Shown: positions 1-64,000 of the stretch, one piece after another
How positions within the stretch are numbered: position 1 is the stretch's first letter
Layout: each line of letters opens with the position of its first letter
NCBI RefSeq assembly: GCF_018139625.1
Contig: NZ_JAGSOH010000003.1
Span: 1-64,000, forward strand
Source: Actinospica acidithermotolerans
GTDB lineage: Bacteria > Actinomycetota > Actinomycetes > Streptomycetales > Catenulisporaceae
Length of the DNA stretch: 64,000 bases
Direction: 5' to 3'
Notes under the pieces: generated by a model
What the model was told of the DNA's origin: nothing
Databases searched by the model: none
What the model saw: the letters and a program-made list of their open reading frames with translations, nothing else
Program-made: the position numbers and the translations under genes

Positions 1-8
1 TAGCTGCA

Positions 9-42
9 GTCTCGTGGGCTCGGAGATGTGTATAAGGGACAG
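9..42. other. Nextera transposase adapter remnant (library artefact)
   Basis: These 34 bases match the Illumina Nextera read-2 transposon-end adapter, including the 19-bp mosaic end finishing ...TATAAGGGACAG. The only difference I see is A to G at position 37. This is laboratory sequence, not genome. It marks the window start as a contig end built from an untrimmed read, so nothing biological should be annotated in about the first 42 bases. Confidence 0.93.
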
Positions 43-97
43 GTCAACCATCAGCAGTGGCGGGTCAGCGATTACTGTCGCAGGCTTCTCAGGTGTC

Positions 98-1615
98 CTA
101 CTTCGGAGTGAAGACGAGGACGCGGTCCAGCAGGAGTGACGAGAGCGCGGGGCGGCTGAGCGTCGCCGGCTGCATGTAGGCGCGGGCGACGAGGCGGAGC
201 GTGCTCAGGTCGACCGGCCGGTTCCCGCCGTACTGCGCGCAGAAGTCGGAGTTCGTCGACGGGAGCATGGTGACGTGCGCGCCGGTCGGCCCGCCGTCGC
301 CGGCGCGGCTGAACGTCCAGGCGTAGAACTTGTCGGCGTTCTTCTGGTCGCCGATGAAGTCCCGCGCGCTGCCGTACAGGTTGAGGTTGTTCTCGGCGGC
401 GAGTGCGACCGCCGCCTTCTCATCGGCGTAGACCGTGACACTCGAGTAGGCCGCCTGCCCGGTGGCCGAGTGGTTCGTGCCGTAGGCCACGAGGAAGGAA
501 CCTTCCGGCAGCGCGAAGTTGGGCGTGATCGGGTCGTCGGCGTCGTTGGAGAGGGCTCCCACTCCGGTCGTCGGCGGGTCGATCACCAGCTTGTCCTGCA
601 GGCCCGGGTAGGACTCCTCGAAGCCGCGCTCCACCACGCCATCGGTCGCGTTGTATCCCGGGTGGGCGTCGATGATCCGCTGCCGCAGCAGCTGCAGCGT
701 CGGGTTGAGGTTGAGCTCGGTGGCACCGGTGCCGGAGACGCGGAGATTGGGGACGGGCAGCGGGTCGGGCAGGTACACCGGTTGCGTCTGGTTGCCGGAA
801 CCGCCGGGGCGCACCCGGAAGACCTGCAGCGGGGGCGTCGCCCGGTACCGCTCGAGCGCCTGCTCGAAGCCGGGAAGGGGCGCCGAGGTGCGCATGCCGA
901 GCAGGAACTGGTCGGCGCCCGCGTCGAGGCCGAGCCGGAACATGGCGGGGGGAATCGTCATGTTGTTCGTCGCGGCGCCGAGGCCGGAAGCGGCCAGCAT
1001 CTTGTCGACCTTGGCCTGCGTGCGCCGGTTGCCCGTGATCACCAGCGCGAACGACCGGCCGAACGGGGTCGGGCCGGTCGTGCGCACCGTCTTGAGGTTG
1101 ATCGGGTCACCGATCGAGGTCCACAGGACCGGGCCGGTTTGCAGCGAACCCCGCACCATCGTGAGGTCGAAGGAGTAGTACTCCTCTGGGGGCGGCGTCG
1201 TTCCGATCAGCACCACGGCCTCGTCCTGGCGCAGCCGCCAGCTGACGGGAGGGTTGGTGTTGGGTGCCTGGCCCGGCACCTCCGGCAGCCGGGTGACGAT
1301 GTACGGCGATTGCGGGTTGGGCCACATGCCGCTGAACACGGCGCCGGAGCAGTACCGCTCGTTGAGGTCGAACACGGCTTCGGCGCCCGACTGGGACACG
1401 TAGCCGTACCTGCCCAACTGCCGCAGGAACCGCGCCGTCTGCCAGCCGGTGCCGGATGCCGAATGGGGCCCTTCGGCGGCCAGGAACTTCGCCTGTGAAG
1501 CGTCCGAAGGCTGAATCGATGCGGCCTCGGCGGCTGTCGCGCTCGACGCGACCATGAGCGCGGTGGCGGTCAGCGCGAGGAGGGCGCGAGATCGGATCAG
1601 AGAGAGTCGGATCAT
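98..1615 (-). CDS. Secreted protein of unknown function
   Basis: A 505-residue protein with a clear Sec signal peptide: MIRLSLIRSR, then a hydrophobic Leu/Ala core and an Ala-rich cleavage region around residues 28-33. I chose the ATG at 1615 because GGGAG lies just upstream; an in-frame ATG at 1624 would add three residues. The mature part has no motif I recognise. It is rich in Asn, Gly and Pro, contains two or three Cys residues, and ends in a Leu-rich segment. It therefore acts outside the membrane, but its function is unknown. The only neighbour on this side is the MFS exporter gene, 160 bp away on the same strand, which may or may not be cotranscribed. Confidence 0.8.
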   Translation of the reverse strand: MIRLSLIRSRALLALTATALMVASSATAAEAASIQPSDASQAKFLAAEGPHSASGTGWQTARFLRQLGRYGYVSQSGAEAVFDLNERYCSGAVFSGMWPNPQSPYIVTRLPEVPGQAPNTNPPVSWRLRQDEAVVLIGTTPPPEEYYSFDLTMVRGSLQTGPVLWTSIGDPINLKTVRTTGPTPFGRSFALVITGNRRTQAKVDKMLAASGLGAATNNMTIPPAMFRLGLDAGADQFLLGMRTSAPLPGFEQALERYRATPPLQVFRVRPGGSGNQTQPVYLPDPLPVPNLRVSGTGATELNLNPTLQLLRQRIIDAHPGYNATDGVVERGFEESYPGLQDKLVIDPPTTGVGALSNDADDPITPNFALPEGSFLVAYGTNHSATGQAAYSSVTVYADEKAAVALAAENNLNLYGSARDFIGDQKNADKFYAWTFSRAGDGGPTGAHVTMLPSTNSDFCAQYGGNRPVDLSTLRLVARAYMQPATLSRPALSSLLLDRVLVFTPK

Positions 1616-1776
1616 GTCTCCCATTTATCCGGGCGGCAAACCCCCTCTCCGCGACAACGCTCCGTACCGACGAACCGCTCTCACCCGTCCGGATCAACGG
1701 GCTCACCGGGAGGAAACCACCCGCCGCCGGTAGCTCAAGGGCCGAAAGGCCCTGACAGCCGCAGAGGACAGAACAC

Positions 1777-3318
1777 CTAGGCCGCCGCGGCGCGGTCGCG
1801 CTCGGAGGGGGCCGGTTCGCGCGCGATGAAGTCCTTGCTGCGGATGAGCGCACCGGCGATCACGCCGCCGACCAGCGCGAGGATGGCGGTGACGAGGAAC
1901 AGGTCGTTGAGCGCGCCGGTGAAGCTGGAGCGGATCGCGGTCTGCAGTTCGGCGCGCATGTTCGGTGGAAGAGCACTGCTGCCCGAGCCGGTCTGGCCCT
2001 GGCGGACGGCGCTGACGATCTGGTCGGCGCGCGCGGCCAGCGGCGTGCCCGCGAGCGCGTTGGCGAGCTCGTTGCGCAACTCTGTCGTGAAGATCGAGCC
2101 GAGAGCGGCGATGCTGGTGGCGAGGCCGACCTGGCGGAAGGTGGAGTTGATGCCGGAGGCCATGCCCGCGCGTTCTGGCTCGACGACGCCGATGGCCGTG
2201 GAGGCGAGCGGCGGATTGACGAACCCCGCGCCCAGGCCGGAGACGATCAGGCCGGGGATCAGGTGCGTCCACGAACTGCTCGCGGTCAGGCCGGTCATCA
2301 GCAGCAGTCCGATGCCGACGGCGATCAGCCCGGGCCCGATCAGCCAGCGGGCCGGGACGTGCTCGCTGAGCCTGCCCGCGATCGTGGCCGCGACCAGCAG
2401 CGATCCGCTGGAGACCAGCATCCGCGTACCGGTGGCGAGTGCCGAGTAGCCGAGGACGTTCTGCAGGTACAGCACCAGGTAGAGGAACATCGCGAACAGC
2501 GAGCCGTTCATCGCGAAGGCCGCGACCAGGCCGCCGACGAAGGTCGGCTTGCGGAACAGGCTCAGGTCGAACATCGGGTGGGCGACGCTGAGCTCGGCGA
2601 AGACGAATGCGATCAGCAGCACGCCGCCGACCACCAGGGAGATGATCGCCCCGGAATCGCTCCACGTGGACTCGCCGGCGCGGATCAGGCCGTACACGAG
2701 GCCGACGAGACCCAGGGTCAGCAGCGCGAAGCCCGCCAGGTCGAGGGTGCCGGGGTGGGCCACCCGCGATTCGTCCACCCGCAGGCGGGTGACGACCACC
2801 GCGGCGATGCCGATGGGGATGTTGACCAGGAAGATGCCGCGCCAGCTGATTCCCGTGGTGATCACTCCCCCGAGGATCGGGCCGAGCGAGACGGCCGCGC
2901 CGGTGATCGCGCCCCACAGCCCGAATGCGACGCCGCGGTCCCGGCCGCGGAAGCTGTGGCCGAGAAGGGCCAGCGAGGTGGCGAACATGATCGCCCCGCC
3001 GACGCCCTGCCCGGCCCGGGAGACGATGAGCATGACCGACGTCTGGGCCACGCCGCAGAGCAGCGAGCCTGCGGTGAAGATCACCAAACCGATCAGGAAC
3101 AGCCGGCGGCGCCCGTAGCGGTCGGCGAGGACACCGGAGGTCAGCAGGAAGGAAGCGAGGGCGAGGGCGTACGCGTCGATGACCCACTGGACGTCGCTGA
3201 AGCTCGCGTTCAGCGCGTGCTGGATATCGGGCAGCGCCACGGTCACGATCGTGACGTCGAGCAGCAGCATGAACGTCCCGACGCACACCGCCAGCAGCGT
3301 CCACCATTTCCTATCCAT
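1777..3318 (-). CDS. MFS transporter, DHA2 (EmrB/QacA) family, 14 TM segments
   Basis: A proton-driven multidrug exporter of the inner membrane. The 513-residue product shows the DHA2 hallmarks: motif A-like loop 'GVLADRYGRRRLFLIG', motif C-like 'GPILGGVI' in TM5, and a length typical of 14-TM members (EmrB about 512). The ATG at 3318 is preferred because GGAGG lies 10 nt upstream; for the ATG at 3327 the same GGAGG is only 1 nt away. The substrate cannot be read from sequence; members of this family export dyes, antibiotics and the cell's own metabolites. No TetR or MarR gene is adjacent. The region directly upstream contains an unusual G-rich hexamer repeat. Confidence 0.9.
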   Translation of the reverse strand: MDRKWWTLLAVCVGTFMLLLDVTIVTVALPDIQHALNASFSDVQWVIDAYALALASFLLTSGVLADRYGRRRLFLIGLVIFTAGSLLCGVAQTSVMLIVSRAGQGVGGAIMFATSLALLGHSFRGRDRGVAFGLWGAITGAAVSLGPILGGVITTGISWRGIFLVNIPIGIAAVVVTRLRVDESRVAHPGTLDLAGFALLTLGLVGLVYGLIRAGESTWSDSGAIISLVVGGVLLIAFVFAELSVAHPMFDLSLFRKPTFVGGLVAAFAMNGSLFAMFLYLVLYLQNVLGYSALATGTRMLVSSGSLLVAATIAGRLSEHVPARWLIGPGLIAVGIGLLLMTGLTASSSWTHLIPGLIVSGLGAGFVNPPLASTAIGVVEPERAGMASGINSTFRQVGLATSIAALGSIFTTELRNELANALAGTPLAARADQIVSAVRQGQTGSGSSALPPNMRAELQTAIRSSFTGALNDLFLVTAILALVGGVIAGALIRSKDFIAREPAPSERDRAAAA

Positions 3319-3353
3319 GCGATCCATACCTCCGCGCGATCGGCGAGCTGATG

Positions 3354-3475
3354 CAGGTTCGGGTTCGGGTTCGGGTTAGGGCATAGGTTCGGGTCCGGGC
3401 ACAGGTTAGGGCACCGGTTCGGGGTCGGGGTCAGGGTCGGCCACAGGTTCGGGGTCGGATTCGGGCACGGCACGG
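3354..3475. repeat. Degenerate GGTTCG hexamer repeat with perfect G-quadruplex motif
   Basis: About 120 bp of degenerate GGTTCG/GGGTCG/GGTTAG units. At 3361-3381 the plus strand reads four GGG runs separated by three 3-nt loops (TTC, TTC, TTA), which is a textbook intramolecular G-quadruplex pattern. It lies 40-150 bp upstream of the exporter start codon, with the G-rich strand as that gene's template strand. The rest of the 3319-3530 interval holds no gene that I can support. Confidence 0.85.
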
Positions 3476-3530
3476 CATCTATCCAGCGTGCATCCGAGCG
3501 GCGGAATGGCGCGAGCCGGGGCGAGGACGC

Positions 3531-3690
3531 GCGGGTCAACCGTCCTCGACGCGGGTCAACCGTCCTCGACGTGGGTCAAACGTCCTCGGCGCGGGTCAAC
3601 CGTCCTCGACGCGGGTCAACCGTCCTCGACGCGGGTCAACCGTCCTCGACGTGGGTCAAACGTCCTCGGCGCGGGTCAGCCGTCCTCGGC
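3531..3690. repeat. Eight tandem 20-bp repeats across the ribokinase stop codon
   Basis: Eight head-to-tail 20-bp units start at 3531, 3551, 3571, 3591, 3611, 3631, 3651 and 3671. Three variants occur in the order A-A-B-A-A-A-B-C, where A reads GCGGGTCAACCGTCCTCGAC. The last unit (3671-3690) contains the final codons (AEDG) and TGA stop of the minus-strand ribokinase remnant, so the array is an expansion of that gene's 3' end. There are no spacers, so it is not a CRISPR array. Confidence 0.95.
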
Positions 3691-4454
3691 GCCCCGCCCC
3701 TGCTGACGCTCGACGCGCGCCAGCAGCGATCCGGGCGTCAGCCGCGGGCGCCCGCCGGGATGCTCCACGGTCAGCGATGCCGCCGCCACCGCCCAGGTTT
3801 TTCCCGCCTCCTGCGGCGACAGGCCCCGGTGAAGTCCCGTGACCAGCGCCGCCACCAGTGCGTCGCCGGCACCCGTCGTGTCCACGGCTTCGACTTCGTC
3901 GAGCGGGAAGTACCGGTGCCCGTCCGGCCAGGCGAACAGATTGCCGCCGCCCTCCACGGCCAACGCGACAAGGCTCGGGCCCTGCCGCAGCAGGTCCTTC
4001 GCGGCACGCAGCGCGGCCGCCTCGTCCTCGATGTGCGTGCCGGTCAGCAATTCGGCCTCATGCGCATCCGCGCGCACGACGTCGGCCAGCCCCAAAAGCT
4101 TCTCGCGGTGCTCGTCCCCGGGTGCGCCGTCGAGGACGACGCGGCAGCCCGCCGCGCGACGCAGGACACGTCGATACCGTCGGCGCGGGCGCGCGCGAGA
4201 ACGTCGGCGCCCGCGTCGTCGTCGCCCACCGCGCCGACCAGGGCCACGTCCGTTTCGAGGCGTGCGAACGCCACGGCCTGGTTGGCCCCCTTCCCGCCGA
4301 GTACCTCGCGCCGCTCGCGGACGGCTGCCGAGGTACCGGCGTCCGGTACCTCGGCGACGAGCAGCACCAGATCACGCCCGACCGGGCCGCAGACGACGAC
4401 GGAGCTCGGCCTGCTCTCACCGGTGCTCTCACTGTTGCCTGACGTGGAAGGCAA
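3676..4454 (-). pseudogene. rbsK: Ribokinase (PfkB family) with central deletion and frameshift
   Basis: The N-terminal half reads a ribokinase start ('CGPVGRDLVLLVAEVPDAG', then 'GGKGANQAVAFARL' with the GG(K)GAN sugar-binding motif) and runs to 'ADGIDVSCVARRA'. The C-terminal half lies in another frame: 'GCRVVLDGAPGDEHREKLLG', 'ADAHEAELLTG' (N/D-x-x-E-like motif) and the PfkB anion-hole signature 'DTTGAGDALVAALV'. Between the halves, near 4130-4160, about 70 residues expected from E. coli RbsK (the lid and the TGxA region) are absent and the frame changes. Intact ribokinases have about 300 residues; only about 230 codons remain. The upstream half appears to start at TTG 4454, overlapping the HesB-like gene by 26 nt. 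A sequencing error alone would not remove 70 codons. Confidence 0.8.
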
Positions 4455-4716
4455 CCTGGCCGTCCTCCTTCGTCTCGGCGTCCAGCACCTTGTCGGAGAG
4501 GTGGTCGACCATCTCGGCGTCGAGGAAGACGCGCGCGCCGCGCACCTCGACCACCTGGTCGTCCAGTCCGGGGCCGGGGGCCAGCTCGGCGGCCAGGCCG
4601 CCCTCCGTGCCCGGCGCGGACGCCGATTCGATGCGCAGTCCCGCCGTGTCGGGCAGGTCGGGCTGCGTGCTCAGCTTGCCGATCAGGTCGGCGGCGGTGT
4701 CGGTGAGCCTCAACAT
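4429..4716 (-). CDS. Small HesB/IscA-fold protein without the cluster cysteines
   Basis: A 95-residue protein starting MLRLTDTAADLIGKL and ending DGQVAFHVRQQ. The layout (N-terminal helix, 'AGLRIESA' strand, 'VVEVRGARVFLDAEM', terminal strand) is that of the HesB/IscA family common in actinomycetes. Genuine A-type Fe-S carriers use one Cys in mid-protein and a C-terminal CxC; this protein has no Cys at all, so an iron-sulfur role is doubtful. Its stop overlaps the ribokinase remnant. A paralogue lies at 7255-7596. Upstream is a GGGTAC hexamer with a plausible GTGT -35 element, which would suit a SigB-type stress promoter. Molecular function is unknown. Confidence 0.75.
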   Translation of the reverse strand: MLRLTDTAADLIGKLSTQPDLPDTAGLRIESASAPGTEGGLAAELAPGPGLDDQVVEVRGARVFLDAEMVDHLSDKVLDAETKEDGQVAFHVRQQ

Positions 4717-4774
4717 GTGCGTGTCCTTCCCATGGTGTACGTCCGGGGCCAGGGCGTAACCAGCCGCCGAGCGG

Positions 4775-4799
4775 GTACCCGGCCGCTCCCGGATCACAC
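4775..4799 (-). promoter_or_regulatory. Candidate SigB-like promoter for the HesB-like gene
   Basis: On the minus strand GTGT (4799-4796), 15 nt and GGGTAC (4780-4775) resemble the GTTT-N14-16-GGGTAT/C consensus of actinobacterial SigB/SigF-type stress sigma factors. The GGGTACCC core is palindromic, so it could also serve the divergent ligase gene at 4815. The -35 element is one base off; weak evidence. Confidence 0.35.
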
Positions 4800-4814
4800 A
4801 CCGACGGAGGCGCC

Positions 4815-5948
4815 GTGGTTGAGCAGGTTTTCGGCAGGGACCGGCTGACCTTCGGGGTCGAGGAGGAATTCCTGCTCGCCGATGCGGGTACCCGGATGGC
4901 TGCCGCGCGGTCGGACGAGGTCGTCGCACTCGCCCGCGAGGAGATCGGCGACCAGGTGGCCAGCGAGTTCTACCTCTCCCAGCTCGAGGCCCGGAGCCGA
5001 CCGTGCGGCACGGCCGACGAGCTGCGCGACGATCTCGCCCGCTGCCGCCGGACGGCCGCCGGCGCGGCGGCCCGCGCCGGCTGCCTGCTCGTCGCCAGCC
5101 CGTGCGCGATCCGCACCAGCCGCCCGCTGCCGATCCGCGAGCACGGGCGCTACCTGAAGGTCGCCGAGCACCTCGGCGCGGTGCTTTCGGCAGCCGACTG
5201 CGAGATCAGCGGCTGCCACGTCCACATCGGCTCCCTGAGCCGGGGCGAGGCCCTGACGGTGAGCGCCGGGCTTCGGCCCTGGCTGCCGTTGCTCCAGGCG
5301 CTGACAGCCAACTCGCCGTTCGCCGCCGAGGAGGAGACGGGCTGGGTCAGCCGACGCGGCTACACCTACGGACGCTGGCCCACCGTCGGCCCGGCGCCCG
5401 TGCTCGACGAAGAGGGCTACGACAAGCACGTCCAGGATCTGATCGACCGGGGCGTGATCCTCGATCGGGCGATGCTCTACTGGTACGCGCGGCCGAGCGA
5501 GCACTTCCCCACGCTGGAGATCCGGGTGGCCGACGTCAACGGCGACCTCGACACCACCGTCCTGCTCGCCGTGCTGCTGCGGGCCCTGGCCACGGACCTG
5601 CTCGCGCGCGACGGTGCCGCCGAGATCGCGGAGCGGATCGACGACAGGCGCCTGGCCGAGAACCACCTCCTGGCTTGTCGGCACGGCCTGGCCGCGCGGC
5701 TGTTCGATCCCGCGACCGACACCGAGGTCCCGGTACCCGCGCTCCTGGACGCGCTGATGCTGCGCGCCGGACCCGCACTCGAAGCCCTCGGCGACCTGCC
5801 CTTCGCCGCCGCCACGCTGCGCCGGCTGCTGCGCGAGGGCAACGGCGCCGACCGGCAGCGCGCCGTATACGCAAGCACCCGCTCGTGGACCGGCCTCGTC
5901 GACCACCTCGCCGCCGAGACGACGGACGTTCCGGCTGACGGGAGCTGA
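4815..5948 (+). CDS. ybdK: Carboxylate-amine ligase / glutamate-cysteine ligase type 2 (YbdK family)
   Basis: A 377-residue ATP-grasp-related ligase of the GCS2 family, which couples ATP hydrolysis to a gamma-glutamyl-amine bond (weak glutamate-cysteine ligase activity in E. coli YbdK; EgtA is a relative). Family landmarks are 'FGVEEEFLLADAG' at residues 13-25, 'SEFYLSQLEARS', 'GCHVHIG' near residue 136 and 'LEIRVADVNGDLDTTVLLA' near residue 237. Length matches the family (about 370). The GTG start at 4815 has GGAGG 4 nt upstream. It is transcribed away from the HesB-like gene. The real substrate is not predictable; mycothiol-producing actinomycetes do not need glutathione, so another amide product is likely. 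Confidence 0.88.
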   Translation: MVEQVFGRDRLTFGVEEEFLLADAGTRMAAARSDEVVALAREEIGDQVASEFYLSQLEARSRPCGTADELRDDLARCRRTAAGAAARAGCLLVASPCAIRTSRPLPIREHGRYLKVAEHLGAVLSAADCEISGCHVHIGSLSRGEALTVSAGLRPWLPLLQALTANSPFAAEEETGWVSRRGYTYGRWPTVGPAPVLDEEGYDKHVQDLIDRGVILDRAMLYWYARPSEHFPTLEIRVADVNGDLDTTVLLAVLLRALATDLLARDGAAEIAERIDDRRLAENHLLACRHGLAARLFDPATDTEVPVPALLDALMLRAGPALEALGDLPFAAATLRRLLREGNGADRQRAVYASTRSWTGLVDHLAAETTDVPADGS

Positions 5949-5990
5949 CGAGCTCGACGGCCGGCGACCGCAGGCTTCGGTACTACGCCC

Positions 5991-6242
5991 TCAGGCCGGT
6001 AGCGCGCCGTCGGCTCCCTCGAAGTCCTCCAGCAGCCGGATACGCGCCTCGACCGCGGGAGGCAGCTGGTGGCGTCAGGCCGGTAGCGCGTCGGTGCCAG
6101 ACCCGAAGTCCTCCAGTAACCGGATACGCGCCTCGACCGCGGGGGGCAGCTGGTGGCGTCAGGCCGGTAGCGCGTGGGTGCCTGACCCGCAGTCCTCCAG
6201 TAGCCGGATACGCGCCTCGACCGCGGGAGGCAGTTGGTGGCG
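5991..6242 (-). repeat. Three tandem 84-bp copies of the glycosyltransferase 3' end
   Basis: Copies at 5991-6074, 6075-6158 and 6159-6242. The copy at 6159-6242 is the real end of the glycosyltransferase gene. Because 84 is divisible by three, each downstream copy stays in frame and reads RHQLPPAVEARIRLLED...ALPA followed by its own TGA. Between copies the reading varies only near the end (CGSGTH, FGSGTD, FEGADG). This gives stop-27 codons-stop-27 codons-stop. Confidence 0.95.
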
Positions 6243-7250
6243 TTCGCGCAGGGCGGTCGGCAGGCCGGCGCACAGCGTGCGCAGGGCCCGGCGGGCCGCG
6301 TCGTCCTCTGCGGCTCGGCGCGCCAGATCGGCGGTGAAGCCGAGCGCCCGCGCCATGGGGCGGCGCAGCCAGCCGATCAGCGCGTCGTCGCGCAGGTCGA
6401 GAGCGCGTCGGGCAGCCGCGTCCTCGGCCGCCGCGGGCTGGCGGTAGGCCACGACGTCGGCTTGATACGCCAGGTCCCAGCCCGCGGCGGCGAGATCGTA
6501 GGACAGCAGCCGTTCCCCGCCGCTGGGGCAGAGCAGCGGATGGAAGCCGCCGACGTCGAGGTAGGCATCCCTGCGCACGACGGCGGCGCACCCGGGGAAG
6601 CCGAGCACCGCCGGGCTGGATGCCCGAGGGCCGGATACCTCAGGCCCGGATGCCCGAGGGCCGGATACCTCAGGCCCGGATGCCCCCGGCCCGGATGGCG
6701 CAGTCCCGGATACCCCAGGGTCGGATGCCCGCGGGCCGGATACCCAACCGCCGGATGCCCGGGGACTGGATGCCCCACCGCCGAATGCCCCAGGGCCGGA
6801 TGCGCCAGGACCGCCCGGCAGGGGGCCGGCCGCCGGCCCGCGCGGCGCCGGATCGGCGGGGCCGCCCGGCTCGGCCATCTTTTTAGCGCAGGCGGCGACC
6901 AGGGCGAGTCTCGGGGATCGCGCGAGGTACCGCGCGGCGCGGGCCAGCGCGTCGGCCGACCACCAGGAGCCGTCATCACAGAATGCGATCCACGGCGTGC
7001 GGGCCAGCCGCGCCCCTATCGTCCGCGCCGAGGCGCCGCGGTCCTCCGGCAGGCCGATGAGCCGGACGAACGGGAAGCGGTGGCCGACGCGGCGCAGTGT
7101 GCCGTCGGCCGAGGCGTTGTCCACGACGGTGACGGCCGGGCGCTCCGGCAGGGCCTCGAGCCGTTCGAGTGCCGCGCACAGCTCCGCCGCCCGATCACGG
7201 GTGGCGATCACCACCGTCGTGCGCAGGGCGGTCGAGCCGGCGCGGTCCAC
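6159..7250 (-). CDS. Family 2 glycosyltransferase with inserted repeat tract
   Basis: A GT-A fold glycosyltransferase of 363 residues. The N-terminus reads 'TTVVIATRDRAAELCAALER', then 'VTVVDNASADGT' and 'WIAFCDDGSWW' (DxD-like metal/nucleotide-sugar site), as in GT2 enzymes. Between this and the conserved 'GCAAVVRRDAYLDVGGFHP' acceptor-side segment is a Gly/Ser/Pro-rich insert of about 85 residues made of (A/V)SGPx pentapeptides, encoded by a 15-bp minisatellite. GTG at 7250 lies 4 nt after the stop of the HesB-like gene upstream, so the two are probably cotranscribed. Donor and acceptor sugars are unknown. The 3' end has been triplicated (5991-6242). Confidence 0.85.
   Translation of the reverse strand: MDRAGSTALRTTVVIATRDRAAELCAALERLEALPERPAVTVVDNASADGTLRRVGHRFPFVRLIGLPEDRGASARTIGARLARTPWIAFCDDGSWWSADALARAARYLARSPRLALVAACAKKMAEPGGPADPAPRGPAAGPLPGGPGASGPGAFGGGASSPRASGGWVSGPRASDPGVSGTAPSGPGASGPEVSGPRASGPEVSGPRASSPAVLGFPGCAAVVRRDAYLDVGGFHPLLCPSGGERLLSYDLAAAGWDLAYQADVVAYRQPAAAEDAAARRALDLRDDALIGWLRRPMARALGFTADLARRAAEDDAARRALRTLCAGLPTALRERHQLPPAVEARIRLLEDCGSGTHALPA
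6617..6811 (-). repeat. Thirteen-unit 15-bp coding minisatellite inside the glycosyltransferase
   Basis: Thirteen degenerate 15-bp units, each with the CGGAT core (for example CGGATACCTCAGGCC), from 6617 to 6811. The first four units alternate in two types, giving a 30-bp higher-order repeat. On the coding strand they specify SGPRA/SGPEV-type pentapeptides. Unit length keeps the frame, so copy number can change without destroying the protein. Confidence 0.92.
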
Positions 7251-7254
7251 GGGG

Positions 7255-7596
7255 TCAGCCGATCCGCTCGCCGCCGATGTGGAAGACGATCTGCCCGTCG
7301 TCGGACCGCCGCGCGTCGAGGATCTTGTCCGTCGGGCCGTCGGCCACGGCCGCGTCGAGGTAGAGCCGGCCGCCGCGCACGGGCAGCACCTCGTCCAGCG
7401 GTCCCGGGCAGTCGGTCACCGCGAACGCGAACTGCGCGCCGTCCGTCCGCCCGGCGTCCGCCTGCTCGCCGCCGTCGCCGTCGGCGCCGGCCCCGGCTCC
7501 GGCTCCCGCCGTGATCCGCAGGCCGAGGCTCTGGACCACCCCCGGCCGGTCGGTCAGCTCGTCGATCAGCTCGGCGGCGGTATCGGTGACTAGCAT
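7255..7596 (-). CDS. Small HesB/IscA-fold protein, paralogue of the 4429-4716 product
   Basis: A 113-residue protein starting MLVTDTAAELIDELTDRPG, with 'LGLRITAG', an Ala/Gly/Asp-rich loop, 'VLPVRGGRLYLDAAVADG', 'TDKILDARRSDDGQIVFHIG'. It aligns end to end with the 95-residue paralogue at 4429-4716 apart from the longer loop. It has one Cys only, so it lacks the three-Cys cluster site of true IscA. It precedes the glycosyltransferase by 4 nt on the same strand. A good SigB-type promoter is visible 38 nt upstream of the ATG. A stress-induced accessory protein is an inference from that promoter; biochemical role unknown. Confidence 0.75.
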   Translation of the reverse strand: MLVTDTAAELIDELTDRPGVVQSLGLRITAGAGAGAGADGDGGEQADAGRTDGAQFAFAVTDCPGPLDEVLPVRGGRLYLDAAVADGPTDKILDARRSDDGQIVFHIGGERIG

Positions 7597-7633
7597 CGTC
7601 GTTCTCGTCTCTTCTCGGTCACGGGCCCGCCGC

Positions 7634-7659
7634 GTACCCGGGTCGCGCCGACGCGAAAC
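7634..7659 (-). promoter_or_regulatory. SigB/SigF-type promoter upstream of the HesB-like gene
   Basis: The minus strand carries GTTT (7659-7656), a 16-nt spacer and GGGTAC (7639-7634), matching the GTTT-N14-16-GGGTAT/C stress-sigma consensus. Transcription would begin about 30 nt before the ATG at 7596. Confidence 0.55.
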
Positions 7660-7776
7660 GACGGTCGATGGGCCGGGTCGCGCTACGCCGCTCAGGGGTC
7701 GGTTGTTTGACGCCGAAGATCGGGGCAACCACCCCTGTGATCGCCGCGGACCGGACCCGCGGCGACGGAGCCTGGG

Positions 7777-8040
7777 ATGGGAGTCGGAGTCGTGGACACA
7801 CGCAAGCTGCTCGTCGTCAAGCCGGTCGGCCTCCTCGCCGGTTCGGCCGTCGGCGTCGCCTTCCGCTCGCTGTGGCGCAAGGCCGACGGCGGACGCGAGG
7901 TGCCCGATCCGGCCGACACCGCCCGCTCCTGGCGGACGGTGCTGCTCGCCGCGGCGCTCCAGGGGGCGGTCTTCGCCCTCGTGCACGCCGTGATCGAGCG
8001 GAGTCTGGCCAGCCGTTCGGAGCAGGGGCAAAGCGGCTGA
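7777..8040 (+). CDS. DUF4235 membrane protein
   Basis: An 87-residue protein with two hydrophobic segments: 'LLVVKPVGLLAGSAVGVAF' near the N-terminus and 'TVLLAAALQGAVFALVHAVIE' near the C-terminus. The KPVGLLAG and LLAAALQGAVFA blocks match the actinobacterial DUF4235 family, small membrane proteins of unknown function. ATG 7777 is taken as start; GTG at 7792 is an alternative with its own GGAG. It precedes the FAD oxidoreductase by 45 bp on the same strand and may be cotranscribed. Its upstream region (7660-7776) is divergent with the stress-promoter-linked HesB-like gene. Confidence 0.75.
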   Translation: MGVGVVDTRKLLVVKPVGLLAGSAVGVAFRSLWRKADGGREVPDPADTARSWRTVLLAAALQGAVFALVHAVIERSLASRSEQGQSG

Positions 8041-8085
8041 TCGAGCTGCGTCGCGGCGTGCGGCCGCGGCGTCCGGGAGGGCACC

Positions 8086-9786
8086 ATGGCCGAGAACTCC
8101 GCTTCGACCGGCCGCCGCGTCGCCGTCCTCGGCGCGGGAGTCGGCGGGCTGACCGCCGCGCACGAACTCGCCGAGCGGGGCTTCGAGGTGACCGTCTACG
8201 AGCGGCGGGGCGTGGCCGGCGGCAAGGCCAGGTCCCTGTTCGTCCCCGACACCGGCACCGGGGGCCGGCGCGACCTGCCCGGCGAGCACGGGCACCGGAT
8301 GGTGCTCGGCTTCTACCACCACCTGCCCGACACGTTGCGCCGCATCCCCGTGGCGCCCGACGCGACGGTCGAGGACCGTCTGGCACCCGTGCCGCGGTTC
8401 GATCTCGCCCGCGCGGGCGACCGGGCCGGCGTCCCGATCCCGCTCCGGCCCGGAGATCTGAACCTCTCGACACCGGTGCGCGAGAACGCGGGCTTCCTCG
8501 TCAGCACCCTCGCCCAGCTTCTCGACGACCATCCGCTGCTGCCGCCCGCCGAGTTGCTCTTCCTCGCGGGCAAGGTCAGCGTCCTGTTCTGCAGCTGCGA
8601 CGGGCGGCAGTACGGGCAATGGGAGCATACGGGCTGGTGGGATTACATCCAGGCCGCACGGATGTCCGAGGACTACCAGCGGATCTGGGGCGGCGGCGTG
8701 CAGATCCTCGAGGCGCTCAAGCCGCGCACCGCGAGCGTGCGCACCGTGGGCCAGGGGCTCGAAGCCATCTTCTTCAGCGTTTTCGGGCTCGGCAGTGCTG
8801 CCGCGTTCGACCGCGTCTTCAACGCACCCACCAGCGAGGCGTGGATCGACCCGTGGGTCGCCCACCTGCGATCGCTCGGCGTGCGCTTCGCCTTCGGCCG
8901 GCAGATCGAGGATCTGCAGGTGCGCGACGGACGGGTGACCGCGGCCCGAGCCCGCGCCGCCGACGGCACCACCACCCGTATCGACGCCGACTGGTTCGTC
9001 GCGGCCGTCCCCGCAGACCGGGCCGTGCGCCTGTGGAACGCCGCATTGCGCACGGCCGATCCGCGGCTGGCCGCGATGGACCGGCTCCAGCACACGTGGT
9101 CCAACGGAATTCAGTACTTCCTACGCCGTCCAGTGCCCGCCTTCCCCGGCCACGTCTTCCACATCGACGCGCCCTGGAAGCTCGCGTCCGTCGCGCAATC
9201 CAGGTTCTGGGGCGCTCCGTTCGCGCAGACGTGGGGCGACGGCCGGGCCCGGGAGTCGCTGTCCGTGGTCATCTCCGACTGGGACACTCCCGGACTGCTC
9301 TACGGCAAGCCCGCACGCGCGTGCACCCGGCAGGAGGTCGCCCGCGAAGTCTGGGCCCAGATGCAGGCTCATCTGAACAAAGAGGGCGACGTCGTACTCG
9401 AAGACTCGATGGTCCACTCCTGGTACTTGGACGAGGCGATCATCGAGGCTGAGCACGGGCTGCGCAACGACGAGCCCTTCCTGATGAACAGCACCGGTTC
9501 CTGGGATCTGCGGCCGGAGGCGTCCACGGCCATCGGCAACCTCTTCCTCGCCGCCGATTACGTGCGCACCTACAGCAACGTCGACTTCGCCACGATGGAG
9601 ACCGCGAACGAGGCCGCCCGCCGCGCTGTCAATGCCCTGCTAAAGGCGGCGAACGGCGGCGCCGAATCGTTCCCGGTCGAGACGTTCGACAGGTACGAGC
9701 TGCCTGAGTTCGCGCGCGCGAAGGACGTCGATCGTGAGCGGTGGAGCCAAGGCCTGCCGCACATTCTCGACGTCGGCAACGTCTGA
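8086..9786 (+). CDS. FAD-dependent oxidoreductase, phytoene-desaturase/amine-oxidase superfamily
   Basis: A 566-residue flavoprotein. The dinucleotide-binding motif 'VAVLGAGVGGLTAAHELAER' (about residues 13-32) is followed by 'VYERRGVAGGKARS', as in carotenoid desaturases and hydroxysqualene dehydroxylases. The segment 'EHGHRMVLGFYHHLPDTLRR' resembles the GEHGFRFFPGFYRHLPDTM block of actinobacterial homologues. The C-terminus has 'GNLFLAADYVRTYSNVDFATME', the usual second FAD-contact region. No crtB/crtE or squalene genes are nearby, so a carotenoid role is not supported by context. The product is probably cytosolic or membrane-associated. It faces another FAD oxidoreductase gene with only 12 bp between the stops. 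Confidence 0.85.
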   Translation: MAENSASTGRRVAVLGAGVGGLTAAHELAERGFEVTVYERRGVAGGKARSLFVPDTGTGGRRDLPGEHGHRMVLGFYHHLPDTLRRIPVAPDATVEDRLAPVPRFDLARAGDRAGVPIPLRPGDLNLSTPVRENAGFLVSTLAQLLDDHPLLPPAELLFLAGKVSVLFCSCDGRQYGQWEHTGWWDYIQAARMSEDYQRIWGGGVQILEALKPRTASVRTVGQGLEAIFFSVFGLGSAAAFDRVFNAPTSEAWIDPWVAHLRSLGVRFAFGRQIEDLQVRDGRVTAARARAADGTTTRIDADWFVAAVPADRAVRLWNAALRTADPRLAAMDRLQHTWSNGIQYFLRRPVPAFPGHVFHIDAPWKLASVAQSRFWGAPFAQTWGDGRARESLSVVISDWDTPGLLYGKPARACTRQEVAREVWAQMQAHLNKEGDVVLEDSMVHSWYLDEAIIEAEHGLRNDEPFLMNSTGSWDLRPEASTAIGNLFLAADYVRTYSNVDFATMETANEAARRAVNALLKAANGGAESFPVETFDRYELPEFARAKDVDRERWSQGLPHILDVGNV

Positions 9787-9798
9787 CGGAGGTCCGGT

Positions 9799-11073
9799 TC
9801 AGCCGAGTGCGGCGACGACTTCGCGGGCCGCTCGCGCTCCGCTGGCCATGGCGCCCTGCACCGACCCGGTGGCCCGGTGATCGCCGCACAGGTACCGTCC
9901 CGGGCCGATCCGGCAGGGCCGGGTGAGCGGCCACGGCGGGTCCATCCGCGGCAGCGCACGCGCGATCCGGTAGGTCGCCACCTCGTGCCAGTCGGAGGTG
10001 TCCGTCTCGTAGAGCTCCGCCAGCCTTTCGCGCACGACGGCTTCGGGCGGCGGGGCAGCGGTGGCGAGGGACGTCGCGATCAGGGCGGTGCCTTCCGGCG
10101 CGGCGGCGGGCAGCGCGTTCGAGATCACGATCGTGGTGAGCACGCGCAGTGTGCCGTCGATCAGCAGGATCGGCTCGCTCGTCGGCGGACGTAGGGCCGC
10201 GTGGTAGTACGTGGTGACGGGCACGGAATCGAGCACCTGCACGCTGGGCGCGAGGTCTCCGGCGGTCGCCGGATCCGTGGCGATCACGACGTGGTCCGCC
10301 GGTAGCTCGGTACCGTCGGCGAGCAATACGCCCGCGTCGGTGAGCTGCGTGACCGGGCGTTCGAGTTCGAGGGCACCCGCTGGCAGCCTTTCGGCGAGTT
10401 GGAGCGGGACGGCGCCGATGCCTTCTGCCGGCAGCGCGATCGTGCCGCGCAGCATGCTGTGGCACACCAGGTGCAGCACGCGGCTGGAGGTGGCGAGTTC
10501 GGTATCGAAGAAGACGCCGGCGAAGAACGGCCGCAGCACACCGTCGATGAAGGGCTTGGACAGGCCGGCCTTTTCGAGGGCCGCGCGTGCGCTGGTGTCC
10601 TTGGCGGCCTCAAGCCGCGAGACCGGGGTGACGAGCTCTTTGGCGCACCACGCGGCGACCCTGGCGAGGTCGCCGGCCGAGGCGAGGTGGCCGGGGACCG
10701 CCTCGTGCCAAGCTCCCGGCATCCGCAGCGGATGGCCGAGCAGGTGCCGGCCGGAATCCGTGCAGAGCAGGCATCCGCCAGCGAAACCGCGCAGGTCGAG
10801 CGCGTGCACGTCGATGTGGCGACGTACCTGGGGATAGTCGGTGTTGAAGATGTGGAATCCCCGGTCGAGCCGGAAGCCGTCGCGGACGTCGGTGCGCATA
10901 CGGCCGCCGGGCCGGTCCCCCGCCTCGAGCACGCGCACGGACACCCCCGCCGCGCACAGGTCCGCCGCGCAGGTCAGACCCGCTAACCCGGCGCCGACGA
11001 CGATGACCTCAGAGGCGCCGCTGACTGGCACGCCTCCAGAGTCTCCGGACTCCCGCCGTTCATGCCTGTTCAT
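9799..11073 (-). CDS. NAD(P)/FAD-dependent oxidoreductase (flavin amine oxidase family)
   Basis: A 424-residue flavoprotein: 'VIVVGAGLAGLTCAADLCAA' (GxGxxG FAD site), 'VLEAGDRPGGRMRTD', 'RLDRGFHIFNTDYPQVRR', and a C-terminal 'YLCGDHRATGSVQGAMASG' FAD-binding end. This layout is typical of the protoporphyrinogen-oxidase-like/amine-oxidase branch. The substrate is unknown. The ATG overlaps the TGA of the DUF488 gene by 4 nt (ATGA), so the two form a translationally coupled operon. It is only distantly similar to the FAD protein at 8086-9786, so they are not a recent duplication. Confidence 0.85.
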   Translation of the reverse strand: MNRHERRESGDSGGVPVSGASEVIVVGAGLAGLTCAADLCAAGVSVRVLEAGDRPGGRMRTDVRDGFRLDRGFHIFNTDYPQVRRHIDVHALDLRGFAGGCLLCTDSGRHLLGHPLRMPGAWHEAVPGHLASAGDLARVAAWCAKELVTPVSRLEAAKDTSARAALEKAGLSKPFIDGVLRPFFAGVFFDTELATSSRVLHLVCHSMLRGTIALPAEGIGAVPLQLAERLPAGALELERPVTQLTDAGVLLADGTELPADHVVIATDPATAGDLAPSVQVLDSVPVTTYYHAALRPPTSEPILLIDGTLRVLTTIVISNALPAAAPEGTALIATSLATAAPPPEAVVRERLAELYETDTSDWHEVATYRIARALPRMDPPWPLTRPCRIGPGRYLCGDHRATGSVQGAMASGARAAREVVAALG

Positions 11074-11597
11074 GGTCGCGGCGGGTAGGTCAGGACGCCG
11101 TCGTCGAGCACTGCTGTCGGATTCAGGACGGCGGTTCGGGCGTCGGTGGGCGAGATGATGTCGACGACCTGCGCACCTTCGACGATCAGTGCGTCAGTGA
11201 TCAGCCGGCGGTGACACCGCCACGGTACCGCCTCGCTGCACATGATCGCCGAGCGGCTGTGCCGTGCCACGTCGAGCAGCTCGTTCAGTCCTTTTCCGAA
11301 TCCCTCGGTCGCCATGTAGTCGGCGTAGTCACGGAACGCCTTGACCCGCCAGGCGCCGTTCGGGCTCGACACGCCGACGGGCGTGTGCCGCCTTCCGCCC
11401 AGGTCGGCGAGCCACCGGTACTCCAGGTCGGAGGGAAGGGCGGCGATGATCGCCGCCTTGTTCCACTGCGGGAACTTCCTCGACGATGGGAACGAGCGGA
11501 CGTCGACGAGGCATTCGACGTCGTGTTCGCGCAGCATGGCCACGACCTCCTCGAATTCCCGCGTCGAGTGCCCTATGGTCCAGATCCGGTCGTTCAT
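11070..11597 (-). CDS. DUF488 family protein
   Basis: A 175-residue protein starting MNDRIWTIGHSTREFEE. The blocks 'IWTIGHSTR', 'LVDVRSFPSSRKFPQWN', 'YRWLADLGGRR' and 'IMCSEAVPWRCHRRLITDAL' are diagnostic of DUF488, a small Cys/His-containing domain of unknown enzymatic role. The start at ATG 11597 fits the family N-terminus and has a GGCGAG-like site upstream. The stop overlaps the start of the FAD oxidoreductase gene, suggesting a joint function. It is divergent from the MEDS-STAS gene, with 161 bp between them. Confidence 0.85.
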   Translation of the reverse strand: MNDRIWTIGHSTREFEEVVAMLREHDVECLVDVRSFPSSRKFPQWNKAAIIAALPSDLEYRWLADLGGRRHTPVGVSSPNGAWRVKAFRDYADYMATEGFGKGLNELLDVARHSRSAIMCSEAVPWRCHRRLITDALIVEGAQVVDIISPTDARTAVLNPTAVLDDGVLTYPPRP

Positions 11598-11758
11598 CTC
11601 GCCACCTCGGACTCGACTCCAGCCTCGGTGATCCCGAGTGCCCGGACAACCGCAGCGCCGAACCCCGTTTGCGCGCGCGCAGCGGGGCAACTCGGCGCAG
11701 ACAGTTCCGGGAGCGGGGCGTGACGCCGTGGCATCTCAGGGGACGGGATAATGGACCG

Positions 11759-12550
11759 GTGACGCAGACCATGATCGAGCCGTGGGCCCTGGCAGCGGGC
11801 GAGCACGTTTGCTGGCGGGCGGCGTCGGCGCAGGACTACGCCACAGGCCGCGATGCGCTCACGGCGCACGCTCGTCGGCACGCGGGTGGCCTGATCGTCC
11901 TCGACGAAGAAGAGACCGGTCACGGCGGTAGCGAGGACGAGAGCCCGGCCGCGACGTCACGCAACACCCTCGCCGCCCTCATTGCCGTACGCGATCGCGT
12001 GTACGAAGCTCGCCGCGCCGGTCGCACGCCCTGGGTCCTGGCGTCCATGGAGTGCCTGACCTCGCTGGACGCGCCGGCGGCCGAGGTGGTCGCGGTCGAA
12101 CTGGAGCTCGCCGAGCTGGCCGCCGACGCCGATACCGGCGTCGTCTGCGCCTACCGGACCCCGCTGTGGAAGCCGACGCTGCTCGGCGATATCGCGGCCG
12201 TGCATTCGCGGGTCGTCGGCGCGTCCAGCGACGTGAGGCAGAGTGCGTCCGGGTTCCGTCTGCGGCCGACCGGCGCGCACTGCTACGCCCTCGAAGGCAG
12301 TGTCGGGTTCGATTCGCTGCGCGCGTTCACCGCGGCACTGCGCGGGGCCCTTCTGCGCGCGCCCCACCTTCAGCTGAGCTGCGAGCGGCTCGAACTCGTC
12401 GAGGCGGCGGCGTGGCGGGCCCTGGTGGAGACCGTGGCCGCCACCGCTGGGGCGTCCGTGCTGCTCGATCGCGCGAACGAGACCGTCCGGTGGACGTGGG
12501 AACTGTCCGGCTACGGCGGTTCCGGTGTCGCGGTGCAGGTGCGGTCATGA
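11759..12550 (+). CDS. MEDS-STAS sensor protein (anti-sigma antagonist type)
   Basis: About 263 residues. The N-terminal 'GEHVCWRAASAQDYATGRDA' and 'HAGGLIVLDEEET' fit the MEDS (DcmR-type) sensory domain, thought to bind small hydrocarbon derivatives. The C-terminal part ('HCYALEGSVGFDSLRAFTAA' and 'LQLSCERLELVEAAAWRALV') has STAS-domain spacing. GTG 11759 or ATG 11771 may be the start. The ATGA overlap with the next gene, which also has a MEDS domain but ends in an anti-sigma ATPase, indicates a coupled sensor pair. The two would act in the cytoplasm as a partner-switching module; the ligand is unknown. Confidence 0.7.
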   Translation: MTQTMIEPWALAAGEHVCWRAASAQDYATGRDALTAHARRHAGGLIVLDEEETGHGGSEDESPAATSRNTLAALIAVRDRVYEARRAGRTPWVLASMECLTSLDAPAAEVVAVELELAELAADADTGVVCAYRTPLWKPTLLGDIAAVHSRVVGASSDVRQSASGFRLRPTGAHCYALEGSVGFDSLRAFTAALRGALLRAPHLQLSCERLELVEAAAWRALVETVAATAGASVLLDRANETVRWTWELSGYGGSGVAVQVRS

Positions 12551-13491
12551 GCCAGATCACCGCCGCCTCGCCGGGCCTGCTGCACATGATCTACCCGTAC
12601 GCGGGCCAGCAGCAGTACGTCGCCGGCACGCTCTCGTACATCGAACAGGCGCGCGCAGCCGGGGCAGCCGTCCTCGTCGCGACGTCGCAGGAGCGCCGCG
12701 CCCTGCTCGGCTCGCACCTGCCCTCCGACGACGGCGTGACCTTCATGGACACCGCCGCGCTCGGCCGTAACCCGGGTCGCCTGATCCCCGCGTGGCAGGA
12801 CTGGATCGACCGGCGCACGGACGGACGCGCCGTGCACGGCATCAACGACGCGACCGCGACGCAGCGCGGCTCGGCGTACGAGGGCGAGGCGCGCTACGCC
12901 GAATGGCTGCTGAACCAGGCCTTCGCCAAGGCCCCGGCCTGGTCGCTGCTGTGCCCTGTGGACACGGGGCTGCAATCGGCCTCGGCGATCGAATCCCTCA
13001 CCCGCTGCCACCCGCAGGTATGGGACGGCACCGGCTATTCCCCGGTCGCCGACTACTTCCTCGAGCCGTACGCGCAGGACGATCTGACCGCGCCGACCGG
13101 GGCCGTGGAGTGCATGACCTTCACGATCGACGAGCTGTCGGCGGTTCGCGACAAGGTCGCTTCCTTCGCCCGGGCCCACGGCCTGCCGCTCAAGCGGACG
13201 CGCGAGCTGATCCTCGCGGTGAGCGAGGTGGCGACCAACAGCATCCGCTACGGCGGCGGAACCGGGACTCTGGTCGTGTGGGCGCAGGAGGACGCGCTGA
13301 TCTGCGAATTGCGTGACGACGGCGTGATCACCGACGCGCTCGTCGGCCAGCGCCGCCCCCCGGCAAGCCAGCTCGGCGGCCGCGGCCTCTGGTTCGTCAA
13401 CCAGCTCTGCGACCTCGTGCAGCTTCGCTCGGCCCCGGGCCGGGGAACGCGCATCCGGCTCTGGATCGATCGCACCGACCGGCACGCGTAA
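12547..13491 (+). CDS. MEDS domain - anti-sigma ATPase (RsbA-like)
   Basis: 314 residues. The N-terminal two thirds are a MEDS domain ('LLHMIYPYAGQQQYVAGTLS'), and the C-terminus is a HATPase_c/RsbW-type kinase: N box 'LAVSEVATNSIRYGGG', 'CELRDDGVI' and 'LGGRGLWFVNQLCDLVQL', then 'GRGTRIRLWID'. Such proteins bind a sigma factor or phosphorylate a STAS partner. The ATG overlaps the stop of the MEDS-STAS gene. Two copies of a 68-bp segment cover its 3' end (13436-13565). It converges on the B12/STAS operon. Sensor input and target sigma factor are inferred, not shown. Confidence 0.8.
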   Translation: MSQITAASPGLLHMIYPYAGQQQYVAGTLSYIEQARAAGAAVLVATSQERRALLGSHLPSDDGVTFMDTAALGRNPGRLIPAWQDWIDRRTDGRAVHGINDATATQRGSAYEGEARYAEWLLNQAFAKAPAWSLLCPVDTGLQSASAIESLTRCHPQVWDGTGYSPVADYFLEPYAQDDLTAPTGAVECMTFTIDELSAVRDKVASFARAHGLPLKRTRELILAVSEVATNSIRYGGGTGTLVVWAQEDALICELRDDGVITDALVGQRRPPASQLGGRGLWFVNQLCDLVQLRSAPGRGTRIRLWIDRTDRHA

Positions 13492-13565
13492 GCCGCGGTA
13501 GCGCGGGCCGGGGAACGCGCATCCGGCTCTGGATCGATCGCGCCGACCGGCACGCGTAAGCCGCG
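13436..13565 (+). repeat. 68-bp tandem duplication of the MEDS-ATPase gene 3' end
   Basis: Copy 1 spans 13436-13503 and includes the last 17 or so codons and TAA stop (13489-13491). Copy 2 starts at 13504 and runs to about 13565 with one difference in the aligned part (A to G at 13542). The 68-bp period is not a multiple of three. The second copy is untranslated and lies between the two convergent genes. Confidence 0.93.
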
Positions 13566-13572
13566 ATGGCCG

Positions 13573-13920
13573 CTACTCGGCCAGCGCGGCGTCCACGTCG
13601 GCGAATATAGGCAACGTCTCCAGCAGGCCGGTCATCTCGATCACGCGCTCCACCTCCGGCCCCACCTCGACCAGTCGCAGGGCGCCTCCCGCCTGACCGG
13701 CGCGCTGCGCCGCGGCCAGCAGGACGCGCAGGCCGGATGAGTCCATGAAGCCGCACGCGCCCATCTCGATCACCACCAGGCTGTTGCGCGAAAGGCTCTC
13801 CGCGAGCGGCTCGCGCAGCGCCTGCGCGCTGGCGAGGTCGAGATCGCCGCGGATCGAGAGCACCGCCCGGCCCTCGCGCGGGTGGGACACTGTCACCGCG
13901 AACGGCTGGTTCCCGTCCAT
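13573..13920 (-). CDS. STAS-domain anti-sigma factor antagonist
   Basis: A 115-residue single STAS domain. 'AVLSIRGDLDLASAQALREP' is the first strand/helix and 'CGFMDSSGLRVLLAAAQRA' contains the conserved DSSG loop whose Ser is phosphorylated by the partner ATPase. It is the last gene of the minus-strand operon that begins with the SpoIIE-type phosphatase at 17745; 15 bp separate it from the anti-sigma ATPase gene. By family logic the unphosphorylated form sequesters the anti-sigma ATPase and frees a sigma factor. The sigma factor is not encoded next to it. Confidence 0.88.
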   Translation of the reverse strand: MDGNQPFAVTVSHPREGRAVLSIRGDLDLASAQALREPLAESLSRNSLVVIEMGACGFMDSSGLRVLLAAAQRAGQAGGALRLVEVGPEVERVIEMTGLLETLPIFADVDAALAE

Positions 13921-13935
13921 GTCTGCCGCCCTCTC

Positions 13936-14319
13936 TCAGGCCTTGAACCAGTAGGCGTACACCGTCTTGCCGGGTCCCGCCGGGTTCGGCCGGACCTCGA
14001 GCTTGTTCGTGAGCTTCTCGACAATCACCAGACCGAGCCCGCCCTCGCCGGCGGTCGAGAAGGGGCGCCGGCGCGGCGGATCCGCGCTCTCGTCCTCGAC
14101 CTCGACCACGAGCCGCTGCTCGTCCGCGGTGATGCGCAGGCGCCACCAGCCGGATGCGTGCCGCACGGCGTTGGTCACCAGCTCGGAGACGACCAGGGCG
14201 ACCGCCGCCGCCGGAGCCCACGGGCAGTGCTCGGCCAGGTACCGCCGGGCCGCCGCCCGGGCCTGCGCGATGCTGTGGCCGTCGGAGACGAGTTCGAAGC
14301 GTGAGAGTGTCATGTCCAT
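13936..14319 (-). CDS. Anti-sigma regulatory ATPase (RsbW/HATPase_c)
   Basis: A 127-residue GHKL ATPase-kinase. The N box is 'LVVSELVTNAVRHASGWWRL', the G1 box lies in 'VEVEDESADPP', the G2 box is 'EGGLGLVIVEKL'. Length is typical of stand-alone anti-sigma switch proteins. ATG 14319 shares one base with the TGA of the double-STAS gene (TGATG), so translation is coupled. It should bind a sigma factor or phosphorylate one of the three STAS domains encoded in the operon. The order phosphatase, B12 protein, STAS-STAS, ATPase, STAS is a full partner-switching set. Confidence 0.88.
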   Translation of the reverse strand: MDMTLSRFELVSDGHSIAQARAAARRYLAEHCPWAPAAAVALVVSELVTNAVRHASGWWRLRITADEQRLVVEVEDESADPPRRRPFSTAGEGGLGLVIVEKLTNKLEVRPNPAGPGKTVYAYWFKA

Positions 14320-15002
14320 CAAGCCCGCACCTCCTGCGGATCGACGCCGCCGACGTCGCCGTCGCCTTCGGCGAGATCGAACACCCTGATCAGCCCCGTG
14401 GCCTCCAGCAGCGTCCGCACCGCCGGCCGGAGCGGGCCCAGTACGCGGACCGGGACGCGCTCGCGCACGCTCAGGAGAAGGTGCAGCAGCGTCGAATCGG
14501 CGAACCGCAACCCGGCCACGTCGACGGATATCCCGGCGGGTGACGAGCCGGCCGCCTCGTCCAGCGCGCTCCTGACCTCGTCCGCGCAGTCGTCGTCTAT
14601 CTCGCCGTGCAGACGGACCACCGCCCTTCCCTCGCGCCGTTCCAGCGTGGCGCCCCCGAACGGCGCGCCTGATTCGTGAAACAGGGCGCTGACACCGGTC
14701 ACGGCGAGGAGTCCGCGCAGGTAGTCGGTCATCCCGCTGATGGTGATGCCCGCGCCCCGGGACGCCGCGTCGCGCTGCGCCATCAGGAGCGCCGCGAGGC
14801 CGGTGGAATCGCAGAATTCGAGCCGACCGCAGTCGACGACGATCGACTCCCCGGGACGCGTCGCGGCCAGCACCGCGTCCAGCGCCTCGCGGAAGTCGTC
14901 CACGGTGTCGTGGTCGAGCTCGCCGTGCAGGTCCAGGCCGGGCGCGCCGCCGGCGTCGCTCCTCACCCGCGCGATCGGCCGCGCGGAGCCGAGATGGCTC
15001 AC
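14319..15002 (-). CDS. Tandem double STAS-domain protein
   Basis: 227 residues holding two STAS domains. The first has 'LDLHGELDHDTVDDFREALD' and 'LEFCDSTGLAALLMAQ' (DST phospho-loop); the second has 'AVVRLHGEIDDDCADEVRSA' and 'LRFADSTLLHLLLSV' (DST loop, with Leu instead of Gly). Two linked STAS domains could give two phosphorylation steps or bind two ATPases. GTG at 15002 overlaps the TGA of the B12-protein gene (GTGA), and its own stop overlaps the ATPase gene start, so the three are tightly coupled. Cytoplasmic. Confidence 0.85.
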   Translation of the reverse strand: MSHLGSARPIARVRSDAGGAPGLDLHGELDHDTVDDFREALDAVLAATRPGESIVVDCGRLEFCDSTGLAALLMAQRDAASRGAGITISGMTDYLRGLLAVTGVSALFHESGAPFGGATLERREGRAVVRLHGEIDDDCADEVRSALDEAAGSSPAGISVDVAGLRFADSTLLHLLLSVRERVPVRVLGPLRPAVRTLLEATGLIRVFDLAEGDGDVGGVDPQEVRA

Positions 15003-16111
15003 CGGCGGTCCTCCTTCAGGTCCTCCAGGGCCGCTGTGAGGAACCCGGCCGCCCGCGGGAACTCGCGCAGGCGGTCCCTGGCGGCCTCGAGCCCTGCCGT
15101 CAGCGCGTGATCCGGGACGCCGCGCGCCTGCAGGATCTCGCGCGTCCAGCCGCTGAAGGCGACGAACAGTTCGGCGTCGTCGACGTACGTTGCGCACGCC
15201 AGGTATTCGAGGATGGAGTCGATGTCCTGCTCGGTGTGCCGCATCTGGCTCTCGCTGTAGTCGCGCATGCGCGGGAAGCGCGCGGGCAGGTCCGCGAGGA
15301 TCGCGGCGGCGAACTGGAGCCGGCCGCGGCGCAGCAGCGTGTACTCCTGGTCGGACAGGTGCGGCAGATCGTCCACGGCCTGGTGCGGGGAGCGCGGCCG
15401 GGGAAGGGCCGACTGGAGCGACTCGGCGGCCGCGCGCGCGTCGCCGGCCCATCCGTCCGCGTTGAGCAGCCGCGCGTGGCGCCCGTCCGGGCCGAAGGCC
15501 GCGCCGCCGGCGAGGACCGGGACGCCCGCGGCCTGGCAGGCGGTGATCACGGCGTGCGCGGCGGGCAGGCGGGTGGCGAGGGAGGCGGAGAGCGCGACCG
15601 CGTCGGGGCCGCTCTGATGCAGGTGCGCGACCAGGTGCGGGCCGGGGACGTGGGCGCCGAGGAAGTCGACCTGCCAGCCGCGCAGCGCGAGCACCTCCGC
15701 GAGCAGGCGGGCCGGCATGGCGTGCCACTCGCCGTCGGCGCAGGCGACCGCGACGCGGCCGGCCGCCGGGGCCTGGGCGTCGCGGAACCCCGGATGCGCC
15801 GCGAGGGCGGCGACGACCCGGTCCCCGATCGCGGTCGCGGCATGCTCCTGGGCCACGGAGAGCCGGGCGGCGGCCCAGTCGGTCCCGATCCGGCGCTGGG
15901 CGCCGCCGATCAGGTCGAGCAGCAGGCACTCGGGATCGACGCCGTCTTCCAGGGCCCGCCTGGTGACGCCCCACGCCGTGCGCTCGTCGCGCGCGATCAG
16001 CGCGTCCCAGTAGGCCTGTCGCTGCTCGGCGCTCACGCCGTCGGCGGACCCGGACGTCTGCCGCGGGGGCGCGGGCAGGGCGGTCGCCGTCTGCTCGGCG
16101 GCCTGGTGCAT
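14999..16111 (-). CDS. Cobalamin-binding protein with CarH-type photoreceptor motif
   Basis: 370 residues. Residues 28-115 form a helical bundle containing W79, nine residues, then E89-H90: the W-x9-EH signature that caps adenosylcobalamin in CarH/LitR light receptors. 'DGEWHAMPARLL' follows, with H130 in the place of the lower axial Co ligand (E-x-H), then a Rossmann-like B12 fold ('VDFLGAHVPGPHLVAHLHQS', 'ALSAS', 'VPVLAGGAAFG'). There is no MerR DNA-binding domain. Instead a C-terminal all-helical domain of about 125 residues ('QMRHTEQDIDSILEYLACAT') resembles helical sensor/globin-like domains of RsbR-type proteins. ATG 16111 has GGGAGG upstream. Its position between phosphatase and STAS genes suggests that it feeds light or B12 status into partner switching; this is inference. 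Confidence 0.82.
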   Translation of the reverse strand: MHQAAEQTATALPAPPRQTSGSADGVSAEQRQAYWDALIARDERTAWGVTRRALEDGVDPECLLLDLIGGAQRRIGTDWAAARLSVAQEHAATAIGDRVVAALAAHPGFRDAQAPAAGRVAVACADGEWHAMPARLLAEVLALRGWQVDFLGAHVPGPHLVAHLHQSGPDAVALSASLATRLPAAHAVITACQAAGVPVLAGGAAFGPDGRHARLLNADGWAGDARAAAESLQSALPRPRSPHQAVDDLPHLSDQEYTLLRRGRLQFAAAILADLPARFPRMRDYSESQMRHTEQDIDSILEYLACATYVDDAELFVAFSGWTREILQARGVPDHALTAGLEAARDRLREFPRAAGFLTAALEDLKEDRR

Positions 16112-16137
16112 CTCAACCTCCCTCGATATCTGGTACG

Positions 16138-17745
16138 TCAGGCCTCGGCGACGGCCTCGCCGGTCCTGGCCGGCCAGAGCGGCGCGGTGATGGCGATCAC
16201 CGCGGTGTCGTCGTGCGGCTCGGATCCGGCCCACTGCGCGGCCACCATCTGAACGCGCTCGAGGACGGCTTCGGCGGGCATGCCGGAGCATTCCCCGAGA
16301 ACGCGCGCCAGCCGCGCGGTGCCGAACATCTCGCGGCCGGTCGCCCCGCCGCGCCCTTCGGTGATCCCGTCGGTGTAGAGCAGGCACGTCTCGCCGGGCG
16401 CGAGCACCACCTCGCTGCTTTCGGCGCTGACCGTCGTCAGGGCGCCGATCAGCGTCCCCCGGCTCCGGACCTCCTCCACCGCGCCGTCGGCCCGCACCAC
16501 CAGGGGCGGCGGGTGGCCGGCGCAGGTCACCCGCGCGACCACGTTCTCGCCGTCCGAGCGCACGGAGGCGAGGACCATGGTGGCGAAGCGGGTGTGGCGC
16601 GAGCTGAGCAGCGCGCCGTTGAGCAGGCGCAGCATGCGGACGTGGTCGTACTCGACGGTGCGCAGAGCCGCGATGCTGCTGCGGATCCGGCCGGTGAGCA
16701 CGGCCGCCTCGATCCCCTTGCCGCACACGTCGCCGAGCACGATCAGCGCGTTCGGATCCTGCGGCGTCGGCGGATGGAAGTCGTAGAAGTCGCCGCCGAC
16801 ACGTTCGTCGCCGAGCGCGGGCCGGTAGCCGCCGGCGAGCTCGATGCCGTCGACGCGGCTGAGCACGGGCGGCACGAGTTCGTCCGTCAGCACCCGGGCG
16901 ACGGTCGACTGCCGGGCGAAGAGCAGGCCGGCGCTGATCGCCGCTCCGGCGCGCGCCGCGAACAGGCGGGCGAAGGCCTCCTCGTCCTCGGTGAACTCGC
17001 CGCTGCGCGCGCCGCGCAGCAGGATCAGCGCCCCGGCGGGCACCCCGTTGCCCGGGAGCGGCGTCACCACCAGCGAGCCGACGGGGCCGAATCCGTCCGG
17101 GACGAGCCAGTCGGGTGCGGCGGCCGGGTCGAGCCAGCGCGAGGGCACCGGCGGGAAGCCCTGCAGGGCCTCGGCGAGCCCGGGAACCTCGGCGGGATCG
17201 AGCCTGCGCACCTCGGTCGTGACCGGGCCGCCGCGGCGTGCGCAGGTGAGCGCGAGGCCGCGCCGCGCCGGAGGAGCCACCACGATCGCGAGTTCGGCGA
17301 GGTGCTCCGCCGCGAGCGACGCCGCCGTGGCCGTCGTCTTCTCCACGTTCAGGGAGGCGAGCAGCCGGTTCGACGCCTCGATCAGGAACGCCTTGCTCTC
17401 GCGCTCCCGGGTCAGGTCCCCCTGCAGGGCTTCGTACTCGGTCCGGTCGGAGAGCCACCAGGCGGTGTTTCCGCCGGGCCACAGGCTCACCCGCCCGTGC
17501 AGCACCCGTTCGCCGACCGGGCCGACGGCCTGGGTCTCCCCCGCGTCGTGCGCTCGGACGAGCCATTCCGGCGCGCACTGCGCGAAGGAGGCGTCGACGA
17601 GCACGCCCGGCACCGAGTCGACGGCCGCGGCGTTGGCCTCCCGCACCACACCCGCCGCGTCGACCACGACGACCGGGAACGGGGACGCCGCGAGCGCCGT
17701 CGCGATCCCCGCCCGCGGATCGTCCAAACCCGATTCCACCTGCAT
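16138..17745 (-). CDS. PAS-GAF-SpoIIE-type (PP2C) phosphatase
   Basis: About 535 residues. An N-terminal PAS-like segment ('PFPVVVVDAAGVVREANAAA') is followed by a GAF-like region (about 130-300) and a PPM/SpoIIE phosphatase domain with 'RVGGDFYDFHPP', 'VLGDVCGKGIEAAVLTGRI', 'LLYTDGITEGRGG' and 'EPHDDTAVIAI', which supply the Asp metal ligands. This class (RsbU/RsbP) dephosphorylates STAS antagonists. ATG 17745 has GGGAGG 5 nt upstream, better than the upstream ATG at 17781. It is the first gene of the partner-switching operon running to 13573; 26 bp separate it from the B12 protein gene. Confidence 0.9.
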   Translation of the reverse strand: MQVESGLDDPRAGIATALAASPFPVVVVDAAGVVREANAAAVDSVPGVLVDASFAQCAPEWLVRAHDAGETQAVGPVGERVLHGRVSLWPGGNTAWWLSDRTEYEALQGDLTRERESKAFLIEASNRLLASLNVEKTTATAASLAAEHLAELAIVVAPPARRGLALTCARRGGPVTTEVRRLDPAEVPGLAEALQGFPPVPSRWLDPAAAPDWLVPDGFGPVGSLVVTPLPGNGVPAGALILLRGARSGEFTEDEEAFARLFAARAGAAISAGLLFARQSTVARVLTDELVPPVLSRVDGIELAGGYRPALGDERVGGDFYDFHPPTPQDPNALIVLGDVCGKGIEAAVLTGRIRSSIAALRTVEYDHVRMLRLLNGALLSSRHTRFATMVLASVRSDGENVVARVTCAGHPPPLVVRADGAVEEVRSRGTLIGALTTVSAESSEVVLAPGETCLLYTDGITEGRGGATGREMFGTARLARVLGECSGMPAEAVLERVQMVAAQWAGSEPHDDTAVIAITAPLWPARTGEAVAEA

Positions 17746-17928
17746 GGACACCTCCCTTCCGGCAATACGTAAGGCGCGCACCGCCCGTCCTACCCTAGCC
17801 GGAGCCCGGCCGGGATGGACGCGTCAGCCGCGCCTGACCGCTTTCGCGCTACCCGATCTCGCGGATCAACGATTGCCCGCGAACGCCGAAACCATGCGCC
17901 GAACCGGCAACTCCCGCCTCGCGCGCGA

Positions 17929-18759
17929 TCACTGTCGTCGCCACCTGGCCTCGCACAGCGAGTACGCGCCGAACGAGACGAGACCGGCGGCGATGAGGAT
18001 CAGCACCAGCGGTCCGAGCGGCGCGGAGGCGAAGGCGCGCAGCGTGCCGTCCACGCCGCGGGCCTGCGCGGGGTCGTAGGTGACGGCCGCGTCGATGAGG
18101 AACGCGCCGGCCGCGACCGCGATGACCGCGCGCGAGACCTGCCCGGCCGCGCCGAGCCACACGACCGGGCGACGGGCGGCGGCGGGCATGGAGCCGGTGT
18201 CGAGGTCCTTCGCGAACCGCCTGCCGATCCCGTGCTTGATCATCACGGCCCCGCCGATCACCAGGCCCGCGCCGACCGCCGCGACCAGGATCTGGCCGCC
18301 TGCACGCCGCATCGCGACCGCGGTGTAGTCGGTCGAGACCTGGTTGGTGGATCTCGCGTGCCCGGTCACCGCGTATCGCGCGGTGGTGTACCCGGCGACG
18401 GCGTAGAAGAGCGCCGTGAATCCCGCCGCCACCCGGGCCCCGGCGCCGCGCTCGCCGCGCTGATCCGGCCTTGCTGCCAATACCGCCATCCACACCGCCA
18501 TGCAGGCGAATCCGACGATCAGAAACCACAGCACGATGAACCCGAACGGCTTGCCCGCGAGCAGTTCGAGAGCGCCAGTCCGATCGTCCTCTGTCGAGCG
18601 GCGGGCGAGCGCGATCATCAGCGTGATCCAGCCGATGAGCAGGTAGACCAGCCCGCGCGCGACGAGGCCCACGCGGCCGAGGGCGCCGACCGCGTCCTCG
18701 GCGTCGGCGTTCGAAACCATCGCGCGGGCACGGTCGCGGGCGCGCCCGAAGTCCGTCAT
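17929..18759 (-). CDS. DUF1206 membrane protein
   Basis: 276 residues starting MTDFGRARDRARAMV, with six hydrophobic segments arranged as three similar pairs ('VGLVARGLVYLLIGWITLMI', 'GFTALFYAVAGYTTARYAV', 'AGQVSRAVIAVAAGAFLID'). Repeated R-x-G-L/V-Y/I turns match the DUF1206 family. GGGAG precedes the ATG at 18759; longer starts read a low-complexity segment of short direct repeats (18770-18828) that is unlikely to be coding. An integral membrane protein of unknown function, isolated between the partner-switching operon and a STAS gene. Confidence 0.83.
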   Translation of the reverse strand: MTDFGRARDRARAMVSNADAEDAVGALGRVGLVARGLVYLLIGWITLMIALARRSTEDDRTGALELLAGKPFGFIVLWFLIVGFACMAVWMAVLAARPDQRGERGAGARVAAGFTALFYAVAGYTTARYAVTGHARSTNQVSTDYTAVAMRRAGGQILVAAVGAGLVIGGAVMIKHGIGRRFAKDLDTGSMPAAARRPVVWLGAAGQVSRAVIAVAAGAFLIDAAVTYDPAQARGVDGTLRAFASAPLGPLVLILIAAGLVSFGAYSLCEARWRRQ

Positions 18760-18876
18760 CGGCTCCCGATCAGACCTATCCGACTGACCCGACCGGTCCG
18801 ACTGATCCGGCCATCCGAGTGAACCCACCGTCGCACCCGCCTAATTCGCCTGCTCCGCCTGCTCCGCGTGCTCTCT

Positions 18877-19221
18877 TCAGCCCTTCAGCGCCGAAGGCAC
18901 GTCGGGGTACAGGCTCAGCTCGGACAGCAGCCCGGCCATCTCGAACACGCGCAGCACCGGCGTGCCGACACCCGCCCACCGGATGGACACGCCCTCCTGG
19001 CCCGCCCAGGCGAGCGCCTGCACCAGCGTGCGCAGACCCGAGGAGTCGCAGAATCCGCATTCGCTCAGGTCGACGACCACCACCGGGGTGTCGAGCGCGT
19101 CCATCAGCGGCCGGTGCAACTTCGTCGCACCCCACAGGTCGAGGTCACCCGATACCGCGACCACGACCCGGTCGTGCTCAACCGCCTCGACGACCACTTC
19201 GAACTCTTTGTCCACGACCAT
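18877..19221 (-). CDS. STAS-domain anti-sigma factor antagonist
   Basis: A 114-residue STAS domain: 'VVVAVSGDLDLWGATKLHRP', 'VVVVDLSECGFCDSSGLRTL' with the DSSG phospho-acceptor loop. It is the fourth STAS-containing gene in 7 kb. It stands alone, divergent from the universal stress protein gene 182 bp away. It may be an extra partner for one of the two anti-sigma ATPases nearby; this pairing is inferred only from location. Confidence 0.87.
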   Translation of the reverse strand: MVVDKEFEVVVEAVEHDRVVVAVSGDLDLWGATKLHRPLMDALDTPVVVVDLSECGFCDSSGLRTLVQALAWAGQEGVSIRWAGVGTPVLRVFEMAGLLSELSLYPDVPSALKG

Positions 19222-19403
19222 CGCTCCATGCTCCGCTCTCTACGCTGCGGGGCCCGAGTACCCGTCAGCCACGGAAGTAATCAGCTGGTCAGTGCCGGGC
19301 CCGCCGGCCGCCGGGCGCATGGAACCCGGGCAAGCGGGCATACGCGGGCGCCGACCCTGGTTTCGGCGAAATGACGTGGCCGGTATGGAAAGGCGATCAA
19401 CGC

Positions 19404-20345
19404 ATGACTGCGAACATTGACCCGTCGGAAACGCACCGTGTCGTCGTGGGCGTCGATGCTTCGGAGAGTTCCGGGCACGCCGCCTTCTGGGCCGCGCGCG
19501 AGGCATCGATGCGCGGCGTGCCGCTGACCCTCGCCCACGCTCTGCACCTGCCCACCGCCGCCGTGGCGCCGTACGAGCCGCCGGAGCTGGCGGCGGACTT
19601 GCAGGCCGCCGGGCGCGAACTGGTCTCCGGCCTCACCGCGAGCATTCGCGAGCGGTACCCGGACCTCGAGGTCAACGCCGAGTTCTCGCCGGCCTCCCCC
19701 ACCAACATGCTCCTCGGGATTTGCGCCCCGGACGTGCTGGTCGTCATCGGCAACTCGGGCCACGGCGTGATCAAGGGACTGCTTCTCGGCTCGGTCAGCC
19801 GTGCGGTCGCGCTGCACCCGGAGGGGCCGGTGGTGGTCGTACGCGGCCCGGAGCCCGAGCAAGTCGACGGCGCCGTCGTGTTCGGCGCGAGTCCAAGCCC
19901 GAGCGACACGGCCGTCGATTACGCCTTCGCAGCGGCGCGACGCTATGCCGCTCCGCTGCGCGTCATCCGTGCGTGGACGCCGGCGGTACCGCCGACTATG
20001 GCGGCCGCTCCGATGAGCGCCATGGCTCTCGGGATCAGCGGCCCGGGCGTCGTCTCGGCCCCGGTGCAGACCTCTGACAGCGACGCGGACGAGGCGGCGG
20101 ACGCGGCGCGAGCGATCGAGCCCTACCGGGCGAAGTACCCGGACGTCGAGGTCGAGATCAGCGCGGCGGCGGGCGATCCGGCCGCCGCGCTCGCGGAGGC
20201 CGGCGCCGACGCGCGGCTGGTCGTGCTCGGCGCACACCACCACGGGCCGCTCTCGCTGGGTCTTTCGTCGGTCGCGGAGGCGCTGCTGTCGCGCTCGTCG
20301 GCCCCGATCGCCGTCATCCCGCCGTGCGACGGAGACATCTCATGA
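19404..20345 (+). CDS. Universal stress protein, tandem USP domains
   Basis: About 313 residues with two USP domains. The first starts 'RVVVGVDASESSGHAAFWAA' and ends with the ATP-loop 'GNSGHGVIKGLLLGSVSRAV'; the second starts 'GAVVFGASPSPSDTAVDYAF' and ends 'GAHHHGPLSLGLSSVAEALL'. The G-x2-G-x9-G-S/T pattern in the first suggests an ATP-binding USP. ATG 19404 has GGAAAGG upstream; ATG 19371 is an alternative. Its stop overlaps the start of a Ser/Thr kinase gene (ATGA), so the two are made together. A kinase-USP stress module is likely. Confidence 0.9.
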   Translation: MTANIDPSETHRVVVGVDASESSGHAAFWAAREASMRGVPLTLAHALHLPTAAVAPYEPPELAADLQAAGRELVSGLTASIRERYPDLEVNAEFSPASPTNMLLGICAPDVLVVIGNSGHGVIKGLLLGSVSRAVALHPEGPVVVVRGPEPEQVDGAVVFGASPSPSDTAVDYAFAAARRYAAPLRVIRAWTPAVPPTMAAAPMSAMALGISGPGVVSAPVQTSDSDADEAADAARAIEPYRAKYPDVEVEISAAAGDPAAALAEAGADARLVVLGAHHHGPLSLGLSSVAEALLSRSSAPIAVIPPCDGDIS

Positions 20346-21667
20346 CCGCGGCCGATCTGGCGCACCGGATCGAGGAGGAGGGCGGTTTCCCGGCACGGTG
20401 GACGCGATGGGAGCGCGGCCGGCTCGTCTCCGGGCGCTACCGCCTGCTGCGGCCCCTCGGATCCGGGGGTACCGCGCACGTCTGGGCAGCCCGCGACGAA
20501 GCGCTGGGCCGTGAGGTGGCCGTCAAGGCGCTGTCGCGCGTCGCCGGCGAAGGCGGCGGCCACGAGCGCGAGCGCCTCGAGCGGGAGGCCAGGCTGCTCG
20601 CCGGCCTGCGCCATCCGCTGATCGTCACCGTCTTCGACTTCGTCGAAAGCGACGAGGGCGACGAGAACGGGGACGGCTGCCCGTTCCTGGTGACCGAGCT
20701 CCTCAGCGGCGAGAGCCTGGGCTCTCGGCTCAAGCGCGGGCCGATCTCGACGTCCGAGGCGCTGACGGTGTGCGGGCAGGTGGCCGACGCCCTCGCCACC
20801 GCGCACGCATCCGGCGTGGTGCACCGCGACGTCAAGCCCGGCAACGTGATGCTCACCGCGCGCGGCGCCGTGCTCCTCGACTTCGGCATTTCCCGCCGCG
20901 CGACCGACGCGGACCTGACCGGACAGGTCGTGATCGGCACGCCCGCCTGCATGGCTCCCGAGCAGTGGCGCGGTTCCCCCGCGCAGCCCGCGTCCGACGT
21001 CTACGCACTCGGCTGCCTGCTCTACTGGTGCCTGAGCGGCCATGCCCCGTATCCCGACCGGGAGCTTCCCGCGCTGGGGATGTCGCACCTGCTCTCCGAT
21101 CCTCCCGCACTGCCGCTGACCGGCGGAAGGCGGACGGAGATCGACGCGCTCTACCAGGCTTGCGCGCGCAAGGACCCGAACGACCGGCCGAGCGCACGTG
21201 AGGTCGCCGGCGCGTTCGCAAGCCTCGGGCCGTCCGCATCGGCGGCGTCGTCAGCGGCCTCGGTGGCGACCACCGCGGCGGCGGCGGATGACGAGGATCT
21301 GACGCGCCCGGTCCACCGCCCGCGCCGCCGTACCCGGCTCGCGGTCTCCCTCGCCGCCGCCGGCGCGGCGCTTGCGGCCTCGATCGTGGTTCCGCTGAGC
21401 CAGACGGACGAGAGCCCGACGGCGTCGACCAAGACCGTCTCACCGCGTCCGTCCACCCCGAGCGGTCAGATATCGCCGGGCAACAGCAAGATCTCGGTCA
21501 ACGCGGCGGCCACGGCGAGCAGCACGGCGGCCGGCGCAGGCACGACGGCGGCCGGGTCCGGAAGCACGGCGGCGGCTCCCGCTGCGGCTCCGGCCGCAGC
21601 CGCGGCCGCGAACAGTGGTCGGAACGGGCACGGTCACGGACGCGGCCATGGAAAGCACGGCGGATAG
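20342..21667 (+). CDS. Membrane-anchored Ser/Thr protein kinase
   Basis: 441 residues. The kinase domain (about 30-290) shows glycine loop 'LGSGGTAHVW', 'EVAVKAL' (ATP Lys), catalytic loop 'HRDVKPGNVML', 'DFGISRR' and 'APEQWRG'. A single TM segment ('[20 protein letters not shown]') follows near residue 350, then an extracytoplasmic Ser/Thr/Ala-rich tail ending in the His/Gly repeat 'NGHGHGRGHGKHGG'. No PASTA repeats. The tail could bind metal ions, but this is speculative. Start ATG 20342 overlaps the USP gene stop. Substrates are unknown; USP and STAS proteins nearby are candidates. Confidence 0.9.
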   Translation: MTAADLAHRIEEEGGFPARWTRWERGRLVSGRYRLLRPLGSGGTAHVWAARDEALGREVAVKALSRVAGEGGGHERERLEREARLLAGLRHPLIVTVFDFVESDEGDENGDGCPFLVTELLSGESLGSRLKRGPISTSEALTVCGQVADALATAHASGVVHRDVKPGNVMLTARGAVLLDFGISRRATDADLTGQVVIGTPACMAPEQWRGSPAQPASDVYALGCLLYWCLSGHAPYPDRELPALGMSHLLSDPPALPLTGGRRTEIDALYQACARKDPNDRPSAREVAGAFASLGPSASAASSAASVATTAAAADDEDLTRPVHRPRRRTRLAVSLAAAGAALAASIVVPLSQTDESPTASTKTVSPRPSTPSGQISPGNSKISVNAAATASSTAAGAGTTAAGSGSTAAAPAAAPAAAAAANSGRNGHGHGRGHGKHGG

Positions 21668-21697
21668 CCGCGCACGTTCCGCCGCCGCCCCGGTGCG

Positions 21698-22414
21698 TCA
21701 GGACCGTGACTGCTTCGCGGCGACGCGGTGCGCGCCCGTGGGATGCCCGGCCGTCGGCGCCACTCTCGGCGGGGCGGGGCTGCCCGCGAGGAGCGCTACG
21801 ACGACGACTCCAGCGAGAGCGAGCACGCCGGCGCCGCCCACCGTCGCACTCCGGCGGCTCAGCCGTCGTCGGTCGCCCTGCTCGCGGACCCGTTGCGCGG
21901 TCAGGCGCGGATGCGCGTTCCGGTTGGCGAAGTCGTAGAGCTCGCCGACGAGTTCCTCATGGGGCAGCTCCCCGTCACGCGCCACGGCCAGCGCAGCCCG
22001 GCCGCGAGCCAGACCGGCCCGGACCGCTTCGATCGTCACCCCGGTCTCGGCCGCTATGTCCTCGATGCCCAGGTCGCACAGGTAGTGCAGCACGACGAAG
22101 TGGCGCTGATCGTCCCCGAGCCTGCGCAGCGCCTCGACGAACCGAACAGGCTCCTGCCCCGCCAGACCCGACGAAGGCTCGTGCCCGCGACGCCGCCGCG
22201 AGCCCGTTAGGTGCCGGGCCACGGTCCGGACCCACGAGTCCGGCGCCGCCTCCAGATCGAAGCTCGATCGGTGATCCCACGCCCGGACGAACGCCTCCTG
22301 GACGACCTGCTGGGCCTCGGCCCAGTCGCCGGTCATCGCGTATAGCTGGCCGGCCAAGCTGGAGTACGACACCGAATAGAAGGTGTCGAACTCCTCCTCC
22401 CCCATCATGTGCAT
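21698..22414 (-). CDS. ECF sigma factor with C-terminal transmembrane segment
   Basis: 238 residues. Sigma region 2: 'FYSVSYSSLAGQLYAMTGDW' and 'EAQQVVQEAFVRAWDHRSSF'; region 4: 'LRRLGDDQRHFVVLHYLCDL', 'GIEDIAAETGVTIEAVRAGL'. After region 4 the protein continues with a short linker, 'RRLSRRSATVGGAGVLALAG' and 'VVVVALLAGS', one TM helix, and a short outer tail. Typical ECF factors stop at about 170-190 residues. A membrane-tethered sigma factor that needs release or acts with its own inhibitory tail is possible. ATG 22408 with AGGAG 8 nt upstream is an alternative start. Convergent with the kinase gene, 30 bp apart. Confidence 0.82.
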   Translation of the reverse strand: MHMMGEEEFDTFYSVSYSSLAGQLYAMTGDWAEAQQVVQEAFVRAWDHRSSFDLEAAPDSWVRTVARHLTGSRRRRGHEPSSGLAGQEPVRFVEALRRLGDDQRHFVVLHYLCDLGIEDIAAETGVTIEAVRAGLARGRAALAVARDGELPHEELVGELYDFANRNAHPRLTAQRVREQGDRRRLSRRSATVGGAGVLALAGVVVVALLAGSPAPPRVAPTAGHPTGAHRVAAKQSRS

Positions 22415-22603
22415 GTCTCCTATGCGACTGCCCCGCAGGCGCTTCCGCCCGGCTCAGTCGAGTCGAACGCAGTGCTCCACACTGAAGACGCTTCCGACCA
22501 TCCAGACGATGATGTGATGTACGCCACAACTGTAGCCGCTCCCCTCGGCCCGCCGACGCATCACGCGCACTCACCGGCCCAGCGCGTGCCCTCAACCCGG
22601 AGG

Positions 22604-23560
22604 TCAGAGATCGACCACGACCTTGCCGTGGGCATGGCGGGAGGCCTGGAGTTCGACGGCGGCGCGGATGTCGGTGACCGGGAAGGTCGCCGCGATCGGT
22701 ACGCGCAGGCGGCCGGCCGCGACGAGGCGTGCGATGTTCTCGAGCGCATCCGGGCCGGCGCTGGCTCCGTTGGCGGCCGGGATGCCGTCGACCACGGCTG
22801 CGATGGTGCAGATGCGGTTGTCCGGGACTCCCAACTCCCGGGCGACGTGCACCGCGTCCGTCCCGTGCAGGTCTAGTGCGGCGGTGAGGGGGCGCGCATC
22901 GAGGCCTCGGACCCTGGCGGCCAGGCCGTCGCCGTACGCGACGGGGTCGGCGCCGAGGCTTCGCAGATACTGCGCGCTCGACGGTGAACCGGTCCCGATG
23001 ACTCGCGCACCAGCGATGCGCGCCAACTGGACCGCGAACACGCCGACGCCGCCGCCCGCGCCGCCGATCAGCACCGTGTCGTCCGGGCCGAGATCGAGAA
23101 TGGCGAGGGCCGCGGCGGCGGTGCTGCCGGCGATCGAGAGCGTGGCGGCGGTACGGTCGTCGACGCCGTCCGGGGTGTGATGGGCGACGCCGCTCACGAT
23201 GGTCCCGTCCGCGTCGACCACGACGTAGTCGGCGACCGCTCGGGACAACGCGGCTCCGAACACGCGGTCGCCGATCGCGTATCCCTTCGAGCCCCCGCCG
23301 ACCTGGTCGACGACGCCCGCGTAGTCGGTCCCGAACCCGCAGGGCAGGCTCAGGCCGAACCGTGCCGCGGTCTCGGCGTCCGAGGTCATGAACCAGTCCA
23401 TCGGGTTCAGGCCGGCCGCCGTCACGCGGACGCGGATCTGCCCGTCGCCCGCCTCCGGTGCGGGCACGTCCTGGACGGCCAGTGCGCCAGGGCCGCCGAA
23501 CGACTCGAGCCGGACCGCCCGGCTCGTGCCGCCGCGAAATCCCTCGTCGTGCTGCTGCAT
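22604..23560 (-). CDS. Zinc-independent NADP-dependent quinone oxidoreductase (MDR family)
   Basis: 318 residues of the medium-chain dehydrogenase/reductase fold: 'AVRLESFGGPGALAVQDVPA', 'VRVTAAGLNPMDWFMTSD', 'GTDYAGVVDQVGGG', 'VGDRVFGA'-type loop and nucleotide site 'VLIGGAGGGVGVFAVQLARI'. The zinc ligands of alcohol dehydrogenases are missing, as in quinone oxidoreductases. ATG 23560 has GAGGA upstream. It is divergent from a TetR gene with only 80 bp between them and a perfect dyad in that gap, so TetR control is likely. It probably detoxifies reactive carbonyls or quinones. Confidence 0.88.
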   Translation of the reverse strand: MQQHDEGFRGGTSRAVRLESFGGPGALAVQDVPAPEAGDGQIRVRVTAAGLNPMDWFMTSDAETAARFGLSLPCGFGTDYAGVVDQVGGGSKGYAIGDRVFGAALSRAVADYVVVDADGTIVSGVAHHTPDGVDDRTAATLSIAGSTAAAALAILDLGPDDTVLIGGAGGGVGVFAVQLARIAGARVIGTGSPSSAQYLRSLGADPVAYGDGLAARVRGLDARPLTAALDLHGTDAVHVARELGVPDNRICTIAAVVDGIPAANGASAGPDALENIARLVAAGRLRVPIAATFPVTDIRAAVELQASRHAHGKVVVDL

Positions 23561-23606
23561 GCGTCCTCGTCTCCTCGTAATCGTCGAGCGGCGCTGAAAC
23601 GGACTA

Positions 23607-23622
23607 TGCTCCGCTTGGAGCA
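23607..23622. promoter_or_regulatory. Perfect dyad, likely TetR operator
   Basis: TGCTCC-GCTT-GGAGCA: 6-bp perfect inverted arms with a 4-nt spacer, in the 80-bp gap between the divergent oxidoreductase and TetR genes. It lies 18 bp before the TetR GTG start. Position and symmetry fit an autoregulatory operator serving both genes. Confidence 0.65.
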
Positions 23623-23640
23623 AGCTAACACAACCGGAGC

Positions 23641-24225
23641 GTGATCCGCTTGACAGACTCGGAGCCGCGGTCGCCGCGGGCCGACGCCGCGCGCAACCGC
23701 GAGCAGCTGCTCGACGTCGCGACGCGGGTCTTCGCCTCGGCCGACGCGGAGACATCGATGCGGGCCATCGCCCGCGAGGCCGGCGTCGGCATCGGGACGC
23801 TCTACCGCCACTTCCCAACCCGCGAGGCCCTGGTGGAGGCGGTCTACCGCGACCAGGTCGTGCGCCTCACGAACGGCGCCAGCGACCTGCTCGCCGACGC
23901 GGCCCCGGCCGTGGCGATGCGGCGCTGGATGGACCTGTTCGGCGACTGGATCGCGACGAAGAACGGCATGCTCGACACCCTGCTGACGGTCATCGACTCC
24001 GGCGCCGTCGGCCACGCCCGGACCCGGGACGAGCTGCTGAACGCGATCTCATCGATCCTCGACGCAGGCCGCGCCGCGGGAGACCTCCGGCCCGACGTCA
24101 CCGCCGAGGAGGTCGCGGCGAGCCTGATCGGGATCTTCACCGTCGCGCACCAGCCCGGCCACGCCGTCACCGCCGACCGCCTTCTCGACATCCTCCTCGA
24201 CGGCCTACGGCCAGTCAGCCGTTAA
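23641..24225 (+). CDS. TetR family transcriptional regulator
   Basis: 194 residues. N-terminal HTH: 'NREQLLDVATRVFASADAET' then 'MRAIAREAGVGIGTLYRHFP' and 'REALVEAVYRDQV', a typical TetR DNA-binding domain. The C-terminal half ('WMDLFGDWIATKNGMLDTLL') is a ligand/dimer domain like those of the SbtR-like regulators. GTG 23641 follows GGAG. It is expected to repress itself and the divergent quinone oxidoreductase through the dyad at 23607-23622. Inducer unknown. Confidence 0.9.
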   Translation: MIRLTDSEPRSPRADAARNREQLLDVATRVFASADAETSMRAIAREAGVGIGTLYRHFPTREALVEAVYRDQVVRLTNGASDLLADAAPAVAMRRWMDLFGDWIATKNGMLDTLLTVIDSGAVGHARTRDELLNAISSILDAGRAAGDLRPDVTAEEVAASLIGIFTVAHQPGHAVTADRLLDILLDGLRPVSR

Positions 24226-24240
24226 CCGCCACGTCAGCCA

Positions 24241-24333
24241 CCGGACAGGCTTCCTCACCGGGGACGAGCGCCGGGACAGGGTTCCTCACCGGGGACGAGA
24301 GTCGGGACAGGGTTCCTCACTGGTGGCGAGCCG
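24241..24333. repeat. Three 31-bp tandem repeats downstream of the TetR gene
   Basis: Three imperfect copies with a 31-bp period (GACAGG at 24244, 24275 and 24306), consensus containing GACAGGGTTCCTCACCGGGG. They begin 16 bp after the TetR stop codon. Unlike the repeats at 3.5, 6, 13.5 and 26.4 kb they do not include the stop codon. Confidence 0.88.
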
Positions 24334-24385
24334 CGGGATGACCGGGTGTGACGGGGAAGGCCGGTCCGCAGCGCACGGCAGATGT

Positions 24386-24407
24386 GTTCATCTGTTGTTT
24401 ACCTGAA
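24386..24407 (+). promoter_or_regulatory. PHO-box-like direct repeat (PhoP site candidate)
   Basis: Two adjacent 11-nt units, GTTCATCTGTT and GTTTACCTGAA, match the direct-repeat architecture of actinobacterial PhoP boxes (GTTCACC-type units, 11-nt spacing). It lies 94 bp upstream of the phosphate-symporter-like gene. Confidence 0.6.
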
Positions 24408-24469
24408 AGTCGCCTCAACTCTGCCATCTCGCGGGGACCCGTTTCCCGCGCGGGCGCACTTTAACGTGT

Positions 24470-24491
24470 GTACCCCTGTTGTTAACCCACG
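24470..24491 (+). promoter_or_regulatory. Second PHO-box-like direct repeat
   Basis: Two further 11-nt units, GTACCCCTGTT and GTTAACCCACG, end 9 bp before the ATG at 24501. Agreement with the PhoP consensus is weaker than at 24386-24407, but the spacing is the same and the downstream gene is a phosphate-type transporter. Confidence 0.45.
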
Positions 24492-24500
24492 CGAAACGGG

Positions 24501-25961
24501 ATGCGCTCACCCATGCCGAACAGTACGACTGCCGGGATCGCCCATGCCCTGGACGAGGCCCCGCTCAGCAGATTCCACCGGCGTGCGGTGCTCACCTCCG
24601 GGATGGGTTTCTTCACCGACGCCTACGACCTGTTCATCGTCGGGGCGGCCAGCACGCTGATCGCCGCGCAGTGGCACCTGAGCACGGCGCAGACCGGGCT
24701 GATCAACTCGATCTCGCTGCTCGCGGCGTTTCTCGGCGCGTTCTTCTTCGGACGCGTCGCGGACCTGGCCGGGCGCAAGCGCACCTACGGGCTGCTGGCG
24801 ATCCTCATGGTCTTCGGCGCGCTGGCCTCGGCGTTCGCGCCGAACCTGGCCTGGCTGCTGGTCTTCCGGTTCATCCTCGGCATCGGCGTCGGCGGCGACT
24901 ACCCGGTCTCCGCGGTGCTGATGACCGAATACGCCAACCGCAGCAACCGCGGCCGCCTGGTCGGCATGGTCTTCTCCATGCAGGCGCTCGGCACCATCGC
25001 CGGATACGCCGCCGGCCTGGCACTTCTCGCGGGCGGCGTGGACCACGCGCTGGTCTGGCGGCTGCTGCTCGGCTTCGGCGCGATCCCCGCCGCGTGCGTG
25101 ATCTACCTGCGGCACAAGATGCCCGAGTCCCCCCGCTACACCGCCGCCGTCCGCGGGGACGCCGCGGCCGCGGCCGCGCACCTGAACGCCTACACCGACG
25201 GCCAGGTGCGGGCGAACGGCTCGAACCCGGCGCCGGCGCCCGCGGCCAAGCCCGGCCTCGCCACGCTGCTGACCAACCGGCGCCACCTGCTGACCCTGCT
25301 CGGCACCGCCGGCAGCTGGTTCGTGTTCGACTACGCCTACTACGGCAACTCGGTCTCCGCACCGCTGATCGTCAAGAGCGTGCTCGGCGCCGGCACCCAC
25401 ACGCTGACGCAGACCCTCGCACTGAACCTCATCGTCTTCACCGTCGCCGCCGTGCCCGGCTACTACCTGGCCGTCGTCTACATGGACCGGATCGGCCACC
25501 GGCGCCTGCAGCTGATCGGCTTCGCCTGCATGGGCCTGGCGTTCCTGCTGATCGGCGTCATCCCGGGCATCACGACGATGGTGCTGCCGTTCCTGATCCT
25601 GTTCGGCATCAGCTACTTCTTCGCCGAGTTCGGCCCCAACACCACCACGTTCGTGATGGGCGCCGAGACCTTCCCGACCGCCATCCGCTCCACGGCGCAC
25701 GGCATCGCCTCCGGCTTCGCCAAGGTCGGCGCGTTCATCGGCGTGTTCCTCTTCCCGGTCATCCAGCGCGACCTCGGCACCGCCGGGGCGCTCAAGCTCT
25801 CCGCCGGATTCTCGGTGCTCGGCATCCTGCTCACGCTGCTGATCCCGGAGACCGCGGGACGCAGCCTCGACGAGATCGCCGCCGAGCACGACGCCGACGT
25901 GATCACCGCCGCCGAGAAGATCACCGAGGAGAGCGCGGACCGCGAGCAGATCGGGTTCTAG
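24501..25961 (+). CDS. MFS transporter, phosphate:H+ symporter-like
   Basis: 486 residues, 12 TM segments. 'GMGFFTDAYDLFIVGAASTL' in TM1 is the signature of the PHS (phosphate:H+ symporter) branch, and 'GIGVGGDYPVSAVLMTEYAN' and 'RGRLVGMVFSMQALG' in TM4-5 are typical of it. A central cytoplasmic loop separates the halves. Both PHO-box-like elements lie upstream, which supports a role in phosphate uptake under PhoR-PhoP control; related MFS proteins also carry sugars or organic acids. ATG 24501 and ATG 24513 are both possible starts. Stand-alone gene. Confidence 0.85.
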   Translation: MRSPMPNSTTAGIAHALDEAPLSRFHRRAVLTSGMGFFTDAYDLFIVGAASTLIAAQWHLSTAQTGLINSISLLAAFLGAFFFGRVADLAGRKRTYGLLAILMVFGALASAFAPNLAWLLVFRFILGIGVGGDYPVSAVLMTEYANRSNRGRLVGMVFSMQALGTIAGYAAGLALLAGGVDHALVWRLLLGFGAIPAACVIYLRHKMPESPRYTAAVRGDAAAAAAHLNAYTDGQVRANGSNPAPAPAAKPGLATLLTNRRHLLTLLGTAGSWFVFDYAYYGNSVSAPLIVKSVLGAGTHTLTQTLALNLIVFTVAAVPGYYLAVVYMDRIGHRRLQLIGFACMGLAFLLIGVIPGITTMVLPFLILFGISYFFAEFGPNTTTFVMGAETFPTAIRSTAHGIASGFAKVGAFIGVFLFPVIQRDLGTAGALKLSAGFSVLGILLTLLIPETAGRSLDEIAAEHDADVITAAEKITEESADREQIGF

Positions 25962-26089
25962 GACGCCGGCCGGACCCCACCCGCCTGGCGGGCCTCACCG
26001 CCTGGCGCGGCGTCGCCCGAGCCGATGAGCCCGGAGTTAGGCTGAGATCGAGGCCGAGGGCTCGAGCCGCGAGATGAAGGAGGCCCGGG

Positions 26090-26374
26090 ATGTCCGAGCA
26101 GATCGAAGTCGAGGCACTCGGCGATCACGACTATCTCGTGCGTGTCCGGCACAGTACCGGCGTCGAGGAGTCGCGTTTTCGGGTGACGCCCGAGGTCCTC
26201 GCGAAGATCGGCGCCTCGGAGGACGACGGCCGGCGCGTGGTCGAGCAGAGCGCGGCGCTTCTGCTGGCCCATCAGCCGGCCATCGACCTTCCGGCGATGG
26301 TCGACCTCGACGACATGGCCGCGGCGTTCGACGACTATCTACCGCGCTTGCGCGAGCGCATCACCGGTTCCTGA
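26090..26374 (+). CDS. Small conserved-type protein of unknown function
   Basis: 94 residues beginning MSEQIEVEALGDHDYLVRVR, with 'ESRFRVTPEVLAKIGASEDD' and 'RRVVEQSAALLLAHQPAIDL', ending LRERITGS. A strong AAGGAGG precedes the ATG. The acidic, compact alpha/beta composition suggests a soluble cytosolic protein; no motif or family is recognised with confidence. Its 3' end and stop are duplicated in tandem (26344-26491). It converges on the DNA ligase gene. Confidence 0.75.
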   Translation: MSEQIEVEALGDHDYLVRVRHSTGVEESRFRVTPEVLAKIGASEDDGRRVVEQSAALLLAHQPAIDLPAMVDLDDMAAAFDDYLPRLRERITGS

Positions 26375-26491
26375 TGCGCTCAGCCGGGCCGGCGATCCTC
26401 AGCCCGGCCGGACTTCGGCGCTTGCGCGAGCGCATCACCGGTTCCTGATGCGCTCAGCCGGGCCGCCGATCCTCAGTCCGGCCGGACTTCG
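26344..26491 (+). repeat. 74-bp tandem duplication of the small gene's 3' end
   Basis: Copy 1 is 26344-26417 and contains the last 10 codons and TGA (26372-26374) of the small gene. Copy 2 is 26418-26491, with a second TGA at 26446-26448. I see two base differences (around 26391/26465 and 26403/26477). The period is not a multiple of three. The copies are separated from the convergent ligase stop by 35 bp. Confidence 0.94.
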
Positions 26492-26526
26492 CGACCGCGG
26501 CGACCGCACCGCCAGCGCGGCTCCCG

Positions 26527-27537
26527 TCACCGGCCCGCCGGCTCTTCCCGCACCACGTCACGCGCGCGCTTATCGGTACGCCGCCCGAGGTAGCGCGGGT
26601 GACGGAGCATCCCGTCGCGCGTCCACTCGGTGAAGCCGATCTCGGCCACGAACTCCGGACGCACCCAGTGCGCGCCCCGCTCGCGCACCGTCCCGGCGAA
26701 CGGCGACGTGTCCTGCTCCAGCTCGTCCAACTCGGCGCGCAACGACCGCAGCGTCCGCGTGTCCCAGCCGGTCCCGACCTTCCCCGCGTACCGCAGCCGG
26801 TCGCCGTCGTAGTACCCGAGCAGCAGCGCGCCGAAGCCGACGCGGCTGCCGGCGGGCTCGGTGAAGCCGCCGACGACGAACTCCTGGCCGCGACCGCACT
26901 TGAGCTTGAGCCAGTCGGGCGAACGCCGGTGCACGTACGCCGAGTCCGCACGCTTGGCGATCAAGCCCTCCCAGCCTTTCGCGCAGGCCTCCTCCAGCAC
27001 GGGATTCGTGTCGCGCGTGGCCTTGCGGTGCGTTGTGTAGCGCAAGGGGCTGCGGAAGCTGAGCGCGTCGTGGAGCAGCGATTTGCGGGTCAGCAGCGGC
27101 AACCGCGTCGTGTCGCGGCCGTCGAGCCGCAGCAGGTCGAAGACGAAGTAGGTCACGCTCACGCCGGTCGCCCGCGCCGCCCGTGCGTTCGTGAGCCCGA
27201 TCCGCTGCTGGAGGCGGGAGAAGTCGGTGACGCCGTCCCGCAACGCGACGATCTCGCCGTCCACGGTGAAGTCGGTGCAGTCCTGCTCCGCCAGGGCCTC
27301 GGCCAGCTCCGGGAACGCCGCGTCGAACGGCTTCGCACCGCGCGAGAGCAGTCTGACCTGCCCGCCTTCCCGCGTGGCCAGCGCGCGAACCCCGTCCAAC
27401 TTGCGCTCCAGGATCCAGCCCCCGTCGAACTCCCGCCGATCCGAGAGCGTGGCGAGCATCGCCGTTCCCGGGGAATCCGAGGCCGGGCGCAAACGTCCCG
27501 CCTCGTCCTGCGCGAGCTCATCGAGCAACCCCGTCAC
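26527..27537 (-). CDS. ATP-dependent DNA ligase (stand-alone LigC/LigD-ligase type)
   Basis: 336 residues, the catalytic core only. Motif I 'GWILERKLDGVRAL' carries the adenylated Lys; motif III/IIIa region 'FTVDGEIVALRDGVTDFSRL', motif IV 'WEGLIAKRADSAY', motif V 'WLKLKC'; the OB-fold follows ('FVVGGFTEPAGSRVGFGALL' to 'RPEFVAEIGFTEW'). It seals DNA nicks using ATP. It lacks the polymerase and nuclease domains of full LigD, and no Ku gene is adjacent, so a role in base-excision repair or backup end joining is as likely as classical NHEJ. Confidence 0.92.
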   Translation of the reverse strand: MTGLLDELAQDEAGRLRPASDSPGTAMLATLSDRREFDGGWILERKLDGVRALATREGGQVRLLSRGAKPFDAAFPELAEALAEQDCTDFTVDGEIVALRDGVTDFSRLQQRIGLTNARAARATGVSVTYFVFDLLRLDGRDTTRLPLLTRKSLLHDALSFRSPLRYTTHRKATRDTNPVLEEACAKGWEGLIAKRADSAYVHRRSPDWLKLKCGRGQEFVVGGFTEPAGSRVGFGALLLGYYDGDRLRYAGKVGTGWDTRTLRSLRAELDELEQDTSPFAGTVRERGAHWVRPEFVAEIGFTEWTRDGMLRHPRYLGRRTDKRARDVVREEPAGR

Positions 27538-27656
27538 CAGTGACCACCGTCCTCGGCCGCGGCGAAGTGCCGCAGCGTGACGCCCGGGTGCCCGTCCGAA
27601 TTACCCCGAAACGTGGTGGCCGTCGCAGCCGGCGAACGCGGGCAGCGCGCGACAGG

Positions 27657-28115
27657 TTACGCCTCGATCCCTGATTCGGCGCGGATGCGGCGGGAGGGCG
27701 CGAAGCGGTAGAGGTCGAGGATCGCGGGCGGTTCGGCCAGGCCGGGGCCGCCGGCCTGGATCCAGTCGGCGATGTCGGCGACGGCGTCGGCGTCGTGGAT
27801 CAGGCCGAGCCAGACCGGGCGCGCGCCGTCGGCGCGTGCGGCCGGGGCCGGGGAGACGACGATGACGTTGGACTGCTCGCACACGTCCAGGCAGTCGGAG
27901 ACGCGCACCCGGTGTGCGCCAAGGCGTTCGCGCAGCGTGGTGAGCTGGGCGCGGTGGTCGGTGCCGGGGTTCTTCTCGGGCCGTCCGCAGCAGCAGCCGC
28001 GGCACACGGTGACGGTGGCCGCGGCCGCTTCGGCCTTCCGCTTCTCCGGGCTCCGCTGCTCCGGGTTCCGCTTCTCCGGGCTCCGCTTCTCCGCCGCCTT
28101 CTTTCTGCCGCTCAT
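27657..28115 (-). CDS. Thioredoxin-like [2Fe-2S] ferredoxin with charged N-terminal repeat
   Basis: 152 residues. The N-terminus is a Lys/Arg/Glu-rich tract (EKRSPEKRNPEQRSPEKRKA) from a short DNA repeat at 28030-28095. The core 'TVTVCRGCCCGRPEKNPG' and 'VSDCLDVCEQSNVIVV' supplies the C-x-x-C...C-x3-C arrangement of thioredoxin-fold [2Fe-2S] ferredoxins. The ATG overlaps the stop of the P1B-type ATPase gene (ATGA), tying it to metal efflux; it could supply electrons to, or be metallated alongside, that pump. Function within the operon is inferred. Confidence 0.78.
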   Translation of the reverse strand: MSGRKKAAEKRSPEKRNPEQRSPEKRKAEAAAATVTVCRGCCCGRPEKNPGTDHRAQLTTLRERLGAHRVRVSDCLDVCEQSNVIVVSPAPAARADGARPVWLGLIHDADAVADIADWIQAGGPGLAEPPAILDLYRFAPSRRIRAESGIEA

Positions 28116-30097
28116 CGGCGGACCGCGGCGCCGAGGGCCCGGGTCCAGGCGGACTTGCGCAGCAGGCGCAGGCCGTTGAGGCCGACGATCACGGTGGAGC
28201 CCTCGTGCCCGAGCACGCCGAGCGGGAGCGGGAGGTGGCCCGCGAGGTCCCAGGTCACGAGCCCGAGGATGATCGTGGAGGCGATGACCAGGTTCGCCTT
28301 CACGACGCCGCGGGCGCGCCGGGAGAGGGTGATGACGGCCGGGACGGTGGCGAGGTCGTCGCGCATGATCACCGCGTCGGCGGTGTCCAGGGCGAGGTCC
28401 GACCCGGCGCGGCCCATCGCGACGCCGACGTGCGCGGCGGCCAGCGCGGGAGCGTCGTTGACGCCGTCGCCGACCAGCAGCACGCGCTGGCCGGCGGCCT
28501 CGAGCTCGCGTACGGCCCCGACCTTGTCCTGCGGCAGGAGTTCGGCGCGCACCTCGGTGATTCCGGCCTGGCCGGCGAGCAGTCCGGCGGCGCGCCGGTT
28601 GTCGCCGGTCACCAGCAGCGGTTCGCTGCCGGTGACGGCGGTGATCCGGGTGACCGTGTCGGCCGTGGCCGGGCGGATGCGGTCGGCGATGCCGAACACG
28701 GCCACCGGCTTGCCGTCCACGCGCACGAGCGCGGCCGTGTGCCCGGTGCCCTCGAGGTCTTCGATCTCGGCCGTCAGCTCGAGGTTCGGCGTCGTGTGCA
28801 GGCTCGAGGGGCTGCCGATCTCGACCTGGTGGCGCTGGACCGTCGCGCGCACCCCCTGGCCGGGGATCGCGGCGAAGTGCTTGGCGCGCACGAGGGTGTG
28901 TCCGGCCTCGCGCGCGGCGGCCACTATCGCGCGCGCCAGCGGGTGCTCGGAGGGGTTCTCGGCGGCGGCGGCGAGCGCGACGATCTGCTGCTCGGTCAGA
29001 TCCGAGCCGGCCAGGACCCTGATCTGCGCCAGGCGCGGGGTGCCCTCGGTGAGCGTGCCGGTCTTGTCGAACGCCACGCGCGTGACGGTGCCGAACCGCT
29101 CCATCACGACCGCGGACTTCACCAGCACGCCGTGCCGTCCGGCATTGGCCATCGACGCCAGCAGCGGCGGCATCGTCGCCAGGACGACCGCGCACGGCGA
29201 GGCGACGATCATGAAGGTCATCGCGCGCAGCAGGCTGGGCTGGAACGCGGCACCGGCCAGCAGCGGGATCGCGAACAGCAGCAGCGTCGCGGTGACCATG
29301 CCGATCGAGTAGCGCTGCTCGACCTTCTCGATGAACAGCTGCGTCGCCGCCTTGGTCTCGGAGGCCTCCTCGACCATGGCGACGATCCGCGCGACGACGG
29401 ACTCCGACGCCTCGCGGTCCACCCGCACGCGCAGCGCGCCGGTGCCGTTGAGCGTCCCCGCGAACACCTCGTCGCCCTCCGACTTCGCGACCGGCAGCGG
29501 CTCGCCGGTGATCGTGGCCTGATCCACCTCGCTCGCCCCGGCGGTCACCTGCCCGTCTGCCGCGATCCGCTCACCGGGACGCACCAGGACCACGTCGCCC
29601 ACCTTCAACGCGGCGGCCTCGACGTACTCCTCGGCGCCGTCCTCGGCTACGCGCACCGCGCGTTCCGGGGCGAGATCCAGCAGCCCGCGCACCGCCTGCG
29701 CCGTCCGATGCGTGGCCGCCGCCTCCAGCGCGCCGGAGGTGGCGAAGATGACGATCAGCAGCCCGCCGTCGAGCACCTGCCCGACCGCCGCGGCGCCGAT
29801 CGCCGCCAGCACCATCAGCAGGTCGACGTCGAGGGTCTTCTCCCGCAGCGCCCCCAGCCCGGCAAGCCCCGGCTCCCAGCCGCCCGCCGCATAGCATGCC
29901 AGGAAGAACGCCCAGGCCAGCCACGCCGGCGCACCCGTGAAGTGAGCGATCAGGCCGACCAGGAACAACGCCGTGGCCAGGGCCGCCCAGCGCACCTCGG
30001 GCAGCGTCCAGACGCCCGCGCCGCGGGTGCGGACGGGCGCGGCGGGGCCGGCCGCGGGCACGGCGGTGGCCTGGAGATCGAGTACGTCGGCGGGCAT
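28112..30097 (-). CDS. P1B-4-type heavy-metal ATPase (Co/Fe/Ni class)
   Basis: 661 residues. Actuator 'TITGEPLPV', phosphorylation site 'AFDKTGTLTEG', nucleotide-domain 'SEHPLARAI' (HP motif) and hinge 'GDGVNDAPALAAAHVG' are all present. The membrane metal site is SPC ('VASPCAVVLATMPP') rather than CPC, and the last TM pair has 'GHEGSTVIVGLNGLRLL', close to the HEGGT of P1B-4 pumps (CoaT/CtpD/CtpJ). There is no N-terminal metal-binding domain, also typical. It would export Co2+, Fe2+ or Ni2+. It is divergent from an NmtR-like ArsR regulator, as nmtR is coupled to ctpJ in M. tuberculosis, with a dyad operator between them. Confidence 0.9.
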   Translation of the reverse strand: MPADVLDLQATAVPAAGPAAPVRTRGAGVWTLPEVRWAALATALFLVGLIAHFTGAPAWLAWAFFLACYAAGGWEPGLAGLGALREKTLDVDLLMVLAAIGAAAVGQVLDGGLLIVIFATSGALEAAATHRTAQAVRGLLDLAPERAVRVAEDGAEEYVEAAALKVGDVVLVRPGERIAADGQVTAGASEVDQATITGEPLPVAKSEGDEVFAGTLNGTGALRVRVDREASESVVARIVAMVEEASETKAATQLFIEKVEQRYSIGMVTATLLLFAIPLLAGAAFQPSLLRAMTFMIVASPCAVVLATMPPLLASMANAGRHGVLVKSAVVMERFGTVTRVAFDKTGTLTEGTPRLAQIRVLAGSDLTEQQIVALAAAAENPSEHPLARAIVAAAREAGHTLVRAKHFAAIPGQGVRATVQRHQVEIGSPSSLHTTPNLELTAEIEDLEGTGHTAALVRVDGKPVAVFGIADRIRPATADTVTRITAVTGSEPLLVTGDNRRAAGLLAGQAGITEVRAELLPQDKVGAVRELEAAGQRVLLVGDGVNDAPALAAAHVGVAMGRAGSDLALDTADAVIMRDDLATVPAVITLSRRARGVVKANLVIASTIILGLVTWDLAGHLPLPLGVLGHEGSTVIVGLNGLRLLRKSAWTRALGAAVRR

Positions 30098-30141
30098 GGC
30101 GGTCCTCGGGTCGGGGCGGGTACCCGTCCCACTCTACCGGA

Positions 30142-30165
30142 TCGCATGAATACTTCTTCATGCGA
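30142..30165. promoter_or_regulatory. ArsR/SmtB-type operator dyad
   Basis: TCGCATGAA-TACTTC-TTCATGCGA: perfect 9-bp inverted arms with a 6-nt spacer, 22 bp before the ArsR ATG and 45 bp before the divergent ATPase gene. The ATGAA...TTCAT core is characteristic of ArsR/SmtB operators. Confidence 0.8.
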
Positions 30166-30187
30166 ACACTCCTGGTAGCCTGTCCGT

Positions 30188-30643
30188 ATGGGGCACGTCA
30201 CCGCAGAGCACGAGAACACCGACCGCGAGCGCGCTCCGCAGGCCGCCGAGCTCGACGCCGCCTCCGCGGCGAAGGTCGCCGAGACGCTCCAGGCCCTGGC
30301 GACGCCGAGCCGCCTGCTCATCCTCGTCCGGCTGCGCCGCAGCCCGTGCACGGTCACGGAGCTGGCCCGCGAGATCGGCATGGAGCAGTCGGCCGTCTCC
30401 CACCAACTCCGCCTTCTGCGGCACCTCGGACTGGTCACCGGCACCCGGCAGGGCAAGAACAACCGCTACGCCCTCTACGACAACCACGTCGCCGCGCTCC
30501 TCGACGAGGCCGTCTACCACAGCGAGCACCTGCGGCTCGGACTGCGCGACCAGGTCACCGCGGCGGAGACCGAGTCCGGCTCCGGGTTCGAGTCTGAGTC
30601 CGCCGAGTCCGAGTCCGAGTCCGCAGGCGAAGCGTTCGTCTAA
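30188..30643 (+). CDS. ArsR/SmtB metalloregulator, NmtR-like
   Basis: 151 residues. Winged helix: 'LQALATPSRLLILVRLRRSP', 'VTELAREIGMEQSAVSHQLR', 'LLRHLGLVTGTRQGKNNRYA'. The alpha-5 region 'LYDNHVAALLDEAVYHSEHL' holds Asp/His residues at the spacing of the alpha-5 metal site used by SmtB, NmtR and KmtR for Zn, Ni or Co. The C-terminal tail is a Glu/Ser repeat (ESES units) of unclear role. It should repress itself and the divergent P1B-4 ATPase through the dyad at 30142-30165, releasing on metal binding. Confidence 0.9.
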   Translation: MGHVTAEHENTDRERAPQAAELDAASAAKVAETLQALATPSRLLILVRLRRSPCTVTELAREIGMEQSAVSHQLRLLRHLGLVTGTRQGKNNRYALYDNHVAALLDEAVYHSEHLRLGLRDQVTAAETESGSGFESESAESESESAGEAFV

Positions 30644-30673
30644 TCCGGCGTCATCCGGCGGCCGAGCGGATTA
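30641..30673. terminator. Dyad between convergent genes, candidate bidirectional terminator
   Basis: TAATCCG (30641-30647) pairs with CGGATTA (30667-30673) around a 19-nt GC-rich loop. Both arms contain the stop codons of the converging ArsR and lipoprotein genes. No T-tract; modest evidence. Confidence 0.4.
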
Positions 30674-31588
30674 CGCGGCGTGGACGGTGATCGCGGCGGT
30701 GTGCAGTACGCCGCCGGTCTGGAACTGCAGGTAGAGCCGATAGTCGCCGGCTTCGGCCATCGTCGCCTCGAAGGTGAGGGTCGGTCCGCCGTGGTCGCCG
30801 TTCACGGTGCCTTGCGGGTGCAGGTGGGCGAAGGCCATGTCGCCCTGGTGGAACGCGGTGAGGTGCGCGTAGCTGTCGAGATAGGGCTGCAGGTCGGTGA
30901 CCGGTACGCCGTCCTTCGTGATGGTCGCGGTCAGGGTGTGCTGCATGCCGGACATCAGGTCGCCGGAGAGGGCCACGGTGTACCCGTCCACTTCGGTGGT
31001 GGCGGACGGCGCAGGTAGGGCCGCGGCTGTCGATACCGTTCCGGCGACCGTGAATTGCTCGCTCAGCACGAGCGCTACCGCGGTGCCGCCGCTGTTCTTG
31101 GTGATGAACGAGGCGTAGGCGCGGTAAGCGCCGGGCTGCATGGCTGCGAGACTCGCGCTCCAGGTGCCGTCCGCGGCCATCGTCGGATGCACGTGCTGGA
31201 AGCCGGCCAGGTCGGAGCGCACGACGTAGAAGTGCATGAGCTTCGTCTGGTCGTCCTGGAACGAGGTGACCGCCATGCCCATGGCGTCCTCGATTCGGAA
31301 CGAGAGCGTGACGGCGCGGTCCGCCGGGAGCGTTGAAGTGGCGTCGGCCGGAACGAGGGTGAACCCGCCTGACGAGGCCGACAGGCCGTTGCCGGTGTAC
31401 ATCGGTTCGTCCATGCCGGACATGCCGGGCATCCCGCTCGTGGTCGCAGAGGCGGCGGTGCTGGCGGAGGCGGAGGAGTCGGCGGCGGGTGCGGTGTTCG
31501 CGGCGCAGGCGCCGAGGCCGACGGCGAGCAGGGTGGCGAGTCCGGCAGCGCCGGCGTGCCGGGACAGGGTAGATCGCAGGGTACGCAT
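30671..31588 (-). CDS. Exported lipoprotein, Met/His-rich, probable metal-binding
   Basis: 305 residues. The signal 'GLATLLAVGLGACAANTAPA' contains a lipobox (LGAC). It is followed by 'TSGMPGMSGMDEPM', a Met cluster of the type that binds Cu(I). The body has two similar beta domains with conserved His motifs: 'MHFYVVRSDLAGFQHVHPTM' and 'YAHLTAFHQGDMAFAHLHPQ'. Start ATG 31588 was chosen because the lipoprotein signal follows directly. The lipid anchor places it outside the membrane. Copper handling is an inference from composition; the neighbour at 31691 is also Met-rich. Confidence 0.8.
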   Translation of the reverse strand: MRTLRSTLSRHAGAAGLATLLAVGLGACAANTAPAADSSASASTAASATTSGMPGMSGMDEPMYTGNGLSASSGGFTLVPADATSTLPADRAVTLSFRIEDAMGMAVTSFQDDQTKLMHFYVVRSDLAGFQHVHPTMAADGTWSASLAAMQPGAYRAYASFITKNSGGTAVALVLSEQFTVAGTVSTAAALPAPSATTEVDGYTVALSGDLMSGMQHTLTATITKDGVPVTDLQPYLDSYAHLTAFHQGDMAFAHLHPQGTVNGDHGGPTLTFEATMAEAGDYRLYLQFQTGGVLHTAAITVHAA

Positions 31589-31690
31589 GAGTTCGGTTCG
31601 ACTTTCGCGACGGGCGCGAGAGATTTCGCGCACGGTGACAGGGGGCGCGTCTGCCCGTCCGGAACCAGCCCGGACGAAGCGAGGGCCCGA

Positions 31691-32227
31691 TCACGTCCGC
31701 GAAATGCACACCGTGGCCAACAGCACCCTGCCCGCGCGACCCGGTGGACCGCGGCGCCGGGGTCGGCACGCCGCGCCCCACGCATCATGCGGTGGCCAAG
31801 TCGGCGCGCCACAGCCGAGAACGGCCAGAGTGAGGCATGCGAGAAGGCCGAGCAGGATGTCACGCTGTGACGGCGGCTGGCCGGAAAGGCAGGTCTCCCC
31901 CGACTCGGCACGCAGGGAATCGGCGCTCTTGGCCTGGGCCCGGGGGTCGACGCGCATCATCTGATCCGCAGCCACAGTCGAGCCGGAATCGGCCGCCGAG
32001 GCGCTCACCGAGTTCGGCATCGACTCCGACGTCGACATCGACATCGACATCGACATCGACATCGACATCATGACCGGCACGCCGTGGCAGCCCGCCCCGG
32101 TCGTGGCGGACACACCGTGCATCAGCCACAGTCCGAGCAGAACGAGTATGGCGAGCAACCGCAGCGGTCTGCCGAAGTGCGAGCCTCGCGTAGGCGCGTC
32201 GAGTGCGGCCTGAACTCGCGCTTCCAT
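31691..32227 (-). CDS. DUF6153-like membrane protein with Met-Ser repeat
   Basis: 178 residues. The first TM segment 'LRLLAILVLLGLWLMHGVSA' is followed by 'TTGAGCHGVPVMM' and a Met-Ser repeat produced by six GACATC hexamers (32034-32069), then 'CLSGQPPSQRDILLGLLACL' leading into a second TM segment. The GLWLMHGVSATTGAGCHG block matches the actinobacterial DUF6153 family. His, Cys and Met in the outer loop suggest metal contact. The gene lies 102 bp upstream of the Met-rich lipoprotein on the same strand and may be cotranscribed with it. Confidence 0.75.
   Translation of the reverse strand: MEARVQAALDAPTRGSHFGRPLRLLAILVLLGLWLMHGVSATTGAGCHGVPVMMSMSMSMSMSMSTSESMPNSVSASAADSGSTVAADQMMRVDPRAQAKSADSLRAESGETCLSGQPPSQRDILLGLLACLTLAVLGCGAPTWPPHDAWGAACRPRRRGPPGRAGRVLLATVCISRT
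32034..32069. repeat. Six GACATC hexamers within the DUF6153-like gene
   Basis: Six perfect 6-bp units that on the minus strand encode alternating Met-Ser. The unit length preserves frame, so slippage would change the number of Met residues only. Confidence 0.95.
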
Positions 32228-32523
32228 CCGCCGCCCTCCTCGCTCGCCGTCAGAACCCTGCCGCGCACGACTCTATGCGAAACGGACATCCGGCTGCCGG
32301 TGCATCGGTGAATTGGCCGTGCGTGTCGCCGACCCGCGCCACCGCACCCGTCCGGAGCCGGCCGCAGTCGCCCGGCCGCCTGCAGTCCGTCCGCAGCTCC
32401 CCGAACGGGACGTTCGTCCCCTCTACGGGTGGCTCTCCGACCGTGCCCCGCAACCCGCCACCGGCGGAGCATGAAGGCGACAGGACGCGCTGGCCTCAGC
32501 GAACCGACAGGAGCGTGGGCGTG

Positions 32524-32817
32524 ATGATGTACTGGTACGGCGACGGCCATCCCGGCGCGTGGGGATACACCGCCATGATCATCGGGATGCTCCTGTTCTG
32601 GGCCGTGATCGTCGGCGTGGGAATCCTGATCGCCCGCGCACTGGCCGGCCCGCGCACCGCCCACAACCCGGGCGCCGGCGCCGGCCCCACCGCCCTTCCC
32701 GCACCGCGCCGCAACCCCGAGCAGATCCTCGCCGAGCGCTTCGCCGCCGGGGAGATCGACGAACACGAATACGCCACGCGCCTGGCCGTGCTGCGCGACC
32801 GGCACCCGTCCTCGTGA
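32524..32817 (+). CDS. SHOCT-domain membrane protein
   Basis: 97 residues. MMYWYGDGHPGAWGY, then one TM segment ('MIIGMLLFWAVIVGVGILIA'), a Pro/Ala linker and a C-terminal SHOCT motif 'PEQILAERFAAGEIDEHEYA', 'TRLAVLRDRH'. AGGAG lies 10 nt before this ATG; GTG 32521 is equally possible. SHOCT is a short C-terminal oligomerisation module. The 32228-32520 interval, between this gene and the divergent DUF6153-like gene, shows no other gene. Confidence 0.82.
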   Translation: MMYWYGDGHPGAWGYTAMIIGMLLFWAVIVGVGILIARALAGPRTAHNPGAGAGPTALPAPRRNPEQILAERFAAGEIDEHEYATRLAVLRDRHPSS

Positions 32818-32826
32818 TCAGTACAC

Positions 32827-33345
32827 CTAGTCGGTGTCCGGAGGCGGGAGGCCGAGTGAGGCGCGGATCGCTCGCACGGCCTGTTCGACGGGCACGTTGG
32901 CCGCGGTGAGCGGCGCCTGGTACCCGGCGAGTTGCGCGGGCGTACGGCTCGTCGCGGCCTGCCTGGTCAACGCGACACGCGCCTCGTTCACGCCGATCAG
33001 CGTCCGTGCCCAGCGCTCGGGGCCGGCCGGGAGCGCGAGTCTGGAGAGGCGCTGGTCGAAGAGGTGCTCGGTGGCGGCGATGCCGCGCAGGTCCGCGTCG
33101 GCGGTGGCTGGATCGGCGCGGTCGGGTCCGTGCAGCCGGTCGAAGCCGGTCTCCAGCCGCGCGTTGCCCGCCTGCGCGATCGCCAGGTACGCGGCGGCCG
33201 GTCGGGCCGGGGGCGCTGCGCCGTCGGTGCGGGCCGCGCCGCCGGCCAGACCGCCGGCGACGGCCGCCGCGACGGTCGCGATCACCGCCGCGGCGGCCCT
33301 CCACCACCCGCCGGATGGTCGGGGATCAGTAGCCGTATCCGCCAT
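32827..33345 (-). CDS. Exported protein of unknown function
   Basis: 172 residues with an N-terminal signal/anchor ('WWRAAAAVIATVAAAVAGGL') and a helical body ('AYLAIAQAGNARLETGFDRL', 'LIGVNEARVALTRQAATSRT'). No Cys, no recognised motif. Its start overlaps the 3' end of the upstream lipoprotein gene by 20 nt, so the two are translationally linked. It is probably an extracytoplasmic helical protein; function unknown. Confidence 0.7.
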   Translation of the reverse strand: MADTATDPRPSGGWWRAAAAVIATVAAAVAGGLAGGAARTDGAAPPARPAAAYLAIAQAGNARLETGFDRLHGPDRADPATADADLRGIAATEHLFDQRLSRLALPAGPERWARTLIGVNEARVALTRQAATSRTPAQLAGYQAPLTAANVPVEQAVRAIRASLGLPPPDTD

Positions 33346-33847
33346 TGCCCGTGCTGCTGGTGCTGGGCGCGGGCGTCGTGGTGATCGCGCTGCCCGAGGG
33401 GCTGACGGCGAACCAGATTCCCTGTACGCCCTGCCCGTTGACCTGCCCGGCCTTCGAGTCGCCCGAGTAGTAGTACAGCGGGTGGCCGTCGAAGGTGACC
33501 TGGGTCGCGTGGGCGGTGGTGCTCGCCGTGGTGCCGAGCATCGACGAGCTCACGCCGGTGCCCTGCGGCGTGCCGGTCGTGTCGTCGGGCGGCCAGATGG
33601 AGGCGCACGAACCCGTGCACGTCGGCGAGCTGCCGGTGTCGTGCTTGAACATGTACAGCGTGCGGCCGGAGCCGTCCACCAGGACCGTGCCGAGCGAGGA
33701 GCTCGCGGTCTTCACAATGGCCGCGCCACTGCTCGTCGTGGCCGAACCGCCCGAGCCGGACGCGGTCGACGTGGTGGAACTGCTGCAGCCGGCGGCGACG
33801 GCGGCGAGTGCGCCGGCACCGACGGCGAAGAGGGCGAGACGATTCAC
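33326..33847 (-). CDS. Lipoprotein with secreted repeat (COG4315-type)
   Basis: 173 residues. Lipoprotein signal 'FAVGAGALAAVAAGCSSSTT' with an AAGC lipobox. The mature part has 'LVDGSGRTLYMFKHDTGSSP', 'CTGSCASIWPP' and 'VTFDGHPLYYYSGDSKAGQV', 'NGQGVQGIWFAVSPSG': the paired repeats of the secreted family (LYxF...C..C...WPP and PLYYF.GD...G.....G) widespread in actinomycetes. The biochemical role is unknown. It overlaps the next gene by 20 nt. It is divergent from the DedA gene. Confidence 0.88.
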   Translation of the reverse strand: MNRLALFAVGAGALAAVAAGCSSSTTSTASGSGGSATTSSGAAIVKTASSSLGTVLVDGSGRTLYMFKHDTGSSPTCTGSCASIWPPDDTTGTPQGTGVSSSMLGTTASTTAHATQVTFDGHPLYYYSGDSKAGQVNGQGVQGIWFAVSPSGSAITTTPAPSTSSTGNGGYGY

Positions 33848-34209
33848 GATGGCTCCCTAGGCTGGAACTGGGAGGCCGCTCACGTGCGGCGGCGCGCAGT
33901 TCGTCCGATTTCGTCCGAAGGCTCCTTCGGCCATCAGGACGTATGTGCACAGCCGCTGGTTCATCGGCGGGCGCATCCGGAGGAGATGCGAGGGACCGTG
34001 CCAGGCTTCGAACCTGCGAACGCGCCCTCGAACCGCGCCTCGCGATCTACGCTACGGTAGAAGTACTACAGGCATGTAGAAGTGGATCTGGACGTGGACC
34101 CGGCGGATCGGCCGCCCGCGCGCAGGTGTACGGGCCGGCCGGCCGGTTACCCGCTCAGCAGTTCCACCCGTTGATTCAGCGACACGTCCGAGAAGGAGAC
34201 CGCTCACCG
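33848..34209. other. 362-bp divergent intergenic region without a supported gene
   Basis: The gap between the lipoprotein gene (minus) and DedA gene (plus). I see no coding sequence I can support. It contains the dyad at 34066-34079 and a T-loop-like string near 34007-34016, but no complete tRNA. AAGGAG about 12 nt before the DedA GTG is the likely ribosome binding site. Confidence 0.6.
34066..34079. promoter_or_regulatory. BlaI/CopY-like dyad upstream of dedA
   Basis: CTACA-GGCA-TGTAG, inverted 5-bp arms, in an AGTACTACA...TGTAGAAGT context reminiscent of BlaI/MecI/CopY operators (TACTACA...TGTAGTA). No BlaI-family gene is present in the window, so the regulator would act in trans. Confidence 0.35.
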
Positions 34210-34935
34210 GTGAGCGCACCCGTCCAACTGCCCGGGTTCCTCCAGGCCCTCGCCCCGCTGCTCGACCACTGGGGATACGCGGCCGTCGCGTTCCTGCTGT
34301 TCGTCGAGGACTTCGGCGTGCCCGCACCCGGGGAGACCGTGCTGATCGCCGCCTCCGTCTACGCCGGGGCCGGACGGCTGAACATCGTCACCGTCGCGGT
34401 GGTCGCGTTCTTCGCCGCGATACTCGGCGACAACGTCGGCTACGCGGTGGGCCACTTCGGCGGGCGCGCCCTCGTGCTGCGCTACGGCCGCTATGTGAAG
34501 CTCACCGAGGAACGCCTGGACAAGGCCGAGACCTTCTTCAACCGGCACGGCGGAAAGATCGTCGTCGTCGCGCGGTTCATCGAGGGCCTGCGCCAGGCCA
34601 ACGGCATCATCGCCGGGATCACCGGCATGCACTGGGCGAAGTTCCTGTTCTACAACGCCGTCGGCGCCGCCCTGTGGGTCGCGACCTGGACCACGGTCGG
34701 CTACCTCGCCGGCGACCACATCACCGCGATCTACGACGGGGTGAGCCGCTACTCGCTCTACCTCCTCGGCGCCGCCGCCGTACTCGTCGTCCTGTTCGTG
34801 ATCCGGCGACGGCGCCGGGCGCGTGCACGCGGCCAGGCGGCGGCCACCGCTGACGAGACGGACGTGGAGCTAGACCTGGCCCCCGACGCCGTCGCCGAAC
34901 CGGCGCCCGCCCCTGCGCGGGAAAAGGACCGCTGA
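34210..34935 (+). CDS. dedA: DedA family membrane protein
   Basis: 241 residues. 'LFVEDFGVPAPGETVLIAAS' (re-entrant loop with E/D and PGE), 'GDNVGYAVGHFGGRALVLRY' and 'RHGGKIVVVARFIEGLRQAN', 'GIIAGITGMHW' are the DedA/VTT landmarks, including the functional Arg and Glu. DedA proteins act as polyprenyl-phosphate or phospholipid flippases and affect membrane homeostasis. The C-terminus is a basic patch (RRRRRARARG) and an acidic/Pro-rich tail. The GTG 34210 start matches the family N-terminus. It is convergent with the two-component operon. Confidence 0.9.
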   Translation: MSAPVQLPGFLQALAPLLDHWGYAAVAFLLFVEDFGVPAPGETVLIAASVYAGAGRLNIVTVAVVAFFAAILGDNVGYAVGHFGGRALVLRYGRYVKLTEERLDKAETFFNRHGGKIVVVARFIEGLRQANGIIAGITGMHWAKFLFYNAVGAALWVATWTTVGYLAGDHITAIYDGVSRYSLYLLGAAAVLVVLFVIRRRRRARARGQAAATADETDVELDLAPDAVAEPAPAPAREKDR

Positions 34936-34951
34936 GGCTCGCCGCCTGCGG

Positions 34952-36544
34952 TTATCCGACGCATTCCTCGTTCGGCGTCGGGTCGGGCCGCTCCGCGCTC
35001 TCCGACCGGACGGGGCCCGGCAGGGTCAGCTCGACGGTCGTGCGGCCGGGCGCGGTCGTCAGCGTGGCCTGGCCGCCGTGCGCCTCGACGATGGCGCGCG
35101 TGATCGCCAGGCCGAGGCCGGTGCCCCCGGAGGCGCGCGAGCGGGTCTTGTCGCCGCGCACGAAGCGGTCGAAGGCGCGGGCGGCCAGCTCCGGATCCAT
35201 GCCCGGGCCGTCGTCCGTGACGGACAGGACCACGGCGCCGCCCTTCCCGCCGGCTTCCCCGGGAGCGGCCGGCACCGCGACCCGCAAGGTCACCGCCGTC
35301 CCCTCCGGGGTGTGGATCCGCGCGTTCGCCAGCAGGTTCGCCACCACCTGCGCCAGCCGGTGCCGGTCGCCGACCAGCACGACGGGCCGCTCGGGCAGGT
35401 CGAGGCGCCAGCGGTGGGCCGGACCGGCCGCGCGGGCGTCGTCGACGGCGTCCAGGGCCAGCCTGGTCAGGTCGACCTCCTCGCGGGCGAGCGACCGGCC
35501 CGCGTCCAGCCTGGCCAGGAGCAGCAGGTCCTCGACGATGACGCCCATGCGCTGGGACTCGGCATCGATGCGGGTGAGGGAGCGCCGGACGGAATCCGGC
35601 ATCGGTTCGGGGCTGCGCAGGGCGAGTTCGGCGTGGCCGCGGACGGCCGCGACCGGGGTGCGCAGCTCGTGGCTCGCGTCCGCCGCGAAGGTGCGCAGCC
35701 GTGATTCCACGGCGTGCCGCTTCTCCAGCGCGTCTTCGACGTGGCCGAGCATGCGGTTGAGCGAGGCCCCCACCCGGCCGACCTCGGAGCGCGGGTCCTC
35801 GTCCGGGACGCGCACCGAGAGCGCGACGTCGCCGCTGGCCAGCGACAGGCTGCTGACGCGCTCGGCGGTGCGGGTCACCCGGTCCAGCGGGCGCAGCGCG
35901 AGACCGATCCAGGCCGCGCCGAGCGCTCCGGCCGCGGCCAGTGCGATCGCGAAGACGGCCAGCTCGATGTCGCCGAGCTTGTGCACCGTGGCCTCGACCG
36001 GCCGCATGGGCAGGCCGGTGACCAGGACGTCGCCGTCCTGGCCGCTGAACGCCTCGACCCGGTAGCTGCCCACACCCGAGAGCTCCACTGTGGCCGGCGA
36101 GCCGCCGGGGGTGAGCGCCGCCAGCCGGGCCTGGTCGGTCGCGGAGAGGGTCAGCATCCTGTTCTGGCCGGACTGGTCGGCCGCCGTCGCGGAGTCCTGG
36201 GTGCCGCCGTCGACCACGGCGGCCGTGGTGACGCGGCCGTTCACCAGCCGCACGCCCAAGGTGCCCGCGGACACGCCCCGGCTGTCGGCATGCGCGTTCC
36301 CCCCGCCGCCGGCGTCGCGCTCCAGGCTCACGGCGTAGCGCACGCCCGCGTCGTCGAGCTGCTGATCGACTCTGGCCACGAGGAAGTCGCTCAGGGCCCG
36401 CGTGGTGGCGAAGTCGATGCCCACGAACGTCACCGCCATGAGGGCTATGACGCCGAGGACGAGCCGCGTCCGCAGGGTCCTGGGGAAAAGGCGCGGCCGG
36501 CGCAGCCGGGACAGGGGCCGGGGGCGGCGCAGCGGAAGTCTCAT
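34952..36544 (-). CDS. Two-component sensor histidine kinase
   Basis: 530 residues. A basic N-terminus precedes TM1 ('LVLGVIALMAVTFVGIDFAT'), an outer sensor loop of about 150 residues, TM2 ('LAVFAIALAAAGALGAAWIG'), HAMP, HisKA 'FAADASHELRTPVAAVRGHA' (phospho-His), and HATPase_c with N box 'VVANLLANARIHTPEG', 'SVTDDGPGMDPELAARAFDR', 'GGTGLGLAITRAIVEAHGG'. This is the MprB/CseC-like organisation. ATG 36544 overlaps the response-regulator stop (ATGA). The divergent ferric-reductase-like and FMN-binding genes are plausible targets, but the signal is unknown. Confidence 0.93.
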   Translation of the reverse strand: MRLPLRRPRPLSRLRRPRLFPRTLRTRLVLGVIALMAVTFVGIDFATTRALSDFLVARVDQQLDDAGVRYAVSLERDAGGGGNAHADSRGVSAGTLGVRLVNGRVTTAAVVDGGTQDSATAADQSGQNRMLTLSATDQARLAALTPGGSPATVELSGVGSYRVEAFSGQDGDVLVTGLPMRPVEATVHKLGDIELAVFAIALAAAGALGAAWIGLALRPLDRVTRTAERVSSLSLASGDVALSVRVPDEDPRSEVGRVGASLNRMLGHVEDALEKRHAVESRLRTFAADASHELRTPVAAVRGHAELALRSPEPMPDSVRRSLTRIDAESQRMGVIVEDLLLLARLDAGRSLAREEVDLTRLALDAVDDARAAGPAHRWRLDLPERPVVLVGDRHRLAQVVANLLANARIHTPEGTAVTLRVAVPAAPGEAGGKGGAVVLSVTDDGPGMDPELAARAFDRFVRGDKTRSRASGGTGLGLAITRAIVEAHGGQATLTTAPGRTTVELTLPGPVRSESAERPDPTPNEECVG

Positions 36545-37308
36545 GAGGCGGCCGCCCTGAGGACGTAGCCCATGCCGCGCACGGTGTGGATCACCGGCGG
36601 GCGGCCGTCGTGCAGCTTCTTGCGCAGGTAGCTGATGTACAGCTCGACCACGTGCGCGTCGCCGCCGAAGTCGTAGGACCAGACCTCCTCCAGGATCTGG
36701 GCCTTGCTCAGCACCTGCCGCGGATGCTCCATCAGGTACCGCAGCAGCGCGAACTCGGTCGGGCTGAGCTCGACCGGGACGCCGCCGCGGGTCACCTCGC
36801 GCGCCTGGTCGTCGAGCACCAGGTCGCCGACGACGAGCGCGTGCGGCGGAAGAGGGGCGGCCGCCTCGGCGGCGGCCGGGACGGCTGCGGCACCCGCGCG
36901 GCGCAGCAGGCCGTGCAGCCGGGCGATCACCTCGCTCAGGGCGAAGGGCTTGGTGACGTAGTCGTCGCCGCCTGCGGTGATTCCGGCGACCCGGTCCTCG
37001 ACCGCGTCGCGCGCCGTGAGGAAGAGCACCCGGATGTCCGGCTGCTCGGCGTGGATGCGGCGCATCACCTCGACCCCGTCCAGGTCGGGGAGCATGACGT
37101 CGAGCACGACGGCGTGCGGCCGCCAGTCGGCCGCCGCGCACACCGCCGCCGCGCCGGTCGAGACCCCCAGCGCCGACCACTGCTCGTACCTCACCGCGCC
37201 GCACACGACCTCGACCAGGTCCGGTTCGTCGTCGACAACCAGGATGCGCCACGGGCCGCCGGAGGGCGGGCGCGGCGCGAGGGCGGCGGACGGCTGAGCG
37301 CTGGTCAT
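36541..37308 (-). CDS. OmpR/PhoB-type response regulator
   Basis: 255 residues. Receiver domain: 'WRILVVDDEPDLVEVV', phospho-acceptor in 'AVVLDVMLPDLDGVEVM', 'FLTARD' and 'DDYVTKPFALSEVIARLHGL' (Lys switch). The C-terminal winged helix has 'VELSPTEFALLRYLMEHPRQ', 'LSKAQILEEVWSYDFGGDAH', 'VELYISYLRKKLHD' and 'IHTVRGMGYVLR'. An Ala/Pro linker separates the domains. ATG 37308 is used; ATG 37317 or GTG 37311 are alternatives and none has a clear ribosome site. Cotranscribed with the kinase; GATGAGAA/TTCTCATC elements flank the divergent promoter region. Confidence 0.93.
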   Translation of the reverse strand: MTSAQPSAALAPRPPSGGPWRILVVDDEPDLVEVVCGAVRYEQWSALGVSTGAAAVCAAADWRPHAVVLDVMLPDLDGVEVMRRIHAEQPDIRVLFLTARDAVEDRVAGITAGGDDYVTKPFALSEVIARLHGLLRRAGAAAVPAAAEAAAPLPPHALVVGDLVLDDQAREVTRGGVPVELSPTEFALLRYLMEHPRQVLSKAQILEEVWSYDFGGDAHVVELYISYLRKKLHDGRPPVIHTVRGMGYVLRAAAS

Positions 37309-37523
37309 CACCCACATTGTCGCGCACCAGATGAGAAGTCTCTGAGCCTCTGCGCCCCCGCCGACCTCGCGCGCCGGCACCGAAAGGGCCACTGGCCTGC
37401 GCGTACGGATACTCGGCGAGTTCTCATCAGGGCGGCCGGGGACGCGCGTTCAGAGGGAACTGAGAGGTCCCGATGTGACGATGGCGCCCATCCGGGACCC
37501 GAGACCGGGAGAAGGAGCAGATC

Positions 37524-38879
37524 ATGGCGAATCCCGCACACCACCGACCAGCCTCCCGGGCCCGGCCGCCGGTCGAGACCGTGTCCGTGCTCGCGCTCAC
37601 CGTGGCCGCTCTGGGCGCCGTCGCGGTGCTCGCGCTGTGGTGGCGCGACACGAACTCCGTCCAGGGCGCGGCGGACTGGATCACCGGGGCCGGGCGGATC
37701 ACCGGGCTGCTCGCCGGGTACCTCACCCCGCTCCTGCTGCTGCTCATGGCGCGGATCCCGCTGCTGGAGCGGCACGTGGGCGCCGACCGGCTGGCGCGCT
37801 GGCACGCCAGCGCGGGCCGCTACCTGGTCTGCCTCGTCACCGTGCACGCCCTGACGATCATCTGGGGCTACTCGATCACGGCGCACAAGAGCCTGACGAG
37901 CGAGACCGTCGACATCGTCTGGGACTATCCGTCGATGATCAAGGGCACCGCGGCCGGGCTGCTGTTCCTCGGCACCGGCATCGTCTCCGCGCGCGCCGCG
38001 CGCCGCCGCCTGAGCTACGAGACCTGGTACTACCTGCACCTGGCCACGTACCTGGCGATCGCGCTGAGCTTCAGCCACCAGATCGAGGACGGCGCCGACC
38101 TCAGCGAGAAGCCGTACGCGACCCTGTGGGGCCTGTACTACGCCGCGGCGTTCGCGATCCTCGCCTGGTTCCGGCTCATCCAGCCGTACCTGCGCGACCG
38201 CAGGCACCGGCTCCGCGTCCACGAGGTGCGGCCCGAAGGACCCGGGGTGGTCTCGGTGATCCTGCGCGGGCGGCATCTGGACGAACTGCGGGCGAAGCCG
38301 GGCCAGTTCTTCCGGCTCCAGTTCCAGGCCAAGGGGATGCGGTGGGCGGCCAACCCGTACTCGCTCTCCGCCCCGCCGCACCCGGAGTTCCTGCGCTTCA
38401 CCGTCAAGGACCTCGGCGGCCACAGCGCGGCCGTCACCTCGCTGGCGCCGGGCACGAAGGTCCGCGCCGAAGGCCCGTACGGCGCGTTCACCGCGGACCG
38501 GGTACGGGCCCGCAAGATCCTGCTGATCGCCGGCGGTGTCGGGATCACCCCGGTGCGCTCGCTGTTCGAGTCGCTCCCGGCCGCCCCCGGCGACCTGACC
38601 CTGCTCTACCGCGCGAGCAGCGCCGAGGACGTGCTCTTCCGCCCGGAGCTGGAGCAGATCGCCGCGGCCCGCGGTGCCCGGCTGAAGTTCCTGGTCGGCA
38701 GGCGCACCCAGATCCCCGACCCGCTGACCGCCGGGAGCCTGGTCAAGCTCGTGCCCAGGCTGAGCCAGCACGACGTGTTCCTGTGCGGGCCGCAGGCCAT
38801 GACCGAATCGGCCATCGCCGCGCTGCGCCGCGCCGGAGTGCCGCGGCACCGCATCCACCACGAGTCGTTCGTCTTCTGA
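37524..38879 (+). CDS. Ferric-reductase-like flavocytochrome (heme TM domain + FAD/NAD(P)H domain)
   Basis: 451 residues. The N-terminal membrane half has about six TM helices with paired His residues in 'GADRLARWHASAGRYLVCLV', 'TVHALTIIWGYSITAHK' and 'TWYYLHLATYLAIALSFSHQ', the b-heme ligands of the FRE/NOX family. The C-terminal half is a ferredoxin-reductase module: 'KPGQFFRLQF', 'NPYSLSAPPHPEFLRFTVKD' (FAD), 'LLIAGGVGITPVRSLFESLP' (NADPH), 'FLCGPQAM'. It moves electrons from NAD(P)H across the membrane. The following FMN-binding gene, 18 bp downstream, is a likely electron acceptor. Confidence 0.92.
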   Translation: MANPAHHRPASRARPPVETVSVLALTVAALGAVAVLALWWRDTNSVQGAADWITGAGRITGLLAGYLTPLLLLLMARIPLLERHVGADRLARWHASAGRYLVCLVTVHALTIIWGYSITAHKSLTSETVDIVWDYPSMIKGTAAGLLFLGTGIVSARAARRRLSYETWYYLHLATYLAIALSFSHQIEDGADLSEKPYATLWGLYYAAAFAILAWFRLIQPYLRDRRHRLRVHEVRPEGPGVVSVILRGRHLDELRAKPGQFFRLQFQAKGMRWAANPYSLSAPPHPEFLRFTVKDLGGHSAAVTSLAPGTKVRAEGPYGAFTADRVRARKILLIAGGVGITPVRSLFESLPAAPGDLTLLYRASSAEDVLFRPELEQIAAARGARLKFLVGRRTQIPDPLTAGSLVKLVPRLSQHDVFLCGPQAMTESAIAALRRAGVPRHRIHHESFVF

Positions 38880-38897
38880 GACCGAAGGAGCCAGCCC

Positions 38898-39440
38898 ATG
38901 CGTCGCGCGATCATCGCCGGCACCGCCACCGTTTCCGGAGTCGTCCTGCTCCTCGGCATCAAGGGGCACCCCGACACCGCCGCCGCGAGCACCCCGATCG
39001 GACTGAGCGCCAACTCCGGCGCGACCAGTTCGACCGGTTCGACCGGTTCGAGCGGCTCGAGCGGCTCGACCGGCTCGACCTCGACGGCAGCCGGCTCGGG
39101 TTCGCCGACCGCGTCCTCCCCCTCGGCCACGTCCTCTCCCTCGGCCGCGGCGAGCACGTCCGCCGCGGCGAAGAACTACACCGGCAGCGCCGTCGACACC
39201 CGCTACGGACCGATCCAGGTCGAGGTGACGATGAGCGGCAAGAAGATCACCAACATCGAAGTCCTCGAATACCCCGAGAACAGCGATCGCGACCAGCAGA
39301 TCAACTCCTACGCGCTGCCGCAGCTCAACCAGGAGGCGATGACCGCCCAGAGCGCGCAGATCGACGCGATCTCCGGCGCGACGTACACCAGCGAGGGCTA
39401 CATCCAGTCGCTGCAGAGCGCCCTGGACCAGGCCGGCTAG
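38898..39440 (+). CDS. Extracytoplasmic FMN-binding domain protein
   Basis: 180 residues. A membrane signal/anchor (residues 4-22) is followed by a Ser/Thr/Gly tether (residues 43-93, encoded by 9-bp DNA repeats at about 39028-39081) and an FMN_bind domain: 'TRYGPIQVEVTMSGKKITNI' and 'SAQIDAISGATYTSEGYIQS'. SGAT is the motif in which Thr is covalently flavinylated by ApbE. It should carry FMN outside the membrane and accept electrons from the preceding flavocytochrome. No apbE gene is seen in the window, so flavinylation would rely on a remote gene. Confidence 0.9.
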   Translation: MRRAIIAGTATVSGVVLLLGIKGHPDTAAASTPIGLSANSGATSSTGSTGSSGSSGSTGSTSTAAGSGSPTASSPSATSSPSAAASTSAAAKNYTGSAVDTRYGPIQVEVTMSGKKITNIEVLEYPENSDRDQQINSYALPQLNQEAMTAQSAQIDAISGATYTSEGYIQSLQSALDQAG

Positions 39441-39480
39441 CTCTCGGGCAGCTGATGCCCCACCGCTCGAGGCACCGCTA

Positions 39481-39514
39481 CCCGCGGTTCGAGCCCGGAG
39501 GCCGGAACCGCGGG
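39481..39514. terminator. Strong hairpin between convergent genes
   Basis: CCCGCGGTTC (39481-39490) and GAACCGCGGG (39505-39514) form a perfect 10-bp GC-rich stem with a 14-nt loop, 41 bp after the FMN-binding gene and 29 bp after the stop of the convergent beta-helix gene. Likely a bidirectional terminator; no T-tract. Confidence 0.65.
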
Positions 39515-39542
39515 CAGCGGTCTCGATGTCCTTACCTTGGTA

Positions 39543-42143
39543 TCAGGAGAAGTACCCGAACAGGTCGGCCACCACGTCGATGCCCTGCGGCGAGCCGTTG
39601 TAGATGTTCACGCCTCCCGTGGTGCCCGCGGTGTACCCGGACATGACGAGGTTGGGCACGGTCTGCCCGCGGGTGAAGTTCAGGTTCGACGTGGTCGGCC
39701 GCGTGTCGCCTTCCGGGTAGACGGTCACGATCCCGCTGCCGGCGGTGTTCGTGACGGTCACGTTCATGACCACCGCGGCGTAGTCGGCGAAGCCGGCCTG
39801 AGCGACACTCCACGTCTGGAGGCCGTAGCCGGTGAACGGGCTTCCGTCGAGGTACTCGCGGGTGTCCATCACACGCGAGGGGTTGAGCGGCACGAACGCG
39901 CCGCCGCCGCTCGCCGCGTAGTAGCCCTCGACGTCGGCGATCACCTGCACCGTGCCGCCGGAACTGTTGTAGAAGTCGATCTTCCCGTCGAGGGGGACCT
40001 TCACGATCACGAGGTTGGGCAGGGTCTGCCCGGCGTTGAAGTTCACGTTCGACGTGCTCGGCCGCGACGAGCCGTCCGGCCATACGGTCAGGTAACCGCC
40101 GGCGGTCGGCGTGGTCACGGTGACGTTGAGCGCGACCGCGACCGTCCCGGACGCCGGAACCGGTCCGGAACCCGCGACCTTCAGCGACAGCTGGCCGTAT
40201 CTCGCCACGGCCGCCTTGGCGGCGCCGATTCCCTTGCGTGTGTCGAGCAGTCGGTCGGGGTTCACGGGCACGTATCCGGCGCCAGACCCTCCGGCCACGT
40301 AGTAGCCCTCGACGTCGGCGACCAGCTGTGTCGAACCGCTGGAAGCGTTGTAGAGGTCGACCTTGCCGCCCGCTCCCACGCGCACGGTCGCCAGGTTGGC
40401 AACCGTCTGATTCGCGGCGAAGTTCACGTTGGAGGACGTCGGCCGCGACGAGCCCGCCGGATAGGCGGAGATGTAGCCGTTCTTCGTCGGCTGGGTCGCC
40501 GTCAGGTTGAGGACCGCGGCGGTGATCGTGTCGCCGGCCGGAATCCCGGCGACGCCGCTCGTCACGTCGACCGCGACCGTGCCGTACGCGGCCACTGCGG
40601 CCTTCGCCGCGCCGAGGCCGCGGCGGGTGTCGAGCACACGGGTCGGGCTGACCGGCAGGTACGTGCTGCCACCCGTGGTGACCTGCATGGTCTTCGTGAA
40701 CGTGCCCGCCGTGTCGCTCAGCGTCGCGGTGATGGTGAACGTTCCGGCCAGCGCGTAGGTGTGCGCGCTGCTGAAATTGCCGCGGAAGTCGGTGCTGATG
40801 TAACTACCGTAGACGCCGACGGTTGTGTCGGGCGTGCCGTCGCCCCAGGAGTACGTGACGCCGTTTTGCGTCGCACCGGCCGTCATCCACGGAATGCCCT
40901 GCACCACGAGATTCACGTCCACGGTCTGCGTCTCCGCGCCGGTGGCCTCGAGCGTCTCAGTGGTCGAGTTCTGGAACTGGAACGCCCCGCGGTCCGGCGT
41001 CGCTCCGACCGGGCTCTGACCGTAGTAGTCCGTGGCGGGCTGGCCCGGAGCGGCCGGGTTCGCGACGCCGATGACGTCCGGGTCCGTCGGGACGGTGTTG
41101 CCGCCGAAGGCCACCGTCGACTCGATGTAGTCCGAGGCCCCGTTCCCGGTCGCCGCCGTGTACGCCGCCACGGTCGTGTACTTGGTGCCGTTCCAGATGA
41201 AGGGAACGGTGCCACCCAGGTCGTTCGCGACGGTGTTGTACTGCTCCGTCACGCCGGAACCGGCGCCGGAGGCGCCTTCGATGGCGACGAGGGTCGTGGG
41301 ACCGCCGACATCACAGCCTATGTATTCGTCGGGGCCGTAGTGGGTGTTGTCGATGACGTTGTTCTCGATATCGGCGTGCGCACTGGCTCCCACCACTTCG
41401 ATGCCGGGGCCGCAGGAGTCATGGATCGTGTTGGCCACGATCTCCGTGCCGGCCGCGGTGCCGTTTGCTTCGATCGCCGTGCCGCTCTGCGCGACCAGGT
41501 TGTCGGCGATGACGCCGGAGCTGCCCGGGCCGAGCACGACGGCGTTGCTGTCGTTCGTCGTCGAGCCCAGATCTGAACGCTGGACCGTCACCGAGCTCGC
41601 GCCCTCGACGTCCACGGCCACGCCGTTCTCGACGTCCGCCCAGAGCACCGAGTTCTCGATGACGATGCCGGTGGAATTGTCGACCGACACCATCTCGCTA
41701 CCGGCGCTCTCCAGGCCGGAGATGACGATGTCGTGCACTGAGTCGATCTTGAAACCGGGGTTGCCGAACTCGTTCCCGCTGAAGTACGGGCCGCCGTAGG
41801 GCTCGAAGGTGATCGGCGCGGAAGCGGTACCCGAGTTGTGCACCGTCACCGCCTCGCCGAACGCGTTCGCACCGTCGGCCTGCGCAGCGATCGCGACCGT
41901 GTCGCCCGCGTGCGCGGCATCGGCACCGGCCTGGATGGTGCAGAAAGGCCGCGCCAGCGTGCCCGGCCCGGTGTTCGAGCAGTCCTGCGAGGCCTTGTCC
42001 ACGTAGTAGGTGACGGGGGCGGTGCCGCTGCTCGCGCTCCCCACGCCGTGGCTGTCCGAAGCCGACGCGGCAGCCGTCGTCGCGACCGCCGTACCGGCAC
42101 TCAGGACCAGCGCGACGATATATCGCAGAGTTCTTCTACGCAT
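39543..42143 (-). CDS. Large secreted protein: parallel beta-helix, PKD domain, three C-terminal repeats
   Basis: 866 residues. The signal peptide is 'MRRRTLRYIVALVLSAGTAV' and the next 10 residues; ATG 42143 has GGGAGGGG upstream. Residues about 45-320 contain beta-helix rungs ('GIVIENSVLWADVENGVAVD', 'GTAIEANGTAAGTEIVANTI'), then a PKD-like domain ('GVTYSWGDGTPDTTVGVYGS', 'FTITATLSDTAG'). The C-terminal 400 residues are three repeats of about 130 residues, each starting YLPV/YVPV/FVPL..PxRxLDTR and ending VxADVEGYY or VADLFGYF. Such repeats occur in actinobacterial surface proteins. Probably binds or cleaves a polysaccharide; no catalytic residues can be assigned. Confidence 0.88.
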   Translation of the reverse strand: MRRRTLRYIVALVLSAGTAVATTAAASASDSHGVGSASSGTAPVTYYVDKASQDCSNTGPGTLARPFCTIQAGADAAHAGDTVAIAAQADGANAFGEAVTVHNSGTASAPITFEPYGGPYFSGNEFGNPGFKIDSVHDIVISGLESAGSEMVSVDNSTGIVIENSVLWADVENGVAVDVEGASSVTVQRSDLGSTTNDSNAVVLGPGSSGVIADNLVAQSGTAIEANGTAAGTEIVANTIHDSCGPGIEVVGASAHADIENNVIDNTHYGPDEYIGCDVGGPTTLVAIEGASGAGSGVTEQYNTVANDLGGTVPFIWNGTKYTTVAAYTAATGNGASDYIESTVAFGGNTVPTDPDVIGVANPAAPGQPATDYYGQSPVGATPDRGAFQFQNSTTETLEATGAETQTVDVNLVVQGIPWMTAGATQNGVTYSWGDGTPDTTVGVYGSYISTDFRGNFSSAHTYALAGTFTITATLSDTAGTFTKTMQVTTGGSTYLPVSPTRVLDTRRGLGAAKAAVAAYGTVAVDVTSGVAGIPAGDTITAAVLNLTATQPTKNGYISAYPAGSSRPTSSNVNFAANQTVANLATVRVGAGGKVDLYNASSGSTQLVADVEGYYVAGGSGAGYVPVNPDRLLDTRKGIGAAKAAVARYGQLSLKVAGSGPVPASGTVAVALNVTVTTPTAGGYLTVWPDGSSRPSTSNVNFNAGQTLPNLVIVKVPLDGKIDFYNSSGGTVQVIADVEGYYAASGGGAFVPLNPSRVMDTREYLDGSPFTGYGLQTWSVAQAGFADYAAVVMNVTVTNTAGSGIVTVYPEGDTRPTTSNLNFTRGQTVPNLVMSGYTAGTTGGVNIYNGSPQGIDVVADLFGYFS

Positions 42144-42371
42144 GCCATCCCCTCCCACTGCGCACTGCACGAGTCGGCCGAGCCGGAAGTCGGCGGTCCC
42201 CACCCCTGCACGCACGAAAACCCGTCTACGCCCGAAGCCGAGGCGCAGAATACGCACTTGAGTATGGAACCATTACGGCACCCGGTCTAGCTCGGCGCCG
42301 GGTTCCGCGCCGGGGCCGGCGGCGGTTGCGGTACGCCCGTTGGCGAGCGGCCTGACTGCCGTGCCCCTAAG

Positions 42372-43100
42372 ATGCGGAGCATGGCGCGGTATTTCGACGA
42401 GGATCTCCGGGGTGCGCAGTTCCGCGAGTGCGATCTGACCGGGGCACGCCTGATCGGCGTGGTCATGCAGGATGCCGAGATCGACGGGCTCGTCACCAAC
42501 CTCGTCGTCAACGGCGTCGAGGTCACCGGGTACGTCGAGGCAGAGCTCGACCGGCGACATCCGGTGCGGGTGCTCCTGCGCTCCGAGGACCCCGCCGATC
42601 TGCGCGAGGCATCGCGTCAGCTGCATGCCGGCTGGGCTGCCACGATCGAGCGGATGCGCCGTACGCCCGGCATCGAGCGTCGCAGCGTGAACGACGAGTG
42701 GTCGGCCGTGCAGACCCTGCGCCATCTGGTCTTCGTCCATGACTCGTGGTTTCGCCGCTGCTGCCTGGGCTCGACGGAGCTGTTCACGCCGATGGGCATC
42801 GGGACGACCGTCGAGCCCTACCGCGAAGCACACGGGCTCGACCTCTCGCTCGATCCGACTCTCGACGAGATCGTGGGCGTGCGTGACGCTCAGATTGCCG
42901 AGCTCGAGGCCTGGCTCGATGAGGTCACCGCAGTGCAGCTCGCCGCGCGGGCGCCGGTGCCCGACGACGATGTCTGGCCGCCCTACGCCCGGGGCCGCTC
43001 AGTGCGACAGTGCCTCGGCACGGTGCTCAACGAGACCTTCGAGCACCACGGCTTCTGCGTCCGCGACCTCGACCTGATCGAGACGCAGGGCGCTGAGTAG
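42372..43100 (+). CDS. DinB-like protein with N-terminal pentapeptide-like segment
   Basis: 242 residues. The N-terminus 'DLRGAQFRECDLTGARLIGV' has the A(D/N)LxG rhythm of pentapeptide repeats; the remainder is a four-helix DinB/DfsB-type fold: 'SVNDEWSAVQTLRHLVFVHD' (first metal His region), 'LDLSLDPTLDEIVGVRDAQI' and 'VRQCLGTVLNETFEHHGFCV' with the C-terminal HH pair. DinB-like metalloproteins include mycothiol- and bacillithiol-dependent enzymes, so thiol-dependent detoxification is possible. ATG 42381 is an alternative start. Stands alone. Confidence 0.8.
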   Translation: MRSMARYFDEDLRGAQFRECDLTGARLIGVVMQDAEIDGLVTNLVVNGVEVTGYVEAELDRRHPVRVLLRSEDPADLREASRQLHAGWAATIERMRRTPGIERRSVNDEWSAVQTLRHLVFVHDSWFRRCCLGSTELFTPMGIGTTVEPYREAHGLDLSLDPTLDEIVGVRDAQIAELEAWLDEVTAVQLAARAPVPDDDVWPPYARGRSVRQCLGTVLNETFEHHGFCVRDLDLIETQGAE

Positions 43101-43231
43101 GGCCGTCCGCGAATGAACTGCAATCTTTTCCCATGACGGCGAATGCTGGACAGCGGTTGAAGATGACTTCTGCGACACTGTAGGCAGCGGTCGGAGGTGG
43201 GTGCGCGGGCCGCGGAGGGGGAGTGTGCTCG

Positions 43232-44443
43232 ATGTCTGACGGAGCGGAGATCATCGCGAGCCTGCTGCGCGCCGTGGATGCGGCGCCCATGGACGGGCCA
43301 CTACGTCTCGTGCTGGTGAACCATCTCCTTGACGCGGGCCGCAACGAGGAGGCCATCTCGCAGTTGAGCGTCATCCTCGGGCAGCAGCCGAACTTCGCTC
43401 CCGCTCTCCTGGCGATGCGGCGCGCGCTGTCCACGTCGCCCGCACCGCCGTCCGAGGGCGACGGCTACGACGACGGCTACGACTGGGATCGCGCCGCCCG
43501 GGATCTGACCGACGCCGTCCCGGCGGCGTATGCCGGCGAACGCGGCTCGGCGCAGCCGGACTACGTCTCGGACGACGTGCCCGGCACCGTCCGCCTCGCC
43601 GACGTCGGCGGCATGGAGCAGGTCAAGCGCCGCATCGAAGCCGCGTTCCTCGCTCCCCTGCGCAACCCCGAGCTGAGCCGCGCCTTTCGCAAGTCCCTGC
43701 GGGGCGGCCTGCTGCTCTACGGGCCGCCGGGATGCGGCAAGACGTTCATCGCCCGCGCGATCGCGGGTGAGCTCGGCGCCCGGTTCCACTCCGTCACCCT
43801 CGCCGACGTGCTCGACATGTTCATCGGCAACAGCGAGCGCCACCTGCGGGACGTGTTCGCCGCGGCACGACGCAACGTCCCCTGCGTACTGTTCTTCGAC
43901 GAGATCGACGCGCTCGGCCACAAGCGCAGCCAGCTGGCCAACAACGCGGCGCGCGGGGTCGTCAACCAGTTCCTGACCGAGCTCGACGGCGTGGACGCGG
44001 TCAACGACGGCGTGTTCGTGCTCGCCGCCACCAACGCGCCGTGGGACGTGGATTTGGCGCTGCGCCGCCCCGGCCGCCTCGATCGCACCCTGCTGGTGCT
44101 TCCCCCCGACCGACCGGCCCGCGAAGCGATCCTGCGGCATCATCTCAAGGGCCGGCCGGTGGGTGAATTGAGGCTGGACGCGCTGGCCACGCGCACCGAC
44201 GGCTATTCCGGCGCCGACCTCGCGCACCTCTGCGACTCCGCGGCCGAGCTGGCCTTGATGAGATCTGCCGCGAGCAACACGGTGCACCCGATCACCATGG
44301 CGGAACTCGAATCCGCCCTCGCGCAGATCCGCCCTTCCATCGGGGCCTGGCTCGAGGCGGCCCGCAACGTCGCGTTGTTCGCCAACGAATCCGGCACTTA
44401 CGACGAGCTGGTCGACTATCTCAATGTGCGCAAGCTGCTCTGA
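43232..44443 (+). CDS. AAA+ ATPase with N-terminal TPR-like region
   Basis: 403 residues. Residues 1-65 are TPR-like ('LRLVLVNHLLDAGRNEEAIS'). The AAA core has 'LADVGGMEQVKRRIEAAFLA', Walker A 'LYGPPGCGKTFIARAIAGEL', Walker B 'CVLFFDEIDALGHKRS', sensor 1 'VLAATNAPWDVD', arginine fingers 'LRRPGRLDRTLLVLPPDRPA' and the second-region-of-homology layout of Cdc48/FtsH/spastin ATPases. There is no protease or TM domain. ATG 43232 has GGAGGGGGAG upstream. The next gene, 104 bp downstream, is a TPR membrane protein, suggesting an AAA+/TPR complex. Substrate unknown. Confidence 0.9.
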   Translation: MSDGAEIIASLLRAVDAAPMDGPLRLVLVNHLLDAGRNEEAISQLSVILGQQPNFAPALLAMRRALSTSPAPPSEGDGYDDGYDWDRAARDLTDAVPAAYAGERGSAQPDYVSDDVPGTVRLADVGGMEQVKRRIEAAFLAPLRNPELSRAFRKSLRGGLLLYGPPGCGKTFIARAIAGELGARFHSVTLADVLDMFIGNSERHLRDVFAAARRNVPCVLFFDEIDALGHKRSQLANNAARGVVNQFLTELDGVDAVNDGVFVLAATNAPWDVDLALRRPGRLDRTLLVLPPDRPAREAILRHHLKGRPVGELRLDALATRTDGYSGADLAHLCDSAAELALMRSAASNTVHPITMAELESALAQIRPSIGAWLEAARNVALFANESGTYDELVDYLNVRKLL

Positions 44444-44547
44444 GCACCTGCCACCGACCGCGACACAGCGAACCCGCACGCGGCGCCCGCCGCACCCGCA
44501 TCGCGGACGCAGCAGCTGTTCCGGACCGGACCACCCCGGGAGAATCC

Positions 44548-45597
44548 ATGGGCAACGACCCCGACACCGATCTGCAACGCGCCCAGCAACTGCTCGACCT
44601 GGGTCGCGCCGCGCAGGCGCGCGAGCTCGCGGCATCGGCGCTCGCGGCCCGGCCGAACAGCCCCGTCGCGTTGCGCCTGCTCGCCCGCTGCCATATGGCA
44701 CTGGGCGAGCATCGCGAGGCGGTGCGCATCGCCAGGGCCGCGGTGGCCGCCGACCCGGGTGCCGAATACGGATTCCGCATCCTGTCCATGGCCCTGCGCC
44801 GGATCAAGCACCATCGGGAGGCGGCGGACGCGGCGGCCGAGGCGGTCAGGCTCGCGCCCCACGAGTGGCGCGCGTTCTCGGCGCTCGCCCAGAGCCTCTA
44901 CCGCGTCAACCGCGGACGGGCCCTGGCCGCCGCCGAAGAGGCTCGCCGGCTGGCGCCGCAGAATGCGGAGCCGCACTACCTGTGCGGTGCCCTGCTGGCC
45001 ACGCTCGGATACCGCCAGGATGAGGCGCGTGCGGCGTATCTGCGCGCGTTGGAGATCGATCCGCAGCATCTGCCGTCACTGAACGGACTGGCCCTGCTCG
45101 ATGAGCGTCGTTGGCGGTTCGCGAGCGCAAGGCGCGGCTTCCGCCGTGCGCTGGGCGCCGACCCGCAGCATCACACGGTGCAACGCAACCTCGAAGCCCT
45201 GGTCCTGCTCCGCCTGTGGGGTCTGGGCTGGCTGGCGGTGATCGCGACTCTGGCTGTCATCGCCGGCCGCTCAGGCGGGCCCGGGCGGACCCGGGCGCTC
45301 GCGGTCGGCTACGAGGCGGTGCTGCTCGTCTTGTTCGCGGCCTCGGCGTGGTCGGCGAAACACGGCTCGGACGCCTTAGGGGTGCGGCTGCTCCGCAGGA
45401 ATCGCGCAGCCTCGGCCTGCAAGGCGGTCATCGCGACGTCCGCCGTGCTCATCGCGATCGCCGCGGTCGTTCCCGGCATCGTCGAGATCGGCGCATACAC
45501 CGCGGTGCGGGTCTCCGTGACGCTGCTGAACGTCGCGGTACTGCTTCTGCTGCTCGCCCTCAGGCGCCGGTCCGGCGGGGATCCGGACGCGCTCTAA
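44548..45597 (+). CDS. TPR protein with C-terminal membrane helices
   Basis: 349 residues. Residues 1-215 hold about six TPR motifs ('ALRLLARCHMALGEHREAVR', 'YLCGALLATLGYRQDEARAA', 'LDERRWRFASARRGFRRALG'). The C-terminal third has four hydrophobic segments ('LWGLGWLAVIATLAVIAG', 'GYEAVLLVLFAASAWSA', 'CKAVIATSAVLIAIAAVVPG' and 'VSVTLLNVAVLLLLLAL'). It would present a cytoplasmic TPR scaffold at the membrane, probably for the AAA+ ATPase encoded just upstream. Its function is unknown. Confidence 0.88.
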   Translation: MGNDPDTDLQRAQQLLDLGRAAQARELAASALAARPNSPVALRLLARCHMALGEHREAVRIARAAVAADPGAEYGFRILSMALRRIKHHREAADAAAEAVRLAPHEWRAFSALAQSLYRVNRGRALAAAEEARRLAPQNAEPHYLCGALLATLGYRQDEARAAYLRALEIDPQHLPSLNGLALLDERRWRFASARRGFRRALGADPQHHTVQRNLEALVLLRLWGLGWLAVIATLAVIAGRSGGPGRTRALAVGYEAVLLVLFAASAWSAKHGSDALGVRLLRRNRAASACKAVIATSAVLIAIAAVVPGIVEIGAYTAVRVSVTLLNVAVLLLLLALRRRSGGDPDAL

Positions 45598-45760
45598 GCC
45601 GATTGAACTGCCCAAACTGTGAATCAGGACACTCATGCCTGACCATTCACTGCGGCCGCCTCGCGTTGTAGAGTCCTCCCTGCCTCGGCGGCTGCCCATC
45701 GGATCCGCGACCCACCTCCGGTCCGTGCCGCCGACTACCCACAACTGAAGGAGCTCCCTG

Positions 45761-46546
45761 ATGATCAGGCACTGGTCCATACCCGTGGCCGCGCTCGCCC
45801 TGGCCACCGGATCGCTGGCGATCGCCACCCCCGCCATGGCCACGACCGCCTCCCCCGCCGCGCACAGCCGCTTCGTGCCCGGCGGCGTGCTGTTCAAGCC
45901 GGCCACCGCCCTCGGCACGCACGCCGCACGCGCCGGCGGCAAGATCGAGTACTCGAGCAACTGGTCCGGCTACGCGGTGACCGGAGGCACGTACACCAGC
46001 GTGTCGGCGACCTGGGTGCAGAACGCGGGCACCTGCAGCTCCAGCGACACCGACACGGACATGTCGCCGTGGGTCGGCATCGACGGCTACAGCTCGTCCA
46101 CCGTCGAGCAGACCGGCACCTCCGTGGACTGCTCCGGCTCGACCAAGACCTACTACGCCTGGTACGAGATGTACCCGGCGAACTTCGTCACGATCAACAA
46201 GACCGTCAAGGCGGGCGACACCTTCTACGGCGCCGTCACCCGCTCGGGTACGTCGTACACGTTGACGCTCAAGGACGAGACCCAGGGCTGGACCAACACC
46301 GTCACCAAGACGGCCAGCGGCGACGCCAACTCGTCGGCAGAGGCGATCATGGAGATGGCGGCGGACGAGCTGACCCAGTGGAGCGGCACCGACCCGTTCA
46401 CCTCCTTCACCGTGAACGGCGTGGCGGCCGGCTCGGCGGGCACCACGCACCAGATGGAGATCGAGTCCGGCAGCACGCTGTGCGACACCACCTCGTCGCT
46501 CAGCAGCGGGGAGAACTTCACCACCACGTGGGACAACCTCTGCTGA
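45761..46546 (+). CDS. Secreted G1-family (eqolisin) glutamic endopeptidase
   Basis: 261 residues. Signal peptide at residues 1-27. The mature part matches the eqolisin fold: 'YSSNWSGYAVTGGTYTSVSA', 'WVGIDGYSSSTVEQTGTSVD' with the catalytic Gln in VEQTGT, 'YYAWYEMYPANFVTINKTVK', and 'SSAEAIMEMAADELTQW' placing the catalytic Glu region (usual AEWIxE, here AEAIME). Eqolisins cleave proteins at acidic pH. The AEW to AEA change next to the catalytic Glu is unusual and could affect activity. GAAGGAG precedes the ATG. A strong terminator follows (46561-46601). Confidence 0.9.
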   Translation: MIRHWSIPVAALALATGSLAIATPAMATTASPAAHSRFVPGGVLFKPATALGTHAARAGGKIEYSSNWSGYAVTGGTYTSVSATWVQNAGTCSSSDTDTDMSPWVGIDGYSSSTVEQTGTSVDCSGSTKTYYAWYEMYPANFVTINKTVKAGDTFYGAVTRSGTSYTLTLKDETQGWTNTVTKTASGDANSSAEAIMEMAADELTQWSGTDPFTSFTVNGVAAGSAGTTHQMEIESGSTLCDTTSSLSSGENFTTTWDNLC

Positions 46547-46560
46547 CCCGCTGAACCCGG

Positions 46561-46601
46561 CCGCGGCCCGGGGACGGCGTGGAGCCGTCCCCGGGCCGCG
46601 G
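46561..46601 (+). terminator. Perfect 18-bp hairpin after the peptidase gene
   Basis: CCGCGGCCCGGGGACGGC (46561-46578) pairs perfectly with 46584-46601 around a 5-nt loop, 15 bp after the stop. Typical actinomycete terminator without a U-tract. Confidence 0.88.
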
Positions 46602-46766
46602 GCCTTGTCCAACCTGGACGGTGGGCGAGGCCGTTGCCGGATCAGCGGAGTGAATCAGAGCTCTCTCTGGGCCTCGGCGGGTGGGGCTACCGCGGCGATA
46701 CGTCCGCGCTACCCGGCGCTGAGACGCTTTTTTCGCGTCCACAACCCACAGAGGGGCTCTCTATCC

Positions 46767-47261
46767 ATGAACGGTTTCAAGACCTCCCGCGCGATGCACC
46801 GGGTCGCCGGACTGGCCGTCACCACCGCTCTCGCCGCGACGGGTGTCTTCATCGCGGGCAGCGCGCCGGCCCAGGCGTCGTCCGTGTGCAGCGGTACGCA
46901 GGTGGATTCCGCGTCGATGACCGACATCAACGGCAGCGGCGCGGTCGGCGGAACGCTGTACCTGTACTACAACTCCTCGACCGGCCGTAACTGCGCCTAT
47001 GCCACCAACGCCACCGGTGCCCGGCACAGCATGACCGTCTGGGTCTCGCGGTGCGCGCCCGGCACCGGCCAGGAGTGGTACAACTGCCAGGGCTCGGACA
47101 GCCTGATCCAGGGGGAGGATTACGACGCCGGGAACTACATCTCCTACGCCGGTCCCGCGAACACCCTCGGGAGCGCCGCGGGGGTGTGTGTCGAGGCTTA
47201 CGGCGAGATCGACTACGGCAACGTCGTCGCCACCGCCAACCTCGGCGGCCACTGCGGCTGA
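46767..47261 (+). CDS. Secreted spore-associated-protein-like protein (single domain)
   Basis: 164 residues with a signal peptide ('VAGLAVTTALAATGVFIAGS', APAQA cleavage region). The mature domain has 'GGTLYLYYNSSTGRNCAYAT', 'GARHSMTVWVSRC', 'YDAGNYISYAGPANTLGSAA', 'GVCVEAYGEIDYG', ending HCG. The layout (LYNSSTGxNC, SYAGP, CV-W/A-G, terminal Cys) is that of Streptomyces spore-associated protein A. It is about 60-70% similar by eye to the product of 53016-53531. It is presumably an extracellular, disulfide-bonded beta protein; molecular function unknown. The next gene on the same strand encodes a membrane HTH regulator. Confidence 0.82.
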   Translation: MNGFKTSRAMHRVAGLAVTTALAATGVFIAGSAPAQASSVCSGTQVDSASMTDINGSGAVGGTLYLYYNSSTGRNCAYATNATGARHSMTVWVSRCAPGTGQEWYNCQGSDSLIQGEDYDAGNYISYAGPANTLGSAAGVCVEAYGEIDYGNVVATANLGGHCG

Positions 47262-47324
47262 AAGAGCTGCCCGCCTGAGTTCGTGAAGCGATTCACGGCG
47301 ACGGCGAGGGCGTACTGATGCGGG

Positions 47325-47387
47325 CGAGGGCCTTCCGGCTCGGTGTGCGGCGACCATAGACGCAGGCCGAAGGCGGATGGGCCCTCG
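47325..47387 (+). terminator. Long imperfect hairpin, candidate terminator
   Basis: CGAGGGCC (47325-47332) and GGCCCTCG (47380-47387) are complementary, with further partial pairing inside and a T-rich TCTTTT tract directly after. It follows the spore-associated-like gene by 64 bp. Confidence 0.45.
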
Positions 47388-47503
47388 TCTTTTCCCTGAC
47401 GAACCTCTGTTCGACATCCGGGCGCGGCATTGGGTAGAGTCTCTGCGCACACGGGGCGAAACGCTGAGTATCGGCGTATATTGAGGTCTACTCGGGGGGA
47501 GTC

Positions 47504-48916
47504 ATGGCGCGCACGGCTCGTCCGGTCAATCCGGAGGACGGTCCGATCCAGTCCTTCGCCTTCGATCTCCGCGCGGTGCGCGAGGCGGCGGGGAATCCGA
47601 CATACCGTTCGCTGGCCAGGACGGCCGGCTTCAGCGCCAGCACCCTCAGCGACGCCGCCGGCGGGGTCAGGCTGCCCAGTCTCGAGGTGACGCTCGCCTA
47701 CGTAGGGGCCTGCGGCGCCGAGACTGCGGCCTGGCGGGCGCGCTGGCAATCGGTCAACCGGCAGCTCGCGACCCGGCGCGGTGACGACGGTGGCCCCGGC
47801 GAGGACGGTGACGACGGCGGCCCCGGCGACGGTGGTGGCGACGGAAGACACGGCGACCCTGCCGACTCCGGCGACGATGGTGACCACGGCGACCCCGCTG
47901 ACGACGGTTGCGACGGTAGCCGCGTTGACCCCAGTGACGACGATGACGACGGTGACGCGCGTCTGAGTGGGAATCCCGGCGAGATCCCCATTGCGCCGAC
48001 GGTTCCGCAGCCTCCCGCGGACATTCCGTCCGCGGACCCGCCGCCCGCCACCGCGTCCGGGGAACCCGCCGCCGAGGCCCGTTCCGGCAGGCGCGTGTCC
48101 CGCTTCAAGATCGCGGCTCTCGCCGCGGCGGTCCTCGTAGTGCCCCTCGCAGTCCTCGATCTCCGGCCCACGGCTGCCCCGGCGGCCTCGCCCTCCGCCC
48201 GTGCGACGCAGCCCGTGCGGTGCCCCGCCACGCCGACGGCTCCGGCGGGCGGGTTCTCCGGCGAGACCTACGGGCCCGGCGCGAACGTGCGGTCGGGCGC
48301 GAGCCTGTCCGCCGACGTCCGCGAGCGGATCCCCTCGGGATGCACGTTGCGGTTCTCCGGCTACTGCCTGGGCGACGTGGTCAAGGACACCACCGCCGAT
48401 ACGCCCGATCTTCGGTGGTTCATACTGCCCGGCGAAGGCGAGGTGGCCTCGGCCGTCGTGCACGGCAACCCGCCGCCCGGACTGCCGCCGCGCCCATGCC
48501 CCGACAACGTTCCCGGTCCGAGCTCGATCACGCTGACCCTGTCGGCCGCCGACTCCGGCGACGGGTTCGTCGGGCTGCGGGCAGCCGGCGGCAATCTGTG
48601 GATCGTCGGATTCGCCGCCTACTACGCGACCGGCCCCGGAGGCGGCCCGACCGGGTGGCACCAGCTCGCGCTGACGGAGTCGGCAGGCGGATCGTTCGAC
48701 GCGGCGCTGCGGATCCCGTACGCGGCGGCCGCCCCACCGGCGCCGACCATCCCCGTCGTCGCCGTCGCGTGCCTGGGCGGCGACGGCCCGACCGGGGTCG
48801 TGGCCGCGGGCTCCCTGCCGGCCGACCGGCCGGCGGCCCTGCGCCCCGCTCCGCTCGGCACCTCGATGCTGGCCGCGGCGGAGCAGACGGCGTGCCAGTA
48901 TCCGTCCGGGGCCTGA
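47504..48916 (+). CDS. Membrane-spanning HTH (XRE-like) regulator with extracellular SH3-like domain
   Basis: 470 residues. Residues 10-85 are an HTH region typical of actinomycete XRE-like proteins ('RSLARTAGFSASTLSDAAGG', 'LPSLEVTLAYVGACG'). A long Asp/Gly-rich low-complexity linker (about residues 92-150) and a Pro-rich stretch lead to one TM helix ('FKIAALAAAVLVVPLAVLDL'). Outside is an SH3-like segment 'YGPGANVRSGASLSADVRER' with paired Cys residues, and a further beta-rich domain. The cytoplasmic HTH joined to an extracellular domain suggests direct sensing of the envelope or wall. GGGGGGAG precedes the ATG. It sits between genes for spore-associated-like proteins, which are candidate targets. 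Confidence 0.82.
   Translation: MARTARPVNPEDGPIQSFAFDLRAVREAAGNPTYRSLARTAGFSASTLSDAAGGVRLPSLEVTLAYVGACGAETAAWRARWQSVNRQLATRRGDDGGPGEDGDDGGPGDGGGDGRHGDPADSGDDGDHGDPADDGCDGSRVDPSDDDDDGDARLSGNPGEIPIAPTVPQPPADIPSADPPPATASGEPAAEARSGRRVSRFKIAALAAAVLVVPLAVLDLRPTAAPAASPSARATQPVRCPATPTAPAGGFSGETYGPGANVRSGASLSADVRERIPSGCTLRFSGYCLGDVVKDTTADTPDLRWFILPGEGEVASAVVHGNPPPGLPPRPCPDNVPGPSSITLTLSAADSGDGFVGLRAAGGNLWIVGFAAYYATGPGGGPTGWHQLALTESAGGSFDAALRIPYAAAAPPAPTIPVVAVACLGGDGPTGVVAAGSLPADRPAALRPAPLGTSMLAAAEQTACQYPSGA
47780..47955 (+). repeat. Degenerate GACGGN/GACGAC coding repeat (Asp-Gly linker)
   Basis: Degenerate 6- and 9-bp GACGGT/GACGAC/GGCGAC units encode runs of Asp and Gly within the membrane HTH regulator. 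The repeat lies between the HTH and TM domains, so it acts as a flexible acidic linker. Confidence 0.75.
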
Positions 48917-49081
48917 CCCCCCTGCCAGTTCGCGTTCCCGTTCCCGTCCTCCCTCCCGTTCTCCGGGGCTCGCGCGCTACGCGGCGGCTACTCGAGCGCT
49001 ACCGCCGATGCGCACAATTCGCCGCAGGCCACTGATTCGTGGCCCGGTCCGCACGGACCTTACCCGCAGCACGGGAGAACA

Positions 49082-50761
49082 GTGAATATCAAACGTTACA
49101 TACGCCGGTTCGCCGGCGCGGCAGTGGCGATCCTGCTGCTGAGCCTCGCGAGCGCGCTGAGCGCTCCGATGGCCTCGGCGGCGGCCGGCGGCAACGCGGC
49201 CAGCCTCGCCGCCGCCAACCTGGGCAAGAGCGCGGGGTACTGCGCGGACAGCCCGAGCACGAACAGCCTCGGGGGCGACCAGTTCGAGACCAGCTGCAGC
49301 GGCAACGGCGGCGCCGGCGAGTTCTGGTGCGCCGACTTCGCCGAGTGGGTCTGGCAGAACTCCGGCTTCTACACCGGCGGCCTGACCGCCGCGGCCGGCA
49401 GCTTCTACGTCTACGGCGAGAACAACGGCACGCTGCACACCTCGTCCTCCTACGTCCCGCAGCCCGGCGACGCGGTGGTGTACGACTACGCGGGCGGCGG
49501 CTCGGCGGACCACGTCGGCATCGTGACGTCCGTCGACTCCAGCGGGAACGTCGTCACCGCCAACGGGGACTGGAACGGCATCAGCGGCAGCTCCCAGGCG
49601 ACGTTCGCGGAGAGCTCCTCGGTGGTCTCCGTGACCATCCCGGCGAGCGAGCGGGCGAGCGGCGACTACGTCGGCGCCGCCGGCATGACGATCTCCGGCT
49701 ACGTCACGCCGGTCGCCAGCGGTTCGGGCAACACGCCGCCGCCCGTCTCCGGGGCGAACCCGTACAGCCCGAACGCCGCGTGCGGCTCGGGTTACGGCGT
49801 GATCGACTCGCACGCGCTGTCCGGCGCGACGATCTACCTGCTCTACAACAGCGGAAACGGAGACAACTGCGTCGTCACCCTGGCCACCACCCCGAGCAGC
49901 GCGGTCTCGATGAACGCGACACTCGCGGTACAAGGCGGAGCTTCAGCAAGTAATCCAGGGACATTCACCTATTACGCCGGTCCGGTGACCGAGAACGCGC
50001 CGAGCAGCTGCGTCGAGTGGGGCGGCTCCTACAAGACCAGCTCGTGGACCAGCGGCTGGAGCCACTGCGGCGGCGGAAGCGGCGCCCCGGCCCCGTCCGG
50101 CAACAACATCTACACCCCGACCCAGGTGTGCGGATCCGGCTACGGCGTGATCGACTCGCACGCCCTGTCCGGCGCGACGGTCTACCTGCTCTACAACGCC
50201 TCGACCGGTGACAACTGCGTCACGACCCTGGCCACCACCGCCAGCGGCGCGGTGTCGATGAACGCGACCCTGGCGGTGCAGGGAGGCAGTTCGGCGAGCA
50301 ACCCCGGCAGCTTCACCTACTACGCCGGGCCGGTCGTCGAGTACGCCCCGAACAGCTGCGTCGAGTGGGGCGGCTCGTACAAGACCAGCTCGTGGACGAG
50401 CTCCTGGAGCCACTGCGGCGCCGGCGGCTCCCCGTCGGGCTCGACCAACCCGTACACCCCGACCCAGGTCTGCGGCTCCGGCTACGGCGTGGTGGACTCC
50501 CACCCGCTGTCCGGTGCGACGATCTACCTGCTCTACAACTCCTCGACGGGTGACAACTGCGTGGCCACCATGGCCACCAGCCCGACGAGCGCGGTGTCCA
50601 TGAACGCCACCCTCGCCGTCGAAGGCGGCAGTTCGGCGAGCAACCCGGGCACCTTCACGGACTACGCCGGCCCGGTCGTCGAGTACGCCCCGACCTCCTG
50701 CGTGGAGTGGGGCGGCTCGTACGCCGGCTCGTCCTGGACGAGCGGCTGGAGCCACTGCTAG
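49082..50761 (+). CDS. Secreted CHAP-domain hydrolase with three spore-associated-protein-like repeats
   Basis: 559 residues. Signal peptide (1-35), then a CHAP amidase/peptidase domain: catalytic Cys in 'EFWCADFAEWVWQNSGFYTG', His in 'GSADHVGIVTSVDSSGNVVT' and the polar residue in 'TANGDWNG'. The C-terminal 334 residues are three near-identical domains of about 115 residues (starts near 49757, 50105 and 50447), each with CGSGYGV(I/V)DSH, LYN, TGDNC-type, YYAGP, SCVEWGGSY and W(S)HC. A peptidoglycan hydrolase carried by a triple wall- or spore-binding domain is the simplest reading. GTG 49082 has GGGAG 7 nt upstream. Confidence 0.88.
   Translation: MNIKRYIRRFAGAAVAILLLSLASALSAPMASAAAGGNAASLAAANLGKSAGYCADSPSTNSLGGDQFETSCSGNGGAGEFWCADFAEWVWQNSGFYTGGLTAAAGSFYVYGENNGTLHTSSSYVPQPGDAVVYDYAGGGSADHVGIVTSVDSSGNVVTANGDWNGISGSSQATFAESSSVVSVTIPASERASGDYVGAAGMTISGYVTPVASGSGNTPPPVSGANPYSPNAACGSGYGVIDSHALSGATIYLLYNSGNGDNCVVTLATTPSSAVSMNATLAVQGGASASNPGTFTYYAGPVTENAPSSCVEWGGSYKTSSWTSGWSHCGGGSGAPAPSGNNIYTPTQVCGSGYGVIDSHALSGATVYLLYNASTGDNCVTTLATTASGAVSMNATLAVQGGSSASNPGSFTYYAGPVVEYAPNSCVEWGGSYKTSSWTSSWSHCGAGGSPSGSTNPYTPTQVCGSGYGVVDSHPLSGATIYLLYNSSTGDNCVATMATSPTSAVSMNATLAVEGGSSASNPGTFTDYAGPVVEYAPTSCVEWGGSYAGSSWTSGWSHC
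49757..50758 (+). repeat. Three ~345-bp coding repeats (spore-associated-protein-like domains)
   Basis: Repeat starts at 49757, 50105 and 50447 (periods 348 and 342 bp). Repeats 2 and 3 are very similar in DNA. In repeat 1 a patch at about 49918-49978 uses AT-richer synonymous codons than repeats 2 and 3. Confidence 0.9.
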
Positions 50762-50779
50762 CCGGATCCGTTCTCTGAC

Positions 50780-50820
50780 GTGCGGGTTCGGGACCGGTCG
50801 CCCGGTTGCCGGACCCGCAC
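50780..50820 (+). terminator. GC-rich hairpin after the CHAP gene
   Basis: GTGCGGGT (50780-50787) and ACCCGCAC (50813-50820) pair, with a nested CCGG/CCGG stem inside. It lies 19 bp after the stop codon. Confidence 0.65.
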
Positions 50821-50984
50821 GCCTCCGGGATTGTCCGGCATAGATTGACCGGCGGGCCGAAGCCTTGCCGGTCAATCGGCGTCCCCGTAGAACTGCCAAC
50901 GCAGTCCGCGTGAATCCCGCAGGCAGGGCGCCACCCACATCGCCGACCCTGCCCGAGCGGGCCGTCGGGGGAAGGGATTGGCGT

Positions 50985-52832
50985 ATGGAGTTCGGAATAC
51001 TGGGGCCGCTGACGATCAGTGAGGAGAGCGGGGCTCGCACGGTCACCGCGGCGAAGCAGCGCGTCATACTCGCGGTGCTGCTGCTGCGCGCCGGCCAGCC
51101 GGTGCCGGTGGAGAGCCTCACGGAACTGCTGTGGAACGGATATCCGCCGGCCAGCGCCGTGCTGAGCCTGCGGAACTACATCATGAGGCTGCGACGGGCC
51201 CTCGGAGCGGCCGGCGAGCGGATCCTGAGCCGGGACGGCGGATACCTGATCGACGTCGCCGAGGACGAGCTCGACCTGCTGAGATTCGACCGCTTCCGCA
51301 AGGAGGGTGCCGCCGCGTTCGAACGCGGCGACCTCGCCCTGGCGTCCGGCTCCCTCACCCGGGCCCTGGGCCAATGGCGCGGCCCGGCGCTGTGCGACGT
51401 GGACTCCGATCCGCTGCAGCGCGACGAATGCCCCCGGCTGACGGCGGACCGCGTGGACACGCTGGAGCTCAAACTCGAGGTCGAGCACGCCATCGGCCGG
51501 TACAGCACGTCCCTCGGCGAACTCCGGCATTTCGCATCCGCCCACCCCGAACGCGAGTCACTGGGCGAGCATCTGATCCTCGCCCTGCTGCAGAACGGCC
51601 GCAGAGCCGAGGCCGACGCGGAGTACCACCGCATCCGGCAGACCCTGCAGACGGAATTCGGGGTCGCTCCGGGAGCGCGCCTACGGGCGTTGCACCGGCG
51701 TCTCTCGGGGGCCGTGCCCGCGCCCGTGGACGTCGTGGACAAGGCACCGCGCGCCCGGCTCGCGCCCGTGGACGTCTCGGACCGGGCACCGCGTGCCCGC
51801 ACCGCCGGCGGGCCGAGCGTACCCTTCCAGATCCCCGCCGACCTGGCCGATTTCACCGGTCGCGACCGGGAGACCGCGGCCGCCGTCGCCCTGCTCGGGC
51901 CGGCCGGTCCGCGAGCGGGAGGGGTCATCGTCATCACCGGACGTGCCGGGATCGGCAAGAGCAGCCTCGCCATCCACATCGCCCACGCCCTGAGCGCGTC
52001 GTACCCGGACGGAATCCTCTATACGGGACTGCGCACCGAGGACGGCGAGCGCGTCCCCTCCGGCCAGGCGCTCCTGTCCCTCCTCGAGGCCTTCGAAAGG
52101 GACCCGCGGTCCGTTCCCGACGGGACCGCGGGCCGCAGCGCGCTGCTGCGCAGCCACCTCGCCGGCCGCAGGGTCCTGATCGTGCTCGACGGGGCGACCG
52201 ACAGCGCTCAGGTCCGTCCGCTGCTCCCGAGCACCCCGCGAAGCGCGGCGCTCGTCACCAGCCGGCTTCGGCTCGACGACCTCGCGGGAGCACGGCATAT
52301 GGAACTCGCGCTGTTCTCTCAGGCGGAGTCCGCGCAGCTCGTCTCCCGGATCGCGGGGCGCGATCGGATCACCGCGGAACCGAAGCCCATGCAGGACCTC
52401 TACCGCGCGTGCGGAAACCTCCCCCTGGCGCTGCGTATAGCGGGCTCCCGGCTGGCGGCCAGACCATCATGGAGCGTGCGCACTCTGGCCGACCGCCTGG
52501 CGGACCGGAGCCGCCGCCTCGACGAGCTCCGGACCGGACAGCTCGACGTGCGGGCCTGCCTGGCCAGCAGCTACCGCTCGCTGCCGACGACCGCCGCCGC
52601 CGCCCTCCCCCGCCTGGCCGCGACCGACAAACAGCCCCTGAGCGTGCAGGACGCGGCCGCACTGCTCGGCGTGCCCCGGCCGAGGGCCGAGCAGGTGCTC
52701 GAATGCCTGGTCGACCACCGGTTCCTCGCCACGGCGCGGTCCGGAAGCTACCACTTTCCCGCGTTCGTCAGGGAGTTCGCCCGCGAACAGGCGCTCGTGC
52801 CGGCCCGGACTGCAAGCCCCGTCGATGCGTGA
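50985..52832 (+). CDS. AfsR/SARP-family regulator with NB-ARC ATPase domain
   Basis: 615 residues. Trans_reg_C DNA-binding domain ('KQRVILAVLLLRAGQPVPVE', 'LRNYIMRLRRALGAAG'), bacterial transcription activation domain (about 95-240, 'FASAHPERESLGEHLILALL'), a linker containing a 42-bp DNA duplication (51721-51804; PVDV...APRAR twice), then an NB-ARC module: Walker A 'ITGRAGIGKSSLAIHIAHAL', Walker B 'VLIVLDGATD', 'ALVTSRLRLDDLAG', 'GNLPLALRIAGSRLAARPSW' (GLPLAL-like). There are no C-terminal TPRs, so it is shorter than AfsR. GGGGGAAGGGA precedes ATG 50985. No antibiotic cluster is adjacent; the flanking spore-associated-like genes are possible targets. Confidence 0.92.
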   Translation: MEFGILGPLTISEESGARTVTAAKQRVILAVLLLRAGQPVPVESLTELLWNGYPPASAVLSLRNYIMRLRRALGAAGERILSRDGGYLIDVAEDELDLLRFDRFRKEGAAAFERGDLALASGSLTRALGQWRGPALCDVDSDPLQRDECPRLTADRVDTLELKLEVEHAIGRYSTSLGELRHFASAHPERESLGEHLILALLQNGRRAEADAEYHRIRQTLQTEFGVAPGARLRALHRRLSGAVPAPVDVVDKAPRARLAPVDVSDRAPRARTAGGPSVPFQIPADLADFTGRDRETAAAVALLGPAGPRAGGVIVITGRAGIGKSSLAIHIAHALSASYPDGILYTGLRTEDGERVPSGQALLSLLEAFERDPRSVPDGTAGRSALLRSHLAGRRVLIVLDGATDSAQVRPLLPSTPRSAALVTSRLRLDDLAGARHMELALFSQAESAQLVSRIAGRDRITAEPKPMQDLYRACGNLPLALRIAGSRLAARPSWSVRTLADRLADRSRRLDELRTGQLDVRACLASSYRSLPTTAAAALPRLAATDKQPLSVQDAAALLGVPRPRAEQVLECLVDHRFLATARSGSYHFPAFVREFAREQALVPARTASPVDA

Positions 52833-53015
52833 CCGGGGGTCACAGCCGACGGCGGGTCACGGCGGCGCGATACGGCGCGATACGGCGGCGCGATCCTCGC
52901 GCTACTCGGCCCTGCGATCGTTCGACCCTGGCTGCGCGGCGACCGCGCGCGGCCCTCACCCGCCGGCCCCACCCGTCGGATCCACCGCCACCACCCATGA
53001 AGGGGTTGCACACCC

Positions 53016-53531
53016 ATGAGGATTCCTCTGCCCTCCGCCGCGTTCCGCCGCACGGCCCCGTTCCGCCGTACCGCCGCGTTGGCCGCCACCGGCGCGATCG
53101 TCGGAGCAGGGCTCTTCTTCGCAGGCAGCGCACCCGCCCAGGCATCGTCCCTGTGCAGCGGCGTGGAGGTGGACCACGCATCGCTCGTCGACGTGGAAGG
53201 CACCGATGTGGCCCGCGGAACGCTGTACCTGTACTACGACTCCTCGACGGGCAAGAACTGCGCGTACGCCACGAACAACACAGGTGTCCGACACGAGATG
53301 GACGTGTATATCACGCGGTGTGCCGCCGGAACCGGGCAGACCGTGAGCACCTGCCAGGACTCGGACCCGCTCGTAACGGGCACCGCGAACGATGACTACG
53401 GGAACTACATCTCCTATGCCGGGCCGGTCAACACCCTCGGAAGCGCGGCGGGCGTGTGCATCAAGGCCTTCGGCGGCATCGATACGGGCACCGAATACGC
53501 GAGCGCCTTCATCGGCGGCCACTGCGGCTGA
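53016..53531 (+). CDS. Secreted spore-associated-protein-like protein (single domain)
   Basis: 171 residues. Signal peptide with Arg-rich n-region and 'AALAATGAIVGAGLFFAGSA'. The mature domain parallels the 46767-47261 product: 'RGTLYLYYDSSTGKNCAYAT', 'NTGVRHEMDVYITRCAAGTG', 'GNYISYAGPVNTLGSAAGVC', ending GGHCG. Five Cys positions are shared. The two are clearly paralogues separated by 6 kb. It follows the AfsR-like gene by 183 bp on the same strand; the gap contains short GCGATACGGC repeats (52863-52895). Confidence 0.82.
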   Translation: MRIPLPSAAFRRTAPFRRTAALAATGAIVGAGLFFAGSAPAQASSLCSGVEVDHASLVDVEGTDVARGTLYLYYDSSTGKNCAYATNNTGVRHEMDVYITRCAAGTGQTVSTCQDSDPLVTGTANDDYGNYISYAGPVNTLGSAAGVCIKAFGGIDTGTEYASAFIGGHCG

Positions 53532-53622
53532 TACTGGCCCGACCGGATAGGAACCGCCGCGCTCGTCAACCCGTGCACGTCTACGCCTCGAGGGCGCCAT
53601 CACGGCCGGCGCGGCGGGTCGA

Positions 53623-54813
53623 TCACCCGCTGTCCACGGCGGCCAGCCCGCGGTTGTTCGCATGCACGGGGCCCTCGGTGTCGTGAAGGCGCCGGCCGCT
53701 GCCGCCGTGTGCCTCGGCGACGATCTCGGCGACGATGGAGACCGCGGTCTCCTCGGGGCTGCGGCCGCCGAGGTCGAGTCCCAGCGGGGAATGCAGCCGC
53801 CGGAGCTCGGCCTCGCCGAGACCCGCTTCGCGCAACCTGGCGAGACGGTCCTCGTGCGTCCGCCTCGAGCCCAGCGCGCCGACGAAGGCGAGGTGCGGCA
53901 TACGCAGCGCCGCGGCGAGCAACGGGACGTCGAACTTGGGGTCGTGGGTGAGCACGGCGACGACGGTCCTGTCGTCGAGTCTTCCGGCCGCGTGCTCGGC
54001 CTCGAGATACTCGTGCGGCCACCGCCGCACGACCTCGTCAGCGTCCGGAAAGCGCTCCGCGGTGACGAACACCGGCCTGGCGTCGCAGACGGTGACGCGG
54101 TAGCCGAGGAACGCGCCGAGGCGGGCGAGCGCCGCGGCGTAGTCCACCGCCCCGAAGACGAGCATGCGCGGCGCGGCCACGAACGACTGCGTGAACACCG
54201 ACACCTCCTCGCCCTCGCGCCGGCCCGCGCTCGAATAGTGCCGGAGGTCCGTGGAACCCCGACGGAGCCGGGCGCGGGCGTCGGCCGCCGCGATGTCGTC
54301 CAACGCGGCCGATCCGAACGTCCCGGCCCGCCGGTCCTCCCAGACGACGAGCCGCGAACCGATCCTGCCGGGCCCCTCCTCGGGGCCCGCGACGACGGTC
54401 GAGAGGGCGACCGGCTCGCCCGCGGCCAGCGATTCCCGCAGCGCGGCGAGCTCGGGGAACGCGGCGCGCGAGATCTGCTCGATGTAGACCTCGATGACGC
54501 CGCCGCACGTCAGCCCGACCTCGAAAGCCTCCAGGTCGCCGCCGGTGAAGCCGTACGTCTGCAGCCGTGGACGGCCGGACTCGCGTACCTCCACGGCTGC
54601 GTCGTAGACGGCGCCCTCGACGCAGCCGCCTGACAGACTGCCGACGACCGCGCCGTCCTGCGCGACCGCCATCGCCGCGCCCGGACCGCGCGGCGCACTC
54701 CTGACCGTGGAGACCACGGTGGCGAGCGCGAGGGTCTCGCCCGAGACGTACCGGGGATACACGGTCTCGAGGATCTCGCGGAGCGTGTCCGCGGTCGCCG
54801 GGCGGTCCTTCAT
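53623..54813 (-). CDS. XdhC/CoxI-family molybdenum-cofactor insertion protein
   Basis: 396 residues. XdhC_CoxI domain: 'ATVVSTVRSAPRGPGAAMAV', 'GSLSGGCVEGAVYDAAVEV'; then a Rossmann domain 'RMLVFGAVDYAAALARLGAF', 'YRVTVCDARPVFVTAERFPD', 'VAVLTHDPKFDVPLL', 'FVGALGSRRTHEDRLARLRE'. These proteins bind molybdenum cofactor, help sulfurate it and pass it to xanthine/CO dehydrogenase-type enzymes. Its ATG overlaps the coxG stop (ATGA). It is divergent from the CO dehydrogenase operon that it is expected to serve. A second, shorter XdhC protein with a YHS domain is encoded at 60540. Confidence 0.9.
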   Translation of the reverse strand: MKDRPATADTLREILETVYPRYVSGETLALATVVSTVRSAPRGPGAAMAVAQDGAVVGSLSGGCVEGAVYDAAVEVRESGRPRLQTYGFTGGDLEAFEVGLTCGGVIEVYIEQISRAAFPELAALRESLAAGEPVALSTVVAGPEEGPGRIGSRLVVWEDRRAGTFGSAALDDIAAADARARLRRGSTDLRHYSSAGRREGEEVSVFTQSFVAAPRMLVFGAVDYAAALARLGAFLGYRVTVCDARPVFVTAERFPDADEVVRRWPHEYLEAEHAAGRLDDRTVVAVLTHDPKFDVPLLAAALRMPHLAFVGALGSRRTHEDRLARLREAGLGEAELRRLHSPLGLDLGGRSPEETAVSIVAEIVAEAHGGSGRRLHDTEGPVHANNRGLAAVDSG

Positions 54814-55535
54814 GTCAGCTTCTTGACCAGAATGGCCGCGGCCACCAGCACGAGGACCAGGGGCACGACGCGCTTGGCGAGCGGGCCGCGCACGATGCTC
54901 AGCACGTCCACGGCTTCGGGCTCGGCCGCCGGCGCCGCCGCCCGCGCCGAGGGCGGAGACGACGATGGCGACGATGGCGACGACGACGGTTGAGCGGACT
55001 CCGCCGCGGACCCGGCCACGGACTCGGGCGCGGACTGCGCCGCGGACGCCTCGCCCGGAACCGCGAGCTTCCGCTCCAGGCACGTGGCGAACTGGTCCAT
55101 CAGCTTCCGGCTGATGTCCTCGATCACCCCCTTGCCGAACTGCGCGACCTTCCCGGTCACCCTCAGCTCAGTGGCCACCCTCACGACGGTGCCGTCGCCG
55201 TCCGGGAGCAGGCTCGCGGTCACGGTCGCATCGGCACTGCCCTGGCCGCGGCTCTCGCGTCCCCGTGCCCGCAGCGACATCGTGTGGTGCTCGGCGTCGC
55301 GCTCCTCGATCGTCGCCGTGCCGAGGTACTGCGTGGTCATCGGCCCGACCTTGAGCTTCACCGTGCCCCGGTACTCGTCGCCGTCGACGCCGGTCAGCTG
55401 CGCGCCGGGCATGCACGGGGCGATCCGCTCCACGTCGCCCAGCAGCTCCCAGGCGGATTCCAGGGGCAGGCTCACGCGGAACTCGTTGGTGAAGTCCACG
55501 GACCTCACGATCAGCGCGGTGTCCCCACCCGTCAA
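54810..55535 (-). CDS. coxG: CoxG, SRPBCC-family CO dehydrogenase accessory protein
   Basis: 241 residues. Residues 12-160 are the SRPBCC/CoxG domain: 'FTNEFRVSLPLESAWELLGD', 'VERIAPCMPGAQLTG', 'YRGTVKLKVGPMTTQYLGTA' and 'QFGKGVIEDISRKLMDQFAT'. A Ser/Pro/Ala linker and a C-terminal TM helix ('VVPLVLVLVAAAILVKKL') follow. CoxG is needed to attach CO dehydrogenase to the membrane and/or to carry quinone for it; the TM anchor fits. Translationally coupled to the XdhC gene downstream, 19 bp after the LysR gene on the same strand. Confidence 0.92.
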   Translation of the reverse strand: MTGGDTALIVRSVDFTNEFRVSLPLESAWELLGDVERIAPCMPGAQLTGVDGDEYRGTVKLKVGPMTTQYLGTATIEERDAEHHTMSLRARGRESRGQGSADATVTASLLPDGDGTVVRVATELRVTGKVAQFGKGVIEDISRKLMDQFATCLERKLAVPGEASAAQSAPESVAGSAAESAQPSSSPSSPSSSPPSARAAAPAAEPEAVDVLSIVRGPLAKRVVPLVLVLVAAAILVKKLT

Positions 55536-55554
55536 CGGGCTCTTCAGCCATCGC

Positions 55555-56523
55555 TTAAGTGCCCCACAGCGTCACGTGGACCGTCGGGTGATAGCGGTCC
55601 GCCGGCACCCCCGAGGCGCGGGCCAGCAGCGCCTGCGTCGCCTGCGGCGTGGTCACGAAGCGGCAGAGCGAGGCCGCTGTCTGCGAACGCCGTTCGCCCC
55701 GGAGCGCGCTCGCGTAGAGGATGCCGTTGATCGGAGTGCCGGGAACGTCGAGCGCGGCCAGGCTGCCGCGCCGCAGGTCGTCGCGCACCATGTGCAGGAC
55801 GGCGATCGACAGGCCGTCTCCGGTGGCCGCGGCGTGCCACGCGGCCGTGGCGCTCGGGAAGACCACCGCGCGGGCCGGATCGACGCAGTGCCTGGCCAGG
55901 AACGCACCGCCCAGACTGTCCGTGTCGAGCCCGCCGGGGCCGAGCAGCCACCGCTCCCGCGCCAGGCGCGCCGCGGTGACCTGGCCACGGCCGAGCGTGT
56001 GCTCCGGCGAGGCGACGACCACGAGCTGGAAGCGCAGGAACGGCAGGCACTCGATCGGGCCCTCGGGGCCGAGCGGTCCGGCGGCCGGCCCGACGGCGAC
56101 GTCCGCGCGCCGGTCGAGCAGCACCTGCCCGAGCATCCGGGCGGGCACGGCGACCGTCTCGGCCTCGACGTCCGGCTGCTTGCGCCCGAACGCCTCGAGC
56201 AGCGGCGGGACGACCAGCTCGGCCGAGTCCTCCGTCGCGGCGACGCGCAGGTACGAGATGCCCTCCCCCGCCTCGCGCACCCGCCACCGGGTCTCCTCGG
56301 CCAGGCTCACGATCTCGGCCGCACCGGCCGCGAGCCGCCGGCCCCCGGCGGTCAGCGTGATGCCGCCGGCGGACCTGACGAACAGGGCGTCGCCCAGCTC
56401 GCGGCGCAGCGCGGCGACCGCCCCGGAGATCGCGGGCTCCGTCACCCTCAGCGCCTCGGCCGCGGCCCGCACCGAGCCCAGGCGGGCGACCGCCACGAAT
56501 GCCTTCAACTGGGTGAGCGTCAT
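55555..56523 (-). CDS. LysR-type regulator, probable cox regulator
   Basis: 322 residues. N-terminal HTH 'MTLTQLKAFVAVARLGSVRA', 'AAEALRVTEPAISGAVAALR', followed by 'ELGDALFVRSAGGITLTAGG'. The C-terminal periplasmic-binding-like effector domain shows 'LRVAATEDSAELVVPPLLEA' and 'DVAVGPAAGPLGPEGPIECL'. Its gene is divergent from coxM with 197 bp between them and may form one transcript with coxG-xdhC. LysR control of the CO dehydrogenase operon is an inference from this arrangement and the dyad at 56587-56600. Confidence 0.9.
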   Translation of the reverse strand: MTLTQLKAFVAVARLGSVRAAAEALRVTEPAISGAVAALRRELGDALFVRSAGGITLTAGGRRLAAGAAEIVSLAEETRWRVREAGEGISYLRVAATEDSAELVVPPLLEAFGRKQPDVEAETVAVPARMLGQVLLDRRADVAVGPAAGPLGPEGPIECLPFLRFQLVVVASPEHTLGRGQVTAARLARERWLLGPGGLDTDSLGGAFLARHCVDPARAVVFPSATAAWHAAATGDGLSIAVLHMVRDDLRRGSLAALDVPGTPINGILYASALRGERRSQTAASLCRFVTTPQATQALLARASGVPADRYHPTVHVTLWGT

Positions 56524-56586
56524 CGCAGCCGCAGCCCTCCGCGCCCGGACCGGCCGAACGATGTCCCGACGCCGGTGAAAGAGCCT

Positions 56587-56600
56587 ATAGAGGCCATTAT
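56587..56600. promoter_or_regulatory. Partial dyad in the LysR-coxM gap
   Basis: ATA-GA-GGCC-AT-TAT is a near-symmetric AT-flanked element resembling LysR binding sites, in the gap between lysR and coxM. The gap otherwise holds no gene. Confidence 0.35.
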
Positions 56601-56720
56601 CCGCCGAAAACGGTCTTAACCTTTCGCTTCACTCGCCGTTGACCGCCCGGCGCCCGCGGAGCAGCGTGGCAGGGCGGACGATCACTCCGAGGACGTGGAC
56701 GGATCTGGGAGGCGGGCGCG

Positions 56721-57614
56721 GTGCAGGTTCCGGCATCTTTCGACTACCGGCGCGCGGAGAGCGTGGACGACGCCCTCGCGCTGCTCGAACGCTACGGCGA
56801 CGGGGCCCGGGTCATCGCGGGCGGGCACAGCCTGCTGCCGATGATGAAGCTGCGGCTGGCCCGGCCCGAATACCTGGTGGACATCAACGACCTGACCGAG
56901 CTCGACTACCTCAGGCTCGACGGCGACCGGCTGCGCATCGGCGCGCTGACCCGGCACCGGAAGCTGCTCGAGTCCGAGGTCGTCGAGCACTTCTTCCCCA
57001 TCTTCACCGACGCCGAGCGGGTGATCGCCGATCCGCCGGTGCGCAACCGCGGCACCATCGGCGGCTCGCTGTGCCAGGCCGACCCCTCCGAGGACCTCTC
57101 GGCCGTGTGCAGCGCGCTGGCCGCCGAGGTCGTGATCCGCGGGCGCGGCGGGGAGCGGGTCGTGCCCGTCCACGAGTTCTACCGCGGCCCTTACGAGACG
57201 GCGGTGGGCGTCGGGGAGATGCTCGTCGAGGTGCGGATCCCGGTCCGGCACCGGGCGGGCAGCGCGTACGAGAAGGTCGAGCGCAAGGCCGGCGACTGGG
57301 CGGTCGCGGCGGCCGGCGCCGCGCTGGCGCTGGCGCAGGACGGCCGGATCGAAGTGGCCGGGATCGGCTTGGCCGCGGTCGGCGCGGACGCGGTGCACGC
57401 CCGCGCCGCCGAGGAGCTGCTGCGCGGCCGCGAGCCCTCCGAGGAGCTGTTCGCCGAGGCCGGCCGCAGGGCCGGGGACGACTGCGAGCCGGTGGCCGAC
57501 AACCGCGGGACCGCCGAGTACAAGAGGCACCTGGCCGCCGAGCTGACGTCCCGCGCGCTGCGCCGAGCCGCGGCGCGCGCCGCCGCCGGCGTCGAGGCCG
57601 GGGCCGGAGTCTGA
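56721..57614 (+). CDS. coxM: CO dehydrogenase medium (FAD) subunit
   Basis: 297 residues. FAD-binding motifs '[17 protein letters not shown]' (AGGHS) and '[20 protein letters not shown]' (TIGG) are those of CoxM/xanthine-dehydrogenase FAD subunits, followed by the CO_deh_flav_C domain ('[20 protein letters not shown]'). It accepts electrons from the Fe-S subunit and passes them to quinone. GTG 56721 has GGGAGG 8 nt upstream. First gene of the coxMSL operon; length matches O. carboxidovorans CoxM (288). Confidence 0.95.
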
Positions 57615-57629
57615 GGAGGAGGCATCGCC

Positions 57630-58136
57630 GTGCAGGTCAGCATCAACGTGAACGGGACCGACTACAACGCCGAGGTCGAGCCGAGGCACCTGCTGGTGCG
57701 CTTCCTGCGCGAGGATCTGCGCCTGACCGGAACCCACTGGGGGTGCGACACGAGCAACTGCGGCACGTGCGTCGTGCTGCTGGACGGCGAGCCCGTCAAG
57801 AGCTGCACGGTCCTGGCCGCGATGGCCTCGGGCCACAGCGTGCGCACCGTCGAGGGCCTCGAGGGCCCGGACGGGCTCGACCCGGTGCAGCAGGGCTTCA
57901 TGGAGGAGCACGGCCTGCAGTGCGGATTCTGCACGCCGGGCATGATGCTCACCGCGCGCGCCCTGCTGGACCGCAACCACGATCCCTCAGAGGAGCAGAT
58001 CCGCGAGGCGATCTCCGGGCAGCTGTGCCGCTGCACCGGATACCTGAACATCGTCCGCGCGGTGCGCTGGGCCGCCGAGCACCAGGCACGGGCGCAGACC
58101 GAATCCCCAAGCCAGTCCGAGACCGCCGGAGTCTGA
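57630..58136 (+). CDS. coxS: CO dehydrogenase small (2x[2Fe-2S]) subunit
   Basis: 168 residues. Plant-type ferredoxin cluster: C39, C44, C47 and C59 ('[19 protein letters not shown]'). Second cluster: '[20 protein letters not shown]' and '[20 protein letters not shown]'. These are the two clusters that link the Mo-Cu site to FAD. GTG 57630 follows GAGGAGG, 15 bp after coxM; the coxL ATG starts one base after its stop. Cytoplasmic, in the membrane-associated (LMS)2 complex. Confidence 0.96.
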
Positions 58137-58137
58137 C

Positions 58138-60543
58138 ATGACCACGGTCGAGCACGCCGAACACGTCGACGTCGAGGAGTCCGCACCGACCGCCGCTCCG
58201 CCCGAGGAGCGCCCCATCGGGTACGGCAGGCTCAAGCGCAAGGAGGACCCGCGCTTCGTCCGCGGCAAGGGCAACTACGTGGACGACGTGCTGCTGCCGG
58301 GCATGCTGCACGGCGCGGTGCTGCGCAGTCCCTTCGCGCATGCGCGCATCGTCTCGATCGACACGTCCGCGGCCGAGGCGCATCCGAAGGTCAAGGCCGT
58401 CATCACCGGCAAGACGCTGGAGGGTCTCGGGCTCGCCTGGATGCCGACCCTGTCCATGGACACCCAGGCCGTCCTCGCGACCGACAAGGTGCGGTTCCAA
58501 GGGCAGGAGGTGGCGTTCGTCGTCGCCGAGGACCACTACGCCGCGCGCGACGCCGTCGAGCTCATCGACATCGAATACGAACCGCTGCCCGCGGTCATCG
58601 ACGCACGCCGCGCCATGGACGCCGACGCTCCGGTCATCCGGGACGACAAGGAGGGCCGGACCGACAACCACATCTTCGACTGGGAGGCCGGCGACCCGGA
58701 GGCCGCGAACGCGGTGTTCGAGCGCGCCGACGTGGTGGTCCGGCAGGAGATGCTCTACCCGCGTGTGCACCCCGCGCCGCTCGAGACCTGCGGCTGCGTC
58801 GCCTCGATGGATCCGGTCGAGGGCAAGCTGACGCTGTGGGAGACCTGCCAGGCGCCGCACGCCCACCGGACCCTGGTCGCCATGGTCGCCGGGATACCCG
58901 AGCAGAAGATCCGCATCGTCGCGCCCGACATCGGCGGCGGCTTCGGGAACAAGGTCGGCATCTACCCGGGGTACGTCTGCGCCGTCGTCGGCTCGATCGT
59001 CACCGGGAAGCCGGTCAAGTGGATGGAGGACCGCTCGGAGAACCTGATGAGCACGTCCTTCGCCCGCGACTACCACATGACGGGCGAGATCGCCGCGACG
59101 CGCGACGGGAAGATCCTCGGCATCCGCGCGGACGTGCTCGCCGACCACGGCGCGTTCAACGGCACCGCCCAGCCGACGAAGTACCCCGCCGGCTTCTTCC
59201 ACATCTTCACCGGCTCGTACGACATCGAGGCGGCGCACTGCAAGGTCACCGGCGTCTACACGAACAAGGCGCCGGGCGGAGTCGCGTACGCGTGCTCGTT
59301 CCGGGTGACCGAGGCCGTGTACCTGGTCGAGCGGATGGTGGACTGCCTGGCGAACGAGCTGGGCCGCGACCCGGCGGAGCTGCGGATGCAGAACCTGCTG
59401 CGGCCGGAGCAGTTCCCGTACGAGAACAAGACCGGCTGGACGTACGACTCCGGCGACTACCCGACGACCCTGCGCAAGGCGATGGACATCGCGGGGTACG
59501 AGCAGCTGCGCGAGGAGCAGCGGCGGCGGCGCGCCGAAGGCAAGCCGATGGGCATCGGCGTGTCCTTCTTCACCGAGGTCGTCGGCGCCGGGGCGCGCAA
59601 GCACTTCGACATCCTCGGGCTCGGCATGGCGGACGGCTGCGAATTGCGCGTGCACCCGACCGGCAAGGCGGTGGTGCGGCTGAGCGTGCAGACCCAGGGC
59701 CAGGGCCACGAGACGACGTTCGCGCAGATCGTGGCCGAGGAGCTGGGGATCCCGCCGGAGGACATCCAGGTCGTGCACGGCGACACCGACCAGACCCCGT
59801 TCGGCCTCGGCACCTACGGCAGCCGCTCCACCCCGGTCTCCGGGGCCGCCGCGGCGGTGGTCGCCCGCAAGGTCCGCGACAAGGCGCGCCTCATCGCCGG
59901 GGCGATGCTCGAGGTCTCGCCCGACGACCTCGACTGGGAGAAGGGCCGCTGGTTCGTGCGCGGCGACCCGTCCGCCGGAAAATCGATCCAGGAGATCGCG
60001 CTCGCGGCCCACGGGACGCTCGAACTGCCCGAGGGCGTCGAAGGCCACCTCGAGGCCACGACCGTCTACAACCCGCCCAACCTCACGTTCCCGTACGGCG
60101 CCTACATCTGTGTGGTGGACGTGGACCCCGGGACCGGGGTGGTCAAGGTGCGGCGGTTCATCGCGGTGGACGACTGCGGCACCCGCATCAACCCCATGAT
60201 CATCGAGGGGCAGGTGCACGGCGGGCTCGCGGACGGCGTCGGCATGGCGCTGATGCAGCTGATCGGGTTCGACGAGGACGGCAACTGCCTGTCCGGCTCC
60301 TTCATGGACTACCTGCTGCCGACCGCGCTCGAAGTGCCGGACTGGGAACTCGGCTACACCGTCACCCCGTCCCCGCACCACCCGATCGGCGCCAAGGGCA
60401 TCGGCGAGTCGGCGACGGTCGGCTCCCCGCCCGCCGTGGTCAACGCCGTGATGGACGCGATCGGCGTGCGGCACGCCGACATGCCGCTCACCCCGAGCCG
60501 GGTCTGGCACGCGATGCACGGCGGCGTCGGGGCGCCGCAATGA
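58138..60543 (+). CDS. coxL: Form I CO dehydrogenase large (Mo-Cu) subunit
   Basis: 801 residues. The active-site loop '[16 protein letters not shown]' contains AYxCSFR (A383-R389, C386 as the Cu-binding Cys), which defines form I, bona fide CO dehydrogenases, as opposed to form II (AYRGAGR). Other cofactor segments: '[20 protein letters not shown]', '[20 protein letters not shown]', '[20 protein letters not shown]' and '[20 protein letters not shown]' (active-site Glu in GIGE). The enzyme oxidises CO to CO2, giving electrons to the respiratory chain, and allows use of atmospheric CO. The stop overlaps the next gene (ATGA). Confidence 0.97.
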
Positions 60544-61538
60544 TCCCTGGGTCGGCGCTGGACCGGCGGATGGAGGAGCTGTACACGGGACGGATCCCCT
60601 TCGTGCGGGCGACGGTCGTGCGCGGCCGCCGCCCGACCAGCGCGCGACCCGGCGATACCGCGATCGTCCTGCCGGACGGCCGGATCGAGGGCTTCGTGGG
60701 CGGCGTGTGCGCGGAATCCACCGTGCGCCTGCAGGCGCTGCGCAGCCTGCGGACCGGTGAGCCACTGCTGCTGCGCATCTCGCCGGACCCGCCGGATACC
60801 GGGGTGGGTATCGGCGCGCAGTCCGCGGAGGACGGCACGCTCACCGTCGCCAATCCCTGCCTGTCCGGCGGCGAGCTGGAGATCTTCCTCGAACCGCTGC
60901 TGCCGCCGACGCGGATCGTCGTGGTCGGGCAGGCGCCGATCGCCGCGGCGCTGGTCGCGCTGGGGCCGGTGCTCGAGTACGACGTCCGGACCATCGATCC
61001 GGAGGAGCTCAGCGAAACAGCCCTCTCCGATACCGCGGCGGTCATCGTCGCCTCGCACGGGCGCGGCGAGGAAGACGCGCTGACCCTGGCCGTGCACCTC
61101 GGAATCCCGTATGTCGCGCTGGTCTCCAGCCGGAAGCGCGGCGCCACGGTCCTCGCGGGGCTCGAACTCAGCGACGAGGAGCGCGTCAGAATCCACGACC
61201 CCGCCGGCCTGTGGATCGGCGCCGAGTCGCCCGGCGAGATCGCGGTCTCGATCCTCGCCGAGCTCATCGCGGTGCGGCACGGCGTGCCTGTCGGGAACGC
61301 GGCGGACGCACCTGCGGATTCGTCGGCAACCGCGGACACACCCGCGGAATCGCCGGCGGCCTCGCAAGCGACGGCTGAGCCGCCCACCGCGGTCGATCCC
61401 GTGTGCGGCATGACCGTGGCCGTCGTGCCGGAGACGCTGCACTCAGACGTCAACGGCGAGCGGCACTGGTTCTGCCGCCCGGGCTGCCGCGAAGCGTACG
61501 AGGGCGACCCCGCGCGCTACGCCTCGGTGCACGCATGA
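60540..61538 (+). CDS. XdhC/CoxF-family protein fused to a YHS domain
   Basis: 332 residues. XdhC_CoxI part: 'RRPTSARPGDTAIVLPDGRI', 'EGFVGGVCAESTVRLQALRS'; Rossmann part 'TRIVVVGQAPIAAALVALG' and 'YVALVSSRKRGATVLAGLEL'. An Ala/Thr/Pro linker (about 240-285) leads to a C-terminal YHS domain 'VDPVCGMTVAVVPETLHSDV', 'ERHWFCRPGCREAYEGDPAR'. YHS domains bind metal ions (often Cu). A fusion of Mo-cofactor chaperone and copper-type domain fits a role in building the Mo-Cu site of CoxL; that role is inferred. The start overlaps coxL and the stop overlaps coxD (both ATGA). Confidence 0.9.
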   Translation: MIPGSALDRRMEELYTGRIPFVRATVVRGRRPTSARPGDTAIVLPDGRIEGFVGGVCAESTVRLQALRSLRTGEPLLLRISPDPPDTGVGIGAQSAEDGTLTVANPCLSGGELEIFLEPLLPPTRIVVVGQAPIAAALVALGPVLEYDVRTIDPEELSETALSDTAAVIVASHGRGEEDALTLAVHLGIPYVALVSSRKRGATVLAGLELSDEERVRIHDPAGLWIGAESPGEIAVSILAELIAVRHGVPVGNAADAPADSSATADTPAESPAASQATAEPPTAVDPVCGMTVAVVPETLHSDVNGERHWFCRPGCREAYEGDPARYASVHA

Positions 61539-62473
61539 GCGCGGAGTCCGGGCTTTCCGCGCAGGCCGAGGCGTCCTCGGCGCTCGCGTGGGCCGCGCCC
61601 GATCCCGGGGCCCTCGGCGCGGCCCTCGACCGCGCGGGCTACCTGGCTGACGCCGGGCTGTCCACGGCGCTCTTCCTCGCCCTGCGTCTCCCGCAGCCGC
61701 TGCTGCTGGAGGGCGAGCCCGGCGTCGGCAAGACCGAGGCGGCGAAGGCTCTGGCCGCCGTGCTCGACAGCCCGCTGATCCGCCTGCAGTGCTACGACGG
61801 CCTGGACGCCGCCGAAGCGCTGTACGAGTGGAACTATCCGCGCCAACTGCTCAGCATCCGCCTGGCGGAAAGCCGTGGCGAGGCGTTGACCGAGGCCGAC
61901 CTGTTCACCGACGAATACCTGCTGCGCCGTCCCGTGCTCGCCGCACTGACCCATCCGGGGCCGATGCCCGCCGTCCTGCTCATCGACGAGATCGACCGCG
62001 CCGACGACGACTTCGAGGCCTTCCTCCTGGAGGTTCTGGCCGACACCGCGGTGACGATTCCCGAGCTCGGCACCGTCCGCGCCGCCGTCGCCCCGATCGT
62101 CGTCTTGACCTCGAACCGGACGCGCGACCTGCACGACGCCCTCAAACGCCGCTGCCTCTACCACTGGATCGACTACCCGGACACCGAGCGGCTCGTCGAG
62201 ATCGTACGACGGCACGCGCCCGAAGCGCCGTACGACCTCGCGGCCGATGTCGCCGCCGCAGTGCGCCGGCTCCGGGGCCTGCAGCAAGTCCAGAAGGCGC
62301 CGGGGATCGCCGAGAGCATCGACTGGATCTCCGCACTGGCGCTGCTGGGCGTGCCGCGGCTGGACGCGGACGCCGCGGGCAGCACCCTCGGCCTGCTTCT
62401 GAAGTACCGCGAAGACCACGAACTCGTCCGCGAACGCGGCATCGGCTGGCTCGTCGGCGCATCCGATGCCTGA
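61535..62473 (+). CDS. coxD: CoxD, MoxR-type AAA+ ATPase
   Basis: 312 residues. Walker A 'LLEGEPGVGKTEAAKALAAV', 'LIRLQCYDGLDAAEALYEWN', 'AVLLIDEIDRADDDFEAFLL' (Walker B) and 'IVVLTSNRTRDLHDALKRRC' (sensor 1, Arg finger) are typical of MoxR/CoxD proteins. CoxD remodels CoxL to insert sulfur and copper into the Mo cofactor site, together with the VWA protein CoxE. It overlaps coxE by 8 nt. Cytoplasmic. Confidence 0.95.
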   Translation: MSAESGLSAQAEASSALAWAAPDPGALGAALDRAGYLADAGLSTALFLALRLPQPLLLEGEPGVGKTEAAKALAAVLDSPLIRLQCYDGLDAAEALYEWNYPRQLLSIRLAESRGEALTEADLFTDEYLLRRPVLAALTHPGPMPAVLLIDEIDRADDDFEAFLLEVLADTAVTIPELGTVRAAVAPIVVLTSNRTRDLHDALKRRCLYHWIDYPDTERLVEIVRRHAPEAPYDLAADVAAAVRRLRGLQQVQKAPGIAESIDWISALALLGVPRLDADAAGSTLGLLLKYREDHELVRERGIGWLVGASDA

Positions 62474-63731
62474 TCTCCTCCTCTTCGACTCCGCCGTCTT
62501 CTGCGCCCGCTTCGCCGCCGCCCTGCGCCGCGCCGGGATTCCGGTGCCGCCGGAACGCGCCGACCGGTTTCTCCGCGCCCTGCGACTGGTACCGCCGACC
62601 CACCGAGCCGAGCTCTACTGGTGCGCGCGGCTGGTGTTCGTCTCCGATCGCGACCAGGTCGAGCGGTTCGACGGCGTATTCGATCTCATCTTCGGCGGCA
62701 GTCTCGACCGGGCCGAGAGCCGCGGCGGACACGACCGCCAACCGCTCCCCTCGTCGCAGGAGCCGGCCGCCGGACCCTCGCCCTCCGGCGCCGAACCCCG
62801 CTATCGCCGGCCGGAACCGCTGCCCGGCGGCACGCCGGTCATGCAGCCGCGGCGCACACCCGGAGAGCCGGCGCCGCACGAGGCGGCCATGCCGGTCCGT
62901 GCGCAGGCCAGCACCGCGGAAGCGCTCGCGCACAAGGACCTCGGCAAGCTCGAGCCCGAGGAACTCGCCGCGCTGGACCGGCTCGTCGGCGCGCTCGCGT
63001 TCAGCATCCCGCCGCGTCGCGGCCGCCGGCGGGAAGCGGATCGAGCCGGCCGTCGCACCGACCTGCGCCGCACCCTCCGCCTGAGCCTGCGCACCGGCGG
63101 GCAGCCGATCACGCTGGCACGCTCGCGCAACCGGCTCAGGCCCCGCAAGCTCGTGCTGCTCTGCGACATCTCCGGATCCATGGAGCCGTACACGCGTGCT
63201 TACCTGCGGCTCTTCCCCCGGCTCTACGCGCGCGGCAGCGCCGGACAGCGCGTGGCCGCGGAGACATTCGTCTTCGCGACCCGGCTGACCCGCCTCACCC
63301 CGCTGCTGCGCCACACGGACCCGGACACCGCGCTGGCCCGGGCCGGCGCCGCCGCACCGGACTGGTCCGGCGGAACGCGCATCGGCCGCTCGCTGGGCAC
63401 GTTCACCGACCGGCACGGCAGGCGCGGCATGGCCCGTGACGCGATCCTGGTGATCTTCTCCGACGGCTGGGAGGGCGAGGACCCCGCCTCCGTCGGCCGC
63501 GAGATGCAGCGGCTCGCCCGCCTCGCCCACCGGATCGTATGGGTGAACCCGAGGAAGGCCGCGCCCGGATACGCGCCGCTGGCGGGCGGCATGGCCGCCG
63601 CCCTGCCGTACTGCCACGCCTTCGTCAGCGGCCACACATACGCCGCCCTCGCCGAAGTGGTCGACGCCGTCGCCGGCTTCGGCCGAAGCCGTCGCCCGGC
63701 GGCTGGACCGGCCGGGCAGGCGGGACCCTGA
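62466..63731 (+). CDS. coxE: CoxE, VWA-domain maturation protein
   Basis: 421 residues. N-terminal helical CoxE region ('FCARFAAALRRAGIPVPPER', 'FLRALRLVPPTHRAELYWCA'), a charged Pro-rich middle, and a C-terminal VWA domain with MIDAS 'KLVLLCDISGSMEPYTRAYL', 'FATRLTRLTPLLRHTDPD', 'DWSGGTRIGRSLGTFTDRHG' and 'ILVIFSDGWEGED'. CoxE works with the CoxD ATPase in maturing CO dehydrogenase. It overlaps coxD by 8 nt and is the last complete gene in the window. Confidence 0.95.
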   Translation: MPDLLLFDSAVFCARFAAALRRAGIPVPPERADRFLRALRLVPPTHRAELYWCARLVFVSDRDQVERFDGVFDLIFGGSLDRAESRGGHDRQPLPSSQEPAAGPSPSGAEPRYRRPEPLPGGTPVMQPRRTPGEPAPHEAAMPVRAQASTAEALAHKDLGKLEPEELAALDRLVGALAFSIPPRRGRRREADRAGRRTDLRRTLRLSLRTGGQPITLARSRNRLRPRKLVLLCDISGSMEPYTRAYLRLFPRLYARGSAGQRVAAETFVFATRLTRLTPLLRHTDPDTALARAGAAAPDWSGGTRIGRSLGTFTDRHGRRGMARDAILVIFSDGWEGEDPASVGREMQRLARLAHRIVWVNPRKAAPGYAPLAGGMAAALPYCHAFVSGHTYAALAEVVDAVAGFGRSRRPAAGPAGQAGP

Positions 63732-63897
63732 CCCTGGCGGGGCCGCGGCGCTCAGCGCAGGGCGGCGTGGGGCGCGCCGACGAGGGGGTGAGGCTCGAAC
63801 GCTTCTCCTGCCACCACCGGATCGCGCTGGACCGGCCGGACGTCCGGATCGAGCTGCCCGAAGACACCTGCGGCCTGCTTCCGGGCGGTGGCTCCCT

Positions 63898-63939
63898 CGC
63901 CGTTCACCGGCCCGAGGACCTTCGGCCCGGTGAACGGCG
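63898..63939 (+). terminator. Strong hairpin downstream of the cox operon
   Basis: CGCCGTTCACCGG (63898-63910) pairs perfectly with CCGGTGAACGGCG (63927-63939), with extra pairing of CCGA and TCGG inside. It lies 167 bp after coxE and probably ends the operon transcript or attenuates it before the next gene. Confidence 0.7.
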
Positions 63940-63985
63940 GCCCAATGCCCTAAACGAAGCCGCGGGGGCGGGCGAGGGTGGAGGC

Positions 63986-64000
63986 ATGAGCACAGAGACC
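63986..64000 (+). CDS. Start of a further gene, cut by the window end
   Basis: ATG at 63986 preceded by GGTGGAGG (63977-63984) opens a frame reading MSTET before the window ends. The frame is also open from a GTG at 63788, giving an upstream extension of 66 codons that I do not recognise. Too short to identify; in many cox loci further maturation genes follow coxE. Confidence 0.45.

Follow-up and report, generated by a model that had tools for sequence, protein, structure and literature searches.

A photocobilin gene paired with a SpoIIE phosphatase gene suggests light switching of a sigma-factor pathway in actinomycetes

Introduction

What does a B12-binding protein sense, and which partner does it address, when its gene is embedded in an operon of partner-switching genes? 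The question arises in the window, the whole 64,000-nucleotide stretch of Actinospica acidithermotolerans DNA analyzed here, which carries the following features.

16138..17745, (-): PAS-GAF-SpoIIE (PPM/PP2C-type) Ser phosphatase, 535 aa, operon gene 1
14999..16111, (-): photocobilin, 370 aa, with an AdoCbl-binding helical bundle and Rossmann domain (~28-233) and a bilin-binding photoglobin domain (~255-367)
14319..15002, (-): double STAS protein, 227 aa (Pfam STAS_2 over two stretches, 1.8e-30)
13936..14319, (-): HATPase of anti-sigma-factor type (SpoIIAB/RsbW/RsbA-like), 127 aa from ATG (HATPase_c_2, 3.1e-15)
13573..13920, (-): single STAS anti-anti-sigma factor, 115 aa, with a DSSG motif (Pfam STAS, 5.5e-22)
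12544..13491, (+): convergent MEDS-HATPase, RsbA-family anti-sigma regulator (NF041045, 283 bits with a cut-off of 210; Pfam MEDS, 5e-16)

Photocobilins, described in 2024, bind AdoCbl and biliverdin, light removing the adenosyl group, and can change the activity of a separate enzyme in a light-dependent manner through protein-protein contact (PMC10979010). A link to SpoIIE and STAS proteins was already suggested in that work, where STAS, SpoIIE and PP2C-like phosphatases are the predicted partners of the Saccharothrix syringae photocobilin SasPcob (PMC10979010). Both the protein family and its suggested SpoIIE/STAS link are therefore published; the present analysis adds how widely and strictly the SpoIIE gene is linked, that specific pairs are co-inherited, that the B12 site is more constant than the bilin site, and that a canonical heme oxygenase is missing.

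Results and Discussion

The B12 protein of the operon

Sequence and model comparisons identify the B12 protein as a standalone, full-length photocobilin, a known type that uses vitamin B12 and, probably, biliverdin for light sensing. Its closest solved relatives are the SasPcob structures 8J2X/8J2W, matched by phmmer over residues 29-356 with E=6e-79, and 8j2w is also the first-ranked Foldseek hit of its AlphaFold model (mean pLDDT 87), with 46% identity and TM-scores of 0.81 by query and 0.90 by target. In this model, residues 1-27 have no secondary structure, with pLDDT below 50 for residues 1-23, and the C-terminal domain (~255-367) is all-helical, as the initial annotation had proposed. 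Pfam assigns B12-binding (PF02310, 2.4e-17) and B12-binding_2 (PF02607, 4.1e-12), and phmmer gives weak matches to phycocyanin for residues 267-350. Since the match to SasPcob is full-length and the alignment with CarH is confined to the B12 domain, the C-terminal helical domain is a bilin-binding photoglobin; photoglobins are relatives of the RsbR globin (PMC10151467). With a bilin-binding globin at the C terminus, the range sensed may reach red light.

The residues of both predicted cofactor sites are in place. The CarH-type W-x9-EH cap (W79-x9-E89-H90) and the E/DxH ligand motif (E128-W129-H130) read exactly as first noted. In the alignment, W79, E89, H90, H130, H159, D296 and W322 correspond to SasPcob W61, E71, H72, H108, H137, D270 and W296, so that the bilin-contacting D296, W322 and H159 are kept (Asp270, Trp296 and His137 in SasPcob). 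H108 is the Co ligand in SasPcob, D270 contacts the bilin and W296 its ring D (PMC10979010).

A Pfam scan of the protein detected no HTH, in agreement with the earlier reading. That reading had called it a CarH-type B12 photoreceptor, which captured an AdoCbl site without HTH and missed both the photocobilin family and the bilin-binding globin. Membership in CarH/LitR is rejected, as the HTH is missing and the CarH equivalog scores 43.5 bits against a cut-off of 400; a methyltransferase-type corrinoid protein is rejected as well, its matches being weaker than the photocobilin ones.

Organization of the operon and its surroundings

The genes of the operon are tightly coupled, as the initial annotation had noted. 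A 26-nt gap separates the SpoIIE gene from the photocobilin gene, which overlaps the double STAS gene by 4 nt (GTGA); the double STAS and ATPase genes share a TGATG overlap, and the single STAS gene follows after 15 nt. The interval first assigned to this arrangement, 14319-17745, covers the SpoIIE, photocobilin and double STAS genes and omits the ATPase and STAS genes named with it. For the ATPase, the ATG at 14319 is the preferred start, the TTG at 14322 given by the ORF tool being less likely. A scan for promoters and terminators gave no result.

The SpoIIE phosphatase is recognized by Pfam (SpoIIE, 4.4e-42; GAF, weak), and its AlphaFold model (pLDDT 92) comprises a PAS-like region (10-100), a helix (102-129), a GAF-like region (134-270), a long helix (253-290) and the phosphatase domain (301-520), the PAS and GAF regions being assigned by eye from secondary structure. 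The metal Asps are D319, D339, D459 and D512/D513, and among PDB entries the protein matches Rv1364c of Mycobacterium tuberculosis (3KE6) best. Each of the three STAS domains encoded in the operon has a DS motif; the CDST and ADST sites of the double STAS protein place a phosphorylatable Ser at the SpoIIAA-type position, and the single STAS protein scores above cut-off with TIGR00377. The ATPase matches RsbA (5.7e-15) and spIIAB (4.1e-05) of NCBIfam, both under cut-off. No operon protein matched RsbR, RsbS or RsbT in NCBIfam; membership in a stressosome is thus rejected, and the term stressosome-like, taken strictly, is not supported.

Two overlapping MEDS genes (MEDS-STAS and the RsbA-family MEDS-HATPase; 11765-13491, plus strand) point at the 3' end of the operon, both carrying MEDS, another sensor domain, and the convergent MEDS-HATPase (12544..13491) is a possible further partner of the operon. 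A 68-bp tandem duplication with 98% match (13436-13570) lies at the 3' end of the MEDS-HATPase gene and includes its stop codon. On the other side, positions 17929-21667 adjoin the operon and hold genes for a DUF1206 protein, a further STAS protein, a universal stress protein and a Ser/Thr protein kinase.

The SpoIIE gene is a conserved neighbor of photocobilin genes

We looked for photocobilin homologues in 41 relatives and in 345 genomes belonging to the class, examined stretches of up to 16.5 kb, and identified neighbor genes by running profile searches on six-frame ORFs. In 54 of 61 actinomycete loci (50 genomes, 17 genera, 10 families), the gene immediately upstream, on the strand of the photocobilin gene, encodes a SpoIIE phosphatase; 9 of 9 further loci from a named genome collection, mostly Streptomyces, have the same arrangement. 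With just 13 other SpoIIE domains in all the stretches read and 29 SpoIIE genes across the 7.9 Mb of the window's genome, the probability of such adjacency arising at random is negligible. Among photocobilin loci from the phylum's other classes, none of 16 has an upstream SpoIIE gene; in two of them (L136 and L147) the upstream side is truncated by a contig end. The SpoIIE-linked photocobilins cluster in the tree: all 64 fall on the same side of a split with support 0.77, together with 3 unlinked proteins and SasPcob. The paired phosphatases were recognized by Pfam as SpoIIE in 32/32 cases and as GAF in 21/32, PAS being rarely detected. One locus carries a tandem photocobilin pair (L084/L085) behind a single SpoIIE gene.

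In 39 loci a STAS gene lies downstream at a distance of no more than 150 nt; 37 of these have the phospho-Ser and 2 have Tyr. The conserved adjacency with SpoIIE and STAS genes, suggested at the outset as a check, is borne out. The ATPase adjoins the SpoIIE-photocobilin module in some genomes only. Besides the window, its two family members L056 and L057 have a double STAS protein; in L070, two successive STAS domains lie in separate frames. In L056 and L057, the first STAS domain has Tyr (CDYAGL) instead of the phosphorylation-site Ser, which the window protein keeps.

The downstream genes raise the alternative that the photocobilin addresses the STAS or ATPase protein directly, sequestering it by contact, and not the phosphatase. 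The STAS gene next in 39 loci and the ATPase of the window operon would agree with such a target; however, the phosphatase is the more constant neighbor, and several linked loci have neither STAS nor ATPase nearby, so we consider direct targeting very improbable.

The phosphatase and photocobilin genes are inherited together

A mirror-tree comparison of photocobilin and paired-phosphatase distances gave r=0.93 (n=62; 0/2000 permutations reach the value), a correlation inflated by shared species history, and genomes carrying two pairs therefore provide a cleaner test. In three of them (G043, G282 and G247), each copy groups with its counterparts in the other two genomes at distances of 0.5-1.5 in both trees, the distance to the second copy of the same genome being 2.8-3.6 in both; in the fourth (G201) there is no such separation, its own copies being about as close mutually as to others. 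The SpoIIE and photocobilin genes thus co-inherit, and in three of the four two-pair genomes each phosphatase goes with the lineage of its photocobilin instead of with its genome.

These data bear on the idea that the shared operon reflects only a common stress response, photocobilin and phosphatase being expressed together without direct contact. Operons often group genes by regulon, and none of the loci read has a SpoIIE-photocobilin fusion, both of which would suit such an arrangement. Strict adjacency across 10 families and, in three genomes, paralogous pairs that are each inherited as a unit nevertheless exceed what shared expression needs, and we hold this explanation to be quite improbable.

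The B12 site is constant and the bilin site optional

The B12 residues are intact in 63 of the 64 SpoIIE-linked photocobilins, and the metal Asps in all 62 paired phosphatases. The sole B12-site exception, L096 (G098 C5, 357000-373000), has W->R and H130->R together with bilin D->Y and W322->R; it is a naturally blind photocobilin homologue that retains the SpoIIE phosphatase gene upstream. Homologues that keep the operon and lose W, E and H, which the initial annotation would have counted against a light sensor, are thus limited to this single case in 64, too few to overturn the reading. The bilin Asp is replaced in 11/64 (L029, L096, L097, and a group made up of L098, L100-L105 and L110), ten of which have complete B12 residues; accordingly, it is B12 that stays constant and the bilin that is optional.

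The window's genome has a gene for ATP:cobalamin adenosyltransferase; searches of it for the canonical heme oxygenase PF01126 and for HugZ-type DUF2470 found neither, and biliverdin may therefore be absent from this host. Counting the window's own, 42 linked genomes have the bilin Asp; 24 of them carry PF01126 and 18 lack it, so that the bilin-contacting Asp is retained without this enzyme in the window's own genome and in 17 others. No photocobilin stretch has a heme oxygenase gene as an operon neighbor, and co-occurrence across the class is weak by hand count (32/59 genomes with photocobilin, 117/286 without). A bilin site that is kept where the canonical heme oxygenase is commonly missing raises the question of the source or use of the bilin.

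The strict retention of the B12 residues, the looser retention of the bilin Asp and the 18 genomes without canonical heme oxygenase would also suit a cooperation of photocobilin and SpoIIE in which the cue is AdoCbl availability or the cobalamin redox state and the light chemistry is incidental. Against it, the W/EH cap, which holds the photolabile adenosyl group, has been retained and the close relative SasPcob is photoactive (PMC10979010), and we regard such a cue as unlikely.

A proposed light-gated phosphatase

The firm results of this analysis are the identity of the protein, its cofactor and catalytic residues, the gene order and the pair-specific co-inheritance. Given the conserved pair and the published control of an enzyme by photocobilin contact, we favor, with modest confidence, a model in which the state of the photocobilin gates a dedicated SpoIIE phosphatase and hence the STAS/anti-sigma switch and a distant SigB/F/G-type sigma factor. 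AdoCbl would be held by H130 as lower ligand and by the W79/E89/H90 cap, with biliverdin probably in the photoglobin, and in the dark the protein would presumably form a head-to-tail dimer. Light would cleave the Co-C bond, the adenosyl group would be lost and the dimer would open, in line with the dimer-to-monomer transition of photoactive SasPcob in light (PMC10979010). The changed state may then alter the contact with the PAS/GAF/helical-linker part of the phosphatase and thereby its activity. The phosphatase would dephosphorylate one or more of the STAS proteins encoded downstream at a Ser, and the unphosphorylated STAS protein would bind the anti-sigma ATPase, releasing a SigB/F/G-type sigma factor encoded elsewhere. 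Seven such sigma genes score above cut-off in the genome, all off the window's contig; none was found in the operon or on that contig. We infer the contact with the phosphatase, the sign of the effect, the STAS substrate, the sigma target and the biliverdin occupancy; activation of the phosphatase by light is the likelier sign.

We see about an even chance that this amounts to a dedicated, widespread actinomycete pair whose B12 (and bilin) light sensor acts directly on a PPM phosphatase and thereby on a sigma partner switch, and so to a light input to stress or developmental sigma control that differs from the LOV stressosome as well as from CarH repression. Standalone photocobilins have no known natural output, and the conserved, co-inherited SpoIIE neighbor names one. 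If the model is true, sigma-factor control would be coupled to light in many actinomycetes, and optogenetics would gain a useful part in a light-gated PPM phosphatase.

Comparison with known systems

The standalone SasPcob (PDB 8J2W dark/8J2X light pair) resembles the window protein over its whole length and in domain order, with the same AdoCbl and bilin residues at the identity and TM-scores given above; it differs in that its control was tested on a foreign diguanylate cyclase, the STAS/SpoIIE link there being a prediction. AbDPcob, a photocobilin-diguanylate cyclase fusion (PDB 8J2Y), has the same photosensor module and a light-gated enzyme, but its enzyme is fused and is a cyclase, its identity to the window protein is 32%, and the bilin Asp is replaced by His. 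CarH/LitR proteins (Thermus thermophilus CarH, PDB 5C8D) share the AdoCbl helical bundle and Rossmann domain, the W-x9-EH and the ExH, whereas the window protein lacks the MerR DNA-binding domain and has a photoglobin, its output being probably a protein contact.

On the phosphatase side, Rv1364c (PDB 3KE6) and the RsbU/RsbP-type phosphatases place a SpoIIE-type phosphatase in a partner switch, as here; Rv1364c has its kinase and STAS domains fused within one chain, and it is not known to work with a B12 sensor. In the Bacillus RsbR/RsbS/RsbT stressosome with YtvA, light reaches a sigma switch of STAS, ATPase and phosphatase proteins through a flavin LOV chromophore. The window operon would share with it the light input to a sigma switch, but has no RsbR/RsbS/RsbT match and would use B12 instead of flavin.
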